From the NCBI RefSeq assembly GCF_023702125.1, contig NZ_CP098415.1, forward strand, positions 2,480,001 through 2,544,000: a stretch of DNA of 64,000 nucleotides, given 5' to 3'. Positions 1 through 64,000 of this stretch are shown piece after piece (positions within the stretch are counted from its first letter, which is position 1; every line of letters begins with the position of its first letter). Source of the stretch: Halorubrum hochsteinianum. Its GTDB lineage: Archaea > Halobacteriota > Halobacteria > Halobacteriales > Haloferacaceae. The notes below the pieces were generated by a model. That model had not been told where the DNA came from, did not search any database, and saw nothing but the letters and a program-made list of their open reading frames with translations. The position numbers and the translations under genes were made by a program.

Positions 1-531
1 CTGGCCGGTCGTGGTCGGCACGCCGTCGTCCATCCAGTCCTTCGAGAGCCCGTGGACGTGGAACGTGTGCGGCCGGTTGTGCTCGGTGTTGTCGTAGGTG
101 ATCTCCAGTTCGGTCCCCTCCGTCACGCGGAGGAGGGGGCCGGGGACGCTGGGGTCCGTGTCCGGCGTCTCCCACGCCCAGACCTCCGGCAGCTCCCACG
201 GACCGCCCTGCGCGTTCTCGCCGAGCAGCGTGTGGCGACACGCCCGCGTGGACATGGTGATCGCACCGTCGCGCTCGTCGAGGTCGACGGTCGTCCGCGG
301 CGTCGTGTACGGGTGGTCCGTCTCGACGGCGGTCGAGTCGCTCCCCGACCAGTCGTCGACCTGTCGTGCGGCCTTGCCGCCGTCGTCCCCGCTCCCGGAC
401 TCCGCGGCGTTCTCGGCGTCCGACTGCGGGGCACCGCACCCCGCGAGCCCGACGGTACCCAACGCGGCCGTCGCGGAGAGGAAACTGCGCCTGGAGGCGG
501 TACGCGAGCCGAAGATGTTCCCGTCGTTCAT
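1..531 (-). CDS. Multicopper oxidase, N-terminal part (cut by window edge)
   Basis: The ATG is at 531 and the frame stays open to base 1, so only the first 177 residues are present. The N-terminus has a twin-arginine stretch (RRSFLSATA) followed by the lipobox LAGC, so the protein is probably exported folded and lipid-anchored. After a low-complexity linker comes a cupredoxin domain with PGPLLRVTEGTELEITYDN and then HTFHVHGLSKDWMDDGV. The HVH pair is the first type 2/3 copper ligand motif of multicopper oxidases. The substrate is unknown. Nitrite reductase is a less likely alternative, because the remaining copper motifs lie outside the window. Confidence 0.8.
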   Translation of the reverse strand, partial: MNDGNIFGSRTASRRSFLSATAALGTVGLAGCGAPQSDAENAAESGSGDDGGKAARQVDDWSGSDSTAVETDHPYTTPRTTVDLDERDGAITMSTRACRHTLLGENAQGGPWELPEVWAWETPDTDPSVPGPLLRVTEGTELEITYDNTEHNRPHTFHVHGLSKDWMDDGVPTTTGQ

Positions 532-657
532 CACACCCCCGTCTCGGCACCTCAACCGGTTAAGAAGCGCTCGGATGTTTCCCCCGTGAGAACCCGGTCT
601 CGAACCGTTGATTGTTTGTGTGCTCGATCGCCAATGGGGGGTCCTCCGCGTCGGCGT

Positions 658-1197
658 TCAGTCGTCTCCGTCGAGCTCGGCGACGATCCGCGTTCGGACC
701 GGTCCCACGTCGACCGGGGCCCACGCCTCCACGTCGTAGGTCACGTCGGCGAGCGTCTCCAGCCGGTCGGCGTCGCCGTCGCCTATCGCCTCGACCGCTT
801 CCTCCCGGAGCCGACCGAGGACCGCGTCCGCGAGCGCCTCGCGGTCGACCGACCGGTCCGGGACGTCGAGGATATGCGGGAGGTCCTCGGCCCCCTCGGG
901 GAGCGTCGGGAACGCCGCCGGCCCGACCGCGAGCGCGGACCCGTCCGCGGCGGCCTCCGTCCCGCCCCCCTCGTCACCGCCGGAGAGCGCGTCCTCCGGG
1001 GCCGGTACGAGCGCGTACTCCGCGACCGCGAGGTCGATGGCGGCGTCGATGGCCGCCTCGTCGACCTCGGCGCGCCGCTTGAACGCCAGTTCGGAGAGCG
1101 CCTCGGAGAGCTCTCCCCGCGTGAGCCAGCCGAACAGGTCGACGACGCCGGCGAGGTCGTCGCGGGCGGCGACGCTCGGCTCACTCGCGTCGGCCAT
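658..1197 (-). CDS. Conserved haloarchaeal protein of unknown function
   Basis: This is an acidic protein of 179 residues with no recognisable catalytic motif. The N-terminal third (DLFGWLTRGELSEALSELAF) looks like a small helical, possibly winged-helix-like, segment. A Gly/Ala/Asp-rich linker follows, then a C-terminal part beginning DLPHILDVPDRSVDREAL. Its ATG lies 2 bases after the stop of the upstream glycosyltransferase gene on the same strand, so the two are almost certainly cotranscribed and possibly translationally coupled. That makes a partner or regulatory role in glycerate glycoside synthesis plausible, but this is inference from position only. Confidence 0.75.
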   Translation of the reverse strand: MADASEPSVAARDDLAGVVDLFGWLTRGELSEALSELAFKRRAEVDEAAIDAAIDLAVAEYALVPAPEDALSGGDEGGGTEAAADGSALAVGPAAFPTLPEGAEDLPHILDVPDRSVDREALADAVLGRLREEAVEAIGDGDADRLETLADVTYDVEAWAPVDVGPVRTRIVAELDGDD

Positions 1198-1199
1198 CG

Positions 1200-2399
1200 T
1201 CAGTCCTCACCCGGGGCCGGCTCCGTCTGTCCGTCGTCGGTCGCCGCCTCGCTGACCGCGTCGTTCTCCGCGGCGACGTTGCCGACGCTCCGGTCGTCGC
1301 CGCGGACCGCGTCGAGGTCGTTCCGCGCCGCCTCCCGGACCTCGCTCGGGTCGACCGGGGCGCTCTCCCACGCCGGGAGCCGGGTGTCGGGGCCGGGTTC
1401 GTCGAGCGCCTCGGCGTAGGTCGCCACCTGCGAGCGCTCGTCGTCGCCGTCGTAGGAGAGCCCGTTGAACGCGGCGTCGGCGGCGTAGCCGTCGATCAGG
1501 GTCTCCGCGGCCTCGCGGTAGCGCTCGGGGAGGCCGTCGTAGCGCACGTCGACGCCCGCGTCCTCGACGGCGCGCAGCGTCGCCTCGCCGACCGCCCGGC
1601 TCATGTCGGCGAGGCCGGTCGGCCCCTCGACGGAGCGGTGGTCGTGTTCGTACCGCCCGAGGTCGACCTGCGCGCTGTCGGCGAAGCCGGCGCGGCCGAA
1701 CGCCTCGCCGAGCGTCCCGACCTCCAGCCCCCAGCCCCGCTGGACGCGGAGCCGGGAGACGAGGTCGCTCGTGGCCGCGAACTCCCCGGCGAGCGCGTAG
1801 CGGAACGCAGAGAGGTACCGCAGCACGTCCGGCTCCGCCCCGGGCGCGGCGTCGCCGAGCGCCCGGACGAGCGGTCGGAAGAACAGCCGGAACAGCCGAC
1901 CGTACAGCGAGCCGTCCTCGACGCGGGCGTAGTACCCCTTCGAGAAGGAGTAGCCGCGACCAAGCGGGAACAGCAGCCGGTTGACGAACGCCGACGAGTA
2001 GGTCTTCGTGTCGGCGTCGTGGACGACGACGAACTCCTCGTCGAGCGCGCGTCCCAGCGCGAGCCACACGTCGCGGCCCTTCCCCCGCTCGCCGTCGAGG
2101 CCCCGCGCGTCCAGCAGCGACGCGAGCCGGGGGCCGTCGCACCACAGCGTCTCGACGTCGAGGTCGAACCCGTCCAGCCAGTCGGCGAACGGCCCGGCGC
2201 GGTCGGCCGACGCCCGCAGCGGGACGATCACCCGGGCGGGGTCGACGGTCTCCAGCGTCGAGAGCACGCGGTCGGCCGCGAGGGTCCCGTACTCGCGTTC
2301 GGTCATCGGCACGACGACCGCCGCGCGGTCGGTCGGGGCGTCGGGCCGGTGGTCGGTCAACGCGTGAAGCGTCGTCACGCGCTCCTGAACGTACTCCAT
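1200..2399 (-). CDS. GT-A glycosyltransferase, glucosyl-3-phosphoglycerate synthase-like
   Basis: A 399-residue soluble glycosyltransferase. It has a nucleotide-binding start (AAVVVPMTEREYGTL, residues 26-40), a GKGRDVW segment at 107-113 and a DAD metal/sugar-nucleotide motif in VVHDADTKTY at 124-133. The segment RGWGLEVGTLGEAF fits glucosyl- or mannosyl-3-phosphoglycerate synthases, which join a sugar nucleotide to 3-phosphoglycerate on the way to glucosyl- or mannosylglycerate. The C-terminal 60 residues are acidic and low in complexity. No phosphatase gene for the second step is adjacent. The sugar donor cannot be told from sequence alone. It is the first gene of a two-gene unit with the 179-residue protein downstream. 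Confidence 0.8.
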   Translation of the reverse strand: MEYVQERVTTLHALTDHRPDAPTDRAAVVVPMTEREYGTLAADRVLSTLETVDPARVIVPLRASADRAGPFADWLDGFDLDVETLWCDGPRLASLLDARGLDGERGKGRDVWLALGRALDEEFVVVHDADTKTYSSAFVNRLLFPLGRGYSFSKGYYARVEDGSLYGRLFRLFFRPLVRALGDAAPGAEPDVLRYLSAFRYALAGEFAATSDLVSRLRVQRGWGLEVGTLGEAFGRAGFADSAQVDLGRYEHDHRSVEGPTGLADMSRAVGEATLRAVEDAGVDVRYDGLPERYREAAETLIDGYAADAAFNGLSYDGDDERSQVATYAEALDEPGPDTRLPAWESAPVDPSEVREAARNDLDAVRGDDRSVGNVAAENDAVSEAATDDGQTEPAPGED

Positions 2400-2507
2400 T
2401 TACCGATCACACGGGCGGGACGCCCAAAACAGGTGCGGTAGCGCCGACCGGTTCCGGGGGCCCCGCGGGACGCGTCGAGCCCGATGCGTCGGGTCTCCGC
2501 GAGGGGG

Positions 2508-3692
2508 TCAGGCCGCTCGCGTCGCGCCCGCCGCGCCGCCGGGGACGCGCCCGAGTCGGTACAGGACCGCGTACGCGGCGACGATGAGCGCCAGCCCGCC
2601 GGCGAGCGCGAGGAAGACGGCGTCGTACGTCGCGCCGGCCTCGATCGCCTCGCCGACGACCCACGACCCGGCCGCCTGCGCGGACATCATGCCGGCGGAG
2701 AACATCGCGTACGCCGACGCGCGGGACTTGTCGGGCAACGACGCGAGCAGGTACGTGTCGCCGGCGGGGAACAGCATGTGGATGGCGAAGCCGACGACGA
2801 CGCTCGCGGCGATCACCGCCGCGAGCCCCTCGGCGACGACGACGAGGACCACCCCGCCGACGAACGCCGTGACGATGCCGAGCAGGTACGGGACGTGCGG
2901 GAGCCGGTCCGCGAGGTCGCCCGAGACGAGGAAGGCGGGCACGCCGGCCACGAAGATCACCGTCAGGAGGTTCCGGGCGGTCGACCGGGGCAGATTCTTG
3001 TCGATCATGTACAGCTCGTAGAAGTTGAACAGCCCCTGCCAGACGAAGCTGGTGAGCCCCATCAGCACGACGCCGGCGAGGATCAGCTTCCACTCGCCGC
3101 GGGCGGCCGCGAGGAAGTCGGTGTCGCCCGCGCCGGCGTCCGGGAGGTCGGTCCGCTTCGCGAGGACGACGAAGAGGACCGTGCTGGCGGCCGCGGCGAC
3201 CGCCAGCCCGTAGAACGCGTACCGCCAGTCGTACCACAGCGCGACGGTGACCGCGGGCGCGGCGACGACGGCGGCGAGCTGGCTCGCCATGCCGTGGACG
3301 CCCATCACGCGCCCGACGCGCTGGGGGAACAGCTCCGAGATGAACGGGTTCGCGGCCACGAAGTAGACGCCGGAGGCCAGCCCGATCGCGAAGGCGGCGA
3401 CCATCAGCGCGAGCACGCCCGGTGCGAGCGCGACGCCCAGCGCGCCGGCGGTCAGCATCCCGCCGGAGACGAGGATCACGCTGCGCCGCGTGAAGCGGGT
3501 GAGCGCCCACCCCGCCGGGAGCCGCGGGGCGGCCGAGCCGAGCCACGCGAGCGTGACGATGAGGCCGGCGGTCCCCTCGCGGATCCCGAACGTGTCGATG
3601 AACTCGCCCACGAGGGGCGCGAACACCACCCGCGCGAAGTTGACGAGGAAGACTAAGGCGCAGAGCGATCCGAACAGCCGGGTCCGTGACAC
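2508..3692 (-). CDS. Major facilitator superfamily transporter
   Basis: A 394-residue protein with about twelve hydrophobic segments, the typical MFS length. The inter-helix loop between segments 2 and 3 reads WALTRFTRRSVILVSG and matches the basic loop of the superfamily. The start is taken as GTG at 3692, just before MSRTRLFGSLCALVFLVNFARV, because the hydrophobic first helix begins there; longer readings upstream are Arg-rich and unlikely. It sits alone between the glycosyltransferase and the small zinc-finger gene. The substrate cannot be inferred. The family call is secure. Confidence 0.88.
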   Translation of the reverse strand: MSRTRLFGSLCALVFLVNFARVVFAPLVGEFIDTFGIREGTAGLIVTLAWLGSAAPRLPAGWALTRFTRRSVILVSGGMLTAGALGVALAPGVLALMVAAFAIGLASGVYFVAANPFISELFPQRVGRVMGVHGMASQLAAVVAAPAVTVALWYDWRYAFYGLAVAAAASTVLFVVLAKRTDLPDAGAGDTDFLAAARGEWKLILAGVVLMGLTSFVWQGLFNFYELYMIDKNLPRSTARNLLTVIFVAGVPAFLVSGDLADRLPHVPYLLGIVTAFVGGVVLVVVAEGLAAVIAASVVVGFAIHMLFPAGDTYLLASLPDKSRASAYAMFSAGMMSAQAAGSWVVGEAIEAGATYDAVFLALAGGLALIVAAYAVLYRLGRVPGGAAGATRAA

Positions 3693-3865
3693 GGCGGCGA
3701 TTCCCCGCGCCGGGACACAAGCGTTGCGGAAGCGGTCGGCCGCGGCCGTGGAGCGCGTCCCGCCCGCCTTGACGACCGCGTCGCCGCGTCTGGCGTCGGT
3801 TTCGCCGCTCGCGTCAGACCGGCGTCGTACGGGGTTTTTATCCGGCCCGACGACGAACGACGGGT

Positions 3866-4036
3866 ATGAAATCCACGCGCAAGGGGCTCCGCGACGGCGA
3901 CCTCATGAAGGACACCTACGAACGGCTCAACTGCGCCGACTGCGAGCAGGTGTTGAAAAAGGAGAACGACCCCGACGAGGTGTTCTCGGTCCGGATCTGC
4001 CCGGAGTGCGGCGAGCGATTCAAGGAGCTTCGCTGA
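3866..4036 (+). CDS. Small zinc-finger protein, HVO_0758 type
   Basis: A 56-residue protein with two CxxC pairs, NCADC near residue 23 and ICPECG near residue 45, expected to bind one zinc ion. It begins MKSTRKGLRDGDLMKDTYERL and ends FKELR. Length and layout match the HVO_0758 family of haloarchaeal one-domain zinc-finger proteins, whose molecular role is not established. A TATA-like run (gtttttatcc) lies about 28 bases before the ATG, consistent with a leaderless transcript. It is transcribed divergently from the MFS gene. Confidence 0.9.
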   Translation: MKSTRKGLRDGDLMKDTYERLNCADCEQVLKKENDPDEVFSVRICPECGERFKELR

Positions 4037-4121
4037 CCGACCGTCTCGCGCGCGCGACACGGCCACGCCGCGCCGTTCGAGTCCCCGCTCACACCGTCGC
4101 TCTCTCCTCGCTTGCGGTCGT

Positions 4122-5477
4122 TCAGGAATTGATTGAGTCCGCGACCGACTCCGCCACCGCCTGCGCCTCGCCCGCGACGATCTCGATCCACCGATACCGG
4201 GTGTACGCCTCGACCGTCGACCGGGCGGTCCGGTCGGCCGCGGCGAGCGTGCCGTCAGGCTCCGTAAACAGCGACAGGAACACTGTCGCCAGCCATCGGC
4301 CGAGCGGGTTCTCGCTCCCGACGAGTCCCGTCGCCGCCGTGACCGCCGCGTCGCGCGCGGCGACTATCGCGGCCGCGTCGTCGGGGAACATCGTCTCCCC
4401 GTTCTCGACCCGGGCGGCGACGGCGTCGAGCGCACGGAGCCGCGTCCACGCGAGCGCGGTCCGTGTCAGCCCGGTTGCCGGATTGTCGGGTTCGTAGTTG
4501 CCGAACGCGACCGGGTCGAACCACATGTCGTCGAAGCTCCGGTACACCGCGCTCGACAGGAGGGCGTCGCTTGGCGCGCCCCGCGCGACCGCCCGCTCTT
4601 CGACGAACGCCTCCGTTCCCGGGTTGTGTCGGAGATCTTCGACATCCTCGCCGTGAAGCTCGCGGAGGCGATCGCCAACCGCCCGGCCGAGTCGGTTCAT
4701 CTCGCGGCGAAGCGGCGCGCCGACCGACACGGGGTCGGCGAGCGAAGCTTGATACCGGTCGCGGAGGTACCGCCCGGCCGCCACGTACGACTGGACCCGC
4801 TCCACGTCGCCGACCGCCTCGCCCGTCCGAAGCGGGTTCGCTCGGTCGCCGGGGTCCGCGTTCCCGCCGACCAGCGTCCGCCGCCGCGACTCGTCGTACC
4901 ACCGTTCGATCGGCCCGTACACCGCGGCCCCGACGAGCGGGTCGGACGCGGACCCGGGCAGCGTCTCCAGCGTGTCACCGGCCCGCCGCCGGACCGTCCC
5001 AGCGTCGGTGGCCACCGCCTCCGGGTCGCCCTCGGCGGTGACGCCGGCCCACGTGCCGACGGCGGTCGCGGCGTGGCCGCGCGCCGCGGCGTACCGCTCC
5101 GCCGCCTCCAGCGGGGGCAGCGACGCGTCCGGTCCCGGAAGCGCCTCGCGGGCCGCCGTCCGCTCCGTCTCGATCTGTTCGCGGATTTCGCCGTTCGGGA
5201 GCGTCTCCGCGGTCAGCGGCTCCGGGATCGGAGCGAGCAGGCGGTCGACGCGGTCGGCGAACGCGCTCGCGACCCGGGGCTCCACGTCGACCGGGACGAG
5301 CCGCGGCCGCGCCGGAACCGGCTCGTCGAACTCGCGCGGGACCGCGTCGACGTCGAGCGACGGCGGATCGGTCCAGAACCGCGGCTCGTCGCCGACCCCC
5401 GAGCAGCCCGCCAGCGCGCCGAGGGCGACTGAACCGCCGGCCGCGAGCGCGTCGCGCCGGGTGAGCCGGTCCGTCAC
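4122..5477 (-). CDS. Tat-exported lipoprotein of unknown function
   Basis: A 451-residue protein starting at GTG 5477. The signal has RRDALAAGGSVALGALAGC, which is a twin-arginine motif plus a lipobox Cys at about residue 25, so it should be anchored on the outside of the membrane. The mature part is mainly helical with repeated Glu/Arg/Ala heptads and no enzyme motif I recognise. It overlaps the upstream lipoprotein gene by four bases (GTGA), so the pair is cotranscribed and translationally coupled. The two products probably work together at the cell surface. Confidence 0.8.
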   Translation of the reverse strand: MTDRLTRRDALAAGGSVALGALAGCSGVGDEPRFWTDPPSLDVDAVPREFDEPVPARPRLVPVDVEPRVASAFADRVDRLLAPIPEPLTAETLPNGEIREQIETERTAAREALPGPDASLPPLEAAERYAAARGHAATAVGTWAGVTAEGDPEAVATDAGTVRRRAGDTLETLPGSASDPLVGAAVYGPIERWYDESRRRTLVGGNADPGDRANPLRTGEAVGDVERVQSYVAAGRYLRDRYQASLADPVSVGAPLRREMNRLGRAVGDRLRELHGEDVEDLRHNPGTEAFVEERAVARGAPSDALLSSAVYRSFDDMWFDPVAFGNYEPDNPATGLTRTALAWTRLRALDAVAARVENGETMFPDDAAAIVAARDAAVTAATGLVGSENPLGRWLATVFLSLFTEPDGTLAAADRTARSTVEAYTRYRWIEIVAGEAQAVAESVADSINS

Positions 5478-6127
5478 GCCCCGTCACCTCCCTCGCCGAT
5501 CGCGGTCTCGTTCCCGGGGACGGTCGCGTTCCCGTCGATCACCGCGTACTCGGTCCCCGTCCGCTGACACGGTGACCGACCGCTGGCCCCGGAGCCGGTG
5601 AGCCGGCCGTCGAGCGTGACCGGAAGCCGGAATATCAGCGCGAGGACGACCCGCGTGTCGGCCTCGCACGCCTCGTCCGGCGGTCGAAGCTCCCGGCAGT
5701 AGTCGTACTCGACGTGCCCGGGATCCCACGAGACCGAGTGGATATCGAGGCGTTCACACGACTCGACGCCGGCGGGCGCGACGTACACCGTCTCAGCGTC
5801 GAAGTCGGTCTCGTCGAGGAACGAGCGGAGTCGCGAGCGGTCCGCGTCGGCGACGCCCTCGGCGACGGTCAGCTCGGCCGCCCGGTCCGCGCTCGTGACG
5901 AGTTCGCTCCTGACCGCAACCGGGCCGCCCTCGTCGTTGGTTTCGCTTCCGTCGACGAGGACGCGCTCGCCGTCTGGGTTCCGGATCTTCAGTACGGCCG
6001 GGTCGGTCTCCGTGCCGGAGGTCTGCCGCTGGACGGACTCCGAATTCGGGTCGCCTGCGCCGCCGAGACAGCCGGCGAGGACGCCGACCGAGAGGCTGCC
6101 GAGGAGGGCTCGTCGCGTCGGGGGCAT
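5474..6127 (-). CDS. Tat-exported lipoprotein of unknown function
   Basis: A 217-residue protein with the N-terminus MPPTRRALLGSLSVGVLAGC, a short twin-arginine signal and a lipobox Cys at residue 20. The mature protein is predicted as a mostly beta domain. Four Cys (in VESCERL, YDYCREL, DEACEAD and SPCQRTG) could form two disulfides outside the cell. It is the first gene of a two-gene unit, with the 451-residue lipoprotein overlapping its stop by four bases. No known domain could be assigned. Confidence 0.8.
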   Translation of the reverse strand: MPPTRRALLGSLSVGVLAGCLGGAGDPNSESVQRQTSGTETDPAVLKIRNPDGERVLVDGSETNDEGGPVAVRSELVTSADRAAELTVAEGVADADRSRLRSFLDETDFDAETVYVAPAGVESCERLDIHSVSWDPGHVEYDYCRELRPPDEACEADTRVVLALIFRLPVTLDGRLTGSGASGRSPCQRTGTEYAVIDGNATVPGNETAIGEGGDGA

Positions 6128-6184
6128 GCGCGCCGCTTGCGTCGGTCCCGATAAACCTCTTGTGGGGCCGCCGCCGCCCGCGGA

Positions 6185-7297
6185 TCACTCGAAGACGGCG
6201 TCGAACGCCGACGCGCCGAGCGGGTCGAACGTCCCGGCGGCGACGTTCTCGCGGACGTGATCCGGGTTGGCCGTCCCCACCAGCGACGAGGTGACGCCGG
6301 GCGCGCTCCGCGCGAAGTTGAGCGCGCGCTGGGCGGGCGTCTCACCCGCGAGCGTCGCGTCGACGTCGGCCGGGATCGCGCCCTCGACCGCCAACTCGCC
6401 CTGTCCGATGCTCGCGCTCGTCACCACCGAGAGCCCGGCCTCGTGGGCGAACGAGAGCGTCGAGACCGGCCCCTCCGCGTCGGCGTCGGGCGGCGCGGGC
6501 TGGTTCCGCCGGGTGAACGCGTCCGCCATCGCGACGTTGAAGGGGAGCTGGATCGCCGCGAACCCGTGGTCGTCGTCGGGACCGACCGCCTCGCCGGCGC
6601 GCTCGGCCCGCGAGAGCACTTCCGCGAGCGAGAGGTACGCGTCGTCGCCCTCGGGAACCCGGAACGCGTCCCACGTCGCGACGCCGTAGGCCCCAAGGTC
6701 GCCCGCGGCGCGCCGGCGTTCGAGCGTCTCGAAGCCGGCTTCGAGCAGGTCGTACACCTCCTCGCGCGACCGGGCGGCGAGCTGCGTCTCCGGGTTGTGG
6801 ACGTAGTAGCAGTCGACCGATTCGAGCCCGAGCCGGTCGAGCGAGCGGTCGAGCGACCACTCTAAGAACTCGGGCGTCACCGCGTGCGCGCCGTTCGCGA
6901 GGTCGTCGGGGGCGACGATCCCGGGGTCGACGAACCGCTCGCGGACGTACGCGCTCGGGTCGTCGGGGCGCTCGCCGTCGAACGGGAGGAAGCCCCCCTT
7001 CGTCGCGACGACCACCGACTCGCGGTCGACGGGGGCGTCGCGGAGCGCCTCGCCGACGACGCGCTCTGCGCGGCCGCAGCGGTAGTTGGCCGCGGTGTCG
7101 ACGTGGTTAACGCCCGAGCGCAGCGCCAGTCCGATCGCCTCGCGCGAGGCCTCGTCGACGGCGGGCGTCGGCTCGCCGAGGTACGTCCCGATCCCGACGC
7201 TGGAGACGACTCCCGGCCCGAACCGGCGGAAGTACGTCCGGCCGAAGGCGTCGCCGAACTCGTCGCGGTAGTCCCAGAGGGCCTCGCGGGTTGCCAT
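6185..7297 (-). CDS. Aldo/keto reductase
   Basis: A 370-residue NADPH-dependent oxidoreductase of the aldo/keto reductase fold. The catalytic tetrad can be read as Asp in GVNHVDTAANY, Tyr in the same segment, Lys in VATKGGFLPF and His in VDCYYVHNPET. A C-terminal segment (SSLVGTANPDHVRENV) matches the cofactor-binding end of the family. The start is placed at the ATG at 7297 (MATREALWDYRDEFGDAF), because upstream in-frame sequence is Arg/Ser-rich and unlike coding sequence here. The natural substrate is unknown. The gene is divergent from dacZ. Confidence 0.9.
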   Translation of the reverse strand: MATREALWDYRDEFGDAFGRTYFRRFGPGVVSSVGIGTYLGEPTPAVDEASREAIGLALRSGVNHVDTAANYRCGRAERVVGEALRDAPVDRESVVVATKGGFLPFDGERPDDPSAYVRERFVDPGIVAPDDLANGAHAVTPEFLEWSLDRSLDRLGLESVDCYYVHNPETQLAARSREEVYDLLEAGFETLERRRAAGDLGAYGVATWDAFRVPEGDDAYLSLAEVLSRAERAGEAVGPDDDHGFAAIQLPFNVAMADAFTRRNQPAPPDADAEGPVSTLSFAHEAGLSVVTSASIGQGELAVEGAIPADVDATLAGETPAQRALNFARSAPGVTSSLVGTANPDHVRENVAAGTFDPLGASAFDAVFE

Positions 7298-7451
7298 GTC
7301 TGACCCTCGGTCCGGGCGGAATAAAAGCGGCGCGTCCGGCAGGCGTCCGGGCCGCGCGCGGCGTCGCCGACGCGGAGGTGAGCGGGCCGCGCGTTCGTCA
7401 GACGTGCGCACGACGCAACGACTATACGGGCACCTCGTCTCACCTGTGGTA

Positions 7452-8261
7452 ATGGCCTCGCTCACCGACCATCTGGCGGACCTCGTCGCGGACGTGGACG
7501 CCACGCTGCTGTTCTCGCCGACGAGTTCCTTCTACGAGCGGTTCGCGGACGACGGGGTCGAGGTCGTCGTCGTCGCCCCCGACAACGACGTCGACGCCGA
7601 GACGTTCGTCGAACTCCCCCTCCCGTTCGACAACGTCAAAGACCGGATCCGGTTCGGTATCGAGGGCGCGATGGACGAGGGGCTGCTCGCGGAGGGCGAC
7701 GAGGTCGCCTGCGTCGCCTCCGTCTTCGACGGCGGCTCCGACGCGGTGATCCGCGTCACCGTCGACGAGGGGATCCACACGGGGATCTACGACCTGTTCA
7801 CCAACTCCCGGGCGGAGCCGAGCGTCATCCGCGACGTGTTCGAGGTCGCGATCGAACTCGGACAGAAGGGACAGAAGGGGAAGCCGGTGGGCGCGCTGTT
7901 CGTCGTCGGCGACGCGGGGAAGGTGATGAACAAGTCGCGGCCGCTGTCGTACAACCCCTTCGAGAAGTCGCACGTCCACGTGGGCGACCCCATCGTGAAC
8001 GTCATGCTCAAGGAGTTCTCGCGGCTCGACGGCGCGTTCGTCGTCTCCGACTCCGGGAAGATCGTCTCCGCGTACCGCTACCTCGAACCCGCCGCCGAGG
8101 GCGTCGACATCCCGAAGGGGCTGGGCGCGCGCCACATGTCCGGCGCGGCGATCACCCGCGACACTAACTCGACGTCGATCGTGCTCTCCGAGTCCGACGG
8201 GCTGGTCCGGGCGTTCAAGGCGGGCGAACTCGTCTTGGAGATCGATCCGGAGGAGTACTGA
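7452..8261 (+). CDS. dacZ: Diadenylate cyclase DacZ (c-di-AMP synthase)
   Basis: A 269-residue archaeal diadenylate cyclase that condenses two ATP into cyclic di-AMP. The C-terminal DAC domain (about residues 115-250) shows the catalytic DGA motif in FSRLDGAFVVSDSGKI (DGA at 193-195) and the ATP-binding RHMS motif at 227-230. The N-terminal 110 residues form the alpha/beta domain typical of the archaeal type. The start is the ATG at 7452; a TATA-like gactatacgg lies about 28 bases before it. A mechanosensitive channel-like gene follows after 3 bases, which fits the known link between c-di-AMP and osmotic balance. Confidence 0.93.
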   Translation: MASLTDHLADLVADVDATLLFSPTSSFYERFADDGVEVVVVAPDNDVDAETFVELPLPFDNVKDRIRFGIEGAMDEGLLAEGDEVACVASVFDGGSDAVIRVTVDEGIHTGIYDLFTNSRAEPSVIRDVFEVAIELGQKGQKGKPVGALFVVGDAGKVMNKSRPLSYNPFEKSHVHVGDPIVNVMLKEFSRLDGAFVVSDSGKIVSAYRYLEPAAEGVDIPKGLGARHMSGAAITRDTNSTSIVLSESDGLVRAFKAGELVLEIDPEEY

Positions 8262-8264
8262 CAG

Positions 8265-9053
8265 ATGTCCGCGGTCCCGACAGCCCTCTCGGAGTTCGTT
8301 CGCGCGGTCCCCGACCGGCTCTGGCTGGCGCTTTTCGTCCTCGTCGTCGGGCTCGTGTTGGCGTACCTCGTCGGCGTTATCAACCGCCGGCTGCTCCGCC
8401 GCGCCGGCGTCCCCGAGGTGATCGAGGGGACGGCCTTCGAGCGGACGGCCCGCGAGTTCGACACCTCGACGGTGGGGATCTTAGCGAAGCTTTCGAGCTA
8501 TTTCATCCTCGCCGTCACCGTCATCGTCGCTCTCACCGTCGCGGACGTGAACTACCTCCAACAGTTCTGGTCGGGCGTCGCTGCCTTCCTCCCGCGGCTG
8601 TTCGTGGCGGCCCTCGTGCTCATCGTCGGGGTCGTCGTCGGCGACAAGACCGAACTGCTCGTCGCCGAGCGGCTCCGCGGGATCAAGCTTCCCGAACTCA
8701 GCGTGCTCCCGACGCTCGTAAAGTACAGCGTGGTGTACGTCGCCGCGCTCATCGCGCTCGGACAGGTCGGCGTCCAGACGCTCGCGCTCATCGTGCTGCT
8801 CGCGGCGTACGCGTTCGCGGTCGTGCTGTTCGCCGCGCTCGCGACGAAGGACCTCGTCGCCTCCGCGGCGGCCGGCGTCTTCCTCCTCCTCCGACAGCCG
8901 TACGGCATCGGCGACGAGGTGCGGGTCGCCGGCGAGCGCGGCGTCGTTCAGGAGGTCGACCTGTTCGTCACCCACATCGAGACCGACGGGGAGGAACACG
9001 TCGTCCCGAACCACGCCGTGTTCCGCGAGGGCATCGTGCTGATCCGGGGGTGA
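8265..9053 (+). CDS. MscS-like mechanosensitive channel protein, short form
   Basis: A 262-residue membrane protein with four or five hydrophobic segments, followed by the start of an MscS beta domain (LLLRQPYGIGDEVRVAGERGVVQEVDLFVTHIET and HVVPNHAVF). Unlike typical MscS channels it ends directly after the beta domain and lacks the C-terminal alpha/beta cytosolic vestibule. It starts 3 bases after the dacZ stop, so it is cotranscribed. The pairing suggests it works in the same osmotic-stress response, perhaps as a target or sensor for c-di-AMP; that is inference. Confidence 0.85.
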   Translation: MSAVPTALSEFVRAVPDRLWLALFVLVVGLVLAYLVGVINRRLLRRAGVPEVIEGTAFERTAREFDTSTVGILAKLSSYFILAVTVIVALTVADVNYLQQFWSGVAAFLPRLFVAALVLIVGVVVGDKTELLVAERLRGIKLPELSVLPTLVKYSVVYVAALIALGQVGVQTLALIVLLAAYAFAVVLFAALATKDLVASAAAGVFLLLRQPYGIGDEVRVAGERGVVQEVDLFVTHIETDGEEHVVPNHAVFREGIVLIRG

Positions 9054-9109
9054 TCGGCCCCCCCGCCCGCGCGCCGGATCCGAGTGCGGAACCAATGTAC
9101 GGGGCTGAG

Positions 9110-9127
9110 TTTTAGGCTAGCCTAAAA
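9110..9127. promoter_or_regulatory. 18-base perfect palindrome, metal-box-like operator
   Basis: TTTTAGGCTAGCCTAAAA is its own reverse complement. Its last base is the A of the ATG of the PAS histidine kinase gene. The TTAGGC/GCCTAA half-sites closely resemble the iron boxes bound by DtxR/IdeR-type metal-dependent repressors, a family also present in haloarchaea. If the transcript is leaderless, a bound repressor would cover both the transcription start and the start codon. A weak TATA-like aatgtac at about 9094-9100 has the right spacing. Confidence 0.75.
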
Positions 9128-10347
9128 TGAACGGACACGAGGAACAGGTCGTCGGGGCGCTATTCGACGTCGTCGACCCCGAGGAGCACGCCGAGACCAG
9201 ACGGCGGTTGCTCCGTGCGTACGAGTCGAACGCGACCGACGATCGCGACGAGCTGATCGAACGGCTCGTCTCGGAGCTGGTCGCCGTCCTCAACGAGGAG
9301 CTCACCCGCGGCGAGGGCGTCGACGTCCTCAGCGACGCGATTGGGTTCCTCCTCGACCGCTTCCTCTCGGTGGTCGAGGTCGCGCCCGTCGCGATCGTCG
9401 TCGTCGACCCCGACGGGACGGTCCGGCTGTGGAACGACGGCGCGGAACGGCTCTTCGGCTGGTCCGAGTCGGACGCCCTCGGCCGGCGGTTCGTCTCGGA
9501 GGGGTCGGGGGCGTCCGACGCGCTCGAGTCGTCGCTGACGCGGCTGCGGGACGGCGAGCGGCTGACCGGCGTCGAGACGCGTCACCCACACTACGACGGG
9601 TCGCTGCTCGACGTCCGGTTCTGGGCGGCACCGCTTCGCGACCGCGACGGGGAGTTCACCGGCGCGACGTACGTCCTGACCGACGTCGGCGAACGGAAGC
9701 GGCGCGAGCAGCGACTGACCGTCCTCAATCGGGTGTTGCGACACAACGTCAGAAACGACGTGAACGTCATCGCGGGGCACCTCGAAGCGCTCGCCGCCGA
9801 CCGCCCCGACGGCGACCCGCACGTCGAGGCGATGGAGCAGCGGCTCGCCGACGTCGTCGACCTGAGCGACGCCGCGAGACAGCTCGAACGGCTTCAGGAG
9901 TCCGGCGTCGAGGCGAGCCGGACGACGTACGACCTCCCGGCGCTGGTCGAGCGGCGGGCCGGCGACCTCCGGGCGACCCATCGGTCCGCCGCCGTCACCG
10001 TCCGGGCCCCGGCCGAGGCCGACGCCGTGGCCCACGACCTCTTCCCGTACGCGCTCGACAACCTCCTTGAAAACGCGGTCGAACACAACGAGTCGCCGTC
10101 GCCCCGGGTTCGCGTGACGGTCGACGCCGGTTCCGACCGCGCGTCCGTCACCGTCGCGGACGACGGACCGGGACTCCCGACCCACGAGCGCGAGGTGTTG
10201 ACGCGGTCGGACGAGACACAACTCACTCACAGCGCCGGGATGGGACTCTGGATGGTCCGCTGGATCGTCCGCGCGTCCGGTGGCGAACTGCGGGCCGCGG
10301 AGAGCGACCTCGGCGGCGCGGCGGTGACCGTCTCCCTCCGCCGGTGA
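9127..10347 (+). CDS. PAS-domain sensor histidine kinase
   Basis: A 406-residue cytoplasmic histidine kinase with no membrane segments. An N-terminal helical region (1-75) is followed by a PAS domain (about 78-190, VEVAPVAIVVVDPDGTVRLWN). Next is the dimerisation/phosphoacceptor helix with NRVLRHNVRND (His206), then an ATPase domain with LLENAVEHN (N box), ADDGPGL (G1) and GMGLWMVRWIV (G2). All catalytic boxes are intact. No response regulator is adjacent, so it is an orphan. A metal-box-like palindrome overlaps its start codon, so expression may respond to iron or manganese. Confidence 0.92.
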   Translation: MNGHEEQVVGALFDVVDPEEHAETRRRLLRAYESNATDDRDELIERLVSELVAVLNEELTRGEGVDVLSDAIGFLLDRFLSVVEVAPVAIVVVDPDGTVRLWNDGAERLFGWSESDALGRRFVSEGSGASDALESSLTRLRDGERLTGVETRHPHYDGSLLDVRFWAAPLRDRDGEFTGATYVLTDVGERKRREQRLTVLNRVLRHNVRNDVNVIAGHLEALAADRPDGDPHVEAMEQRLADVVDLSDAARQLERLQESGVEASRTTYDLPALVERRAGDLRATHRSAAVTVRAPAEADAVAHDLFPYALDNLLENAVEHNESPSPRVRVTVDAGSDRASVTVADDGPGLPTHEREVLTRSDETQLTHSAGMGLWMVRWIVRASGGELRAAESDLGGAAVTVSLRR

Positions 10348-10426
10348 CCGCCCGCCCGGCGGGGACGTTCCCACTGCGTGAGACTGCCTGCCACCCTATA
10401 TCCGAACGCGACCCGAACGCCGAGAC

Positions 10427-11092
10427 ATGAGCCCCGATACCGCGAGCGTCGCCTGCGACGCCTGGGACGGGAGCGAGTGCGAGGGGACGCCGCACTGCCC
10501 CCCGCGCTGTCCGCGCTTCGTCGACGAGGAGGGCGCGCGCTGGACGGTCCGTCCGGCGGTCGACGCGGACGAACCTCGGCTCGTCGAGATGTACGAGCGG
10601 TTCGACCGACCCGACCGCGCACAGGGACTCCCACCCGTGAGCCGCCGACGGCGCGTCGAGTGGATCCGATCGATGCTGACCAAGGGGAACAACGTCGTCG
10701 CCGAGCGGGACGGCGAGGTGCTCGGGCACGCGATGTACACTCCGACCGACGCGCCGGTCCCCGAACTCGCCGTCTTCGTCCACCCGGGCGCGCAGGACCG
10801 CGGCGTCGGGACGGAACTGTGCCGACACGTGATCGCCAACGCCGCCGCGGCCGGCCGCGAGGGGATCGAACTCCACGTCGAGACCGGGAACCGCGCCGCC
10901 CGGTCCGTCTACGGGACGGTCGGGTTCGAGGTCGTCGAGCGGCGCGCGGACCTCCGGATGCGGCTCGACCTCGACGACCCGGTCGCGACCGAGGTGCGCT
11001 GGCCGCCGCTCGCCCGCGAGGGACCGGCGGAGCCCGCGGTCGAGACCGCGCCCGGCGGCTCCGGGCCCGGGCGGTCGCCGGCGGACGACTGA
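10427..11092 (+). CDS. GNAT-family N-acetyltransferase with Cys-rich N-terminus
   Basis: A 221-residue protein. The GNAT fold spans about residues 38-185, with the acetyl-CoA loop in VHPGAQDRGVGTELCRHVI and the later ARSVYGTVGFEVVERR. The N-terminal 30 residues carry four Cys spaced C-x7-C-x5-C-x3-C (CDAWDGSECEGTPHCPPRC), a possible small metal site. The C-terminal 35 residues are a Gly/Pro-rich tail. A TATA-like cctatatcc lies about 25 bases before the ATG. The acetyl acceptor is unknown. Confidence 0.85.
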   Translation: MSPDTASVACDAWDGSECEGTPHCPPRCPRFVDEEGARWTVRPAVDADEPRLVEMYERFDRPDRAQGLPPVSRRRRVEWIRSMLTKGNNVVAERDGEVLGHAMYTPTDAPVPELAVFVHPGAQDRGVGTELCRHVIANAAAAGREGIELHVETGNRAARSVYGTVGFEVVERRADLRMRLDLDDPVATEVRWPPLAREGPAEPAVETAPGGSGPGRSPADD

Positions 11093-11172
11093 GGCGGTGC
11101 CGCGGACCCGTTCGTCCGCTCCCCGTCGCCACCGCAACCGTTAGGCCTCGCCGACCCGAGGGTACCGTAACC

Positions 11173-13614
11173 GTGGACGACGCCATCGAGTGGCTGCGGA
11201 ACCGCCCCTTCTACGAGGGACAGATCGCCGACCACCGGCGGCTCCCGGCCCGCGAGCCGGAGTTCGCCGACGTCGACCTCGAACCCCGGCTCGCCGACGC
11301 GCTCGCGGACCGCGGCGTCGACCGGCTGTACCGGCACCAAGCCGACGCGATCGAGGCGGTCCGCGACGGCGACGACGTCGTCCTCGCGACCGAGACGGCG
11401 AGCGGCAAGTCGCTCGCGTACACCGTCCCCGCCTTCGAGGCCGCGATGGACCGCGGCGCGCGGACCCTCTACATCGGGCCGCAGAACGCGCTGATCGCGG
11501 ACCAAGAGGAGTCGCTCTCGGACCTCGCCGCCGGGCTCGGCTTCGGGAGCCGCGTCTCCGTCGACTCGTACACCGGGCGGCTCTCTCGGTCCGAGAAGCG
11601 CGACGTGCGCGACCGCCGCCCGACCGTCCTCCTCTCGAACCCGGACATGCTCCACTACGCGCTGTTGCCCTACGCCGGGCGGCTGTGGGACTGGTTCTTC
11701 TCGTCGCTGGAGTACGTCGTGATAGACGAGGTGCACAGCTACCGCGGCGTGTTCGGCTCGCAGGTCGCGCTGACGCTTCGCCGGCTCGCGCGGACCTGCG
11801 AGCGGTTCGGCTCGTCGCCGCAGTTCGTCTGCTGTTCGGCGACGATCAACAACCCCGTCGACCACGTCGCGACGGTCACCGGCCGCGACCCCGAGGGGAT
11901 CGCCCTGGTCGACGAGGACACCTCGGGCCGCGGCCCGCGCGACTGGGTGCTGTGGAACCCGCCGGAGTACGACGACGACTGGCAGGAGCGCGGGAGCGGT
12001 CGCCGGAAGTCGAGCCACACCGAGTCGAAGCGGCTGTTCGTCGACCTCGTCACCGCGGGCCAGCAGACGCTGGCGTTCACCCGGGCGCGACAGACCGCGG
12101 AGCAGTACGCGACCGACAGCGCGAGCGACCTCCGCGAGCGGGGCGAGCGCGACCTCGCCGGGAAGGTCGGCGCGTATCAGGCCGCGCTCACCGACGACCG
12201 CCGCCGCGAGATCGAGTCGGACCTCCACGCCGGCGACCTCCGGGGCGTCTGGTCGACGAGCGCCCTCGAACTCGGCGTCGACGTGGGCGGCCTCGACGCC
12301 GTGGTGCTCGACGGCTACCCCGGCACGCGCATGTCCGCCCACCAGCGCGCGGGGCGGGCCGGCCGCGGCGACGACCCCGCCTTGGTCGTGATGGTCGGGG
12401 GCGAGGACCAGCTCGACCAGTATCTCATTCGCAACCCGGGCGACTTCTTCGACGCGCCGCCGGAGGACGCGATCTGCGACCCGGAGAACGGTCAGCTGAT
12501 GCCCGGGCACGTCGCCTGCGCGGCCGACGAGAACTGGCTCTCGCCCGAGGACGAGCGCTTCTTCGGCGACTCGTTCCCGGGCGTCGTCGCCGACCTCACC
12601 GACGAGGGCGTCCTGAACCGGCGCGAGGCCGCGGCGGGGACGCGCTGGGTCCACGCCGGCGGCTCCAGTCCGCAGCAGTCCGTGAACCTCCGCACCGCGG
12701 AGGAGCGCGAGATATCGCTGATCGAGCGGTCGAGCGGCGAGACGGTCGCGACGCTCGGCTTCGCCGACGCGCTCCGCGACGCCCACCCCGGCGCGATCTA
12801 CCACCAGCAGGGCCGCACCTACGAGGTGGTCGAACTGGACCTCGACCGCGACGTGGCCGAGCTCCAGCAGTCGTGGGCGGACTACTACACGCAGGTGCGC
12901 TCCGACAAGGACATCGTCGTGAACGACGACCTCGACGAGCGCACGCTCTCCGCGCGCCCCGACGTTCCGGTCCGGTTCGCGGACGTGACGGTGACGGAGC
13001 AGATCACGGGGTTCGTCAGGAAGGACGCCGCCACCGGCGAGTCGCTCGGCGAGTCGACGCTCGATCTCCCGGAGACGACGCTGCGGACGAAGGCGCTGTA
13101 CTTCCCGGTCCCCGAGGACGTCGAGCGCGAGATGCGGGCCTTGGGGGACCCGCTCGACGGCGACGCCGAGACCCCCGGCGCGAGCGGCGACCTCGCGTCG
13201 GACGGGGGGTCCACCGGGGACGGCGACGGCGAGCCGATCCCGGGCGGCGAGTACGCGTTCAACGGCGGGATCCACGCCGCGGAGCACGGCATCATCTCGC
13301 TGTTCCCGTTCCACCTGCTGTGCGACCGCGCCGACGTCGGCGGCATCTCGACGCCGCACCACCCCCACACCGAGGGACCGGCGGTGTTCGTCTACGACGG
13401 GTATCCGGGCGGCGTCGGACTCACGCGCCGCGGGCACGGCCGGATCGAGGAGCTGATGACCCGGACGGCGCGGCTCATCGACTCCTGCGACTGCGAGGAC
13501 GGCTGTCCCGCCTGCGTCCAGTCGCCGCACTGCGGCAACGGGAACGACCCGCTGGCGAAAGCGCCGGCCGTCAGCCTGCTCGAATCGCTCACCGGGACGC
13601 GAACCGACGGGTGA
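11173..13614 (+). CDS. DEAD/DEAH-box helicase with C-terminal DUF1998-like Cys domain (MrfA type)
   Basis: An 813-residue superfamily 2 helicase. It shows the Walker A motif TETASGKS (about 73-80), the DEVH box (185-188), CSATINNP as motif III, and motif VI in HQRAGRAGRG. The C-terminal region contains CDCEDGCPACVQSPHCGNG, the four-Cys cluster of YprA/MrfA-like helicases, which take part in excision of DNA crosslinks in Bacillus. The start is taken as GTG 11173, matching the family N-terminus (IEWLRNRPFYEGQI); upstream in-frame sequence overlaps the acetyltransferase gene and is not family-like. It is followed by a photolyase gene, making a DNA-repair pair. Confidence 0.9.
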   Translation: MDDAIEWLRNRPFYEGQIADHRRLPAREPEFADVDLEPRLADALADRGVDRLYRHQADAIEAVRDGDDVVLATETASGKSLAYTVPAFEAAMDRGARTLYIGPQNALIADQEESLSDLAAGLGFGSRVSVDSYTGRLSRSEKRDVRDRRPTVLLSNPDMLHYALLPYAGRLWDWFFSSLEYVVIDEVHSYRGVFGSQVALTLRRLARTCERFGSSPQFVCCSATINNPVDHVATVTGRDPEGIALVDEDTSGRGPRDWVLWNPPEYDDDWQERGSGRRKSSHTESKRLFVDLVTAGQQTLAFTRARQTAEQYATDSASDLRERGERDLAGKVGAYQAALTDDRRREIESDLHAGDLRGVWSTSALELGVDVGGLDAVVLDGYPGTRMSAHQRAGRAGRGDDPALVVMVGGEDQLDQYLIRNPGDFFDAPPEDAICDPENGQLMPGHVACAADENWLSPEDERFFGDSFPGVVADLTDEGVLNRREAAAGTRWVHAGGSSPQQSVNLRTAEEREISLIERSSGETVATLGFADALRDAHPGAIYHQQGRTYEVVELDLDRDVAELQQSWADYYTQVRSDKDIVVNDDLDERTLSARPDVPVRFADVTVTEQITGFVRKDAATGESLGESTLDLPETTLRTKALYFPVPEDVEREMRALGDPLDGDAETPGASGDLASDGGSTGDGDGEPIPGGEYAFNGGIHAAEHGIISLFPFHLLCDRADVGGISTPHHPHTEGPAVFVYDGYPGGVGLTRRGHGRIEELMTRTARLIDSCDCEDGCPACVQSPHCGNGNDPLAKAPAVSLLESLTGTRTDG

Positions 13615-13624
13615 AGCGACCGCT

Positions 13625-13693
13625 CCCTCGGTCCCGGTGAGATCACTCCCCCGATCCCGGTGAGACCACCCCCTCGATCCCGGTGGTTTCACG
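13625..13693. repeat. Three tandem copies of a 23-base unit
   Basis: The core TCCCGGTG recurs at 13632, 13655 and 13678, an exact period of 23 bases. The unit has the form CCCYCGRTCCCGGTG followed by a less conserved 8-base end; the third copy diverges in that end. The array fills the gap between the helicase stop and the photolyase start. It could be a cluster of regulatory sites or a slippage product. Confidence 0.85.
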
Positions 13694-13716
13694 GTGGACG
13701 CGTCCGTGGCGATCCC

Positions 13717-15225
13717 ATGGAGCTGTTCTGGCACCGGCGGGACCTCAGAGTCGCCGACAACGTCGGGCTCGCGGCCGCGACGGGGGCCGGCGTCGAGGGG
13801 GCCGACCGAGGGCCGGCCGCGGCCGTGTTCGTCTTCGATCCCGACGTGCTCGACCACGCGAGCGACGTGCGAGTGCGCCGCCTGCTCGACGGCCTCGCCG
13901 CGCTGCGCGACGACTACCGCGAGCGCGGGAGCGACCTGCTCGTCGCCCGCGGCGACCCGGAAAACGTCCTTCCGCGGCTCGCGGAGGCGCTCGACGCCGA
14001 GCGCGTCGTCTGGAACCGCGACTACTCCGGGCTGGCGCGCGAGCGCGACGCCGGCGTGCGGCGGGCGCTCGACGCCGTCGACGTCGAGCGCGAGGCCCAC
14101 CAAGACGCGGTCCTCCACGACCCGGACGCGATCCGGACGAACGCGGGCGATCCCTACTCGGTGTACAGCTACTACTGGAAGAAGTGGACCGACCGCGCGA
14201 AGGACGATCCGCGTCCCGCGCCGACCACGGAGGGGCTCGTCGACGCCGACGCGCTGGCGGCCGCGGTCGGGTCGGAGGCCCGCGCCGACGGGGGCGCTGC
14301 GGTCGACCGGGTCGCCGTCGGCGACCTCCCGACGCCCGCCGACCTCGGCTTCGCTGAGCCGGACGCCGAGACCGGTCCCGCCGGCACCGCCGCCGCCCGC
14401 GAGCGGCTCTCTGCGTTCCTCGACGAGGCGGTGTTCGCCTACGAGGCCGAGCGCGACTACCCGGCGAAGGAGGCGACCTCGCGGCTCTCGGCGTTCCTGA
14501 AGTACGGCGAGATCGGCGTCCGAGAGGCGTACGCGGCGACCGCCGACGCGATGAGCGAGGCGGAGTCGGACGACCGGCCCGACGACGCCCCGGAACAGGT
14601 CGAGGAGTTCCAACAGCAGCTCGCGTGGCGGGAGTTCTACACGCAGGTGCTGTTCCACAACCCCGAGGTGGTGACGGAGAATTTCAAGACCTACGAGGAG
14701 GGGATCGAGTGGCGCGACGACCCCGAGGAGATCGGCGCGTGGAAGCGCGGCGAGACGGGGTATCCGATCGTCGACGCCGGGATGCGACAGCTCCGCGAGG
14801 AGGCGTTCATGCACAACCGGGTGCGGATGATCGTCGCCTCCTTCCTCACGAAGGACCTCCTCGCGGACTGGCGGCACGGCTACGACCACTTCCGCGACCG
14901 TCTCGCGGACCACGACACCGCCAACGACAACGGCGGCTGGCAGTGGGCGGCCTCGACGGGGACCGACGCGCAGCCGTACTTCCGCATCTTCAACCCGATG
15001 ACGCAGGGGGAGCGCTACGACCCCGACGCCGAGTACATCAAAGAGTATGTGCCGGAGCTGCGCGGCGTCGACGCCGACCTGATCCACGAGTGGCACGAGC
15101 TGTCGCCAACCCGGCGCGCGAACGCCGCGCCGGAGTACCCGGCACCGGTCGTCGACCACTCGGAGCGCCGCGAGGAAGCGCTGGCGATGTACAAGCGGGC
15201 GCGCGGCGAGGACCCGGAGGAGTAG
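13717..15225 (+). CDS. phr: Deoxyribodipyrimidine photolyase (class I CPD type)
   Basis: A 502-residue DNA photolyase that uses blue light to split cyclobutane pyrimidine dimers. The N-terminal antenna domain begins MELFWHRRDLRVADNVGL. The C-terminal FAD domain contains SRLSAFLKYGEI, RMIVASFLTKDLLADWRHG, the signature NGGWQWAASTGTDAQPYF, and RIFNPMTQGERYDPDAEYI. The ATG at 13717 is chosen because it gives the conserved N-terminus exactly; the frame is open further upstream but covers the 23-base repeats. Haloarchaea in sunlit brines usually rely on such enzymes. The lineage-specific name phr2 is possible. Confidence 0.93.
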   Translation: MELFWHRRDLRVADNVGLAAATGAGVEGADRGPAAAVFVFDPDVLDHASDVRVRRLLDGLAALRDDYRERGSDLLVARGDPENVLPRLAEALDAERVVWNRDYSGLARERDAGVRRALDAVDVEREAHQDAVLHDPDAIRTNAGDPYSVYSYYWKKWTDRAKDDPRPAPTTEGLVDADALAAAVGSEARADGGAAVDRVAVGDLPTPADLGFAEPDAETGPAGTAAARERLSAFLDEAVFAYEAERDYPAKEATSRLSAFLKYGEIGVREAYAATADAMSEAESDDRPDDAPEQVEEFQQQLAWREFYTQVLFHNPEVVTENFKTYEEGIEWRDDPEEIGAWKRGETGYPIVDAGMRQLREEAFMHNRVRMIVASFLTKDLLADWRHGYDHFRDRLADHDTANDNGGWQWAASTGTDAQPYFRIFNPMTQGERYDPDAEYIKEYVPELRGVDADLIHEWHELSPTRRANAAPEYPAPVVDHSERREEALAMYKRARGEDPEE

Positions 15226-15257
15226 CGACTCCCGGAAGTACCGCCCCGTGCCGGACC

Positions 15258-15619
15258 TCACTCGGCTGCCTGCGTCTCGACGACCGCATCGATCAGCTCG
15301 TTCACCGGAAACGCGCCGTCGTAGTCGAACGACGCGAAGACGGCGTCGTATCGGTCGGCGGGGAAGAGAAACACCAACACGTCGTCGAAAACAGGGTCTG
15401 AGCGTCGTACCGGCTCTCCCCGATGAGCTCCCTGAAGTCGTCGCCGGTGATCTGGTTCGACATCACCAGCTGGTACGCCTCGTCGAGGTCGCGGTCCGAG
15501 TAGACGTCCTCTAAGTCCTCGCGCACGTGTTCGACGTCGAACGAGACGCTCCGCAAGTCCGCGACGACGCGGGGAGTGGGGCCGTCGAACGCAAGGATGG
15601 CCTCGGAGATGGTCGACAT
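15258..15619 (-). pseudogene. Frameshifted conserved small protein gene
   Basis: From the ATG at 15619 the frame reads well to YDAQTLF and then turns into Ser/Thr-rich nonsense that stops at 15302. Adding one T to the run of four (AAAA at 15388-15391 on the plus strand) restores an excellent frame: TLFFDDVLVFLFPADRYDAV, then an end at VETQAAE with the stop at 15258-15260, giving 120 residues. Base composition and amino-acid style stay normal past the break. Either the gene is recently inactivated or the base is missing through a sequencing error. The intact family function is unknown. Confidence 0.7.
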
Positions 15620-15685
15620 GTCAGCGTTGTTTCACCCACGCCGTGATAAATCGGCCCGTGCCGCCGCGGCGGTGGTTCCTCCCGA

Positions 15686-16684
15686 TCAGAACAGCGCCTC
15701 GCTCTCGTCGAGGACGCGCGCGGGACCGCCGACCTCCCACACGTCGGTGTCGATACCGACCTCCGCGATCCGGCTCTCCACCTCGTCGACGTGGTCCGCG
15801 ACCGTGTTGACGTACACCGACGCGCCCGTGTCCGTCGAGAAGTAGACGGGGACGCCCGACTCCCGGAGCTCGCGGACCGCGTTGAACACGGCGATCGTCT
15901 CGGGCTGCCAGTACACCCAGCCCGCCGGGCCGGTCATCGTCGTGGCGGTCAACGACAGCGAGTCGTGCTCGGCCGTCTCGAAGATCCGGTCGAACTCGCC
16001 CGCGCGGAGCGCGTCGGTCATCTCGACCAACTGGTCCTGAACGTGGGCGGTCCGCGCCTGCATCATGTGGCTCGCGGCGGCCTCGCGGTGGGCCTCCTCG
16101 GTCTCCTTGTACGCGGGGACGTGCGCGGCGACGATCCGGAGGTCCTCCTCGGGGTCGAAGCCGTCCTCGCTCACGCCCACGTCGAGCCGGTGAGAGCGAC
16201 AGTCCTCGTCGTTGAGTCCGGCGTCGAGCCGCGAGTACGCGCCGGTGACGGCGCGGGCCGCAGAGGAGGAGCCGCGGCGGGCGATGGTCGAGACCTCCGG
16301 GAGCGAGCGGTCGAGTCCGGCGGCCTCGACTAAGGCGAGCGCGGCCGCCGCGAACCCGGACGACGAGGACCCGAAGCCGATGTTCGACGGGAAGGAGTTC
16401 TCGCTCTCCAGCCGCACGGCGGCGTCGACGCCGGCCAGTTCGCGGACGTGGTCGACGACCATGTCGATGCGCTCGGCCGCCCGCCCGTCGACTTCCTCGC
16501 CGCCGATGACGTAGGTGTCCTCGCTCGCGTCGGGCTGCCACTCGACGGTGGTCGTCGTCGCGGTCGGGGCGGTACAGAGGCTGATGCTGTCGTGGTACGG
16601 GAGTCGCAGTTCCTCGTCGCGCATCCCGTGGTACTTGACGAGCCCCTGGATCGGGTGGGCTCGCGCGGTGGCCTTGCCGGTCAT
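15686..16684 (-). CDS. mvaD: Phosphomevalonate/diphosphomevalonate decarboxylase
   Basis: A 332-residue GHMP-superfamily enzyme of the mevalonate route to isoprenoid lipids. The ATP loop is seen in FPSNIGFGSSSSGFAAAALAL and the C-terminal motif in VYFSTDTGASVYVNTV. The start is the ATG at 16684 (MTGKATARAHPIQGLVKYHG); the longer frame upstream is not family-like. In haloarchaea the enzyme of this type has been shown to act on mevalonate 5-phosphate, giving isopentenyl phosphate, rather than on the diphosphate. The sequence alone does not settle the substrate. Confidence 0.92.
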   Translation of the reverse strand: MTGKATARAHPIQGLVKYHGMRDEELRLPYHDSISLCTAPTATTTTVEWQPDASEDTYVIGGEEVDGRAAERIDMVVDHVRELAGVDAAVRLESENSFPSNIGFGSSSSGFAAAALALVEAAGLDRSLPEVSTIARRGSSSAARAVTGAYSRLDAGLNDEDCRSHRLDVGVSEDGFDPEEDLRIVAAHVPAYKETEEAHREAAASHMMQARTAHVQDQLVEMTDALRAGEFDRIFETAEHDSLSLTATTMTGPAGWVYWQPETIAVFNAVRELRESGVPVYFSTDTGASVYVNTVADHVDEVESRIAEVGIDTDVWEVGGPARVLDESEALF

Positions 16685-16757
16685 GTCTCGGGAAGCGTCC
16701 GGCGGGGGATTAGTCGTTGCGATGAGCGGAAGGAAAATGACGCTCGTCGACGAGCGC

Positions 16758-17150
16758 TCAGTACGTCTCGACGTCGAGGCCGTCGATGTGCTCAAAGTGA
16801 TCGCGATTGCGGGTCACGACCGGTTCGTCGTTCAAAAGCGCTGTCGCCCCGATGATACAGTCTTCTCTGTCGATTTCTTTACCCCGGGCGCGAAGCGAGC
16901 CGGAAATCTTCCCGGCTTTTCGCATCACGGTCTCGTCGGCGACGACCGCGTGGCGCGTGTCGAGTACGTCGAGGATCGCCTGTCGCCGCTCCTCGGGAGC
17001 ATTTAACTGTGGAACCGCTTCGTGCAGTTCGAGTACCGTTATCGAGGAGATCTTCTCGGGACGATTCTCCCGTTCGATGAGATCGAGGTATCGGACTGCG
17101 TCCCGGTCGTCGTGTAGAACGTCGATGATGAACGTCGTGTCCTCGATCAT
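16758..17150 (-). CDS. vapC: VapC-type PIN-domain toxin
   Basis: A 130-residue PIN-domain ribonuclease. Acidic metal ligands appear as Asp in MIEDTTFIIDVLHDD, Glu in TVLELHEAV, Asp in DREDCIIGATAL and Asp/Asn in VVTRNRDHFEHI, the usual PIN spacing. Its start overlaps the stop of the upstream antitoxin gene by four bases, the classic VapBC arrangement. The G+C content is visibly lower than in the neighbouring genes, which suggests transfer. The toxin is expected to cleave tRNA or other RNA when the antitoxin is lost. Confidence 0.92.
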   Translation of the reverse strand: MIEDTTFIIDVLHDDRDAVRYLDLIERENRPEKISSITVLELHEAVPQLNAPEERRQAILDVLDTRHAVVADETVMRKAGKISGSLRARGKEIDREDCIIGATALLNDEPVVTRNRDHFEHIDGLDVETY

Positions 17151-17389
17151 TCGACGTCCCGTACATCTGCGTCGATCTGTTCGCGCCGGTCGCGAGAACG
17201 AGACCGCCCCTCCTCGACGAGGGATTCGAGCTCCTCGGCCTCCTCTTCAGAGAGAATTCCTGCGACTTCCGTCCACGATCGCTCACCGGCGATCCGCTTG
17301 ACAACGTCGGAAAACGACTCTCCCTCTCGCTTGTGTGATTTGAGCCGCTCGTAGGCCTCCTCGTCAAGCGAAATCGTTTTCGTCGACAT
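17147..17389 (-). CDS. vapB: VapB-type antitoxin
   Basis: An 80-residue protein from the ATG at 17389 (an in-frame GTG at 17392 is also possible). The N-terminal STKTISLDEEAYERLKSHKR looks like a ribbon-helix-helix/AbrB-like DNA-binding part, and FSDVVKRIAGER is typical of archaeal VapB antitoxins. The charged C-terminus should wrap the PIN toxin. A TATA-like tttataaata on the minus strand lies about 26-34 bases upstream, and an inverted repeat lies between it and the start codon, so autorepression is likely. Confidence 0.9.
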   Translation of the reverse strand: MSTKTISLDEEAYERLKSHKREGESFSDVVKRIAGERSWTEVAGILSEEEAEELESLVEEGRSRSRDRREQIDADVRDVE

Positions 17390-17395
17390 CACAGT

Positions 17396-17424
17396 ACACA
17401 GTTACGTGTGTATATTTATAAATG
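17396..17424 (-). promoter_or_regulatory. vapBC promoter with inverted repeat
   Basis: On the minus strand a TATA-like tttataaata (about 17414-17423) is followed by a repeat with arms ACACA (17396-17400) and TGTGT (17407-17411) around a 6-base spacer. The repeat sits between the TATA box and the ATG at 17389, the position expected for an autoregulatory operator bound by VapB. Confidence 0.55.
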
Positions 17425-17465
17425 TCAGCGCCGAGATTGAGGCTGCGGCCCGTCAGTAGTTCACT

Positions 17466-17726
17466 CTACGCGGATTCACGGACTAGCAGATAAATCACGA
17501 CAACCAGCAGCAATACGTCCAGCCCCGCGATCACCGCGAAGGGCGTGCCGAACCCCCACTGCCACGCCCAGTCGTTGTCCCGGGCCTTCGCGTCTCGATA
17601 CAGCTACCTGCCGAGCGTCGCCCAGAGGACGAGCAGCGCCGCCAGCAGGAACAGTTCGTCGCGGGCGACGGTGACGCCCCAGATCCGATACGTCGGTAGC
17701 TGCGCCACGGAGGGTGCGAGGACCAT
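17466..17726 (-). pseudogene. Small membrane protein gene interrupted by an in-frame TAG
   Basis: From the ATG at 17726 the frame gives MVLAPSVAQLPTYRIWGVTV, then a hydrophobic helix (FLLAALLVLWATLGR), then TAG at 17604-17606 as codon 41. Without that stop it continues as LYRDAKARDNDWAWQWGFG and a second helix (VIAGLDVLLLVVVIYLLV), ending at TAG 17466-17468, 86 codons in all. The composition does not change across the stop. A TGG-to-TAG change (Trp41 to stop) would explain it in one step. The intact product would have two membrane segments and unknown function. Confidence 0.65.
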
Positions 17727-17881
17727 CGATGCGTTCGGGTATTCGCTCTGTTTATAAAAACCGGTATCAGAAAATTAATTCTGACTGGATAACTCACCAC
17801 CTCTCACACTCGCTTCCGTCCCCGCGCCGGCGACGCGTTCGAGGGGAACCCTTTTTGACCGGTCGGCGGGTACTCCGCGCT

Positions 17882-18223
17882 ATGACCGAGTACACCGTCG
17901 AGTTCGTCGGCACCGGCGAGACGATCGAGGTGGCCGACACGGAGACGATCCTCAGCGCCTGCTTCGACGCGGGGATCGCCCAGGAGTACTCCTGTCGCGT
18001 CGGCATGTGTCTCGCCTGTTCCGCCGAGATCGTCGACGGCGAGGTGACCCAGCCGGCGGCCCGCGGCCTCACCGACGAGGAGGCGGAGAACTACGCGCTC
18101 ACCTGTATGGCCCGCCCGCAGTCGGACCTGGTACTTGACCGCGGCAAGTACCCGCCGAGCATCGAGAACGACGCCGCGACGCCCGCCGAGGACGGCGACG
18201 GCGCGGCCGCGGACGACGACTGA
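17882..18223 (+). CDS. 2Fe-2S ferredoxin
   Basis: A 113-residue plant-type ferredoxin. The four cluster ligands are Cys38, Cys43, Cys46 and Cys75, spaced C-x4-C-x2-C-x28-C in EYSCRVGMCLACSAE and ALTCMARP. The C-terminal tail is acidic (EDGDGAAADDD), as in salt-adapted proteins. The ATG at 17882 is chosen because it begins the fold directly (MTEYTVEFVGTGETIEV). It lacks the large N-terminal insertion of the main haloarchaeal 2Fe-2S ferredoxin, so it is one of the shorter paralogues. Redox partners are not evident from its neighbours. Confidence 0.92.
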   Translation: MTEYTVEFVGTGETIEVADTETILSACFDAGIAQEYSCRVGMCLACSAEIVDGEVTQPAARGLTDEEAENYALTCMARPQSDLVLDRGKYPPSIENDAATPAEDGDGAAADDD

Positions 18224-18353
18224 GGGGCCGAGAGTCCTTCCGTACCTCTTACTGCCACGGTCAAACGTCCGGGAACGCCCCGGCCCATCGATCACTCGGT
18301 GAGGAGAGTCCGCGACGATCCGCCGAAACGACTCCCGTCGCGTCCGCGCGCAG

Positions 18354-18839
18354 TCACATCGCGACCGCGACGGGGAGCAGGACGAGCGAGCCGACGGGCG
18401 CACTCAGGGCGCTCGCGACGGCCCACCGGGGGTGTTCGTGACGGAGCTTCCCGGCGAGACCGTAGGGCACGCCCAGTCCGGCCGTGAGCGCGAGGAACAT
18501 CGCGACGTCCCTGACGAGTTCGGCGGCAACCCCCTGATACTCGCCGGGCGTCCCCGTCGTCGCTAAGAATCCGACGAAGATCGTGACGGCGACGCCGAAC
18601 GCACCCCAGACGGCCAAGAGACCGAGTTCCCACCAGACGACCGATCGACTGAGTCCGACGTACGCGACCAGCGCGATCGCGAGCGGGAGCACGAAGACGG
18701 CGAAAAGCTCGATGTTCGCGCTCTGAAACGGGGCCCCCGGAACGTTCTCGAAGGCGAGGAGGGCGACGCCCAGAAGGATCAGCCCGGTCAGAACCACCGA
18801 TATCGTCCGGCTATCGAGCGTTCGCGTGGAGGGACTCAT
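18354..18839 (-). CDS. Four- or five-segment membrane protein, function unknown
   Basis: A 161-residue protein with about five hydrophobic helices (TISVVLTGLILLGVALLAF, FAVFVLPLAIALVAYVGL, WELGLLAVWGAFGVAVTIFV, MFLALTAGLGVPYGLAG and a last one near the C-terminus). No family could be assigned. A TATA-like gtatttatcatc on the minus strand lies about 25-33 bases before the ATG, so the transcript is probably leaderless. It is a single-gene unit. Confidence 0.75.
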   Translation of the reverse strand: MSPSTRTLDSRTISVVLTGLILLGVALLAFENVPGAPFQSANIELFAVFVLPLAIALVAYVGLSRSVVWWELGLLAVWGAFGVAVTIFVGFLATTGTPGEYQGVAAELVRDVAMFLALTAGLGVPYGLAGKLRHEHPRWAVASALSAPVGSLVLLPVAVAM

Positions 18840-18920
18840 GTGAGAAACACCCTATCGAGATGATAAATACTTTTTCGCGGACCGTTCGGTGCGGGTCGAA
18901 ACGGCGGCTCCGCCCCGCGT

Positions 18921-20357
18921 TCAGTACGGCACCGCGTACAGCGCGACCGCGAGGAACGGGATCAACGCGATCAGCATCGCGATGGCGTACCCGAACATCT
19001 CGCGCGCCCTGACGTTCGTGATCGCGAGCAGCGGCAGCGCCCAGAACGGGTTCAGCAGGTTCGTGTGCGCGTCGCCGACCGCGTACGCGATGGTGGCCTG
19101 CCCGTAGGGGACGCCGAGTTCCTGTGCGGCCTGAAGCACCGACGGCCCGACGACGAGCCACTCGCCCCCGCCCGAGGGGACGAACAGGTTGGCGACGGAG
19201 CCGACGATCCACGCGATCACGGGGTACGTCGCCGCCGTCGACACGTCGAGCAGTCCCTCGGCGAGCAGCAGCGCCAGCCCGGAACTGGCCATGATACCCT
19301 GAATCCCGGCGAAGAAGGGGAAAAGGAGGACGATGCCGGCCGCCGCGCCGGCCGCCTCGTTGAACCGGTCGCGGTAGTACGCCGGACGCTGGTAGATCAG
19401 CAGGCCGGCGAAGAGGAACCCGAAGTTGACCGCGTTCAACGTGAACGCGTTGAGTCCCTGCCCCGCGAACTGGACCGCGAGGATCGCGACGCCCGACAGC
19501 GCGACCAGCCCACCGATGATCCGGCTGTTGTTCATCCGCTCGGCGGGCACGTCGTCGACCTCCGCCGGCGGCTCGTCGACGGGATCGGACGCGTCGGCGG
19601 CGTCGGTTCCACCGTCACTCACCGAGTCGAACAGCTCCGCCTCGTCGACGTACTCCGTGATCCCCTTCGCGCGCTCCCCCGACGGCGCGAGGACGTACAG
19701 CACGGCGCTCGCGAAGATGATCGAGAGAACCGTGAGCGTGAGCGCGTACGGGTGGAAAATGGTCTCGGCCGCCGGAATCGTCGACGAGAGGAACTCGAAG
19801 CCGGTCCCCTCGCCGATGTTGTTCGCGTCGGTCAACTGGAGCGGCGCGGACCCGGAGATGCCCCAGTGCCACGTCAGGCCGAGCCCCATGTACCCGGCGA
19901 CCGCGAGCAGCGGGTAGTGGACGGTGATCCCCTTGCGGTGCGCGACCTTCCCCATCTCGCGGGCGAAGATGGCACCCATGATGAGGCTGAACCCCCAGTG
20001 GACCCACGCCAGCGACATCGAGATGAACCCGACGAACGCGGCCGCCTGCGCGCCGGAGTTCGGGATCTCGGCGAGCCGCTGGAGTATCGCGTTCACCCGC
20101 GGGTGGTACGCGATGACGAACCCGGTCATCAGGATGAGCACCATCTGCATCGAGAACCCGAGGAACGCCCAGAAGCCGCCGTACCAGAACTCCAACAGTT
20201 CCACCGGCCCGGAGTCGGTGGCCAACAGCCCGGCCCCGTAGACCAGATACGTCAACAGAATGGCGAAGACGAACGGACTCGGCATCCACCGCTCGACGAT
20301 CTCCGATATTCGAAACCCGACACGTTCGACGACGCCCGGCTCGCTACTCGCTGCCAT
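18921..20357 (-). CDS. atoE: Short-chain fatty acid transporter (AtoE family)
   Basis: A 478-residue membrane protein of the AtoE/TIGR00366 type, which takes up acetoacetate or other short-chain fatty acids. Recognisable parts include RWMPSPFVFAILLTYLVYG near the N-terminus, SLAWVHWGFSLIMGAIFARE, TWHWGISGSAPLQLTDANN, and NLFVPSGGGEWLVVGPSV near the C-terminus. The ATG at 20357 is preferred over an in-frame GTG at 20378, because a TATA-like tttatgat lies about 30 bases upstream of the ATG but far too close to the GTG. A charged cytoplasmic loop lies near the middle. Confidence 0.9.
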   Translation of the reverse strand: MAASSEPGVVERVGFRISEIVERWMPSPFVFAILLTYLVYGAGLLATDSGPVELLEFWYGGFWAFLGFSMQMVLILMTGFVIAYHPRVNAILQRLAEIPNSGAQAAAFVGFISMSLAWVHWGFSLIMGAIFAREMGKVAHRKGITVHYPLLAVAGYMGLGLTWHWGISGSAPLQLTDANNIGEGTGFEFLSSTIPAAETIFHPYALTLTVLSIIFASAVLYVLAPSGERAKGITEYVDEAELFDSVSDGGTDAADASDPVDEPPAEVDDVPAERMNNSRIIGGLVALSGVAILAVQFAGQGLNAFTLNAVNFGFLFAGLLIYQRPAYYRDRFNEAAGAAAGIVLLFPFFAGIQGIMASSGLALLLAEGLLDVSTAATYPVIAWIVGSVANLFVPSGGGEWLVVGPSVLQAAQELGVPYGQATIAYAVGDAHTNLLNPFWALPLLAITNVRAREMFGYAIAMLIALIPFLAVALYAVPY

Positions 20358-20458
20358 ACCGTCAGCATCCAGTATCACACATCATAAATAATGGGATACG
20401 GTCGCGACGGCTGACAGGTCTCTGGATCGCCGTCGTCCGTCGAACCGACGACGCGGCG

Positions 20459-20776
20459 CTACTCGACTCGCGCGAACCGGTGGCGGACCACGTCCGCGTC
20501 GTCGTCCCACTCGAAGTTCCCGCCGTGGGCTTGGACCATCCGCTCTTTGTACGCCGAAAGCGACGGCGACCCCTCGCGTTTCGCGTCCTCGTCGGTCATG
20601 TCGCCGAGTTTCCGTTCGGTCACCTCGGTCAGCTCGAAGGCGACGCCGTCGATCTCGAAGGTGTCGCCCTCGTCGCCGTACCGGTTCCCGCGGTGGAGCT
20701 GCGTCACCTCGCCGTCGAGGGCCGCCTGTTTCACGCGGTCGTTCGGCAGCAGGTCGGCCGGGTCTGCGTCAGTCAT
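20459..20776 (-). CDS. ASCH-domain protein
   Basis: A 105-residue protein from the ATG at 20776 (MTDADPADLLPNDRVKQAAL). ASCH features are visible in QLHRGNRYGDEGDTFEIDG and FELTEVTERKLGDMTDEDAK. ASCH domains have a PUA-like fold and are thought to bind RNA; some act on modified nucleosides. The longer reading upstream is Arg/Pro-rich and rejected. It is divergent from pyrB, but no functional link is evident. Confidence 0.85.
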   Translation of the reverse strand: MTDADPADLLPNDRVKQAALDGEVTQLHRGNRYGDEGDTFEIDGVAFELTEVTERKLGDMTDEDAKREGSPSLSAYKERMVQAHGGNFEWDDDADVVRHRFARVE

Positions 20777-20967
20777 GCGACCCCGTACGGCCCGCGACGG
20801 CTTATGCGCGGCGGCGGGGATCGGCCGGTCCGGTCCCCGGCCTTCCCCGGCGGTCCGGGGTCGCGTTACGGATCTCGAAACCGCCGGCTCGGCGGTGTCC
20901 ACGTCCGTGAATATCGGTTTCGCGCTCCGAGCCGAGGGATTCAAGATACTGCCGATACCGTTCTCGG

Positions 20968-21918
20968 ATGATGCGACAGGACCACCTCATCACCGCGACC
21001 CAGCTCTCGCGGGATGACATCGAGACCGTACTCGACCGGGCCCGAGCGGTCGCCGACGACCCGGCCGCCTACGCGGACCGGCACGCCGGCCGCGTGCTCG
21101 CGCTCTGCTTCTTCGAGCCGAGCACGCGCACACGGATGAGCTTCGACAGCGCGGCCAAGCGCCTCGGGATGAACACCATCGACATGGGCGACGTCGACTC
21201 CTCCTCGGTCTCGAAGGGAGAGTCGCTGTCGGACACCGTCCGCGTCATCGAGGGGTACGCGGACGCCATCGTCCTCCGGCACCCGAGCGAGGGCGCGGCG
21301 ACGCTGGCCGGCGAGCGCGTCGACGTGCCCGTGGTCAACGCGGGCGACGGCGCGGGCCAGCACCCCTCGCAGACGCTCCTCGACCTCCACACGATCCGGG
21401 AGGACCACGGCCTCGACGACCTGACGATCGGGATCATGGGCGACCTGAAGTACGGCCGGACGGTCCACTCGCTCGCGGCCGCGCTCACGGAGTTCGACGC
21501 CAACCAGCACTTCATCAGCCCCGAGTCGTTGCGGCTCCCGCGGTCGGTCCGGTTCGACCTCCACGAGACGGGCGCGCAGATCCGCGAACACGAGGAGATA
21601 GAGCCCGTCCTGGACGAGCTCGACGTGCTGTACGTCACCCGGATCCAGAAGGAGCGGTTCCCGGACGAGAACGAGTACCACCGCGTCGCGGGCGAGTACC
21701 GGATCGACGCCGAGACGCTCGACGCCGCCGCCGACGACCTGACCGTGATGCACCCGCTCCCCCGCGTCGACGAGATCGCGCCCGACGTGGACGAGACGGA
21801 CCACGCGCGCTACTTCGAACAGGCCCACAACGGCGTCCCGGTCCGGATGGCGCTGCTCGACACGCTGCTTGAGAACGCGAATCCCGACGCTGACGAGGGG
21901 ACGGAGGTGGACCGATGA
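20968..21918 (+). CDS. pyrB: Aspartate carbamoyltransferase catalytic subunit
   Basis: A 316-residue enzyme that joins carbamoyl phosphate and aspartate in pyrimidine synthesis. The carbamoyl-phosphate loop [13 protein letters not shown] (about 48-60) is intact, as are the [12 protein letters not shown] loop, the active-site segment HPSQTLLDL and HPLPRVDEI near the C-terminus. The start is the ATG at 20968; the next codon is also ATG. It overlaps pyrI by four bases, so the catalytic and regulatory chains are made together. Confidence 0.97.
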
Positions 21919-22373
21919 GCGAACACGAACTCCGCGTCTCGAAGATCCGCGACGGCACCGTCATCGACCACGTCGAGGGCGGGCAGGCGCTGAACGTCCT
22001 CGCGATACTGGGCATCGACGGCTCCGAGGGGTTCGGCGTCTCGGTGGGGATGAACGTCCCCTCCGACCGCCTCGGGCGCAAGGACATCGTGAAGGTCGAG
22101 GACCGAGAGCTGTCGCAGTCGGAGGTGGACGTCCTGTCGCTCATCGCCCCCGAGGCGACGATCAACATCGTCCGCGACTTCGAGGTCGTCGAGAAGAACC
22201 GCGTCACCCGCCCGGACACCGTGACCGGCGTGCTCTCCTGCCCGAACCGCAACTGCATCACCAACGCCGACGAGCCGATCGAGACCCGGTTCGACGTCGT
22301 CGCCGACGGCGTGCGCTGCGACTACTGCGCGACGATCCTGCGCGCGGACATCGCCGACCACATCGACGTTTGA
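21915..22373 (+). CDS. pyrI: Aspartate carbamoyltransferase regulatory subunit
   Basis: A 152-residue regulatory chain of ATCase. The N-terminal allosteric nucleotide-binding domain begins [19 protein letters not shown]. The C-terminal zinc domain has the four ligands in CPNRNCITN and RCDYCATIL (C-x4-C and C-x2-C). It overlaps pyrB at an ATGA junction and completes the holoenzyme, which is feedback-controlled by nucleotides. Confidence 0.97.
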
Positions 22374-22465
22374 GGGGGGCTTCCGTGCCGTGCGGACTCA
22401 TCCCACGCTCCGCGACCGCCTCGCGCTCCGGTAGATTTTAGCGCCCGCCGCCCGACGGTCGTGAC

Positions 22466-22558
22466 ATGAGCAAGAAAGCAAAGCTCGTCCTCGTGCTGTC
22501 GCTCGTCGCGCTCGCGTACTTCCTCTTCGCCGGCGACAAGGAGCCGGTCGAGGTCTAA
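22466..22558 (+). CDS. 30-residue single-helix membrane protein
   Basis: A very short gene from the ATG at 22466 to TAA at 22556-22558. The product starts MSKKAK, has one hydrophobic helix (LVLVLSLVALAYFLF) and ends with the charged tail AGDKEPVEV, giving a positive-inside single-span topology. A TATA-like agattttagc lies about 30 bases upstream. Clean start, stop, promoter spacing and helix make it more than chance, but there is no homology evidence here. Confidence 0.6.
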   Translation: MSKKAKLVLVLSLVALAYFLFAGDKEPVEV

Positions 22559-22697
22559 TAACCGCGCCGCGCTCGCGCCGGGAGTTGTACCGCCTTCCGA
22601 CCCGCATCGCTCTCCGACTCGTATCGCCCGTCGGCCGCGTCTGCGGTCGACTCCGCGATACCGTCCGTTTTTACCGACCTGTCCCGTAACCGGCTCC

Positions 22698-23558
22698 ATG
22701 TACGGGGTCGTCACGCGCAACGCCGACGAGGTCGAGATGGAGCCGTTCGACCTCGGCTTCTACGAGGTCAAAGACGTCACGGGGCGGTCGGCCGAGCCGC
22801 TGCCGAACGCCGTGAACATGGTGTCGTGTTTCGGCGACAACGCGGCCGCGAGCGAGAACGAGGACCTCGTTCCGGTCGACGAGCGCGGCGAGCCGGCGAC
22901 CCGCGACCGCGACTACTTCGACTGGGCGTATATCTGCCCGACGCACCCAGAGTACCGCGAGGGACTGCTGGAGATCATCGCGGACTGCGCCGTCGAGAAC
23001 GGCGACGTGCGCTTGGACGACGTGGGGTTCCCGCGCGAGGGGTTCTGTCACTGCGACCGCTGCGAGCGCCTGTTCGCCGAGAGCGACCGCGACGAGTTCG
23101 CCGACTGGCGCGCCGACGTCATCTCCGAGTTCGTCGCCGAGGCGGCGGAGCTGGTCCCGGGGCGACTCCTCTTCACCCTGTATCCAGACCCGTATCCCGA
23201 CCACCTCTACGAGCGCGCCGGCCTCGACCTCGACCGCCTCGCGGAGCACGTCGACGAGTTCGTCGTCCCGCTGTACGACATGGAGTACGCGACGACATAC
23301 TGGCTGGAGACGATCGCCCGCGGCTTCCGCTCGCGGCTCGGCGGCGACTACGACCTCCACGGCGCGCCGCCCGAGACGCCGTTCTCGCTGGAGCTGTACG
23401 CGGTCGATGTCGACGTCGACGACCTGATCCACGCGACCGAGGTCGCCGAGACGTACGCGAAGGACGTGTTTTTCGGCTACGACGCGAACAACGCCGCCGC
23501 CGCGGTCCGCCGGAAGGATGCCGACTCGCGCGACGGCGAAGTCCACCGGCCGGAGTGA
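22698..23558 (+). CDS. Conserved protein, possible glycoside hydrolase-like TIM barrel
   Basis: A 286-residue protein. WAYICPTHPEYREGLLEII followed by VGFPREGFCHCDRCERLF resembles the segment of barrel-type glycoside hydrolase-like proteins, in which a CxCxxC cluster follows a beta strand. Later pieces (RLLFTLYPDPYPDHLYERAG, FVVPLYDMEYATTYW) also suit an alternating beta/alpha barrel. Catalytic acids cannot be assigned. A TATA-like gtttttaccg lies about 30 bases before the ATG. It stands alone before a long non-coding stretch. The enzyme idea is low confidence; being a real gene is high confidence. Confidence 0.8.
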   Translation: MYGVVTRNADEVEMEPFDLGFYEVKDVTGRSAEPLPNAVNMVSCFGDNAAASENEDLVPVDERGEPATRDRDYFDWAYICPTHPEYREGLLEIIADCAVENGDVRLDDVGFPREGFCHCDRCERLFAESDRDEFADWRADVISEFVAEAAELVPGRLLFTLYPDPYPDHLYERAGLDLDRLAEHVDEFVVPLYDMEYATTYWLETIARGFRSRLGGDYDLHGAPPETPFSLELYAVDVDVDDLIHATEVAETYAKDVFFGYDANNAAAAVRRKDADSRDGEVHRPE

Positions 23559-23900
23559 CTCGGCCGGACGGGGTGCCGACCGGACCGCCAGCGGCGACGT
23601 GAACGAGGGTTTATATACGGCCGCGGTCGACGCCTACTCGACCGGCCGCCGGCGTGCGACACAAACCGGTCGTCTCGCGTTCGCGTGAGGCGGCCGCCTT
23701 TCAACGTCCGCGCCGTAGCGGCGGTCGCTCTACACCGTTGAGCCGCCGGCTCGTCGGTTTCTTCGGCGCTGTTGGAACCGATACAGCGACGGCGATACTG
23801 TACTTAAACGGAGTGAGTGGCGGCGGCAGTTGCTTATATACCCGAGCGGTGGCGCGTGCCGGTGAGCGGCCGATAGGCCGCGAACCGCACGCGCGAGGTT

Positions 23901-24220
23901 GCCGGCGCTACGCGCCGGCTGCCAGAGGGACCTTCGGTCCCTCGCTGGAGTCGCTGGCCCCGGAGCGAAGCGGAGGGTGCCAGCGACGAGGCTGGGGAGG
24001 TATGAGGAGCGGTCGCGGTGCGGGGCGGGACTCGAAGGGGAAGTCGCGAAGCGGGGGCAGAGGCGACGTAAGCACCGCAGGAGCGAACGGAGTGAGCGAC
24101 GAGGAGCGTGGTTCGAGACGCCTCCGGCGTCTCGTCATCGCCAGAAATCGGGGATTTCTGGCTAGCAGTCAGAACGCTCCGCGTTCTGACGACATCACGA
24201 AAGGCGCTCCGCGCCTTTCG
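23901..24220. repeat. Array of six perfect hairpins with 3-base loops
   Basis: Six perfect inverted repeats with loops of exactly three bases occur here: 23901-23919 (8-bp stem, loop TAC), 23925-23943 (8 bp, TTC), 24114-24134 (9 bp, TCC), 24140-24162 (10 bp, GGG), 24168-24190 (10 bp, TCC) and 24198-24220 (10 bp, TCC). The last four are separated by only 5-7 bases. Stem sequences differ from one another, so these are not copies of one unit. They do not look like intrinsic terminators, as no T-run follows. Confidence 0.9.
23950..24054 (+). repeat. Dispersed structured repeat, copy 1
   Basis: A stem GTCGCTGGC (23950-23958) pairs with GCCAGCGAC (23979-23987) around a loop containing GGAGCGAAGCGGAG. 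It is followed by GAGGCTGGGGAGG, GCGGTGCGGGG, GGGACTCGAAGGGG and AGTCGCGA. All these blocks recur in the same order in copy 2 at 25949-26047 on the other strand, where the stem has a different sequence but still pairs. Confidence 0.88.
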
Positions 24221-24365
24221 AACGACAGCGAGCGTCTGCCCGCCTCGCGGCTGGGGCTTCGGCGGTGTTTGGGTCGATCTACTGTCGGCGACTTATAAGT
24301 AAACGACCGCGGATTCGGAGGACGGTACCGGAGTCCCACGGTTCTCTGTAATCCGTCGAGTCGGA

Positions 24366-25109
24366 TCAGTGAACGGTCCGGTCGTCGTCCGTGTCGATGT
24401 CCTCTCGCGGCTCCGCGTTGCCGAACTCGGGGGTCGGCCCGTCGCCCGGTTCGGCCCACTCGACCGCGTTCCGTAGGACCCGTCGAACGTCCTCGTCGTG
24501 GTAGATCGGGTACGTCTCGTGGCCCGGTCGGAAGTAGAACACCTTGCCGCTCCCGCGGCGGTAACAGCAACCGGAGCGGAACGTCTCGCCGCCCTCGAAC
24601 CAAGAGGTGAAGACGAGCGTGTCGGGCGCGGGAACATCGAATCGCTCCCCGTACATCTCCGCTTCCTCCAGTTCGATGGCCTCGCCGATCCCGTCGGCGA
24701 TCGGGTGGCCCGGCTCGATCGTCCACAGCCGCTCGCGCTCGGCGGCCTCGCGCCACTTCAGCGAACAGCTGGTGCCCATCAGCCGCTTGAATAGCTTCGA
24801 GTAGTGCGCGGAGTGGAGGACGATGAGGCCCATTCCGTCGAGGACGCGCTCGTGAACTCTGTCGACGACCGCGTCGCGCACCTCGTCGTGGGCGGCGTGG
24901 CCCCACCAGACGAGCACGTCCGTCTCGTCGAGAACGTTCTCGGTGAGCCCGTGCTCCGGCCCCTCGTCGAGGGTCGCGGTGCGGACCTCGTGGCCGCCCT
25001 CCCGGAGCGCGTCGGCGACGACGGCGTGGATCCCGTCGGGGTAGATGTCGGCGACGACCTCGCTCTCGCGTTCGTGTCGGTACTCGTTCCAGACCGTGAC
25101 GCGTGCCAT
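24366..25109 (-). CDS. ThuA-like domain protein
   Basis: A 247-residue protein of the ThuA/trehalose-utilisation family, which has a class I glutamine amidotransferase-like fold. Family features are [13 protein letters not shown] and [13 protein letters not shown] at the N-terminus, [52 protein letters not shown] and [18 protein letters not shown]. The role of ThuA proteins is not settled; bacterial members are linked to trehalose or other sugar use. A trehalase is encoded 17 kb away in this window, but there is no operon link. Confidence 0.88.
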
Positions 25110-25221
25110 ACGCCGCGTGGACGGCCGAGTGACTTGAGCGCTCGCCCCCGCGGCCGCGGACTGGTCGGAGGATTCGCGGGTCGACCGGAAGATAATCGTC
25201 GCTCGCGTGAAACGACGAGAT

Positions 25222-25440
25222 ATGGTAGGTCTCCGTCAGCTGTACCGCCGCGCCGACGACTGGGCGCGCGGGCTCTCCAGACTCCGGTACGCGCTCTTCA
25301 CGGGCGTCGTGGTAGTCGCGTCGGTCCTCGCCGTCGGCGTCGTTCTCGGCACGTCGACGACGGTTTACGCGTTCTCGATGGGCGTGACGATGACCGTCAT
25401 CTACTACGTGACCGACCCCAACTCGACCGACGACGACTGA
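25222..25440 (+). CDS. Small membrane protein with two helices
   Basis: A 72-residue protein from the ATG at 25222 (an in-frame GTG at 25207 would add five residues). After a basic, amphipathic N-terminus ([20 protein letters not shown]) there are two hydrophobic helices ([20 protein letters not shown] and [16 protein letters not shown]) and an acidic tail (DPNSTDDD). No family is recognised. It is divergent from the ThuA gene. Confidence 0.7.
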
Positions 25441-25462
25441 CCGAGACGGCTCTCGGGTCCGC

Positions 25463-25849
25463 TCAGGCGGTCGCTTCGACGTCCGCCAGCTGGCGGGCGA
25501 GGAACTCCGCGATGGAGACGTCCTCCTCCTCGACGAACCGGGCGAGCTCCTCGCCGTCCGCGTCCTCGACGACGACCGTCGGGATCAGCTCGACGTCGTA
25601 CTCGTCGACGAACTCGCCCTCCTTCCCGTTCGGGCCCTTCACGACCGGGTACGCCTCGATGCGGTCGTCCGGAACGCCGGCGGCCGCGAGCGCGGCACCG
25701 AACTCGGGGAGTTGGCGCTGGCAGTCACCGCACCAATCGCCGCCCCACACCTTGAACGCGTAGTCGTCGGCAGCGAGCGCGTCCAGAACCGAATCGTCGA
25801 ACGCGTCCGCGTCGAGGTCGTCGGCGGGCGCGAGCGTTTCGAGTGTCAT
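25463..25849 (-). CDS. Thioredoxin-family protein
   Basis: A 128-residue thioredoxin-like protein from the ATG at 25849. The redox pair is Cys40 and Cys43 in VWGGDWCGDCQRQLPEF, a CGDC active site. The cis-Pro segment is ELIPTVVVEDADGEELARF. It lacks a signal peptide, so it is cytoplasmic. Upstream in-frame sequence runs through the dispersed repeat and is rejected as coding. Confidence 0.9.
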   Translation of the reverse strand: MTLETLAPADDLDADAFDDSVLDALAADDYAFKVWGGDWCGDCQRQLPEFGAALAAAGVPDDRIEAYPVVKGPNGKEGEFVDEYDVELIPTVVVEDADGEELARFVEEEDVSIAEFLARQLADVEATA

Positions 25850-25948
25850 ATCTGACCGTTCGTCGTCTGGACACCTAAACCGCGCGACGGTGGCAAACGC
25901 GATTCGGCGAATCAATCGCCGCGAGTCGATCGTCCACCGTGACCGAGA

Positions 25949-26047
25949 CCGCCTCGCGACTGCCCCTTCGAGTCCCACCCCGCACCGCACAGCACCTCGC
26001 GCCTCCCCAGCCTCGTCAGTCGCCTCCGCTTCGCTCCGGCGACTGAC
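25949..26047 (-). repeat. Dispersed structured repeat, copy 2 (inverted)
   Basis: Read on the minus strand, a 10-bp stem (26015-26024 pairing with 26038-26047) encloses GGAGCGAAGCGGA. Then follow GAGGCTGGGGAGG, GCGGTGCGGGG, GGGACTCGAAGGGG and AGTCGCGA, the same blocks as copy 1 at 23950-24054. The stem bases differ from copy 1 yet pairing is kept. A further small hairpin (GGCCGC-GAT-GCGGCC, 26067-26081) lies just beyond. The copy fills most of the 342-base gap 25850-26191 between the thioredoxin and cysteine synthase genes. Confidence 0.88.
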
Positions 26048-26191
26048 TCCCTCGCACGCGCTCCTCGGCCGCGATGCGGCCTCAGAGGCGCGCGCCACCG
26101 CACTACTTGGTGCGAAGCGGCGCTTGTACCGCTCGACATCGATTGCCGGAGTCCGCGGGGCCTTTGGGTCGCGACCGCCTCCGTAGAGCCA

Positions 26192-27109
26192 ATGGACGAC
26201 GACATCCTGTCGACGCTCGGCTCGCCGCTGGTGCGAGTCGACGCGCCCGCGGGGACGACGGTGGCCGCCAAAGTCGAGTCCCGGAACCCGGGCGGCTCGG
26301 CGAAGGACCGCCCCGCCCTGTACATGATCGAGGCGGCCGAGGAGGCGGGCGAGATCGAACCGGGCGACCGCATCGTCGAGCCCACCTCGGGCAACACCGG
26401 CATCGGCCTCGCGATGGCCGGCGCGGCGCGCGGCTACGACGTGACGCTCGTCATCCCGGAGGGGAAGTCGATCGAGCGCCGCCGACTCATGAGAGCGTAC
26501 GGCGCGACCGTCGAACTCGTCGACGGCGACATCTCGGACGCGAAGGACCGCGCGGACGAGCTCGAAGGAGACCCGAACACGATCCAACTCCGCCAGTTCG
26601 AGAACCCGGCCAACCCTCGCGCCCACTACGAGACCACCGGCCCGGAGATACTCGATCAGGTGGGCGACCGCACCGTCGACGCGCTCGTCGCCGGCGTGGG
26701 GACCGGCGGCACGCTCTCCGGAATCGGTCGCCGCCTGCGCGAGGCGTTCCCGGAGGTCCGTATTGACGCGGTCGAGCCGTCGGACAACGCCGTCCTCTCC
26801 GGCGGCGAGCCCGGAAACGACGGCTTCCAGGGGATGGGGCCGGGGTTCGTCGCGCCGAACCTCGACGTCGGCCTGATAGACGAGGTCCACGCCGTCGACC
26901 TGGCGGACGCCGAGGTCGAGTGCCGCCGCCTCGCCCGCGAGGAGGGGATCTTGGTCGGCCAGTCGTCGGGGGCCTCGAACCTCGCCGCGAAGGACGTCGC
27001 GGCCGAACTGCGCGAGACCGGCGCGTTCGCGGGCGAGGAGCCCCTCGTCGTCACCGTCTTCTGGGACAGCGGCGAGCGCTACCTGACGGCGGGCACCTTC
27101 GACGGGTGA
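26192..27109 (+). CDS. cysK: Cysteine synthase / O-acetylserine sulfhydrylase-like PLP enzyme
   Basis: A 305-residue fold-type II PLP enzyme. The PLP lysine is Lys38 in RNPGGSAKDRPAL, the substrate loop is TSGNTG (65-70), and the phosphate-binding loop is GVGTGGTLSG. FWDSGERYLTAGTF at the C-terminus is typical of cysteine synthases. The usual NPGGSVKDR is NPGGSAKDR here, a mild change. The sulfur acceptor (O-acetyl- or O-phosphoserine) cannot be read from the sequence. A cystathionine beta-synthase-type role is an alternative. Confidence 0.92.
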   Translation: MDDDILSTLGSPLVRVDAPAGTTVAAKVESRNPGGSAKDRPALYMIEAAEEAGEIEPGDRIVEPTSGNTGIGLAMAGAARGYDVTLVIPEGKSIERRRLMRAYGATVELVDGDISDAKDRADELEGDPNTIQLRQFENPANPRAHYETTGPEILDQVGDRTVDALVAGVGTGGTLSGIGRRLREAFPEVRIDAVEPSDNAVLSGGEPGNDGFQGMGPGFVAPNLDVGLIDEVHAVDLADAEVECRRLAREEGILVGQSSGASNLAAKDVAAELRETGAFAGEEPLVVTVFWDSGERYLTAGTFDG

Positions 27110-27233
27110 CCCGACGGTCCCGGCGGCCCGAGCCGGCCCAGCGGCCCCAGTCTCCTCGGGGGCCCCGAGCGCGACCGCCAGCGACGTCCGCCGCCACCCG
27201 GCCGTTGATTAGCGTCCGGCGCTCAGTTCGCAC

Positions 27234-27635
27234 ATGAACACGCGCGCCGAACCGTCGGCCGAGCGGGCCGAAGGCGATCCGACCGGCCCGTCGGACGCCC
27301 CGGACCGCCGCTTCGACGGCCCGTGGCTCGCCGCGCTCGCGGCGACGGTCGTCGTCTGGACGCTCCTGTACGCGATCGACTCGGCGTTCCTGACGCCCGA
27401 GACCCCGGTCGGGGCGGCCGTCGGCTTCGCGCACGGCTACCTGCTCGCGCCGCTGGCGACCGCGACGCTGCTGCTCGACGCGCTCTCGCTCGCGGAGCGC
27501 CGCGTCGTCGACCTCGGTCTGTTCAAGTGGCTCTACGCGCTCGCCGCGCTGCCCGCGCCGCCGGTCGCGGTCCTCTACTACGCGCACCGCGAGTGGCTGA
27601 AACCCGAGGACTCGGACCTCCTCGGAGGGCCCTGA
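27234..27635 (+). CDS. Membrane protein of unknown function
   Basis: A 133-residue protein. An acidic N-terminal 30 residues is followed by three hydrophobic helices (WLAALAATVVVWTLLYAI, GAAVGFAHGYLLAPLATATL and LFKWLYALAALPAPPVAVLY). The TGA stop shares one base with the ATG of the MOSC-domain gene, so the two are cotranscribed and probably coupled. No known family is recognised. Confidence 0.75.
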   Translation: MNTRAEPSAERAEGDPTGPSDAPDRRFDGPWLAALAATVVVWTLLYAIDSAFLTPETPVGAAVGFAHGYLLAPLATATLLLDALSLAERRVVDLGLFKWLYALAALPAPPVAVLYYAHREWLKPEDSDLLGGP

Positions 27636-28237
27636 TGGTCGCGGACGATCCGTTCGACGGTCCGTCCGAGACCCCCTCGAACGGATCCGCCTCCGCGACC
27701 GGCGACGCCGGAACGGTCGAGTCGCTCGTCACGGCCCCCGAGGGCGGCGCGCCGCCGGTGCTCCGCGACGCGGTCGAGATCCGCGCCGACGGCGTCGAGG
27801 GCGACCGCTACCGGCGCGGCGACGGCCACTTCCAGCTCGACGGCTGCGCGGTCACGCTCGTCGCCGCGGAGGCGCTCGCCGCGGTCCATGAGGGGACCGG
27901 CGTCGACGTGACCGACGGTCGCCACCGCCGGAACGTCGTCGTCGAGGGGTTCGGCCCCGGAATGGACTCCCTCCTCGACGCGACCGTCGCGGTCGGGGAC
28001 GCGCTCCTGCGGCCGACGCGTCGCCGGCCCCCGTGCGCGCACCTGGAGGCCGTCGCCGGCGAGGAGGGTCTCGCGTCGGCGCTCCAGGACCGCGGCGGGC
28101 TCTGCTGTGACGTGATCGAACCCGGCCGCGTCGCCGTCGGCGACTCCGTGACGGTCCGCGAGGCCGACCCGCGGACCGCCGGCGCGGCCATCGCGGAGCG
28201 ACTGGCGGAGCGAGGCCGGACCGCGGACCGGGAGTGA
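27635..28237 (+). CDS. MOSC-domain protein
   Basis: A 200-residue protein from the ATG at 27635, which overlaps the previous stop codon. The MOSC fold is suggested by GVEGDRYRRGDGHFQLDGCAVTL, RHRRNVVVEGFG, and the conserved Cys segment RRPPCAHLEAVAG followed by GLCCDVIEPGRVAVGDSVTV. MOSC domains bind or transfer sulfur in molybdenum cofactor handling. This one stands alone without the beta-barrel domain of Moco sulfurases, like the YiiM type. The substrate is unknown. Confidence 0.87.
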   Translation: MVADDPFDGPSETPSNGSASATGDAGTVESLVTAPEGGAPPVLRDAVEIRADGVEGDRYRRGDGHFQLDGCAVTLVAAEALAAVHEGTGVDVTDGRHRRNVVVEGFGPGMDSLLDATVAVGDALLRPTRRRPPCAHLEAVAGEEGLASALQDRGGLCCDVIEPGRVAVGDSVTVREADPRTAGAAIAERLAERGRTADRE

Positions 28238-28412
28238 ACCCCCCGACCGCTCGCCGGGAGAGGACGGTTTATCCGAGTCGCGCGCGACGGCGGAGACGAG
28301 ACGTGAGCCTCGCAGTCGACGCCCCCGGCCGTACCACGCGAGCCACCCTCCGACGGCCGAGCCGGCGGGTCCGCGCGGCGGCGAGCGGAGCGCGGGCGGG
28401 GACGCGGAGGCG

Positions 28413-29639
28413 GTGGTCGGCGTGAACTGGCGCTACCGCCACACCGTGTTGACGCTGTGTATGCTCGCGTTCTTCGTGACGTACTTCGCCCGACTGGCGA
28501 TCAGCCCGGTCGTCCCCCTGATCATCGACGACTTCGGGGTCTCGAACACGGCGGTCGGGATCGCGCTCTCCGGGATGTGGTTCGCCTACGGCCTCTCGCA
28601 GTTCCCGAGCGGGATCCTCGCGGACCGGTACGGCGAGCGCCGCGTCATCCTCGTCGCGGTCGGCGGGACCACGGCGATGAGCCTCCTCTTGGCCCTCGTG
28701 CCGGTCTTCCCGGCGTTCGTGCTGGCGGCGGTGCTTCTGGGCCTCGCGGCGGGGCTTCACTACGCGGTGGCGACCACGCTGCTCTCGCGCACGTTCGAGG
28801 ACCTCGGGACCGCGGTCGGGCTCCACTCGCTGGGCGGCCCGCTCGCGGGGCTGATCGCGCCGGTCGCCGCGACGTGGGTCGGCGTCCGGTACGGCTGGCG
28901 GCCCGGGGTCGCGCTGGCCGCGGTTGTCGGCGTCCCCGTCTTCGTCCTGTTCGCGCGGAGGGTCCGCCCGACCGAGCCGAGACGCCCGGACCAGCCGATA
29001 TCGGAACGGCTCCGCCTCGGGCCGCTGCTCGAACTGCTCGGGCGGCGGGAGATACTGGTCCCGCTCGCGGTCGCGACCCTCGGCACGTACGTCGCGCAGG
29101 GCGTCATCTCCTTCCTGCCGACGTTCCTCGTCGAGCTCCGAGGCTACACGCCCGCGTTCGCCGGCGGCGTCTTCTCCGCGTTCTTCGTGGTCCGCGCGGG
29201 CGCACAGGTCGGACTCGGCCGGCTCTCGGACCGGGTCGGCCGCGACGCGAGCATCGCCGCGGCCCTCCTCGGCGGCGCGCTCGGGCTCGCCGGGCTGGTC
29301 GCGCTCCCCGAGGTCGCCCGACTCCCGCTCGCGGTCGGACTGCCGCCGGTCCCCGAACTCGCCGCGCTCGGTGTCGTCGTGTTCCTCGCCGGGCTCGGGT
29401 CGAGTTTCTTCTCCGCCATCGACCCGCGGTTCATGGACGCGCTCGGCGACGCGGAGCGCGGGGCCGGGTTCGGCCTGATCCGGACCGTCTACACGGTGAT
29501 CGGGTCGGCCGGGTCCGTCGGGGTCGGCCTCGTCGCGGACCTGTTCGGGTGGGGGGCTTCCTTCCTCGTCATCGCCGGGCTGGCCGGGGTCGCGTTCCTC
29601 GTCACCGCGGCGAACGCGCTCCTGAGCGAGGGGCGGTGA
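28413..29639 (+). CDS. Major facilitator superfamily transporter
   Basis: A 408-residue protein with twelve hydrophobic helices. FFVTYFARLAISPVVPLIIDDF begins helix 1, and SGILADRYGERRVILVAVGG is the classic MFS loop between helices 2 and 3. The start is GTG at 28413 or, three codons later, GTG at 28422 just before NWRYRHT; neither choice changes the fold. A TATA-like gtttatccg near 28270 would give a leader of about 110 bases. Distant resemblance to oxalate/nitrate-type MFS carriers does not fix the substrate. Confidence 0.9.
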   Translation: MVGVNWRYRHTVLTLCMLAFFVTYFARLAISPVVPLIIDDFGVSNTAVGIALSGMWFAYGLSQFPSGILADRYGERRVILVAVGGTTAMSLLLALVPVFPAFVLAAVLLGLAAGLHYAVATTLLSRTFEDLGTAVGLHSLGGPLAGLIAPVAATWVGVRYGWRPGVALAAVVGVPVFVLFARRVRPTEPRRPDQPISERLRLGPLLELLGRREILVPLAVATLGTYVAQGVISFLPTFLVELRGYTPAFAGGVFSAFFVVRAGAQVGLGRLSDRVGRDASIAAALLGGALGLAGLVALPEVARLPLAVGLPPVPELAALGVVVFLAGLGSSFFSAIDPRFMDALGDAERGAGFGLIRTVYTVIGSAGSVGVGLVADLFGWGASFLVIAGLAGVAFLVTAANALLSEGR

Positions 29640-29734
29640 CTCGACGTGCCCCGCACCACGGACGCTGGCGGAGAACGGGGCCAGCGGTCCCGTCCGACCC
29701 GAACCTTCGAGTCGCCTCGGACCGAACGACGGTC

Positions 29735-30526
29735 GTGTACGATTACCACGCCCACACGAACTACTCCGACGGGGCGTTCCTGCGGTGGATGGTCGACGGG
29801 GCGGCCGAAGCCGGACTCGACGGGATCGGGTTCGCCGACCACTGTAACGTCTCGCCGGAGCCGAGCGCGGAGCGGTACAAGCGCGCGCTCGGGTTCAACT
29901 TGGACCTGACCCACGAGCGACGCCGCGAAGCGATCGAGGCGGTCCGCGCGGACGCCGAGGTCGATGTCGACGTGTTCGACGCCGTCGAGATGGACTACGA
30001 CCCCGACCACGAGCCGGAAATCGCCCAGTTCCTCGACGACGCCGGGTTCGACTACGCCGTCGGCAGCGTCCACGAACTCGACGGCGCGAACGTCCACACG
30101 CGCTCGCACTTCGCCGACAAGCCGGAGTCCGAACGGGAGGAGCTGGTCGACCGGTACTTCGAGAAGCTCGTCGAGCTCATCGAGTCGGAGCTGTTCGCGA
30201 TCGCCGCGCATCCGGACCTGATCGAGCGCAATCCGCACCTCCGCGGGTTCGCGACCGAGGACCACTACGCCGCGGTCGTCGACGCGTTCGGCGGCTCGCG
30301 GACCGTCCCCGAGGTCAACGCCGGCCGCCTGCTCGGCGACTACGGTGAGTTCCACCCGGCACCCGCCTTCCTCGACCGGCTCGTCGACGCCGGGATCGAG
30401 GTGACCATCGGGACCGACAGCCACGAGCCGGATGAGATCGCGCCCCGAGTGCGGGAGATCGAGGCGGAACTCGATCGGCGCGGGCTGGAGCCGGTCCGTT
30501 TGGACGATATCGTCCCGGACGCGTGA
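29735..30526 (+). CDS. PHP-domain phosphoesterase (histidinol-phosphatase-like)
   Basis: A 263-residue PHP-domain metalloenzyme from GTG 29735. All metal-ligand motifs are present: YDYHAHTNYSDG, FADHCNVSPE, VEMDYDPDHE, AVGSVHELDG, FAIAAHPDLIE and IGTDSHEPDEI. The closest well-known function is histidinol-phosphate phosphatase of the HisK type, but related proteins hydrolyse other phosphates. It starts about 95 bases after the MFS gene in the same direction. The longer in-frame reading upstream overlaps the MFS gene and is rejected. Confidence 0.87.
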   Translation: MYDYHAHTNYSDGAFLRWMVDGAAEAGLDGIGFADHCNVSPEPSAERYKRALGFNLDLTHERRREAIEAVRADAEVDVDVFDAVEMDYDPDHEPEIAQFLDDAGFDYAVGSVHELDGANVHTRSHFADKPESEREELVDRYFEKLVELIESELFAIAAHPDLIERNPHLRGFATEDHYAAVVDAFGGSRTVPEVNAGRLLGDYGEFHPAPAFLDRLVDAGIEVTIGTDSHEPDEIAPRVREIEAELDRRGLEPVRLDDIVPDA

Positions 30527-30718
30527 GGCGTTGGCGCGAATAAAACGGAGAGGCTCCGTTGGATTTCTACTCTTCAGACCACATTCCGCCTAAAACAGCC
30601 GTTTGACAAGAGTTGCTTATCGACCGTCGAAAGCCCTACCAGTCTCAATTGATGTTCGGAGCACTGTACAAGATGTAGGGCGCAAATCCAGCAGACAGCA
30701 TTAGCTGGCGAATAATTT

Positions 30719-31102
30719 TTGAACTGCCACGTTCCACTCAAACAAAGAATAGTGGCAGAGTCCAATTGGTGGTATGGCGTTGCAGTCGTTCCGACTCTCA
30801 CAGCAGTCGTGTGGATTGCCCATTTCGGGGCCGAAGCTGGGTTCCCGCTGCTCTCGGTCATTACTGGTATCGGGCTGGTTTTTGTCGGTGGATTGTTGGT
30901 GCCGCTATTCTCAGTGAGTCTGATTATGGACGTTCGCGCGTTGAATCAGAACGAGAACGGCTGGAATCCCTCCAAGCCGCTATATTATCTCGTTGCGGCC
31001 ATTCACGTATTCGGATTCGTTACCCCATTAGTCTACGTTGCTACGTTATTTGGAGCGACCGCATACCTCACGCAGCGCCACAACAACGTCGGCTCGCCCT
31101 GA
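30719..31102 (+). CDS. Membrane protein carried by the outer element
   Basis: A protein of up to 127 residues from TTG 30719; GTG 30752 is a good alternative, since the first 11 residues (NCHVPLKQRI) are polar and unlike a signal. It has three or four hydrophobic helices (GVAVVPTLTAVVWIAHFG, LLSVITGIGLVFVGGLLVPLF, YYLVAAIHVFGFVTPLVYVA). Base composition is near 48% GC, far below the surrounding chromosome. It is the only substantial frame in the element. Function is unknown. Confidence 0.6.
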   Translation: MNCHVPLKQRIVAESNWWYGVAVVPTLTAVVWIAHFGAEAGFPLLSVITGIGLVFVGGLLVPLFSVSLIMDVRALNQNENGWNPSKPLYYLVAAIHVFGFVTPLVYVATLFGATAYLTQRHNNVGSP

Positions 31103-31168
31103 AAATCTCTACAGGGGTGAGACTCAGTATCTTACTCGAATATATCGTGCGGCCACTTTGTTGGATTT

Positions 31169-31516
31169 GGCTCTGTTGAAACCCCATTATTCAGACATAT
31201 CCTCGTCTGAAATAGCCGGTCAGTGAAAACCGCGTATTAAGTAATATTCAGTTTTTAAACCAAGCAAACAACCCGAGTGAAATAGCGAATAATCCCCATA
31301 GAATAGTGCGGAAATTGGGTTGTAACAGAGCGATACCAAGAATAACCACTCCGGCTATAACGGAGAGAATCCCGGTGAATTTTCGATACTGCTGTAGCGA
31401 CATATGATGTGGGGAGTCTATTGAATTATTCAGAGCATTTTGTCTATTAATAACTTGGCTTGAACTGACCGCGATTGAGTCAGAATATGTCACTTGCTGA
31501 GGATTTCAACAGAGCC
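31169..31516 (-). mobile_element. 348-bp IS6-like miniature element with perfect 8-base target duplication (inner)
   Basis: The left end is GGCTCTGTTGAAACCC (31169-31184). The right end, read on the other strand, is GGCTCTGTTGAAATCC (31516-31501), 15 of 16 bases identical. Direct repeats TTGGATTT flank it at 31161-31168 and 31517-31524. GGCTCTGTTG-AAA resembles the ends of IS6-family elements (IS26 has GGCACTGTTGCAAA), and that family makes 8-base duplications. It is too short for a transposase and carries one small membrane-protein gene. It has inserted into the older element 30552-31601. Confidence 0.85.
31248..31403 (-). CDS. Two-helix small membrane protein carried by the inner element
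   Basis: A 51-residue protein from the ATG at 31403; the same frame is open to an ATG at 31493, which would add 30 polar residues. It starts MSLQQYRKFTG, has helices ILSVIAGVVILGIALL and ILWGLFAISLGLFAWF, and ends with KN. AT-rich codon use contrasts sharply with the host chromosome. Its place inside a miniature transposon suggests a passenger gene. Function is unknown. Confidence 0.55.
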   Translation of the reverse strand: MSLQQYRKFTGILSVIAGVVILGIALLQPNFRTILWGLFAISLGLFAWFKN

Positions 31517-31630
31517 TTGGATTTCTTTGTGCTACACTCATCCTCCGTATTGAGCGATTGAGGCCGTAACGCTATCAACTGCTAAGAATTTCAACAAAGA
31601 CAAAGGAGAAGTATTCCCGGCCGGTGTCGC

Positions 31631-31760
31631 CTTACGCCTCGTCAAACACCGATAGGCTCACTCCGTTCGCCTATCGAACTCGATCCGGCCTACGCCGGAT
31701 CGAACTGCGAAAATCAGCGATTTTCGCGCTTGACTTCGGCTTACGCCTCGTCAAACAACG
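31631..31760. repeat. Hairpin cluster between duplicated 3' ends of a dehydratase gene
   Basis: CTTACGCCTCGTCAAACA occurs at 31631-31648 and again at 31740-31757. The second copy is the true 3' end of the dehydratase gene (FDEA plus stop on the minus strand). Between them lie three perfect stems: 31650-31676 (8 bp, 11-base loop), 31680-31703 (10 bp, loop CTAC) and 31707-31727 (9 bp, loop AGC). The gap 31610-31740 holds no gene. Confidence 0.88.
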
Positions 31761-32979
31761 TCTCGCCGTCGACCATGTGCTCCTCGACGGTGTCCAGATC
31801 GAGGGTGACGCCGAGACCGGGCTTCTCCGGCACCTCGATGTAGCCGTCCTCAATGACGTCCTCCTCGACGAGGTCCTCCCACCAGCCCAGCTCGTAGGAG
31901 TGGTACTCGATCGCGAGCGAGTTCGGGATGGAGGTGCCGACGTGGGTCGCCGCCATCGTCGCGACCGGGGAGGCGACGTTGTGCATCGCGACCGGGACGT
32001 AGTACTGGTTCGCCACGTCCGCGATCTTGCGGGTCTCGCGCATGCCGCCGACCTTCGGCAGGTCGGGCGCGACGATGTCGACCGCCTGGTTCTCGATGAG
32101 GCGGCGCAGTTCGGTGACGCGGTAGCGGTTCTCGCCGACCGTGATCGGCGTGGTCGTGCTCTTCGTCACTTCCTCCTGGACTTCGAGGTTCTCCGGCGGG
32201 ACAGGGTCTTCAAGCCACCACACGTCGTACTCCTCGATGGCGTCCGCGAGGCGCTTCGCGGAGCCGCCAGAGAAGGTCCAGTGGCAGTCGAAGGAGACGT
32301 CGGCTTTGTCCTTCACGCGCTCGGTGACTTGCTCGACGATCTCCGCCTTGTGGCGGATCTCGCCGGGCCGAAGGTGGCGGTTCGCGCGGTCCTTCTCGAA
32401 GCCCGAGGGCACGTCGAGGTCGAACTTCAGCGCGTCGTAGCCGAGTTCGTCGACGACGCGCTCGGCCTCGTCCGCACAGGCCTCTGGGTCGGCCTCCTCC
32501 TCGGTGTGGCAGTCGCAGTAGACGCGCATCTTGTCGCGGTACTTGCCGCCGAGCAGCTGGTAGGCGGGGACGTCGAGGATCTTGCCGGCGACGTCGTGGA
32601 GCGCGACCTCGATGCCGGAGATGGCCGTGACGGTGACGCCCTCGACGGAGCCCTCGCCGGACATCTTCTGGATCAGGTGCTCGTAGAGGCGGTCGATGTC
32701 GAGCGGGTTCTCGCCGATCACGAACGGCTTCATGCGCTCGATGAGTTCGGGGACGCCGGCCCCCCAGTACGCCTCGCCGGTGCCGACGACGCCCGCGTCG
32801 GTGTAGACGCGGACGAGCGTCCACGGGAAGTTCCCGTCGACCATCGTCGTCTGAACGTCCGTGATCTCGACGTCGCGGTCGCCGCCGCGGGTCGCCGTGG
32901 TCCCCATCGTCTCGGCGGAGAGCTCCCGCATCGTGTACTCCGCGTTCGGGTCGTGGAGCGACTCGTAGTTCCGGCTCAT
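31741..32979 (-). CDS. Sugar-acid dehydratase, enolase superfamily (gluconate/xylonate/arabinonate type)
   Basis: A 412-residue mandelate racemase/enolase-superfamily enzyme. The N-terminal capping domain carries DGNFPWTLVRVYTDAGVVGTG. The barrel carries the acid/base Lys in ALKFDLDVPSG, metal ligands in SFDCHWTF, WWLEDPVPPEN and VGENRYR, and His in PVAMHNVASP. It closely resembles the haloarchaeal D-gluconate dehydratase and pentonate dehydratase (XacD) group, which start the semiphosphorylative Entner-Doudoroff or pentose oxidation routes. The exact substrate cannot be fixed. Its last 18 bases are duplicated beyond a hairpin cluster. Confidence 0.87.
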   Translation of the reverse strand: MSRNYESLHDPNAEYTMRELSAETMGTTATRGGDRDVEITDVQTTMVDGNFPWTLVRVYTDAGVVGTGEAYWGAGVPELIERMKPFVIGENPLDIDRLYEHLIQKMSGEGSVEGVTVTAISGIEVALHDVAGKILDVPAYQLLGGKYRDKMRVYCDCHTEEEADPEACADEAERVVDELGYDALKFDLDVPSGFEKDRANRHLRPGEIRHKAEIVEQVTERVKDKADVSFDCHWTFSGGSAKRLADAIEEYDVWWLEDPVPPENLEVQEEVTKSTTTPITVGENRYRVTELRRLIENQAVDIVAPDLPKVGGMRETRKIADVANQYYVPVAMHNVASPVATMAATHVGTSIPNSLAIEYHSYELGWWEDLVEEDVIEDGYIEVPEKPGLGVTLDLDTVEEHMVDGETLFDEA

Positions 32980-33075
32980 GGCCGGTGGTTAATTCGGAAC
33001 AGGGTAAACGTTTACCTTCGCGCGTCACACGGCCCGAACAGGTGGCTTTTCATCCCCGTGCGCGCAACGGATGGC

Positions 33076-33561
33076 ATGGTCGAAATCACGGATTCCCTCG
33101 CGTGTCTGTACACGGGTCGGGTGGAATCCCGTGGCGACGAGTACGTCGTCACGGTACCCGCCTCCGAGATTGAACACGGAAGCGTCAGCGTCGGCGACAC
33201 GTATCGGATCGCCGTCCTGGACCGCGACGGTCCGGTGGCCGAAGGATCGGCGGAGGCGGGCGACGAGGAGTCGTCGGCCGTCCCCGACGCGACGGGCGGC
33301 TCCGCCGGGACACCGTCCGACGACGGCCAGCGGCCCACCTCTCGCGGCGCGGCCGGCGCGGTCCAGCCGGACCCGCCCGTCTCCGAGGGGGAGGTCCGCG
33401 ACGTGACGATCGAGACGCTCGGCGACAAGGGCGACGGGATCGCCAAGATCGAGCGCGGCTACGTCGTCATCGTCCCCGACGCCGAACCCGGCGAGGAGCC
33501 GACCGTCGAGATCACGAGCGTCCGCGAGAACGTCTCGTTCGCGAACGTCATCGAGGAGTAA
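33076..33561 (+). CDS. TRAM-domain protein
   Basis: A 161-residue protein from the ATG at 33076. The C-terminal 65 residues are a TRAM domain (VRDVTIETLGDKGDGIAKIE and GYVVIVPDAEPGEEPTVEI), an OB-like fold that binds RNA. The N-terminal 60 residues (MVEITDSLACLYTGRVESRG) form a second small beta domain, joined by a Gly/Ser/Pro-rich linker. Single TRAM proteins are common in haloarchaea and act as small RNA-binding or RNA-chaperone proteins. It is divergent from the dehydratase gene. Confidence 0.9.
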   Translation: MVEITDSLACLYTGRVESRGDEYVVTVPASEIEHGSVSVGDTYRIAVLDRDGPVAEGSAEAGDEESSAVPDATGGSAGTPSDDGQRPTSRGAAGAVQPDPPVSEGEVRDVTIETLGDKGDGIAKIERGYVVIVPDAEPGEEPTVEITSVRENVSFANVIEE

Positions 33562-33622
33562 CGCCCGGTCGCGGGGCGGTCGTTCCGGCCGCTCCGGTCG
33601 GTCGCGTCAGTTCCGCCTTTCT

Positions 33623-34723
33623 TCAGTTCGGCGGGTCGCTTCGCGAGAACAGCGCCCGGAGATTCGACGCCGAGAAGAACGAGGACGGCTCGTCCATGTG
33701 GACGCCGATCTCGCCCGAGAGCGCCCGCAGGCCGACCCGCTGGACGGGCTCCGGCAGCGAGTAACACCGACGGATCGCCTTTCCCAGCCGGATCTCAGTC
33801 GATAGCTCCTCGCGCCACCCGGACTCGTAGTCGGCGAGCGTCGACGGATCGTCCGGGTCGATCGCGGCCGCGGCGACGTCGGCCGCGCGCATCCCGTACA
33901 GGATCCCGCCGCCGGTGAACGGCTTCGTCTGCGCGGCGGCGTCGCCGATCAGGAAGCCGCGGTCGCTCGTCGTCCGCGCCGGCGGGCCGATCGGGATCGC
34001 GCCGGAGCAGCGCCGGTCCGTCGTTGCGCCGTACGCCTCGGTGAGCCGGTCGAACCGCGCCGAGACGTCCTCGCTCGGCGGGGCCGCCAGCCCGTACTCA
34101 ACGCCCGCGTCCCCGCGCGGGATCCGCCACGCGAAGAACGTCGGCGCGGTGAGGTGGACGTCGACGAGGTCGCCGCCGTCGGACGCGTCGTTGAACCCGA
34201 GGACGCCGTGGAGCAGTTCGTCCGGCTCCGGGAGGTCGAGCGCGCGCCGGACGCGCGACGTGGGGCCGTCGCAGCCGGCCACCATCCGCGCCTCGACTTC
34301 CTCGACCTCGTCCGCGGGCGTCCGGACCTCGACGACGACCCGGTCGGAGCGCTCCTCGACGCCGACGACCGTGTGGTTCTCGCGCACGTCCGCGCCGGCC
34401 TCGCGCGCGCACTCGGCGAGGGTGCGGTCGAGTCCGACGCGGTCGATCACGTTCGAGACCGGCTCGCGCTTGTAGAAGGGATACGCCCGCGAGTCGGGCC
34501 CGTCGACGTGGAAGCGCGCCCCGTACACCCGGTTCTGGAGGAGTTCGTCGCGGGCGTCGTCCGAGACGTACTCCCACACGTCGTCGGAGACGTGCCCGGA
34601 GCAGGCGAGCGGCTCGCCGACCGTCCCCTTCTCGAAGGCGACCACGTCGCGGCCGGCCTCGGCCGCGCGCCGGGCGAACCGGGACCCGGGCGGGCCCGCG
34701 CCCACGACGACGAAATCGTACAT
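33623..34723 (-). CDS. Geranylgeranyl reductase family flavoprotein
   Basis: A 366-residue FAD-dependent reductase. The dinucleotide-binding start is VVVGAGPPGSRFARRAAEAG with VVAFEK at the end of strand 2. The substrate loop is GEPLACSGHVSDDVW, and the second FAD motif is RGFLIGDAAAQTKPFTGGGI. Archaeal members saturate geranylgeranyl chains of membrane lipids or quinones. Haloarchaea have several paralogues, so it may act on menaquinone or another polyprenyl compound rather than on the core lipid. The family is secure; the substrate is not. Confidence 0.9.
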   Translation of the reverse strand: MYDFVVVGAGPPGSRFARRAAEAGRDVVAFEKGTVGEPLACSGHVSDDVWEYVSDDARDELLQNRVYGARFHVDGPDSRAYPFYKREPVSNVIDRVGLDRTLAECAREAGADVRENHTVVGVEERSDRVVVEVRTPADEVEEVEARMVAGCDGPTSRVRRALDLPEPDELLHGVLGFNDASDGGDLVDVHLTAPTFFAWRIPRGDAGVEYGLAAPPSEDVSARFDRLTEAYGATTDRRCSGAIPIGPPARTTSDRGFLIGDAAAQTKPFTGGGILYGMRAADVAAAAIDPDDPSTLADYESGWREELSTEIRLGKAIRRCYSLPEPVQRVGLRALSGEIGVHMDEPSSFFSASNLRALFSRSDPPN

Positions 34724-34813
34724 GGTGAGAGCGTGGTGACGCGGACTTATAATTACGACTGGCTTACGCCGACTTCGGTCGCCTCACTCCGCCTCCGTCC
34801 GCCCCACTCCGCC

Positions 34814-37048
34814 TCACTCGCCTCCCTTCGACTCCTCGCGGGTCCCCAGCCACTCCAGCGCGGCGTCAAGGTCGGTCCGGGGCGGCGAACAGGTGAAGTC
34901 CCGACAGACGTACGCCGTCGGCTCGCCGTCGGTCGCGTCGCGACCCGCCCAGATCGGCGGGGCCTCGGCCATGTCGAGGCGGTCGAGCCACTCGTCGAGG
35001 CCGGCCTCCGTGGCGGGGCGCGGCGCGACGAGCGCGCTCGGCAGGTACCGCTCGCCGAGGGTCTCGCGCCACTCGTCGGGCACCTCGTCGGCGGCGACCG
35101 TCACCTCGATGCCGCCCGTCTCGACGAGGTCGGCCGCCCGCACGAGCGAGGCGTGCTCCAGCGGCCCCCCGCGGATCCGGTCGGCGTGGGTCGTCACGAC
35201 GCGCCGCGCGACGTCACGGAACCGCCCGTCGGTCCGGAAGCCGTCGAGGAGCGCGAGCGTCTCGGCGGCGACGCCGAGGCTCGACGGCGTCGACCGGTCG
35301 GTGAACTCCTGCGGCCGCGCCATGAGCGGGCCGGCGTCGCCGTCTCCGCCGGACTCCCGGCCATCGAGGCTCCGAGTGAAGTAGATCGTCCCGTCGTCGG
35401 CGTCGTAGAACTCCGCGACGAGCGCCTCGGCCAGTTCGAGCGCGAACCCGAGCGGCTCCAGGTCGCCGGTGGCAGCGTAGACGTCGAGCGCGCCGCGCGC
35501 GAGGAACGCGTAGTCGTCGAGGTAGCCCGGCCCACGCACGTCGCCGTCGAGCCAGCGACGGGCGAGCGCGCCGGTCTCGGCCTCGGGGTCGTAGAGCCGG
35601 TCCCGACAGAAGTCGAGCGCCTCGCGGGCGATGTCGGCGTACGGCTCGCCGAGGGTCCCGGCCGCGTCCGCGAACGCGGAGATCGCCCGGCCGTTCCACG
35701 AGGCAAGCACCTTCTCGTCGCGGGCGGGTCGCGGGCGCGACTCGCGGGCGTCGAACAGCGCGGTGCGCGCCTCGGTCAGCGCCTCGCGGACCTCCTCGGG
35801 CGACAGGTCGCGGTCGGCGGCCAGTTCGTCGACCGACGCGGCCAACGTCGGGACGGTCGTCCCGCGCTCGAAGTTGCCTCCGGGCCGGATCCCGTACCGC
35901 TCCTTGACCAGCGACGCCGCGGGTTCGTCGAGGACGGCGTCGACTTCTTCCGGGGTCCAGACGTAGAACGCGCCCTCGACGTCCTCCCCCTCCTCGGACT
36001 CGTTTCCGTCTCGCCGGCTCTCGGGCGGCCGGCTCCGCGCGTCGAGGGTGCTGAAGAACCCGCCGTCGTCGCGGCGGAGTTCCCGGTCGAGGAACGCGAG
36101 CGACTCGCTCGCGACCCGGGCGTACGCGGGGTCGCCGGTGAGCCGGTAGCCGTCGAGGTAGGCCATCGGTAGCTCGGCGTTGTCGTACAGCATCTTCTCG
36201 AAGTGGGGCACCGTCCACTCGCGGTCGACCGCGTAGCGGTGGAACCCCCCGCCGATCTGGTCGTACATCCCGCCGCGGGCCATCCCGTCGAGCGTTCCCG
36301 CCGCGGCCGACAGGAGCGCGTCGCGGCCGCTCCGCGCGTACGCCCGCATGAGGAGGTCGATCCGGCCGGGCATCGGGAACTTCGCGCCGCCGCTGCCGAA
36401 GCCGCCGTACTCGTCGTCGTAGCCGCGCAGCGCTGACGCGGCGGCCGATTCGAGCAGGCCGTCTCCGGGCGGCGAGGCGTCTCCCTCCCCGTCCGGGTCC
36501 GCCGCGTCCGGCGTCGGGACCGACTCCAGTTCGTCGCGCGCGCTCTCGGCCCACTGGTCGGCGCGCCGCCTCATCTCCTCGCGCTGCTCGGGGTCGCTCC
36601 ACGAGTCGGCGATCCGTTCGCAGAGGTCGCGGAAGCCGGGCTGGTTCCGCCGCGCCTCCAGCGGGAAGTAGGTCCCGACGTAGAACGGCTTCCCCTCGGG
36701 CGTGCACCACGCCGAGAGCGGCCACCCGCCGCCGCCGGTGACCAGCTGGCAGACCGTCATGAACGTGCTGTCGACGTCCGGGCGCTCCTCGCGGTCGACC
36801 TTGATCGGCACGAACGAGTCGTTGATCACGCCCGCGACAGACTCGTCCTCGAAGCTCTCCTCGGCCATGACGTGACACCAGTGACACGAGGAGTAGCCGA
36901 TGGAGACGAACACGGGCACGTCGTGCTCGCGGGCGCGCTCGAACGCCTCGTCGCCCCACGGCTGCCAGTTGACGGGGTTGTCGGCGTGCTGTCGGAGGTA
37001 GGGACTCGCCTCCCCGTCGAGGCGGTTCCGCTCGGTCGGCTGTGACAT
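34814..37048 (-). CDS. DUF255 thioredoxin-domain protein (YyaL/SSP411 family)
   Basis: A 744-residue protein from the ATG at 37048. The N-terminal thioredoxin-like DUF255 domain starts NRLDGEASPYLRQHADNPVN and has the redox motif SIGYSSCHWCHVMAEESF. The long C-terminal part (about 200-680) is an (alpha/alpha)6 barrel like N-acylglucosamine 2-epimerases, with GGGFHRYAVDREWTVPHFEK and KVLASWNGRAISAFADAA. Such proteins are widespread but their reaction is not established. The longer upstream frame (RTPFAPPGRTGR) is rejected as non-family. Confidence 0.92.
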   Translation of the reverse strand: MSQPTERNRLDGEASPYLRQHADNPVNWQPWGDEAFERAREHDVPVFVSIGYSSCHWCHVMAEESFEDESVAGVINDSFVPIKVDREERPDVDSTFMTVCQLVTGGGGWPLSAWCTPEGKPFYVGTYFPLEARRNQPGFRDLCERIADSWSDPEQREEMRRRADQWAESARDELESVPTPDAADPDGEGDASPPGDGLLESAAASALRGYDDEYGGFGSGGAKFPMPGRIDLLMRAYARSGRDALLSAAAGTLDGMARGGMYDQIGGGFHRYAVDREWTVPHFEKMLYDNAELPMAYLDGYRLTGDPAYARVASESLAFLDRELRRDDGGFFSTLDARSRPPESRRDGNESEEGEDVEGAFYVWTPEEVDAVLDEPAASLVKERYGIRPGGNFERGTTVPTLAASVDELAADRDLSPEEVREALTEARTALFDARESRPRPARDEKVLASWNGRAISAFADAAGTLGEPYADIAREALDFCRDRLYDPEAETGALARRWLDGDVRGPGYLDDYAFLARGALDVYAATGDLEPLGFALELAEALVAEFYDADDGTIYFTRSLDGRESGGDGDAGPLMARPQEFTDRSTPSSLGVAAETLALLDGFRTDGRFRDVARRVVTTHADRIRGGPLEHASLVRAADLVETGGIEVTVAADEVPDEWRETLGERYLPSALVAPRPATEAGLDEWLDRLDMAEAPPIWAGRDATDGEPTAYVCRDFTCSPPRTDLDAALEWLGTREESKGGE

Positions 37049-37189
37049 ACGCCCGGTTCGGCCCGGCGGGGCAAAAGGCGTCCGCACCGGAACGAGCGAC
37101 TCACTCGCAGCCGCTTATGTCCACGAACGCGCATAGATTGCGTCGAGAAGAGAGTAAGGTTTACACTACCGTGCGGACACCCGTCGGGC

Positions 37190-38473
37190 ATGACGGAGAC
37201 CGTACTCCTCGTGGGGGGCGGCGGCCGCGAACACGCGATCGCCCGCGCGGTGGCCGACGACTGCGCGCTGTACGCCTGTGCGAGTAACCGGAACCCGGGA
37301 ATTCGGCGGCTCGCGGACGGGTTCGAGACGATCGACGAGACCGACGCCGACGCGGTCGCCGAGTACGCGGCCGGGGTTGACGCCGACCTCGCGGTCATCG
37401 GCCCGGAGTCGGCGCTGGAGGCGGGCGTCGCGGACGCGCTCGACGACGCCGGCGTCTACGCGTTCGGCCCGCGGGCCGCGGAGGCGCGACTGGAGACTGA
37501 CAAGGCGTACCAGCGCCGGTTCATGGAGAAGAACGCGATTCCCGGCTGTCCCGACTACGCGGTGTTCGACGACGTGGCGGCGGCCTGCGAGTACATCGAC
37601 GACTACGGCGGCGACCTCGCGGTCAAGCCCGCCGGCCTCACCGGCGGCAAGGGCGTCAAGGTGATCGGCGATCAGGTGACGAGCGAGGAGGCCAAGGAGT
37701 ACCTCCGCGACGCCGACTACGACCGCGTCGTCTTGGAGGAGCGCCTCGTCGGCGAGGAGTTCACGATTCAGGCGTTCGTCGCGAACGGCGACGTGCGGAC
37801 GACGCCCGCGGTCCAGGACCACAAGCGCGCCTACGAGGGCGACGAGGGGCCGAACACCGGCGGGATGGGGTCGTACTCCGACACCGACCGCTCGCTGCCG
37901 TTCATGCGCGAGGGCGACTACGACGCCGCCGTCGACGTGCTGGAGGCGGTCGTCGACGCGCTCCCCGACTACAAGGGCGTCCTCTACGGGCAGTTCATGC
38001 TCACCGACGAGGGCCCGCGGGTGGTCGAGTTCAACGCGCGCTTCGGCGATCCGGAGGCGATGAACACCCTGCCCGTCCTCGACACGCCGTTCGTCGACGT
38101 GCTGGCCGCCGCGCGCGACGGCGACCCGCTCCCGGAACTCGACTTCTCCGGCGAGGCGACCGTCTGTAAGTACGCGGTCCCCGACGGCTACCCGACGGAC
38201 CCGGATTCGGGCGCAGAGATCGCGGTCGACGAGGAGAGCGTCGGCGACGCGCTCCTCTACTACGCGAGCGTCGACGAGCGCGACGGGCGACTGTACACGA
38301 CCACGTCGCGGGCGTTCGCGGTCGTCGGCCGCGGCGACTCGATCGCGGCCGCCGAGGCGCAGGCCGAGGACGCGCTGGCGGCCGCGGGCGACCGCGTCCG
38401 GATCCGCCACGACATCGGCACGGCCGACCTCGTCCAGCGCCGGATCGACCACATGGACGAACTCCGGGACTGA
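37190..38473 (+). CDS. purD: Phosphoribosylamine-glycine ligase
   Basis: A 427-residue ATP-grasp enzyme that joins phosphoribosylamine and glycine in purine synthesis. The N-terminal motif VLLVGGGGREHAIARAV and NRNPGI are canonical. The ATP-grasp core shows LAVKPAGLTGGKGVKV, NTGGMGSYSD and VVEFNARFGDPEAMN with both metal ligands. The C-terminal domain has RAFAVVGRGDSIAAAEAQA. A TATA-like ggtttacact lies about 30 bases before the ATG. It is a single gene. Confidence 0.97.
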   Translation: MTETVLLVGGGGREHAIARAVADDCALYACASNRNPGIRRLADGFETIDETDADAVAEYAAGVDADLAVIGPESALEAGVADALDDAGVYAFGPRAAEARLETDKAYQRRFMEKNAIPGCPDYAVFDDVAAACEYIDDYGGDLAVKPAGLTGGKGVKVIGDQVTSEEAKEYLRDADYDRVVLEERLVGEEFTIQAFVANGDVRTTPAVQDHKRAYEGDEGPNTGGMGSYSDTDRSLPFMREGDYDAAVDVLEAVVDALPDYKGVLYGQFMLTDEGPRVVEFNARFGDPEAMNTLPVLDTPFVDVLAAARDGDPLPELDFSGEATVCKYAVPDGYPTDPDSGAEIAVDEESVGDALLYYASVDERDGRLYTTTSRAFAVVGRGDSIAAAEAQAEDALAAAGDRVRIRHDIGTADLVQRRIDHMDELRD

Positions 38474-38542
38474 CCCGGACGCACCTCCAACCGCCTACCC
38501 CGGGCAGCGACCCTTTTATTCCGGCCGTCCGAACGGGACGAC

Positions 38543-39139
38543 GTGACCGACGACGACGCGGACGCGACGCGTGACGATTCGGACGCGACTCCCGACGACG
38601 CGGACGCGACTCCCGACGACGCCGACCCGTCCCGGAGCGACCGCCTCGACCGGTTCCCGACGCCGGGGCCCCGCAACTCGCTGTGGTCGTGGCCGGACGC
38701 GAAGTCGCCGCTCGCGGTCGTCCGCAACTACGTCGTGATCGTCCTCGCGCGGATCTGTCCGAGCCTCCGGCTGAAGAACTGGCTCCTGCGGCAGATCGGC
38801 GTCACGGTCGGCGCGGGCGTCGCGTGGGGGTTGGAGTCGACGCCGGACGTGTTCTGGCCCGAGCGGATCCGCGTGGACGACGACGCGATAATCGGGTACG
38901 ACGCCACGCTGCTGTGCCACGAGTTCCTCCACGAGGAGTACCGCCTCGGCGACGTGGTCGTCGAGGAGGGGGCGATGATCGGCGCGGGGGCGGTCGTGCT
39001 CCCGGGCGTCACCGTCGGCGAGGGCGCGCGCGTCGCCGCGAACTCCCTCGTCGCGGAGGACGTGCCCCCGGGCGCGACCGTCGCGGGGGTTCCGGCAGCG
39101 GTCGTCTCGCGGGCCGACGCGGCCGCGAGCGACGACTGA
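38543..39139 (+). CDS. Hexapeptide-repeat acyltransferase
   Basis: A 198-residue protein from GTG 38543. Its first 31 residues are an Asp-rich sevenfold repeat (DDADATP type). Next comes a membrane-associated amphipathic segment (VVRNYVVIVLARICPSLRLKNWLLRQIG), then a left-handed beta-helix with hexapeptides (IRVDDDAIIGYDATLL, VVVEEGAMIGAGAVVLPGVT, GARVAANSLV) ending in PPGATVAGVPAAVV. It resembles O-acetyltransferases of the WbbJ/maltose acetyltransferase group. The acceptor is unknown, but cell-surface glycans are plausible. Confidence 0.87.
   Translation: MTDDDADATRDDSDATPDDADATPDDADPSRSDRLDRFPTPGPRNSLWSWPDAKSPLAVVRNYVVIVLARICPSLRLKNWLLRQIGVTVGAGVAWGLESTPDVFWPERIRVDDDAIIGYDATLLCHEFLHEEYRLGDVVVEEGAMIGAGAVVLPGVTVGEGARVAANSLVAEDVPPGATVAGVPAAVVSRADAAASDD
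38552..38635 (+). repeat. Four tandem 21-base coding repeats
   Basis: Four in-frame 21-base units encode DDADATR, DDSDATP, DDADATP and DDADPSR at the N-terminus of the acyltransferase. Units 2 and 3 differ at only three bases, which points to recent slippage. The repeat may vary in copy number between strains. Confidence 0.85.
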
Positions 39140-39151
39140 GCGGTACGTCGG

Positions 39152-39457
39152 TTACGCCGCGTCGTCGTCCGCGTCGTCGCCCACACCGTCACCGTCGGCC
39201 GCCGTCTCCTCGGCGTCCGCGATGTGCGCCTCGGTGCTCACGCGCTCCAAGTCGACGCCGACCTCCTCGGCGACGGCGTCGAGGACGGCGCGCTGTTCGG
39301 CCATCTCGTTTTCGAGGGTCTTGACGCGATCGGCGGTGTCTATCACCGTCTCCTGCGTCTCGTCGACCTCGTCGCGGAGCTCGCTGATCTTCTTGTAGGT
39401 CCGTTCCGCGCGGTCGGCGAGCGTCTGGATCTTCTTGGCGGTGTCCCCGAATCCCAT
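39152..39457 (-). CDS. Small coiled-coil protein (DUF5798-like)
   Basis: A 101-residue protein with a long coiled coil (residues 5-65: TAKKIQTLADRAERTYKKI, then ELRDEVDETQETVIDTADRV and LENEMAEQRAVLDAVAEEVG) followed by an acidic tail. It matches my memory of the haloarchaeal DUF5798 family, of unknown function. It has no membrane segment or signal. It lies between and convergent with the acyltransferase gene. Confidence 0.75.
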   Translation of the reverse strand: MGFGDTAKKIQTLADRAERTYKKISELRDEVDETQETVIDTADRVKTLENEMAEQRAVLDAVAEEVGVDLERVSTEAHIADAEETAADGDGVGDDADDDAA

Positions 39458-39579
39458 ACCGGACGGTCGAACCGGCGATACGTGTGCCTTTCCGTTCGGT
39501 ACGGGGCCGCCTGCCGCGCCGTCCTCGCTCGCGCCGCGGCCGACGGTGGACTTTTGCCCGACTCGCCCGTGAAACGGGT

Positions 39580-40374
39580 ATGAGCGTCGACCGGATCCTG
39601 TTGACCAACGACGACGGCGTCGACGCCGCGGGAATACGAGCGCTGTACGACGCGCTCGCGGAGGAGTACGCGGTGACCGTCGTCGCGCCCGCCGCCGACC
39701 AGTCCTCCGTCGGCCGCCTCCTCTCTGAGGACGTCGCCGTCGACGACCACGGGCTGGGCTACGTGGTCGACGGGACCCCCGTCGACTGCGTCGTCGCGGG
39801 GCTCGACGAGCTCGTCCCCGACGCGGACGCGGTCGTCGCGGGCTGTAACGAGGGAGCGAACCTCGGCGCGTACACCCTCGGGCGGTCCGGGACCGTCTCC
39901 GCCGCGGTCGAGGCCGCCTTCTTCGGCGTCCCGGCGGTGGCGACCTCGATGTACGTGCCCGGCGGGGACGACTGGTGGAAACGCGAGTTCGAGGGCGAGG
40001 ACTTCGCGCACGCGGCCCGCGCGACGCGGTTCCTCGTCGACGAGGCGGTCGACGCGGGCGTGTTCGACCGCGCGGACTACCTCAACGTCAACGCGCCCAT
40101 CGCGGACGAGGAGCGCGCGCCGCTCCGCGTCACGACCCCCTCGACGTGGTACGGGATGCGCGCCGAGCGGAACGGCGACGGCCGCGTCGGCTTCTCGGAC
40201 CCGATCTGGGGCCGGATGAACGAGGACGACGTGCCGGACCCGGTCGGCACCGACCGTCGGGCGGTCGTCGACGGCGAGGTCTCGGTGTCGCCGCTGTCGG
40301 TCCCGCACGCCGCTGAGCCGAACGCGGGGCTCGACGAACTGGTCGAGGCCTACGAGGCCGCTGTCCGGTCGTGA
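39580..40374 (+). CDS. surE: SurE-family 5'/3'-nucleotidase
   Basis: A 264-residue survival-protein E homologue that removes phosphate from nucleoside monophosphates. The metal-binding start ILLTNDDGVDAAGIRAL is canonical. The central motif is GCNEGANLGAYTLGRSGTVSAA, where most SurE proteins have SGINxGxNLG, and VDGTPVDCV precedes it. The ATG at 39580 gives the family N-terminus; the longer frame upstream is rejected. A TATA-like cttttgcc lies about 30 bases upstream. Confidence 0.93.
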   Translation: MSVDRILLTNDDGVDAAGIRALYDALAEEYAVTVVAPAADQSSVGRLLSEDVAVDDHGLGYVVDGTPVDCVVAGLDELVPDADAVVAGCNEGANLGAYTLGRSGTVSAAVEAAFFGVPAVATSMYVPGGDDWWKREFEGEDFAHAARATRFLVDEAVDAGVFDRADYLNVNAPIADEERAPLRVTTPSTWYGMRAERNGDGRVGFSDPIWGRMNEDDVPDPVGTDRRAVVDGEVSVSPLSVPHAAEPNAGLDELVEAYEAAVRS

Positions 40375-40429
40375 AAAAGGCCCCTCCGTCGCGTCGACGC
40401 CCCGTCGTCGCGCTATTTCCGTCGCTCCG

Positions 40430-41107
40430 CTACTCCCCGTCGCCGGTGCTGACGGTCACCTTCGCCTCGCTCAGCACGCGGTCGCCCATCTCGTAGCCCG
40501 GCTCGTACACCTCGTGGATCGCCCCCTCGGGGCGGTCGCTGTCGACGCGGAGCATCACCTGATGGCGCGCGGGGTCGACCTCCTCGCCCGGCTCGGGCTC
40601 GATCGACTTGACGCCCTCCTCGGCGAGCACCTCGTCGAACTTCTCCAGCGTCGACTCGACGCCGGGCCGGAGGTCGCTCCCCTCATCCTGATCGAGCGCG
40701 CGCAGGAGGTCGTTCCTGACCGGGGCGAGCCGCTCGACGAGCGCCTCCGAGGCGCGCTCGCGGATCTCCTCCTGCTTCCGCTTCGCGCGCTCCTTGTAGT
40801 TGCTGAAGTCCGCCTTCACCCGGGCGAGCTTGCTCGTCAGCTCGTCGACCTCCTCGTCGCGCTCGCGGAGCGCCTCGCGGGTGTCGGCGAGGTCGGCTTC
40901 CAGCGCCGCGACCTCTCGGGCGAGCGCCTCGTCGTGTTCGGCGACCGCGGCGGCGAGCGCCTCCTCCTCGCTCCGGGCGTCGCCGGCGGCGGCCGCGGAG
41001 CCGTCGCTCCGTTCCTCGCCGGTCGCCTCCGCCGTGCCGTTCGTTCGCTCCGCGTCGCCCTCGGCGTCGTCGGGGGTCTCGACATCGACGGCGTCGTCGT
41101 CGCTCAT
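40430..41107 (-). CDS. grpE: Nucleotide exchange factor GrpE
   Basis: A 225-residue GrpE that releases ADP from DnaK. After an acidic 50-residue tail comes the long coiled coil (EEALAAAVAEHDEALAREVA through SKLARVKADFSNYKERAKRK). The beta domain follows, with VMLRVDSDRPEGAIHEVYEPGYEMGDRVLSEAKVTVS. The start at the ATG 41107 is chosen over an in-frame upstream start (PADRLRSG) by family length. dnaK and dnaJ are not in the window next to it. Confidence 0.95.
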   Translation of the reverse strand: MSDDDAVDVETPDDAEGDAERTNGTAEATGEERSDGSAAAAGDARSEEEALAAAVAEHDEALAREVAALEADLADTREALRERDEEVDELTSKLARVKADFSNYKERAKRKQEEIRERASEALVERLAPVRNDLLRALDQDEGSDLRPGVESTLEKFDEVLAEEGVKSIEPEPGEEVDPARHQVMLRVDSDRPEGAIHEVYEPGYEMGDRVLSEAKVTVSTGDGE

Positions 41108-41204
41108 ACCCGATCGAAGTCGGTCGGCGGGCATAAGCGTTCAGAAGCGCGACGCCGCGAGCCCGGGGGGCGGAGGGATCGCAACCCCCGCGCCGAGCGG
41201 GCCG

Positions 41205-42728
41205 CTACCGCCCCGCCGACAGCGCCGTGACGACGCCGTTCGTCCAGCCGAACCCGTACTGCGGGTCGTACTCGCCCAGGTCGGTCGTTTCCCCGACCGA
41301 GCGGACGTCGTACTTCTCCGCCATGCGACCGGTCTCCTCGAAGGAGCTCCGCGCGAGGTCGACCCACCGCTCCGCGACCTCGTCGGCCAGGGCGTCGTGG
41401 CCGTACCGGCGGAGGCCGGTGACCGCCATCCAGTGGAGCGGTGCCCAGCCGCTCGGCGCGTCCCACTGCTCGCCGGTGGCTTCGAGCGTCGTCACCAGCC
41501 CGCCGGGCCGGAGGAAGTCGCTGCGGAGCCGGTCCGCGACCGCCGCCGCCCGGTCGTCGGTCGCGGCCCCGGTGAAAAGCGGCGCGACGGCGGCCAGCGT
41601 CAGGCGGTCGGACCGCTCGCCGTCGACCCACGAGTGGTCGACGTAGAATCCGGCGTCCGGGTCCCAGCAGTAGCGGTTGATCGCCTCGCGGCGGTCGGCC
41701 GCCAGGTCGGCGTACCGCTCGCCGGCCTCGTCGCGGCCGACGCGCGGGAGCCACTCGGCGAGGGCCGACTCCATGCCGTAGAGGACGGCGTTGAGGTCGA
41801 CCGGGATCAGCTCCGTCGTCCGGATCGTGGTGAGGTCCTCGTCCGCCAGCCACCGGGAGCTGAAGTCCCAGCCGGACTCGCAGGCGGCCCGGACGTCGCG
41901 GAACAGGTCCGGCCGGTCGGCGACCGGGACCCGGTCCGCGAGGCGGCGGTCCTCGTGATACGACTCCGGTCGCGGACGGGCGCGGTCGTCCCAGTACCGG
42001 TTGAGAACCGTGCCGTCCCCCAGCCCGACGACGCGCCGGTGAGCCGCGGGGTCGTCGGCGTCGGCGACGCGGTCGGCCCCGCTCGTCCAGAAGCCGTGTT
42101 CCGTCCGGAGCGCCTCCACGTGGGGGGCGACGGCGTCGAACCCCCCCTCGCGCTCCAGCACCCGCAGCATGCGGTAGAACAGCGGGACCTGCGACCGGCT
42201 GTCGTAGTACGCCCGGTTCCCGAGCGGGACGAACCCGAAGCGGTCCACGAGCGACGCGACGTTCCCGACCATCCCGTCGACCAGATCGGTCCGCCCGGCC
42301 GCCGCCAGCCCCTCCGCGGTGAAGTAGCTGTCCCAGTAGTACATCTCGCGGAAGCGGCCGCCGGGGACGACGTGCGGGTTCGGGAGGCCGATGATCGTCG
42401 ATCCCGCGGAATCGGCGTCCTCGAAGGTCCGGGTCAGCGCGCCCCACAGCGAGGACACGTGGTCCTCCATCGACCGCGACGCGGCGAGGTCCGGCGCGGC
42501 CGCGACCGGCTCGGGCAGCCTGAAGTGGTCCTCGACGAACGACGCCAGATCGAACTCCCGCCGGCTCCGCTCCGTCAGGTACCGCTCGAAGAGCAGGTCC
42601 GGGTCGACGCGGGGCTCGGCGTCGACGAACCGCTTGTCGTCCTCGAAGAGGTCCCGCCGCTGGACGGTCCGAAAGAGCTCGCCCGAGATCTGCGGAAAAT
42701 GACTGTAGTCGAAGAGGCCGGAACTCAT
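41205..42728 (-). CDS. treA: Trehalase, glycoside hydrolase family 37
   Basis: A 507-residue GH37 enzyme that splits trehalose into two glucose units. Both family signatures are visible: PGGRFREMYYWDSYF (about 167) and QWDAPSGWAPLHWMA (about 424). There is no signal peptide, so it should act in the cytoplasm after uptake. It is divergent from the ABC sugar transporter operon at 42870, 140 bases away, which strongly suggests that operon imports trehalose or a related sugar. A 13-base palindrome overlaps its predicted TATA region. Confidence 0.92.
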   Translation of the reverse strand: MSSGLFDYSHFPQISGELFRTVQRRDLFEDDKRFVDAEPRVDPDLLFERYLTERSRREFDLASFVEDHFRLPEPVAAAPDLAASRSMEDHVSSLWGALTRTFEDADSAGSTIIGLPNPHVVPGGRFREMYYWDSYFTAEGLAAAGRTDLVDGMVGNVASLVDRFGFVPLGNRAYYDSRSQVPLFYRMLRVLEREGGFDAVAPHVEALRTEHGFWTSGADRVADADDPAAHRRVVGLGDGTVLNRYWDDRARPRPESYHEDRRLADRVPVADRPDLFRDVRAACESGWDFSSRWLADEDLTTIRTTELIPVDLNAVLYGMESALAEWLPRVGRDEAGERYADLAADRREAINRYCWDPDAGFYVDHSWVDGERSDRLTLAAVAPLFTGAATDDRAAAVADRLRSDFLRPGGLVTTLEATGEQWDAPSGWAPLHWMAVTGLRRYGHDALADEVAERWVDLARSSFEETGRMAEKYDVRSVGETTDLGEYDPQYGFGWTNGVVTALSAGR

Positions 42729-42748
42729 CCCCGGGACGTAGTGAAAGG

Positions 42749-42761
42749 ATTACTAAGTAAT
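42749..42761. promoter_or_regulatory. Palindrome ATTACTAAGTAAT in the trehalase promoter
   Basis: The arms ATTACT and AGTAAT flank one central base. The centre lies about 27 bases upstream of the trehalase ATG at 42728, exactly where a TATA box for a leaderless transcript is expected. It may be both core promoter and operator. A TACT-spacer-AGTA form recalls the sites described for haloarchaeal TrmB regulators, but the spacing here is much shorter. Confidence 0.5.
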
Positions 42762-42869
42762 TATTGAATTAGCCGGGAAGAGAACGAAAAGCGCGCACCT
42801 GTGGCTGTCCTCTTATTCGCGGTCTATGATTAATTATAAGTGTAATAAATGAATACCGGTGGGTAGTCG

Positions 42870-43934
<1,065 letters not shown>

Positions 43935-43938
43935 CACC

Positions 43939-44877
43939 ATGTCCGTCGCATCGTACCTCGACGACCGGCTCGACCGCGACGTGGACACGGAGAAGCTCAC
44001 GGCGATCCTCGTGTTCATGCTCCCCGGGCTCACCCTGTTCGCCATCTTCTCCGTCGGCCCGATGCTGTACTCGGCCGTCGGGAGCTTCTTCACCTGGGAC
44101 GGGTTCGACATCGCGCAGTTCGCCGGGTTCGAGACGTGGATCGCGACGTTCCAGGACGACGCGATCATCAACTGGAGCAACCTCCTCGCGTTCGAGTACC
44201 CGATGGGGGCGCTCCCGCAGAACATCATCTGGATGGTCGTTCACGTCCCGCTGAGCACGCTGCTCGGCCTCGGGCTCGCGCTGCTTTTTGCCGACCTGCG
44301 CGGCCGGAGCGTCCTCCGCTCGATGGTGTTCCTCGCGTTCACGACCCCGACCGTCGTGATCGGACTCGTGCTGCTGTTCGTCTACGACCCGCAGGCCGGG
44401 ATCTTCAACGGGCTGCTCCGGTCGATCGGACTGGAGTCGCTGGTCCGAAACTGGGTTCAGGAGCCGCAGATAGCGATCTACGCGCTCATCGCGGGCGGCG
44501 TCTGGGTCCAGACCGGCTTCAGCATGCTGCTGTACAGCTCCGCGCTCGCGGGGATCGACCCCGCGCTACTGGAATCCGCTCGCGTCGACGGCGCGGGGCG
44601 GTTCCGCCGGTTCAAGGACATAATTTGGCCGCTCGTCAGGCCCGTGACGGCGGTCGTCGTGATCATGAGCATGATCTGGGTGATCCGGATCTTCGCCATC
44701 GTCTACGCGGCCGGCGGCCCGTCCGGCGGTCCGGGCGGGGTGTTCTCCGTACTCGGTCTGGAGGTGTATCAGGCCGCGTTCTCGACGCCGATCGAGTACA
44801 GCAAGGCGATGGTCGTCGCCCTCATCGAACTCGTGATCGCGCTCCCGATGGCGTGGTACATCGCGTCAATGGACTGA
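43939..44877 (+). CDS. ABC transporter permease, sugar type (MalF-like)
   Basis: A 312-residue integral membrane protein from the ATG at 43939, 4 bases after the ATPase gene. Six hydrophobic segments are visible, starting with LTAILVFMLPGLTLFAIFSV. The EAA loop that docks on the ATPase is LLESARVDGAGRFRRFKDIIWP. It pairs with the second permease to form the channel of a CUT1 importer. Confidence 0.94.
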   Translation: MSVASYLDDRLDRDVDTEKLTAILVFMLPGLTLFAIFSVGPMLYSAVGSFFTWDGFDIAQFAGFETWIATFQDDAIINWSNLLAFEYPMGALPQNIIWMVVHVPLSTLLGLGLALLFADLRGRSVLRSMVFLAFTTPTVVIGLVLLFVYDPQAGIFNGLLRSIGLESLVRNWVQEPQIAIYALIAGGVWVQTGFSMLLYSSALAGIDPALLESARVDGAGRFRRFKDIIWPLVRPVTAVVVIMSMIWVIRIFAIVYAAGGPSGGPGGVFSVLGLEVYQAAFSTPIEYSKAMVVALIELVIALPMAWYIASMD

Positions 44878-44883
44878 CCCACA

Positions 44884-45849
44884 ATGACCGACACACACAA
44901 CGCAGACGACTCGACCGACGCCGACAGCCAGCCGCAGACCGACGGCGGGCGCGTGTACCACGAGCCGCCCGAGACCGCCCCGATCGCCGAGGGGAGCGCC
45001 ATCGAGCGCCTCCGCGCGGCGGTCCCGCGCGGTCCGCGCCTGCTCCGGTACGCGGTCGCCATCGGGGTCGCGTTCCTGTGGCTCGTCCCGCTCGTGGGGC
45101 TGTTCATGGCCTCCGTCCGCCCGCTCGACCAGATCATTCAGGGCTGGTGGAACTTCGAGACGTTCACCGTCACCTTCGAGAACTACGCCCGCGCGTGGAC
45201 GTTCCAGTCCGGCCCGATGCGGCAGGCGATGTGGAACACCGCGATCGTCACGGTCCCGTCCGTGCTGGCCGTGACGCTGCTCGGCACGATGGTCGCGTAC
45301 CCGTTCGCCCGGTTCGACTTCCCGCTGAAGAAGTGGCTGTTCTTCCTGCTCATCGTGGTCATGGCCGCGCCGCCGGAGCTGGTGGCGATGGGCAACTACA
45401 ACACCCTACGGAACACCGGTCTGTTCGACACGTACATGGGGCTCATCCTGGTCCACATCGGCTGGGGGATGGGGTGGGTCGTCATGTTCCTCCGGAACTT
45501 CCTGCTCGGGCTCCCCGAGGAGCTTGAGGAGGCGGCCCGGATCGACGGCGCGTCCCGGTATCAGATCTTCAAGTCGATCGTGTTGCCGTACTCCGCCCCG
45601 GCGCTCGTTTCGGTGGCGGTCATCCAGTTCACGTGGGTGTGGAACTCCTTCTTCTTCCCCCTCGTGTTCATGCGCTCGCGGGAGAACCAGCTCGCGCCGC
45701 AGGTGCTCCCGCTGATGAAGGGCCGCCTCCAGATCGACTGGGGGCTCGTCGCCGCCGGCTCCGTGCTGACGATGATCGTCCCCATCGTCCTGTTCGTCAC
45801 GCTCCAGCGGTACTACAAGCAGGGGATGGTGGCCGCGGTCGCAGACTGA
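44884..45849 (+). CDS. ABC transporter permease, sugar type (MalG-like)
   Basis: A 321-residue membrane protein. A polar 45-residue N-terminal tail precedes six helices (LLRYAVAIGVAFLWLVPLVG is the first). The EAA loop is LEEAARIDGASRYQIFKSIVLP. It follows the first permease by 6 bases, so the ATPase and both permeases form one operon. The operon lacks a binding-protein gene; the likely partner is the lipoprotein gene at 53771-55078. Confidence 0.94.
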   Translation: MTDTHNADDSTDADSQPQTDGGRVYHEPPETAPIAEGSAIERLRAAVPRGPRLLRYAVAIGVAFLWLVPLVGLFMASVRPLDQIIQGWWNFETFTVTFENYARAWTFQSGPMRQAMWNTAIVTVPSVLAVTLLGTMVAYPFARFDFPLKKWLFFLLIVVMAAPPELVAMGNYNTLRNTGLFDTYMGLILVHIGWGMGWVVMFLRNFLLGLPEELEEAARIDGASRYQIFKSIVLPYSAPALVSVAVIQFTWVWNSFFFPLVFMRSRENQLAPQVLPLMKGRLQIDWGLVAAGSVLTMIVPIVLFVTLQRYYKQGMVAAVAD

Positions 45850-45980
45850 GCCGGCTGCGCCGCTCGCCGCTTTTCGCCGCGGACGCGTTCCCACTTCGAG
45901 ACGGGACGAGTCCGCGCGAAACGGGCTTGCGAACTCGCGAGTACCGATCGGCTCCCTGAGCGTCGACGGGGGTCAGCCGA

Positions 45981-46472
45981 TCACCCGTCGGCGAGCCCGG
46001 CCGGCAGGAACGGGGCGATGTCGGTGTGGACGAACCGCACGTACTCGTCGTTCAGTCGCCGACAGAACAGCGCGAACTCGCCGGCCTCTCGGATCGCGTC
46101 GAGCTTGGGCTCCGATCCGCCCGGGTCGTAGTACGCGGGCACCAACACCGCCGTCTCGTTCTCCGGGTCTCGCTCGACGATCAGCAGGTACATCAGTCCG
46201 TCCGCCTCGGCGCGGTACGCCTCAACGGCGGTGAACTCGCACGCCGCGACCGTCGCCTCCAACTCCTCGTACTCGGGGCCGGGGAGGACGACGTCGAGGC
46301 CGGTCCGGGCCGCCGAGTCGACGAGGACGGAGTCGCCCGGATGCAGTTCGAGGGCCGTCCAGCCGCGGTCGCGGTACGTCTCCGCCGTGGCGGCCGTGTC
46401 CGCCATGACGGCCTGCCAGCCCTCGGTCGCGTGGGCATCGAGGGCTGCGTCTGAATCGGGCTTTTCCGACAT
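45981..46472 (-). CDS. Conserved haloarchaeal protein of unknown function
   Basis: A 163-residue acidic soluble protein from the ATG at 46472 ([20 protein letters not shown]). Segments such as [20 protein letters not shown] and [20 protein letters not shown] suggest a mixed alpha/beta fold. No catalytic motif is seen. It is convergent with the sugar permease gene and divergent from the oligopeptide transporter ATPase gene. Upstream in-frame sequence is not protein-like. Confidence 0.75.
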
Positions 46473-46592
46473 ACGTTGAGGCCCGGTAGCGTGCGAGATA
46501 AACGTTGTCACCCGGCACCGGGATGTTCGGTCACACGAATCCGTGCCAAGTGGGCACAAGCTATTTCTCCGACGGCGAACGTCACTCGGACA

Positions 46593-49319
46593 GTGACGGA
46601 CCTCCTTTCCCTCTCCGGTCTCCGGACGCAGTTCAAGACGAAACGAGGCGCGGTGAAAGCGGTCGACGGCGTCGACCTCACGGTCAAGGAGGGCGAGACG
46701 GTCGGTCTCGTCGGCGAGTCGGGATCCGGGAAGAGCGTCACGGCGCTCTCCGCGATGGACCTCGTGGACAGCCCGGGCGAGATCGTCGACGGCCGCGCGT
46801 CGCTGCGCTCGGCCGACCTCGCCGCCGACCTCGCCGCCGATCACGACGACGCGGTGGTGTCGTATCCGTACGCGCTGATCGACGCCCTCTGGCAGATCGC
46901 CGCAGACCTCCGTGCGGGGAGGGAGATTTCCTCTGCGGGGCGAGAGCTCCGAGGGATCGCCGACGACCTCGCGGACCGGGACGACCCCGCCGGGCTCGCG
47001 GACGCGCTCCGGGGCGTCGCCGGCCGGCTGTCCGACGGAACTACCGAAGACGCCGCGGAAAGGATCACGGACGCGCTGGCGGACGCCGCCGACGGGTTCG
47101 TCTACCTCGACGCCGATGCCCGCGACCAGCTCCGACGCGGGACGCCTGCCAGCGAAATCACCGTCTCCGAGGGGGTGATCGATCTCACGGCGGCACCCGA
47201 GGAGGCGATGCGGAGGATCCGCGGCGGCGAGATGGGCATGATATTTCAGGACCCGATGACGTCGCTCAACCCGGCGGTGACCGTCGGGGAACAGGTGGCG
47301 GAGTCGCTCCGACTACACCGGTACGGGGGCCGCAAACGGGACACGTGGCTCAACGCGGTCCGGGAAATCCTCCCGAAGATCGGCGGCCGGGAGTTCGACG
47401 ACGAAATAGTCGACGACGTCGTCGACATCCTCACCGACGTGGGGATCCCGGAGGCGACATCGCGGCTCGAAGAGTATCCGCACGAGTTCTCCGGCGGGAT
47501 GCGCCAACGGGTCCTCATCGCGATCGCGTTAGCGTGTCAGCCCGACCTGCTCATCGCCGACGAGCCGACCACGGCGCTCGACGTCACGATACAGGCCCAG
47601 ATCTTGGACCTGATCGACGACCTCCAAGACGAGTTCGGGATGTCCGTTCTGATGATCACCCACGACCTCGGCGTGGTCGCGGAGACCTGCGACCGAGTCG
47701 CGGTGATGTACGCGGGAGAGATCGTCGAGGAGGGGCCGGTCGAGGAGATATTCCACGACCCCAGCCACCCGTACACCTACACCCTCTTGGAGTCGATTCC
47801 GACCGAAGAGAAAGAGCGGCTCACACCGATCGAGGGAAACGTCCCCGACCTCATCGACATGCCCGACGGGTGCCACTTCGCGGACCGCTGTCCGTGGGCC
47901 CGGCCGGACTGCCGGACGGGGGAGATCCCGTTCCTCCAGCACGGTGGGACAGACGTCGACCATCGGTCGAAATGTATTCTGCCGGAGTTCGACGAGAGCG
48001 AGTACGGCGCTGATGGCGTCTCGTCGGCGACGAACCGTGAGATCGGCGAGCCGCTCGTGCGGCTCGACGGGATGCGGAAGTACTACGAGCAGGAGACGGG
48101 CCTCTTGAGCCGGGTGTTCGGGAGTTCGCCGAGCGTCCGCGCCGTCGACGGTATCGACCTCGACGTTCGTGCCGGGGAGACGCTCGGGCTCGTCGGCGAG
48201 TCCGGCTGCGGGAAGTCGACGGCCGGACGCGCGCTCCTCCACCTCGACCCGCCGACCGACGGGACGGTCGTGTTCGCGGGCGAGGACTTGGGCGACCTCT
48301 CGAAGACCGAACTCCGAGAGAAGCGCAAGGACATGCAGATGGTGTTTCAAGATCCCATGTCGAGTCTCGACCCGCGGATGACCGTCGGACAGACTGTCAT
48401 GGAGCCGCTGAAGATCCACGACCTCGCCGAGGGCCGCCGACGGGAGCGCGTCTTCGAACTGCTCGACGAGGTGGGTCTCGACCGGAGCCAGTACGGTCGG
48501 TACCCGCACGAACTCTCCGGCGGGCAGCGCCAGCGGGTCGGCATCGCGCGGGCACTCGCCGTCGACCCCGACTTCATCGTCGCGGACGAGCCGGTCTCCG
48601 CGCTCGATGTCTCCGTACAGGCGCAGATCATCAACCTGATGCGGGACCTCCAGGCTGAGTACGGGTTGACGTATCTGTTCATCGCCCACGACCTCTCGGT
48701 GGTGCGGCACATCTCCGACCGCGTCGCGGTGATGTACCTCGGCGAGATCGTCGAGATCGCCGCGACGGATGAGCTGTTCGCCGGGCCGAAACACCCGTAC
48801 ACGAACGCGTTGCTGTCGGCGATTCCGGAGCCGGACCCGCTCGCCGAGACCGAGGACCGGACCATCCTCGAAGGCGACGTGCCCTCGCCGATCAACCCCC
48901 CGAGCGGCTGTCACTTCCGCACGCGGTGCCCGGCTGTCATTCCGCCAGACGACCTCGAAATCGATCAGGAGCGCTACCGAGAGGTCATGTTCTATCGACA
49001 GCGGGTCGAGACGCGAAATATCGACCTCGCGGCGATGCGGGAGCGAGCGAGCGACGCCGGCTCTCAGGGGGGTGTCGCCGCCGACGGCGGGAACAACTTC
49101 GACACGGCGATGCGGGCGGAGTTCTTCGACGGTCCGCTGTCGGGACCGGCCGGAGACGCCGTCGCGGAGTCGTTCGACGCGCTGGCCGACGGCGACTGGG
49201 AGCGCGCCGAGCGCGTCCTCGGCGAGACCTTCGAGAGCGTCTGCGAGCGGAGCGATCCCGCGCTGGGCGACGCCGACCACCCCGCGGCGTGTCACCTGTT
49301 CGGCGACGACGACGACTGA
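46593..49319 (+). CDS. Fused dipeptide/oligopeptide ABC ATPase (two nucleotide-binding domains) with insertion
   Basis: A 908-residue fusion of OppD- and OppF-like ATPases from GTG 46593. The N-terminal half has Walker A GESGSGKS (41-48), [11 protein letters not shown] (about 217), signature [10 protein letters not shown] and Walker [13 protein letters not shown]. The second half repeats these with [35 protein letters not shown] and [12 protein letters not shown]. Both halves keep the C-terminal Cys-rich tail of peptide ATPases ([14 protein letters not shown] and CHFRTRCP). An extra, mainly helical stretch of roughly 115 residues (about 75-195) sits between Walker A and the Q loop of the first domain. 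The final 90 residues are an extra tail. Confidence 0.92.
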
Positions 49320-49390
49320 GGCCGGGAGAACCCGGGAAAACGCCCTCCGAGCCGCTGACACATCCTGCCGACGCCCGTTCGTCCGGTACT

Positions 49391-49401
49391 GTTATTTATG
49401 T
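49391..49401 (+). promoter_or_regulatory. TATA box of the peptide-binding protein gene
   Basis: The run gttatttatgt is centred about 26 bases before the ATG at 49422. This spacing supports a leaderless transcript starting at or next to 49422, and it argues against the in-frame ATG at 49398, which overlaps the box itself. Confidence 0.6.
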
Positions 49402-49421
49402 TGCTGTTAGTAGACATATCC

Positions 49422-51062
49422 ATGTCTGGTAATAACAACCAGGTATCCCGGCGAAGCTTCCTGAAAGCCGCCGGGAGCGCGACGGTCGCTACGGCCGCAA
49501 CGAGCACGCTCGCCGGTTGTGCGGGCGGAGGCGGGAGCGAGGGCGGGACGCTCAGGTACGGGCGGAGCGCTCACTCGGAGACTCTCGACCCGCAGAACAC
49601 GACGAGCGGTGAGGTCTCGAAGGTCACGAACCAGATATACGACGGGCTCATCGACTTCGAGCCGGGCGAAGCGGCCATCACCGAGTCGCTCGCGACCGAC
49701 TGGTCGATGGACGGCACCGAAGTCACTCTCACACTACGTGAGGACGCCCAGTTCGACGACGGCACGGAGTTCACCGCCGCCGACTTTATCGCCACGTACC
49801 GGCGGTTTACGGACGAGGACTACGAGTACTACTTCGAGGAGGGATCCGCCTACGGTCCGTTCACGCTCGGAAACTGGATCGACTCCGTAGAGGCCGACGG
49901 CGACTACACGCTCAACGTCACGCTCACCCAGCCGTACGCGCCGTTCCTCCGAAACCTCGCGATGTTCGCGGCGGTGGTCCTCTCGCAGGACGACATTGAG
50001 AGCGGCTTCGACTTCAACGGTGACGCCAACGGGACCGGACCGTTCCAGTTGGACGAACTCGACAACGCGAACGGTCGCATCCGGCTGACTCCGAACGAAA
50101 ACTACTGGGGTGAGGGCCCGCAGGTCGGTGAACTCCTGTTCATCGAACGTGGACAGAACTCCACTCGGGCACAGGCGTTGGTAGAGGAGGAACTCGAGAT
50201 CATCGATAACCTCGATCCGTCGACGATCAGCACCGTCGAGAACGCCGACAGCGCGGAGGTCGTCAGCGGTCAGGGGATCAACATCGGGTACATGGTGTTC
50301 AACCAGTCCCGCGTCGAGGCGTTCCGCGACGCCCGGGTCCGGCAGGCGATCAGCTACGCCGTCGACACGCAGTCGATCGTCGAAGAGGTCTACGACGGGA
50401 TCGCGACGCAGGCCGACCAGCCGTGTCCGCCGGCGCTGTTCGGCCACAACGACGACATCGACCCCTATCCGCAGGACCTCGATCAGGCGCAGAGCCTGCT
50501 GGAGGAGGCCGGCTACGGAGACGGCTTCTCGTTCCAGCTCACGACGTTCCAGAACGCGCGCGGCTACAACCCCGCCCCGCTCCCCACCGCGGAGACGATC
50601 CGGACCAACCTCGGCGAGATCGGCATCGAGGTCGAGATCGACGACCGTCAGTTCTCCGACTACCTGACCTACACCGGAGAGGGCAACCACGACGCCTCGC
50701 TGTCCGGGTGGTACACGGACAACGCCGACCCGGACAACTTCTACTACGTGCTGCTCCACCCGCAGGTGGAGTCTCCGGAAGGACAGGACTGGGTGGACTG
50801 GGAGACAGAGGGGTTCAACACCTCGAACCGCGCGGCGTGGGCGAATCAGGAGTACATGGACCTCATCGAGGAGGCCCAGCGGACGGCCGACCAGGACGCC
50901 CGGGCGGACCTCTACCACGAGGCGGCGCAGATCGCTCGCGACGAGGCCCCGTGGGTGTACATCGACTACGCCGACGAGATCCGCGGCGTGGGGACGTCCG
51001 TGAGCAACTACACGGTGTCGGCGATCGGCGGCCCGCACCTCCACCTCGTCGAAGTGGAGTGA
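49422..51062 (+). CDS. Peptide-binding lipoprotein of an ABC importer (SBP family 5)
   Basis: A 546-residue extracellular solute-binding protein from the ATG at 49422. The signal has RRSFLKAAGSATVATAATST and lipobox LAGC, so it is exported by Tat and lipid-anchored. The mature part shows family 5 features: GRSAHSETLDPQNTTSGEVS, TLREDAQFDDGTEFTAADF and VRQAISYAVDTQSIVEEVYDG. It lies between the fused ATPase and the two permeases and completes a dipeptide/oligopeptide importer. The actual ligand could be a peptide, nickel chelate or other compound. Confidence 0.94.
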   Translation: MSGNNNQVSRRSFLKAAGSATVATAATSTLAGCAGGGGSEGGTLRYGRSAHSETLDPQNTTSGEVSKVTNQIYDGLIDFEPGEAAITESLATDWSMDGTEVTLTLREDAQFDDGTEFTAADFIATYRRFTDEDYEYYFEEGSAYGPFTLGNWIDSVEADGDYTLNVTLTQPYAPFLRNLAMFAAVVLSQDDIESGFDFNGDANGTGPFQLDELDNANGRIRLTPNENYWGEGPQVGELLFIERGQNSTRAQALVEEELEIIDNLDPSTISTVENADSAEVVSGQGINIGYMVFNQSRVEAFRDARVRQAISYAVDTQSIVEEVYDGIATQADQPCPPALFGHNDDIDPYPQDLDQAQSLLEEAGYGDGFSFQLTTFQNARGYNPAPLPTAETIRTNLGEIGIEVEIDDRQFSDYLTYTGEGNHDASLSGWYTDNADPDNFYYVLLHPQVESPEGQDWVDWETEGFNTSNRAAWANQEYMDLIEEAQRTADQDARADLYHEAAQIARDEAPWVYIDYADEIRGVGTSVSNYTVSAIGGPHLHLVEVE

Positions 51063-51131
51063 CGGCCGCATGGGAGGAACGACCCCGGCGACGGGAAGTT
51101 TTTAGACGTTTGAAAATACGGGTTCCTGTAC

Positions 51132-52145
51132 ATGGTATCGAAGCGATTCGTCGCGAAACGAGTCCTGTTGTTGGGGCCGGTGTTGTTCGGCGTCGCGACG
51201 GTCGTCTTCGCGATCCTCCACCTCTCTCCCGGCGATCCCGCGTTGACCATTGCGGGCGAGCGTGCGAGCCAGGAGTTCGTCGAGGAGGTCCGCTCGAACC
51301 TCGGGTTGGACGACCCGCTCTGGGAGCAGTACCTGCGGTTCCTTCGGGAGACGGCCTCGCTCCAGTTCGGCCAGTCCTATCAGATCCAGCGCGGAACGCC
51401 GGTCAGTTCCATCCTCGTGAACCGCCTGCCGATCACCATCGAACTGGCCGTTCTCGGTCAGATCGCGGGGCTGTCGTTCGGCCTCCCGCTCGGAATCCTG
51501 AGCGCGGTGAAACAGGACACGCTGACCGATCACTTCACTCGCGTCGGCGCGCTCGCCGGCATCAGCGTCCCGATCTACTGGAGCGGCCCGCTGCTGATCC
51601 TGCTCTTCGCTCAGATACTCGGGGTGCTCCCGACGAGCGGGCGGATCTCGTCGTCGTACTTCGTCGACACCACGACCGGACTGATCCTCGTGGACACCCT
51701 GCTTGAGGGGAACGTGGAGGCGTTCCGGTCCGCGGCCACTCACCTGCTGATGCCCGTCGTCGTGCTCGGCATCTACTCGATGGCGTTCATCTCCCGGATG
51801 ATGCGTTCCTCGATGCTCGAAGTCATCCGCCAGGACTACATGCGGACGGCGCGCGCGAAGGGCCAAGGCGCGAAGATCACCGTCATGAAACACGGGCTCC
51901 GGAACGCGTTTATTCCGGTCATCACCATCATCGGCATCCAGTTCGGGTCGCTCCTCGGCGGGTCGGTCCTGACGGAGACGGTCTTCGAGATAAACGGGAT
52001 CGGGACTCTCCTCGTCACCGCCATCGAACAGAGCGACTACCCGGTCGTACAGGCCACCGTCCTCGTCTTCGCGTTCATGTACACGCTCGTGAACCTCTTC
52101 GTGGACATCACCTACTCGGTTCTGGACCCCCGGATCGACCAATGA
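51132..52145 (+). CDS. dppB: Peptide ABC transporter permease, DppB type
   Basis: A 337-residue membrane protein with the DppB topology: one N-terminal helix (VLLLGPVLFGVATVVFAILHL), the conserved LSPGDPA, and a core with RSSMLEVIRQDYMRTARAKG, the EAA loop that contacts the ATPase. It starts 69 bases after the binding-protein gene, with a TATA-like gtttttagac in the gap, so it may have its own promoter. It overlaps the next permease by four bases. Confidence 0.94.
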   Translation: MVSKRFVAKRVLLLGPVLFGVATVVFAILHLSPGDPALTIAGERASQEFVEEVRSNLGLDDPLWEQYLRFLRETASLQFGQSYQIQRGTPVSSILVNRLPITIELAVLGQIAGLSFGLPLGILSAVKQDTLTDHFTRVGALAGISVPIYWSGPLLILLFAQILGVLPTSGRISSSYFVDTTTGLILVDTLLEGNVEAFRSAATHLLMPVVVLGIYSMAFISRMMRSSMLEVIRQDYMRTARAKGQGAKITVMKHGLRNAFIPVITIIGIQFGSLLGGSVLTETVFEINGIGTLLVTAIEQSDYPVVQATVLVFAFMYTLVNLFVDITYSVLDPRIDQ

Positions 52146-53062
52146 ACACCGAAACACCACAGTCGTCGGACGTCGAACGGAACGTCGTCGAGCGCCTCCG
52201 CGCCAGTCCGTTCCTTCAGGAACTGCTCTCGAACCGAATCGCCGTGTTCGGACTGTTGATCATCGGGACGATGTTCGCGGTGGCGATCTACGCCCGACTC
52301 ACGTACGACCTCGACGCGATCGTCGACACGATGTTCAACGCGAACCCGACCCAGGCGGCACCCAGCGCGGAGTTCTGGTTCGGGACCGACGGGCAGGCGC
52401 GCGACGTCTTCCCCCGGGTGCTGTACGGTGCCTGGTACGCGCTGAAGTTCGGGACCGCGACGGTGTTGGCCTCGACGGTCCTCGGGATCGCGGCCGGGAT
52501 CGTCGCGGCGTACTACGGCGACCTGACCGACAACGTCATCATGCGGACGATGGACGTGCTGCTGTCGTTCCCCTCGCTCCTGCTGGCGCTCGCGCTCGTC
52601 ACCATCTTCCCGGAGTCGCTGGGACTGTGGCGCGCCGTCGCCGCGCTCACGCTCGTGTACACGCCGCGGTTCGCTCGCGTCGTCCGCGGCGCGGCGCTGA
52701 AGGTCTTAGAGGACGAGTACATCGACGCGACGTACGCGCTCGGGGCGACGGACCCACGGCTCCTGATCCGGCACGTGCTCCCGAACTGCCTGGCACCGAT
52801 CACCGTCCAGTCGACCCTGAACTACGGCCTCGCGATCATCGACATCGCCGCCCTGTCGTTCCTCGGATTCGGCGCGAGCCCCGGCGACCCGTCGTGGGGA
52901 ATGATGCTCTCGGAGGGGGTCGAACGGGGGCTGTTCTCGGGCGCGTGGTGGTGGTCGTTCTTCCCCGGACTGTTCCTCGCGCTCACCGTGCTGGGGTTCA
53001 ACCTCCTCGGCGACGGGATGCGCGACGCGCTGGACCCGCGGATGCGAGACACCGTTGACTGA
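52142..53062 (+). CDS. dppC: Peptide ABC transporter permease, DppC type
   Basis: A 306-residue membrane protein with the DppC topology. The N-terminal cytoplasmic tail is followed by LSNRIAVFGLLIIGTMFAVA, the central GTDGQARDVFPRVLYGAWYA, the EAA loop LKVLEDEYIDATYALGATDP and the C-terminal LTVLGFNLLGDGMRDALDP. It overlaps dppB at ATGA and forms the channel with it. Confidence 0.95.
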   Translation: MNTETPQSSDVERNVVERLRASPFLQELLSNRIAVFGLLIIGTMFAVAIYARLTYDLDAIVDTMFNANPTQAAPSAEFWFGTDGQARDVFPRVLYGAWYALKFGTATVLASTVLGIAAGIVAAYYGDLTDNVIMRTMDVLLSFPSLLLALALVTIFPESLGLWRAVAALTLVYTPRFARVVRGAALKVLEDEYIDATYALGATDPRLLIRHVLPNCLAPITVQSTLNYGLAIIDIAALSFLGFGASPGDPSWGMMLSEGVERGLFSGAWWWSFFPGLFLALTVLGFNLLGDGMRDALDPRMRDTVD

Positions 53063-53429
53063 CTCCTCGCTCCCGGTCTCGCGGTCCCGGCGCGCGCGCT
53101 ACCGGGCGCTGGTCCTCGGCGCGGCTCGGTGGGCAGGGACCGGTGCCGCGATTGGGGTCGTCGTCTCGATGGGGCTGCTCGCGTTCCGACCGCCGAAACC
53201 GGCCACGGACACGTCGTTCGCGCTCGGGGCGCTGGTCCTCGGGTTCGGCGTCACCGCGTGGTCGTCGGCAGTCGGTCTCGGTCGGACCATCGAGGGGCTC
53301 CAAGCGCGCCTCGACGTCGCCTCCGACTGGACGGAGGCGAGCGCACGCGAGGCGTTCTTCGTGGTGTCGTGGACGGGGACCGGGTGGGCCGTCGCCGCCA
53401 CGTTGACCTCAATCGCGCTCGGCGTGTAG
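53055..53429 (+). CDS. Small membrane protein, TTG start, coupled to dppC
   Basis: A 124-residue protein. The best start is TTG 53055, which overlaps the end of dppC by eight bases. Two hydrophobic pairs are visible (WAGTGAAIGVVVSMGLLAF, FALGALVLGFGVTAWSSAVGL and a last one, FFVVSWTGTGWAVAATLTS). Its tight overlap suggests cotranscription with the peptide importer, but there is no known accessory subunit of this kind. Function is unknown. Confidence 0.6.
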   Translation: MTDSSLPVSRSRRARYRALVLGAARWAGTGAAIGVVVSMGLLAFRPPKPATDTSFALGALVLGFGVTAWSSAVGLGRTIEGLQARLDVASDWTEASAREAFFVVSWTGTGWAVAATLTSIALGV

Positions 53430-53462
53430 CCGCCGTGAAAATCCGACCGCGGGTCCCCCGCC

Positions 53463-53768
53463 TCAGTACGGCAGCACGCCCGTCACGGTGCCGAGCAGCG
53501 CGACGCCGATCGCGAGCGCCTGCGCGACGAAGAACGCCTTCGAGGAGGCCCAGCCGAAGTACAGCAGCGTCGCCGTCGGGATCGCGCCGATGACGGCCGG
53601 CCAGAACCCCATCGTGAACAGGATCGCGAGCAGGCCGGTGGTCGCGAGGATGAGCACGTCCATCCCGAGCGAGACGAGGTTGCGGCGGCGCAGCTCCTCG
53701 GGGTCGAACATCCGCGCGAGCGACCCGCGCCGGTCGCTCCGGTCGTCCGCCGTCGAAGTCGACTCCAT
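53463..53768 (-). CDS. Small membrane protein downstream of the sugar-binding lipoprotein
   Basis: A 101-residue protein with a polar N-terminus (DDRSDRRGSLARMFDPEELRRR) and two or three helices (LGMDVLILATTGLLAILFTMG, FWPAVIGAIPTATLLYFGW, AQALAIGVALLGTVTGVLPY). Its ATG is 2 bases after the stop of the binding-protein gene, so the two form an operon. Function is unknown; a partner of the sugar importer is possible. Confidence 0.72.
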   Translation of the reverse strand: MESTSTADDRSDRRGSLARMFDPEELRRRNLVSLGMDVLILATTGLLAILFTMGFWPAVIGAIPTATLLYFGWASSKAFFVAQALAIGVALLGTVTGVLPY

Positions 53769-53770
53769 CG

Positions 53771-55078
53771 TCAGTCGTTAAGCGTCTCCTGATGCGCGTC
53801 GTCGAGCGGGCTCACGATGTCCTCGGTCGGCGTGTCGGGCGTGGCCCACAGGCCCTTGAGCACCGACCAGAACTCCTGCTGGAACGGGTTCCCGAGCGCG
53901 TCGTCGAGGTCGGGCACGACGGTCACCTCGGCGGCGAGGTCCGGCAGGTTCGCCATGACCTCGATCTCGTAGGCGTCGTCCGGCACCTCGGTGTTGGAGG
54001 CGATGAACCCGCCGTCCTCGACCCACACCTGCTGGCCCTCGGCGGAGACGAACGAACTCAGCGCCTCGCGGGCGGTGTCGACGTTGTCCGAGTACGCCGG
54101 CACGGTGAACCAGTTGACCGACGAGGAGATGCCGTCGACGCCGGGGAGCCGGAACACGCCGAGGTCCGACGGGTCCTGGACCGCGTCCTGCGCCGGGGTG
54201 AACGAGCCCATGAAGTACAGCGGGAGGCTGTTGTCCCAGAAGTACTCGTACTGGACGCCGAAGTCGCGCGTCTGGCTGAAGTACCCCTCCTCGTGGAGCG
54301 TCTTGATCTCGTCGAAGGCGGTCGCGATCCGGTCGTCGGTGAAGGAGGCGTCGCCGTCGATGAGGCCCTGCTGGAGCGACGCGCCGTCGTCCTGCCGCAT
54401 GAAGAAGCCCTCGGTGAGGTCGCTGAGCGGCCATCCGGTCCCGTTCCCGGAGGCGATCGGCGCGTCGACCCCGTCGATCGCCGCGATCTCGTCGAGCAGC
54501 GTCAGGAACTCGTCGTAGCTCTCCGGCTCGGAGAGGCCGTGCTCGTCGAAGAACGACTTCCGGTACCAGAAGCCGGGCTTGAGGTCCATCTTGAACGGCG
54601 CGGCGTACACCTCGCCGTCGACGGTCACCCGCGACGGGTCGACCGCGAAGTTCTCGGGGTCCCACGCGTCGCCCACCGGCGCGAGGTGGCCGTTCTGCGC
54701 GTCGGAGATGATCCGCGCGGGCGAGGGCATCACGACGATGTCGGCGGAGGCGACGCCGGACTCGTAGTCCATCAGCGTCCCGGTGAGCAGGCTGTCGGTG
54801 TCGCGTGGGAAGTACTCCAGGCTCATCCCCGTCGACTCCTCGACGAAGTCCATCACGTTGCTGAACGACTCCTGCTCGCCGCCGGACCAGACGCCGGTGA
54901 TCTCCAGGCTGCCGCTCCCGCCGTCTCCGCCGTCGCTGCCGTCGCCGCCGTCCTCGCCGTCTCCGCCGTCGGATCCGCTGCCGGAACAACCGGCGAGTGC
55001 GACGCTCCCCAGCACCGACGCGGTTCCGGTCGTTTTCAGTACCCTCCGCCGCGTAGTACAGGATCGATCATCGGACAT
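53771..55078 (-). CDS. Sugar-binding lipoprotein of an ABC importer (SBP family 1)
   Basis: A 435-residue extracellular binding protein from the ATG at 55078. The signal has TRRRVLKTTGTASVLGSVAL and lipobox LAGC, followed by a Gly/Asp/Ser linker of about 30 residues. The mature domain reads LEITGVWSGGEQESFSNVMD and VYAAPFKMDLKPGFWYRKSF, typical of CUT1 sugar-binding proteins. It is on the other strand, 8 kb from the matching ATPase-permease operon, and is the only binding protein of that class here. A TTG at 55102 is a less likely start. Confidence 0.92.
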   Translation of the reverse strand: MSDDRSCTTRRRVLKTTGTASVLGSVALAGCSGSGSDGGDGEDGGDGSDGGDGGSGSLEITGVWSGGEQESFSNVMDFVEESTGMSLEYFPRDTDSLLTGTLMDYESGVASADIVVMPSPARIISDAQNGHLAPVGDAWDPENFAVDPSRVTVDGEVYAAPFKMDLKPGFWYRKSFFDEHGLSEPESYDEFLTLLDEIAAIDGVDAPIASGNGTGWPLSDLTEGFFMRQDDGASLQQGLIDGDASFTDDRIATAFDEIKTLHEEGYFSQTRDFGVQYEYFWDNSLPLYFMGSFTPAQDAVQDPSDLGVFRLPGVDGISSSVNWFTVPAYSDNVDTAREALSSFVSAEGQQVWVEDGGFIASNTEVPDDAYEIEVMANLPDLAAEVTVVPDLDDALGNPFQQEFWSVLKGLWATPDTPTEDIVSPLDDAHQETLND

Positions 55079-55209
55079 GTCGTCCCCATCGTTCGGTCCC
55101 AATTACTTCAAATTTGCTTATTAATTACCGCTATAGTCACTAATCTCAACGGGTGCGGCGCGATCGGCGACCACCGCTATTTATTGGCGTCTTGGGGGTT
55201 GATGGGGAC
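55079..55209. promoter_or_regulatory. Divergent promoter region, binding protein and sulfatase
   Basis: This 131-base AT-rich gap holds two back-to-back promoters. On the minus strand a TATA-like taattaataagc near 55115-55126 serves the binding-protein gene, with a short leader. On the plus strand ctatttattgg near 55174-55184 lies about 30 bases before the sulfatase ATG at 55210. The shared region is a good place for a regulator such as the TrmB protein encoded downstream; that is inference. Confidence 0.55.
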
Positions 55210-56565
55210 ATGACGCTCGAAGCCGACTCGTCCGCCGACGCGACGCGTCGTCCGAATTTAGTGCTGGTTCACTGTCACGACCTCGGGCAGCACCTCGGCT
55301 GTTACGGGGCCGACGTCGACACGCCGAACATCGATCGGATCGCGGCCGACGGCGCCCGGATGGCGAACAGCTTCTGTTCGGCCCCGCAGTGTTCGCCCAG
55401 CCGGTCCAGCATGATGACCGGCTACTACCCTCACGAGAACGGCGTCATGGGGCTGGCGCACATGGGCTGGGCGCTCGGAGACGACTGGGACACGCTCCCG
55501 AAACACCTCCGGGCGGCGGGGTACGACACCGCCCTCCTCGGCTTCCAGCACGAGGTGCCCAACGAGCCGGAGCGGCTGGGGTACGAGTACGTCGACAGCG
55601 GGACGAAGCGAGCGCTGGAACTCGTCGACGTCGTCGACGACTTCTTCGCGGAGCGCGCCGACGCCGACGACCCGTTCTTCGTCTCCATCGGCATCGAGGA
55701 GCCGCACCGGCCCTTCCGGCGCGACTACCTCCCCGAGGGGACGTACGATAGCTACGACCCCGACGAGGTCCCGCTCGACGACTTCCCGTACCTGCCCGAC
55801 GCGCCCGGGGTCCGCGAGGACGTCGCCGACCTCCGGTCGGTGATCTCGGAGGTGCTCGACCCGGCGGTGGGCCGCTACCGCGAGTCGCTCGCGGACGCCG
55901 GGCTGGCGGAGGAGACGGTGTTCGTCTTCACGACCGACCACGGGCTGGCGATGCCGCGCGCGAAGGGCACCTGTTACGACCCGGGGATCGAGACCGCCCT
56001 CCTCGTTCACCGGCCGGGCGTCGTCGAGGGCGGCGCGGTCCACGACGACCTCGTCACCAACGTCGACTTCACGCCGACGATGCTGGACCTGCTCGGGGTC
56101 GAGCCGCCGACCGAGACCTCCGGCGAGTCGTTCGCGCCGCTGCTCCGTGGCGAGCCGCACGACGGCCGGGACCGGATCTTCGCCGAGATGACGTGGCACG
56201 ACCGGTACAACCCGATCCGCGCGATCCGGACGGACCGGTACAAGTACGTCCGAAACTTCTCGCTGCTCCCCGAGGTGTTCGTCCCGATAGACGTCGCGCC
56301 GACGGCCTCCGGTCGGGAGGTCCACGAGGAGTTCCACGTCCCGCAGCGCCCGGCCGAGGAGCTGTACGACCTCGCCGCCGACCCACACGAATCGGAGAAC
56401 CTCGCCTCCGACCGGAAGCCGTTCGAGACGGCGGCGGAGGCGAGCGACCCGGAGCCGTCCCACGTCGACGCCCTCGACCGACTCCGCGACGAGCTGGAGG
56501 CGTGGATGGAGTCGACCGACGACCCGCTCCTCGACGGTCCCGTCCCGTACCCCGACGTGGAGTGA
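55210..56565 (+). CDS. Sulfatase, formylglycine-dependent type
   Basis: A 451-residue sulfatase from the ATG at 55210. The active-site signature is CSPSRSSMMTG, with Cys61 in the C-x-P-x-R position that is oxidised to formylglycine. Metal-binding pieces are VLVHCHDLGQHLGCYGADV near the N-terminus and FTTDHGLAMPRAKGT. RAIRTDRYKYVRNF is typical of the family C-terminus. No signal peptide is seen, so it should act in the cytoplasm, perhaps on imported sulfated sugars. It resembles N-sulfoglucosamine sulfohydrolase-like sulfatases. No maturation enzyme gene is in the window. Confidence 0.92.
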   Translation: MTLEADSSADATRRPNLVLVHCHDLGQHLGCYGADVDTPNIDRIAADGARMANSFCSAPQCSPSRSSMMTGYYPHENGVMGLAHMGWALGDDWDTLPKHLRAAGYDTALLGFQHEVPNEPERLGYEYVDSGTKRALELVDVVDDFFAERADADDPFFVSIGIEEPHRPFRRDYLPEGTYDSYDPDEVPLDDFPYLPDAPGVREDVADLRSVISEVLDPAVGRYRESLADAGLAEETVFVFTTDHGLAMPRAKGTCYDPGIETALLVHRPGVVEGGAVHDDLVTNVDFTPTMLDLLGVEPPTETSGESFAPLLRGEPHDGRDRIFAEMTWHDRYNPIRAIRTDRYKYVRNFSLLPEVFVPIDVAPTASGREVHEEFHVPQRPAEELYDLAADPHESENLASDRKPFETAAEASDPEPSHVDALDRLRDELEAWMESTDDPLLDGPVPYPDVE

Positions 56566-56638
56566 CGAACCGGGCGGCGTCCGCTCTTCCCGCCGCGTCT
56601 CGGTGATTTTTATATACCGAGGTAGTTAATCGATCGTC

Positions 56639-57736
56639 ATGGACACCGAGGAACTCCTGGAGACGCTCCAGGCCGCGGACCTCTCTTACTATCAGGCGAA
56701 CGCGTACGTCACCCTCCTCGAACTGGGGACCGCGTCCGCGACCGAAGTCGCGCAGGCGAGCGACGTGCCGGACGCCCGGATCTACGACGTCCTCCGCGAC
56801 CTCGACGACTTCGGCTACGTGGAGCTGTACGAACAGGAGACGTTTCAGGCGCGCGCGACCGACCCGGAGACCATCGTCTCCGGGCTCTCGGACCGCGCGA
56901 GTGCGCTCGAATCGGCCGCCGCGGAGATCGAGGAGCGGTACGAGCGGCCGACGCTCGACACCCAGACGGTCAGCATCGTCAAGCGGTTCGACACGGTCCT
57001 CGAAGCGGCCCGCACGTTCGTCCGCGACGCCGACACGCAGGTCCACGCGGCGCTCACCCGCGACCAGTTCGAGGCGCTGCGGGGCGACCTCGCCGACGCG
57101 CGCGACCGCGGCGTCACGGTCAACGTCACCGTCCTCGACCGGGACGGCGACGAGTCGCTCGACGAGGCGGACTACGAGGGGGCCGTGAACGTCGCGCACC
57201 GCCTCTCCCGACCCGCGCCGTTCGTGCTCACCTCCGACCTGCGGCGGACGGCGTTCGCGCCGAACCCCGCCGCGGTCGAGGACTACGGGCTCATCCTCCG
57301 CAACCGGTCGTTCACCTACGTCTTCTTCTGGCACTTCCTCCTGTTCATGTGGCTCCCCTCGCCCGTCGCGTACGAGGCCGGGGCGGTCGGGTCCAAACGG
57401 TACGCGGACATCCGGCAGTTCCTGCTGGAGAACCGGGGGCGGATCCGGGGCGACGAGCCCCTCTGCGTCGAGATCGAGGGCCGCGAGACGGACGGCGACC
57501 GGTCCGTGACCCTCTCCGGGGAGGTCGTCGACGCCGAACACCTCTCGGACGGCGACGGCCGCGACGACCGCGCCCCGAGCGTGATGGCGCTGACCGGAAC
57601 CGCCTCCGTGGTCGTCGACGACGGCGAGCGGCGGTGGACGGTCGGCGGCTGGGGCGCGACCTACGAGGACGTCGAGGCCGAACGGATCCGCGTGACGGAC
57701 GCGGCCGCCGAGACCGAGGCCGAGCCGGCGGAGTGA
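56639..57736 (+). CDS. TrmB-family sugar-responsive transcription regulator
   Basis: A 365-residue regulator. The N-terminal winged helix-turn-helix (residues 5-70) reads ADLSYYQANAYVTLLELGTA and VAQASDVPDARIYDVLRDLD. A coiled segment (ALESAAAEIEERYERP) leads to a phospholipase D-like domain and then a C-terminal sugar-sensing domain (from about 215). In haloarchaea such proteins control sugar metabolism and import. A TATA-like ttttatatacc near 56608-56618 lies about 26 bases before the ATG. Its position beside the sulfatase and sugar-binding protein suggests local control. Confidence 0.92.
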   Translation: MDTEELLETLQAADLSYYQANAYVTLLELGTASATEVAQASDVPDARIYDVLRDLDDFGYVELYEQETFQARATDPETIVSGLSDRASALESAAAEIEERYERPTLDTQTVSIVKRFDTVLEAARTFVRDADTQVHAALTRDQFEALRGDLADARDRGVTVNVTVLDRDGDESLDEADYEGAVNVAHRLSRPAPFVLTSDLRRTAFAPNPAAVEDYGLILRNRSFTYVFFWHFLLFMWLPSPVAYEAGAVGSKRYADIRQFLLENRGRIRGDEPLCVEIEGRETDGDRSVTLSGEVVDAEHLSDGDGRDDRAPSVMALTGTASVVVDDGERRWTVGGWGATYEDVEAERIRVTDAAAETEAEPAE

Positions 57737-57853
57737 GGCCGAGCGGTAGCCGTTCGAGGCCGGCGGAGCGACGCCGAGTGACGGCGCTTCGACGCCGACC
57801 CGGTGACGTGGACGACGACTTTTATGCTCGCGGCGACACGCGTTTGCTCCCGC

Positions 57854-58813
57854 ATGCCACCTCGACCCTCGACCTTCTCGATCGCCGCCCGCGACCCGGA
57901 GACGGACGCGGTCGGCGTCGCCGTCCAGTCGAAGTTCGTCGGCGTCGGTGCCGTCGTCCCGTTCGTCAGCGCGGACGCGGGCGCGGTCGCCACGCAGAGC
58001 TTCGCGAACGTCGCGTACGGCCCCCACGGTCTCGACCTGCTCCGCGAGGGCCACGACCCGGCCGCGGCGATCGACCGGCTCACGGCCGCGGACGAGGAGG
58101 CCCCCTCGCGGCAGGTGGGCGTCGTCGGCGTCGACCCGGACGACGACCCCGCGGCGTTCACCGGCGACGAGTGCCACGACCACGCCGGTGACCGGCAGGG
58201 TGACCACTACACGGTTCAGGGGAACATCCTGGAGAACGCCGACACCCTCGACGCGATGGCCGAGACGTTCGAGGAGACCGACGGCGGCCTCCCGGAGCGG
58301 CTCATCGCCGCGCTCCACGCCGGAAACGAGGCCGGCGGCGACAGGCGCGGCGAGCAGTCGGCGGCGCTGTACGTCGCCAAGCCCGAGGGCGGCTACGACG
58401 GGCGGAACGACCGCTGGATCGACGTGCGCGTCGACGACCACGAGCGTCCCATCGACGAGTTAGAACGGGTGTTCAAGATATACGACGTGACGCTCCTCGA
58501 ACGCGAGGCCCCCGAGGAGACGCGGGAACTGACCGGCGAGGCGGCCGTCGCGGTCGAGTCGGCGCTCGCGGACCTCGGCTTCTACGACGGCGAGCCGACC
58601 GGCGAGTTCGGGGGCGACGCCCGCGACGCGCTGGAGTCGTTCCGCGGCATGAACAACTTCGAGAACCACTCGCTCGCGGTGCTGGAGGACGCCCTCGCAC
58701 GGGGAATCGGGGAAGCCGGATCCGACGCGGACGGTCCCGAATCCGACGCCGACCCCGAGACACGGTTGGTCGACGCGATCTGGCGCGGGCTCTCCCGGCT
58801 CGACCGGGCGTAG
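57854..58813 (+). CDS. DUF1028-family protein
   Basis: A 319-residue protein from the ATG at 57854. The DUF1028 domain (Ntn-hydrolase-like, about 1-215) is seen in TFSIAARDPETDAVGVAVQS, DAGAVATQSFANVAYGPHGL, TVQGNILENADTLDAMAETF and IDVRVDDHERPIDELERVF. The C-terminal 80 residues resemble a small helical peptidoglycan-binding-like repeat (ALADLGFYDGEPTGEFGGDA). DUF1028 proteins are often encoded near peptide or amino-acid uptake genes; the reaction is not known. A TATA-like cttttatgc gives a leaderless spacing. Confidence 0.9.
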   Translation: MPPRPSTFSIAARDPETDAVGVAVQSKFVGVGAVVPFVSADAGAVATQSFANVAYGPHGLDLLREGHDPAAAIDRLTAADEEAPSRQVGVVGVDPDDDPAAFTGDECHDHAGDRQGDHYTVQGNILENADTLDAMAETFEETDGGLPERLIAALHAGNEAGGDRRGEQSAALYVAKPEGGYDGRNDRWIDVRVDDHERPIDELERVFKIYDVTLLEREAPEETRELTGEAAVAVESALADLGFYDGEPTGEFGGDARDALESFRGMNNFENHSLAVLEDALARGIGEAGSDADGPESDADPETRLVDAIWRGLSRLDRA

Positions 58814-58913
58814 TCGCCGACCGCCCGCGTCGACCCCGCTCGGCGCGTCATCGAACCGGGACCCACCGACGCGGGCCGGTCGACTTTTGCCCGTCCGCGA
58901 CCGACCGGAGACC

Positions 58914-59237
58914 ATGACCATCGAACCGGACGAGGTCGCGGCCCTCATCGAGGAGAACCTCCCCGACGCGGTCGCTCGCGTCACCACGCCACGAGTCCAC
59001 GACGACGAGGACGAGGACGCCCACTTCGCGGCGTGGGTCGTCTCCCCCGTCTTCGAGGGCGAGTCGCTCGTCGACCAGCACCAGCGCGTGTACGACGCGG
59101 TCGGCGACCACATGACGCAGTCGGTCCACGCGCTGGAGATAAAGACGTACACCCCCGAGGCGTACGCGGAACACGGCGACGGTGCCCTCGACGAGGCCCT
59201 CCGCGAGGCCGGACTGTTCCCGGTCGACGAGGCCTGA
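58914..59237 (+). CDS. BolA-like protein
   Basis: A 107-residue protein from the ATG at 58914. It begins IEPDEVAALIEENLPDAVAR and continues HFAAWVVSPVFEGESLVDQHQRVYDAVGDHM, the BolA/IbaG core. The end HALEIKTYTPEAY corresponds to the conserved C-terminal strand. BolA proteins work with monothiol glutaredoxins in iron-sulfur handling or act as regulators in bacteria; the role in haloarchaea is open. Confidence 0.85.
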   Translation: MTIEPDEVAALIEENLPDAVARVTTPRVHDDEDEDAHFAAWVVSPVFEGESLVDQHQRVYDAVGDHMTQSVHALEIKTYTPEAYAEHGDGALDEALREAGLFPVDEA

Positions 59238-59316
59238 GTCGCGTTCGACGAGTTCCCTCCGGCAGTCCGCCGCGTCGCCGCGCCGAATCACTACCGGTCC
59301 CACCCCCCTCCAAGCC

Positions 59317-59868
59317 ATGCGATCCGCACTCGTCCGCGCCCTCCGCGGGATCTGCTCCGCGGTCTCGCTGCTGGCGTTCGGCGCGCTCTTCCTCGCCGTC
59401 GAGTCGCGCGTCACCGATCCGACCGTCCTGCTCGGACTCGCCGGCGTCGGGACCGCGACGCTCTTGACGGCCGTCGGACCAGCGGGAGTCCGGCGACTGC
59501 TCGGTGTCGGCGAGCCGAGCGCGAACGACTCCGAAGACGCCGGCGGCGCGGCCCGCGACGAGGGGCCGGAGCCGGGGGACGCGTGGCTCGACGAGACGGC
59601 CGACGACACGCCCTGGACCGACCGGGCCGACCGCGCCGCCGCCGACTCCGACCCCGACTGGTGGGTCGCGCGGCTCGAACCCGCGCTCGACGACGCGTGG
59701 AACCGCTGGTCGGACGTCGCGCTGACGGTCGGACTGGCGCTGCTCGGGGCCGGGTCGTTCGCGTTACTCGCCGCGTATCCCGGCGACGACCCGCCGCTCG
59801 GGCTGGCGCTGCTCGGGCTGTTCGGGCTCAACGGCGCGCTGATGACGGTCCCGTTCCTGTTCGAATAA
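59317..59868 (+). CDS. Membrane protein of unknown function
   Basis: A 183-residue protein from the ATG at 59317. Two N-terminal helices (GICSAVSLLAFGALFLAVES and VLLGLAGVGTATLLTAVGPA) are followed by an acidic cytoplasmic stretch of about 60 residues (ending TADDTPWTDRADRAAADSDP), then two more helices near the C-terminus. No family could be assigned. It is convergent with the next membrane-protein gene. Confidence 0.72.
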   Translation: MRSALVRALRGICSAVSLLAFGALFLAVESRVTDPTVLLGLAGVGTATLLTAVGPAGVRRLLGVGEPSANDSEDAGGAARDEGPEPGDAWLDETADDTPWTDRADRAAADSDPDWWVARLEPALDDAWNRWSDVALTVGLALLGAGSFALLAAYPGDDPPLGLALLGLFGLNGALMTVPFLFE

Positions 59869-59887
59869 AACCGGAGTCGGCGTCGCC

Positions 59888-60475
59888 CTATCCCCCGTCC
59901 CGGTCGGGGGTCGCGGTCGCCGCCGACGCGTCGCCGTCGCCCTCGTCGCCCGCGACGCGGTCGGCGATCGCGTCGGCGAGCGGGTCGACGGTGACGGTCA
60001 GGCGCGCGACGAGGAACACCACGGGGACGAGCGCGGCGAACAGGAAGGCGGCGTCGTACGCCCACGCGGCGTCGTTCAGCAGGGGGACGGCAACGCCGGC
60101 GAGTCCGCGGTACGCGACGAGGACGGCCCCGAAGACGACGAGCCAGTAGGCCGTCCCGCCGGCGTTCTCGGCGATCCGACTCGGCCGCGCGTCGCTCTCG
60201 CTGTCGGCGGCGCGACCGCCGAGCGCCAGCCGCGTCAGCAGCGCGAACTTGGGGGCGGCGTACAGGAGTATCCCCGCCACCGCGAGCGCGACGACGCCCG
60301 TCGCGACGGCGGCGAAGATCACGGACGCGAACGGGACGAGGCGGTCGATGCCGGGCAGCAGCGTGACGACGGCGAGGACGCCGACGACCGCCAGCGCGCC
60401 GATCAGGAGCCTGCTCGCCGACCGGACCGTGTCGCGGTCGAGCGCCGTTCCGATCGCTGAGTCGTTCGGGCTCAT
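59888..60475 (-). CDS. Membrane protein of unknown function
   Basis: A 195-residue protein with about four to five hydrophobic helices (SRLLIGALAVVGVLAVVTLL, FASVIFAAVATGVVALAVAGI, AYWLVVFGAVLVAYRGLAGV, AAFLFAALVPVVFLVARLTV) and an acidic tail. A minus-strand TATA-like gaaatatattc near 60505 lies about 30 bases before the ATG. A 7-bp inverted repeat at 60511-60526 abuts that box. Function is unknown. Confidence 0.75.
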   Translation of the reverse strand: MSPNDSAIGTALDRDTVRSASRLLIGALAVVGVLAVVTLLPGIDRLVPFASVIFAAVATGVVALAVAGILLYAAPKFALLTRLALGGRAADSESDARPSRIAENAGGTAYWLVVFGAVLVAYRGLAGVAVPLLNDAAWAYDAAFLFAALVPVVFLVARLTVTVDPLADAIADRVAGDEGDGDASAATATPDRDGG

Positions 60476-60510
60476 GTGCGCCCGGCCGTTGGCGACACGG
60501 AGGAATATAT

Positions 60511-60526
60511 TTCAAACACGTTTGAA
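60511..60526. promoter_or_regulatory. Inverted repeat TTCAAAC-AC-GTTTGAA
   Basis: Perfect 7-base arms surround a 2-base spacer, just upstream of the TATA-like box of the minus-strand membrane-protein gene (ATG at 60475). The site is in the position of a BRE or activator/repressor site. It also marks the start of the AT-rich island to the right. Confidence 0.5.
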
Positions 60527-60755
60527 TCGGGTTTTATCGATTTTGCTTGATTTGAAATATTTAGCTATCTGGTGACACAGTTATATTCGTATCAATGTCT
60601 GTTCGCGTAGTCTGTGAATTTCTCTCACATCTGTTGATCCCGATTCTTCCTCGTAGCGCGACCATTATTCCGGCTCCAGTATTACTGTCAAATATCCCTC
60701 GTGACGGCGTACAATAGAACTAATAGATAGTAGTTGGTTGACAATCATAGGCGAT

Positions 60756-61391
60756 ATGACTGACTACAGTCAGGACCATTTCAACGAACTCTATTCGGAG
60801 GGGGAACGTGATCCGTGGAAGTACTTTGAAAGCGAGTATGAACAGCAAAAATACGACCGAACCTTACGGTGGGCGTTGGACCGAAAGGAACCTGAAGCAG
60901 TGACAGATATCTTGGAGCTGGGTTGTGGAAATGGAGCCTTCACTGAGAAACTGGTCTCGGCGTTCCCGAACGCAGATATCTTAGGTGTCGATATTTCCGA
61001 AGAGGCGCTTGATAAGGCACGAAACGCCGCCCCTGAGGCGGATTTTATTTGTGGCGACATGTTCGAAGTTATCCAAGGACTGGAGCGAAAGTACGACCTG
61101 ATTTTCGCTAGTGAGTGTCTGTACTATTTGACTGATATGTACACAATACAGGAATTCAGAGACTTCGTTGACTTAGCCACAAATCTTCTCTCAAACGGTT
61201 ACCTGTTGTCAGCCAACATTCATCGAGAGCCGTCTGAAGAGAACTCTGTTGAAGACAGAGAAACCATGGCAATCCTACAAACTACGCTTGAGACGTCGTT
61301 CGATATTGTTGGTCAAAACACATATACTGAGAAGAAGCGGACAGAAGGGCGTACGCGAGAGTACGAGTATCAGATATGGGCTTTCGAGTAG
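60756..61391 (+). CDS. SAM-dependent methyltransferase, NodS-like
   Basis: A 211-residue class I methyltransferase from the ATG at 60756. SAM motif I is ILELGCGNGAFTEKL, the acidic post-I residue is in ADILGVDISEEAL, and motif IV is DLIFASECLYYL. The N-terminal pattern RDPWKYFESEYEQQKYDRTL matches NodS-like small-molecule methyltransferases, which methylate sugars or other metabolites. Codons are strikingly AT-rich compared with flanking genes, so it is likely acquired. The 509-residue orphan follows after 59 bases. The 280-base gap before it is AT-rich and shows no other gene. Confidence 0.87.
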   Translation: MTDYSQDHFNELYSEGERDPWKYFESEYEQQKYDRTLRWALDRKEPEAVTDILELGCGNGAFTEKLVSAFPNADILGVDISEEALDKARNAAPEADFICGDMFEVIQGLERKYDLIFASECLYYLTDMYTIQEFRDFVDLATNLLSNGYLLSANIHREPSEENSVEDRETMAILQTTLETSFDIVGQNTYTEKKRTEGRTREYEYQIWAFE

Positions 61392-61450
61392 TGAAATGCT
61401 TGGACACATAAGAACACACAACTCAGGCGTAAACCGGGTGGTGTCGTGAG

Positions 61451-62980
61451 GTGCGATTAGATGCCTGCCCGATCGGTGGAGAGGGGGTCACAACGGACTT
61501 ACTAGATGCGGCTATAGAGGGTGCCATAGACGCTGGGATCGAAGTCAATCACGTTAGTCCGAAAAAGGTTCGAAATGTGATCCCAGCGCTCCCAGAGGAA
61601 GTAAAAGAAAGTATTGATTCCGAGGCTCTCGGCTTGACTACAGGCGACCTGAAGGGAACCCTCATACTCCGAGCGAACAACGAACCAGTATTTGCTTGGA
61701 ACACACAATACTATCTTGAACCCTTCTACGGCATCGGAGTCAGAGACGTGATCAATATTCTGCCGTTCTTACCTCCACTGATAATATTAAAGAATTTCAT
61801 TAAATCTGTGTGGAAGAAAATCCGAGACGTGCTTCAGAACGCGAAACAATTGGTATTAACATCATATGGAACAGTTCACTCAGATCAATTTAAAGATAGT
61901 ATCTCTGGCAGCTTTAACAGTTGGATATCAAGAGAACAGCGGGAACTCATCGTCATGACTGGATGGGGTGGGAGTCGGAGGGTTGATGATATACTTTCTC
62001 GGGTAACCCAACCATGGGCAATCGTCACCGAAGGCGGATCCGTGGTTCACCGCCGCTTAAACGACTTCCAGCCAGAACCGCTGTTTGTTGACTGGATCAA
62101 CGGAGAACCCAAAACGGAACACGCACACCCCGACCTTTATGATCACCCACGTCTCGTCGCCGCTAGAGAGGCGTGGTCCGCAGTCGCAAGAACAGCTGTC
62201 AACGAAATTGAAACTCCTGTGTTTTATTCCCAGAATAATGGCTACGGATGTGGTGTCTATATAAATCCTCCAGAAAAAGTTGTGGAAGATTTCTCAACGT
62301 CGCCCGCTGATTCTCCGGATACTGTGCTTCACCTCCGTTCCAGACTACTTAATGAGAGACGGCTTCCGAAGGTAGGAGGATTTCGGGCTGTTAACGGCCA
62401 CGATAAGCGTGGGAAAGTCAATAACACTCCAAACGGATGGTATGTCCTCGAAAAAATAAATGCTCTTGAGAGACCTCTACGTCCCTATCAAATTGTAGAT
62501 GTTACACAGGAGTCCGTTACTTTTGAGATTCTTGAGGCCGATAACAGTCGAGAGTCAGTTTCGCCGGGGGACATCTCGGAACCGGCAACTGAGATCGAGA
62601 ACATCGTCACGGATGCCCGAAATCTCATCCAAGAGAACCGGGTAGGAATAGTGAACCTGAAAGAGAGAATTGTACCGCAGACAAACTCTATTGATGTTTT
62701 TGTTCAGTCGAAAAAAAGGGCGTATCGAGACAAGCTACAGGATATCTTTGATATCAACACCGACGTTGCGTTGCTGAAGTACATCTATCGTGGATCGATC
62801 TCGGATAAGGGTCTGATCGGTCAACTGGGTCAACTATACGATACGACTGGACCTGACGTGGAGATTCACGGTAGTGAGAAGCTTCCGGACCATGCGTTAA
62901 GTGTTGTCGATGAGTCTCATGACGTAGATGATATAGGAGAAATATTGTCAAAATTCGAGGATAAATCCCTGATTATATAA
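61451..62980 (+). CDS. Large protein of unknown function in an AT-rich island
   Basis: A 509-residue protein; the only usable start is GTG 61451, preceded by gagg. It has no motif I can assign firmly. The first 40 residues (GGEGVTTDLLDAAIEGAIDAG) vaguely recall flavodoxin-like FMN reductases. A hydrophobic stretch (about 99-118, VRDVINILPFLPPLIILKNF) may insert in a membrane. The middle (QPWAIVTEGGSVVHRRLNDF) faintly recalls HAD-type phosphatases, but no DxDxT motif is present. AT-rich codon use matches the methyltransferase upstream. The N-terminus may be incomplete. A real gene is very likely; function is unknown. Confidence 0.75.
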   Translation: MRLDACPIGGEGVTTDLLDAAIEGAIDAGIEVNHVSPKKVRNVIPALPEEVKESIDSEALGLTTGDLKGTLILRANNEPVFAWNTQYYLEPFYGIGVRDVINILPFLPPLIILKNFIKSVWKKIRDVLQNAKQLVLTSYGTVHSDQFKDSISGSFNSWISREQRELIVMTGWGGSRRVDDILSRVTQPWAIVTEGGSVVHRRLNDFQPEPLFVDWINGEPKTEHAHPDLYDHPRLVAAREAWSAVARTAVNEIETPVFYSQNNGYGCGVYINPPEKVVEDFSTSPADSPDTVLHLRSRLLNERRLPKVGGFRAVNGHDKRGKVNNTPNGWYVLEKINALERPLRPYQIVDVTQESVTFEILEADNSRESVSPGDISEPATEIENIVTDARNLIQENRVGIVNLKERIVPQTNSIDVFVQSKKRAYRDKLQDIFDINTDVALLKYIYRGSISDKGLIGQLGQLYDTTGPDVEIHGSEKLPDHALSVVDESHDVDDIGEILSKFEDKSLII

Positions 62981-63030
62981 CTGTCAATCGAACCGGTGGA
63001 TTTTAATTCGAGATCGTCGGAATAGCCCCT

Positions 63031-64000
<970 letters not shown>

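Follow-up and report, generated by a model that had tools for sequence, protein, structure and literature searches.

The six perfect hairpins with three-base loops found in the window (the whole 64-kb stretch of DNA analysed here) are probably exchangeable modules of small hairpin cassettes, which occur across the haloarchaea and appear to be kept perfect at the DNA level; we infer their transcription, mobility and mechanism from sequence comparison. In the window, one C1 cassette and one M3 cassette with a nested M4 lie inside a copy of an abundant structured intergenic repeat.

The array comprises the two hairpins of C1 (23901..23919 and 23925..23943; stems of 8 bp, loops TAC and TTC), the first hairpin of M3 (24114..24134; 9 bp, TCC), the two hairpins of M4 (24140..24162 and 24168..24190; 10 bp each, GGG and TCC) and the second hairpin of M3 (24198..24220; 10 bp, TCC), with no strand assigned to any of them. 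The coordinates and loops given by an earlier sequence-only reading of this DNA were exact. Perfect loop-3 inverted repeats with stems of at least 8 bp number nine in the 64-kb window, and six of the nine fall within these 320 bp. Shuffles under a dinucleotide model yielded 3.3 such stems per 64 kb, which corresponds to about 0.017 expected in 320 bp; the array is thus far denser than composition-matched sequence, and chance clustering was ruled out by these counts. Elsewhere in the same genome, nine 20-kb stretches (180 kb) contained 16 such hairpins against 6.5 expected, a mild excess which indicates that the array is a local feature and not a habit of the whole genome. A genome-wide excess of loop-3 palindromes, just mild in the sampled stretches, was therefore discarded as an explanation. 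The window is G000:C1:2480001-2544000, part of a haloarchaeal chromosome with Halorubrum-like relatives, and the array in it is intergenic, flanked by a + strand gene that ends at 23558 and a ThuA family gene on the - strand that ends at 24366.

Among the copies compared, four recurring blocks were recognised and are referred to as C1, C2, M3 and M4. Cassette C1 (23899..23948, +) consists of a GCCGGCGC-TAC hairpin, the linker TGCCA, a GAGGGACC-TTC hairpin and the tail GCTGG; at other sites the same stems and linkers carry other loops, giving the general form GCCGGCGC-NNN, TGCCA, GAGGGACC-NNN, GCTGG. C2 joins TCACGAGAGC and ATCAGAACGC hairpins by GCCA. M3 is composed of TGGTT, a hairpin, TCATCA, a second hairpin and AACGA, while M4, with GCCAGAAATC and GTCAGAACGC hairpins joined by TAGCA, is nested within the TCATCA linker of M3. 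The composite of M3 and M4 in the window spans 117 nt (24109..24225, +) and reads TGGTT-hairpin-TCATC[hairpin-TAGCA-hairpin-GACATC]A-hairpin-AACGA. M3 without M4, with two hairpins and 60 nt, was found in L011, L019, L074 and many other loci. The sequence-only reading had held that the stems are unrelated to each other, so that copying of one unit does not explain them. The first part is correct inside the array, but each stem is a recurring “word” copied exactly elsewhere, so unit copying does account for the stems. Its view that geometry is conserved and sequence is not was half right, since linkers and stem vocabulary are conserved along with the geometry.

The cassettes behave as discrete units, present or absent at orthologous sites and located in unrelated hosts (the core of the repeat, tnpB 3' ends and other intergenic places). 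The closest relatives, G020 and G006, carry the orthologous element with neither C1 nor M3/M4, and M3/M4 splits the empty-site sequence GAGGAGCG^CAGCGAG at its G^C step with no repeat made. C2 occupies a different locus in this genome (G000) and in G016, from which it is cleanly absent in the closest relative G020; the filled and empty sites share a CG of 2 bp at most, hence there is no longer target duplication. Judged from such sequence comparisons, presence and absence could in part reflect loss and not gain. The distance between motifs B and C is 222 nt in the window copy, 103–107 nt in most cassette-free copies and 152–317 nt in longer copies, where the additional length comes from inserted hairpin blocks.

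Host stems of at least 6 bp surround the insertion in 6 of 46 contexts, compared with 1.1 in shuffles, and the idea that insertion always takes place at the apex of a host hairpin was rejected, as it holds for this minority. An archaeal bulge-helix-bulge intron was set aside by reasoning alone, since its exon-pairing strand would need to differ from host to host, yet the cassette ends are constant. Most of the cassette copies retrieved are located in the core repeat or other places, and some in tnpB 3' ends. In L061:1501-1559, L074:1501-1562 and L210:540-600, cassettes were observed inside or close to the part of IS605 TnpB-like genes that encodes the C-terminus, where they stand near the expected position of the omega RNA. 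Additionally, M3 occurs near the C-terminus of an open frame resembling a 2'-5' RNA ligase-type protein (L096:1028-1657), and L118:7000-7119 and L191 show two identical M3 copies with N between them, which probably reflect misassembly or tandem duplication.

The host of the array is one copy of an interspersed structured element (23848..24262, +; core plus inserted cassettes), recognised by BLAST, fixed motif spacing and RNAalifold. Just 5' of the core lies a putative TATA-like box, TTATATA (23834..23840, +). The core contains stem P1 (GCGCGTGC/GCACGCGC; 23852..23894, +), with an inner stem bearing tandem G-A mismatches and pairs that are conserved or covarying in 21 cassette-free copies, and stem P2 (GTCGCTGG...CCAGCGAC; 23950..23987, +), also with covarying pairs. 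The 3' domain (GGGACTCGAAGGGG...GGCTGGGGCTTCGG; 24027..24262, +) forms a long covarying helix that the cassettes interrupt, as described by covariance model R1, and the hairpin GAGCGAAC-GGA-GTGAGCGAC (24080..24100, +) includes tandem G-A pairs that covary in alignment A1. Order and spacing are fixed among copies: P1, P2, a conserved TGGGGAGGYGTGAGG, and the 3' domain from GGGACTCRAAGGGG to GGCTGGGGCTTYGG. A BLAST search of 23560-24400 against 39 genomes returned 29 matches in its own genome and 16–31 in each of the same-genus genomes listed. Model R1, built from 33 copies of the 3' domain, matched 60 of the 87 haloarchaeal genomes sampled (32 of 43 genera); 9 of the 10 same-genus genomes have at least 41 copies each. 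Core copies are intergenic and have mixed gene contexts. At the 3' end of the repeat, the tail (GGCTGGGGCTTYGGCGGTGTTCG...TTTATAA; 24239-24300, L003, L026 and L029) is often tandem with a period of 51–69 bp, each unit having its own TATA-like box. In L027:9586-11313 and its orthologues L218–L233, core copies on both sides point at the gene in most close orthologues.

The sequence of the core element supports its assignment as a structured RNA, on the criteria of covariation and strand-specific folding. RNAalifold on 21 cassette-free copies proposed 61 consensus pairs, of which 30 are changed on both sides. The window copy, folded as RNA, has an MFE of -236.4 (z -5.3), and in 21 of 21 copies the sense strand gives a more stable fold than the antisense strand (means -144 vs -119 kcal/mol). 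Among pairs predicted on both strands in core copies, G-U exceeds A-C by 21 to 8. Of 51 copies, 15 carry a TATA-like hexamer 16–22 nt 5' of the point where the core begins, where control windows predict 0.75, and the repeat is probably transcribed, as far as sequence can indicate. A search of the 64-kb window with Rfam at the gathering threshold gave no matches, the best sub-threshold hits being chance-like, so a known Rfam RNA was rejected as the identity of the core. The host repeat is an undescribed structured intergenic element belonging to no Rfam family. The earlier proposal of a structured non-coding RNA is thus borne out for the host element, with its covarying helices, consistent sense folding and TATA enrichment, and is weaker for the hairpins, whose stems have no G-U excess. 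Upstream of the repeat, directly 3' of the gene ending at 23558, the segment 23612-23757 (+) is conserved in all aligned same-genus relatives; behind its TATA box (GAGGGTTTATATAC) come about 100 nearly invariant nucleotides (CGACCGGCCGCCGGCGTGCGACAC...CCTTTCAACGTCCGCGCCGTAGCGGCGGTC), and the segment looks like an undescribed small RNA with no Rfam match.

The stems of the cassettes are about 98–99% Watson-Crick, drawn from a limited recurring vocabulary in which several pairs change together. In 131 distinct M3 modules, a sample biased by a fetch pattern that fixes the basal CGA...TCG of the first hairpin, the stems contain 2356 Watson-Crick pairs, 8 G-U, 16 A-C and 19 of other kinds, and the two hairpin positions are filled by 31 and 36 different stem sequences. 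Hairpins of C1, C2, M4 and further M3 copies gave 3179 Watson-Crick, 6 G-U, 10 A-C and 15 other pairs. Drift under a pairing constraint should leave RNA helices with an excess of G-U over A-C, which the cassette stems do not have; the scarcity of G-U could alternatively stem from the recent spread of a few ancestral hairpins. The loops vary fast yet stay within the GNA/TNC class. Among 530 non-redundant triloop hairpins that are closed by C...G and have stems of at least 8 bp, 171 carry GNA and 193 TNC loops (364 of 530, 69%), while for stems of 1–4 bp the share of these loops is 17.5%. C-G-closed GNA loops belong to a class known for extraordinarily stable DNA mini-hairpins.

These pairing and loop patterns bear directly on a possible, though considerably less favoured, reading in which the cassettes would be functional RNA domains forming three- or five-way junctions (UGGUU, UCAUCA, AACGA) that a protein binds or that the repeat RNA requires for its activity, with stems free in sequence as long as they pair. 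The conserved linkers, beside variable stems, would fit such a junction, and the host core is clearly RNA-like. Furthermore, the loops of the first M3 hairpin in core copies are biased towards the sense strand (GNA 72 : TNC 26), so that strand symmetry of the loops does not hold everywhere; this bias suggests some RNA-level preference or shared ancestry, and it weighs to that extent against a purely DNA-level account. On the other hand, most core copies and the orthologous copies do without cassettes, the stems lack the G-U excess, and outside the core the two loop orientations are equal (GNA 46 : TNC 49). The module also occurs outside the core RNA, as in the TnpB-like frame of L074, which the 60-nt M3 insert leaves open.

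Orthologous cassettes were compared where long flanks match. The cassettes at such places are identical, word-swapped, altered at several stem pairs together or fitted with an inverted loop. A word swap is seen between CGAGACGCC and CGAGAGAGC with flanks 95–96% identical (L125/L360), and several stem pairs are changed at once between GGTGAGCGC and GGTTCGCGC (L086/L093). With unchanged arms, the loop was the same in 54 distinct cases, differed at one position in 27, at two in 7 and at three without inversion in 6, and was inverted in 4, one of which is AGCGGGACC with TTC/GAA loops (L082/L089). Inverted loops thus form a pattern, though not the prevailing one, and exact inversion as the commonest loop change was rejected for true orthologues (4 distinct inversions vs 27 single differences). 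The restriction of loops to GNA/TNC would in any case produce some apparent inversions, and the small number of true-orthologue inversions is a point against the explanation we prefer.

We nevertheless favour the reading of the hairpins as exchangeable modules maintained in DNA. Small mobile or exchanged repeats are indicated by the discreteness of the cassettes, their empty sites, their nesting, their wide distribution and their occurrence in unrelated hosts. The strictness of the arms, the changes of several pairs at once and the way the loops vary speak for upkeep at the DNA level by exchange between copies and template switching. The cassettes may spread as non-autonomous mobile repeats, and copies would trade whole hairpins through gene conversion. 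In single-stranded DNA, the arms would fold on C(GNA)G triloops, and template switching by a polymerase, or copying from arm to arm, would make the arms identical and could invert the loop. Insertion would be tolerated because the modules lengthen loops or junctions of a structured RNA and leave its core helices intact. Template switching has been argued, for hairpins in general, to make and maintain perfect arms and to invert loops (PMC8794818). As in that work, template-switch mutations would account here for perfect arms, simultaneous compensatory changes and inverted loops; the difference is that loop inversions were very rare there (rRNA), whereas here both loop orientations exist, about equally outside the core RNA (PMC8794818). 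A further step, for which our confidence is low, is that hairpin modules propagate themselves throughout the class with no dedicated transposase, C(GNA)G hairpins being copied, perfected and inserted by template switching in replication or repair while their loops flip. If true, hairpins would act as replicating units nested in repeat RNAs.

Movement in trans was also considered, in the form of IS200/IS605-related (PATE- or REPIN-like) cassettes mobilised by a Y1 (HUH) transposase that reads single-stranded hairpins. This origin agrees with the presence of M4 inside an annotated IS605 TnpB gene (L061) and of M3 in the TnpB-like frame of L074, with the one clean empty site, whose target duplication is no longer than about 2 bp, and with the similar behaviour of PATEs and SMRs of Haloquadratum (PMC3119063). 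We regard it as unlikely. The profile Y1_Tnp (PF01797), found in 13 of the 20 genomes searched, had no match in this genome (G000) or in the same-genus genomes G002, G004 and G005, and the absence of the transposase from this genome counts against current mobilisation of the IS200/IS605 type. In addition, comparison of insertion sites gave no common tetranucleotide target beyond G^C, and the hairpins are perfect without a fixed recognition sequence. The sequence-only reading had also proposed DNA hairpins recognised by a processing enzyme; such an enzyme may exist, but this genome has no Y1 (HUH) transposase.

REP/BIME/REPIN and BOX elements of bacteria are likewise intergenic, modular and palindromic and reach tens of copies. 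The cassettes differ from them in sequence, in host domain and in strict perfection combined with variable triloops, and this genome lacks a Y1/RAYT-type gene. By description, the closest known elements appear to be the SMR-A repeats of Haloquadratum walsbyi (HqIRS42, HqIRS43 and HqIRS55; PMC3119063): they are about 110 bp long, make no target duplication, insert in palindromes of PATEs and IS605-type elements, and were mobilised in a manner called “enigmatic”. SMR-A and the cassettes are alike in being short, haloarchaeal, present in many copies, devoid of a transposase and located inside other elements, including those of IS605 type (PMC3119063). The composite cassette measures 117 nt and M3 alone 60 nt, and the lack of target duplication is shared. 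In contrast, the passages of PMC3119063 considered here describe SMR-A as terminal-inverted-repeat elements of one species, and their description does not include perfect triloop hairpins, interchangeable stems, GNA/TNC loops, nesting or a class-wide distribution. The palindrome-associated transposable elements (PATEs) of Haloquadratum are presented there as transposase-free, interspersed, palindromic targets of smaller repeats, which makes PATE a possible category for the host core by analogy; unlike PATEs as characterised there, the core has an extended covarying RNA structure and is kept at orthologous places across the genus (PMC3119063).

The cassettes recur widely across haloarchaea. The M3 half-motif GTGGTTCGA...TCGTCAT was present in 190 of 242 haloarchaeal genomes (63 of 74 genera), where reversed-pattern controls were near zero. 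Throughout the analysis, genomes were sampled and the paralogues counted are not independent. In a whole-phylum draw, 1 of 164 non-haloarchaeal genomes matched, and that match was no hairpin. A scan of 84,980 species placed 79 of the 80 listed loci in haloarchaea or Halobacteriales, the exception being one Acidimicrobiales bin. The C1 half-motif is mostly limited to the genus. This distribution is difficult to reconcile with a separate local origin of each hairpin, through near-palindromes corrected by template switching and without common ancestry of the units, which we consider very improbable. Strictly perfect arms fit that origin, and template switching is capable of such correction (PMC8794818), but identical stems and linkers stand at dozens of unrelated loci in most haloarchaeal genera, and the empty sites reveal block insertion. 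As a complete explanation it is already contradicted, and it survives as a maintenance step alone. The mutational perfecting of near-palindromes suggested by the sequence-only reading accordingly stands in part: it fits the strict Watson-Crick pairing, the stems altered at several pairs together and some of the inverted loops, but the recurrence of the same stems and linkers across genera excludes a process that acts at each site alone. Finally, terminators or 3'-end processing signals of convergent flanking genes are hardly credible, for although the window copy lies between convergent genes, as do 14 of 43 classifiable core copies, 22 copies are tandem and 7 divergent, orthologous intergenic regions do without hairpins, and direct reading found no T-run 3' of the hairpins, as noted before, so that intrinsic terminators were rejected.

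Two undescribed layers are thereby brought together, namely an abundant structured intergenic repeat and a vocabulary of perfect triloop hairpins, shared across the haloarchaea, that would move in and out of it. The cassettes supply an anatomy for mobile repeats whose mobilisation was termed enigmatic in 2011 (PMC3119063). They also touch a question of RNA evolution, whether compensatory stem changes arise at once, by template switching, or stepwise via G-U. With hundreds of homologous hairpins that combine strict arms with variable loops, this question is testable by plain comparison of strains, and the cassettes offer a natural test bed for the origin and spread of perfect hairpins.
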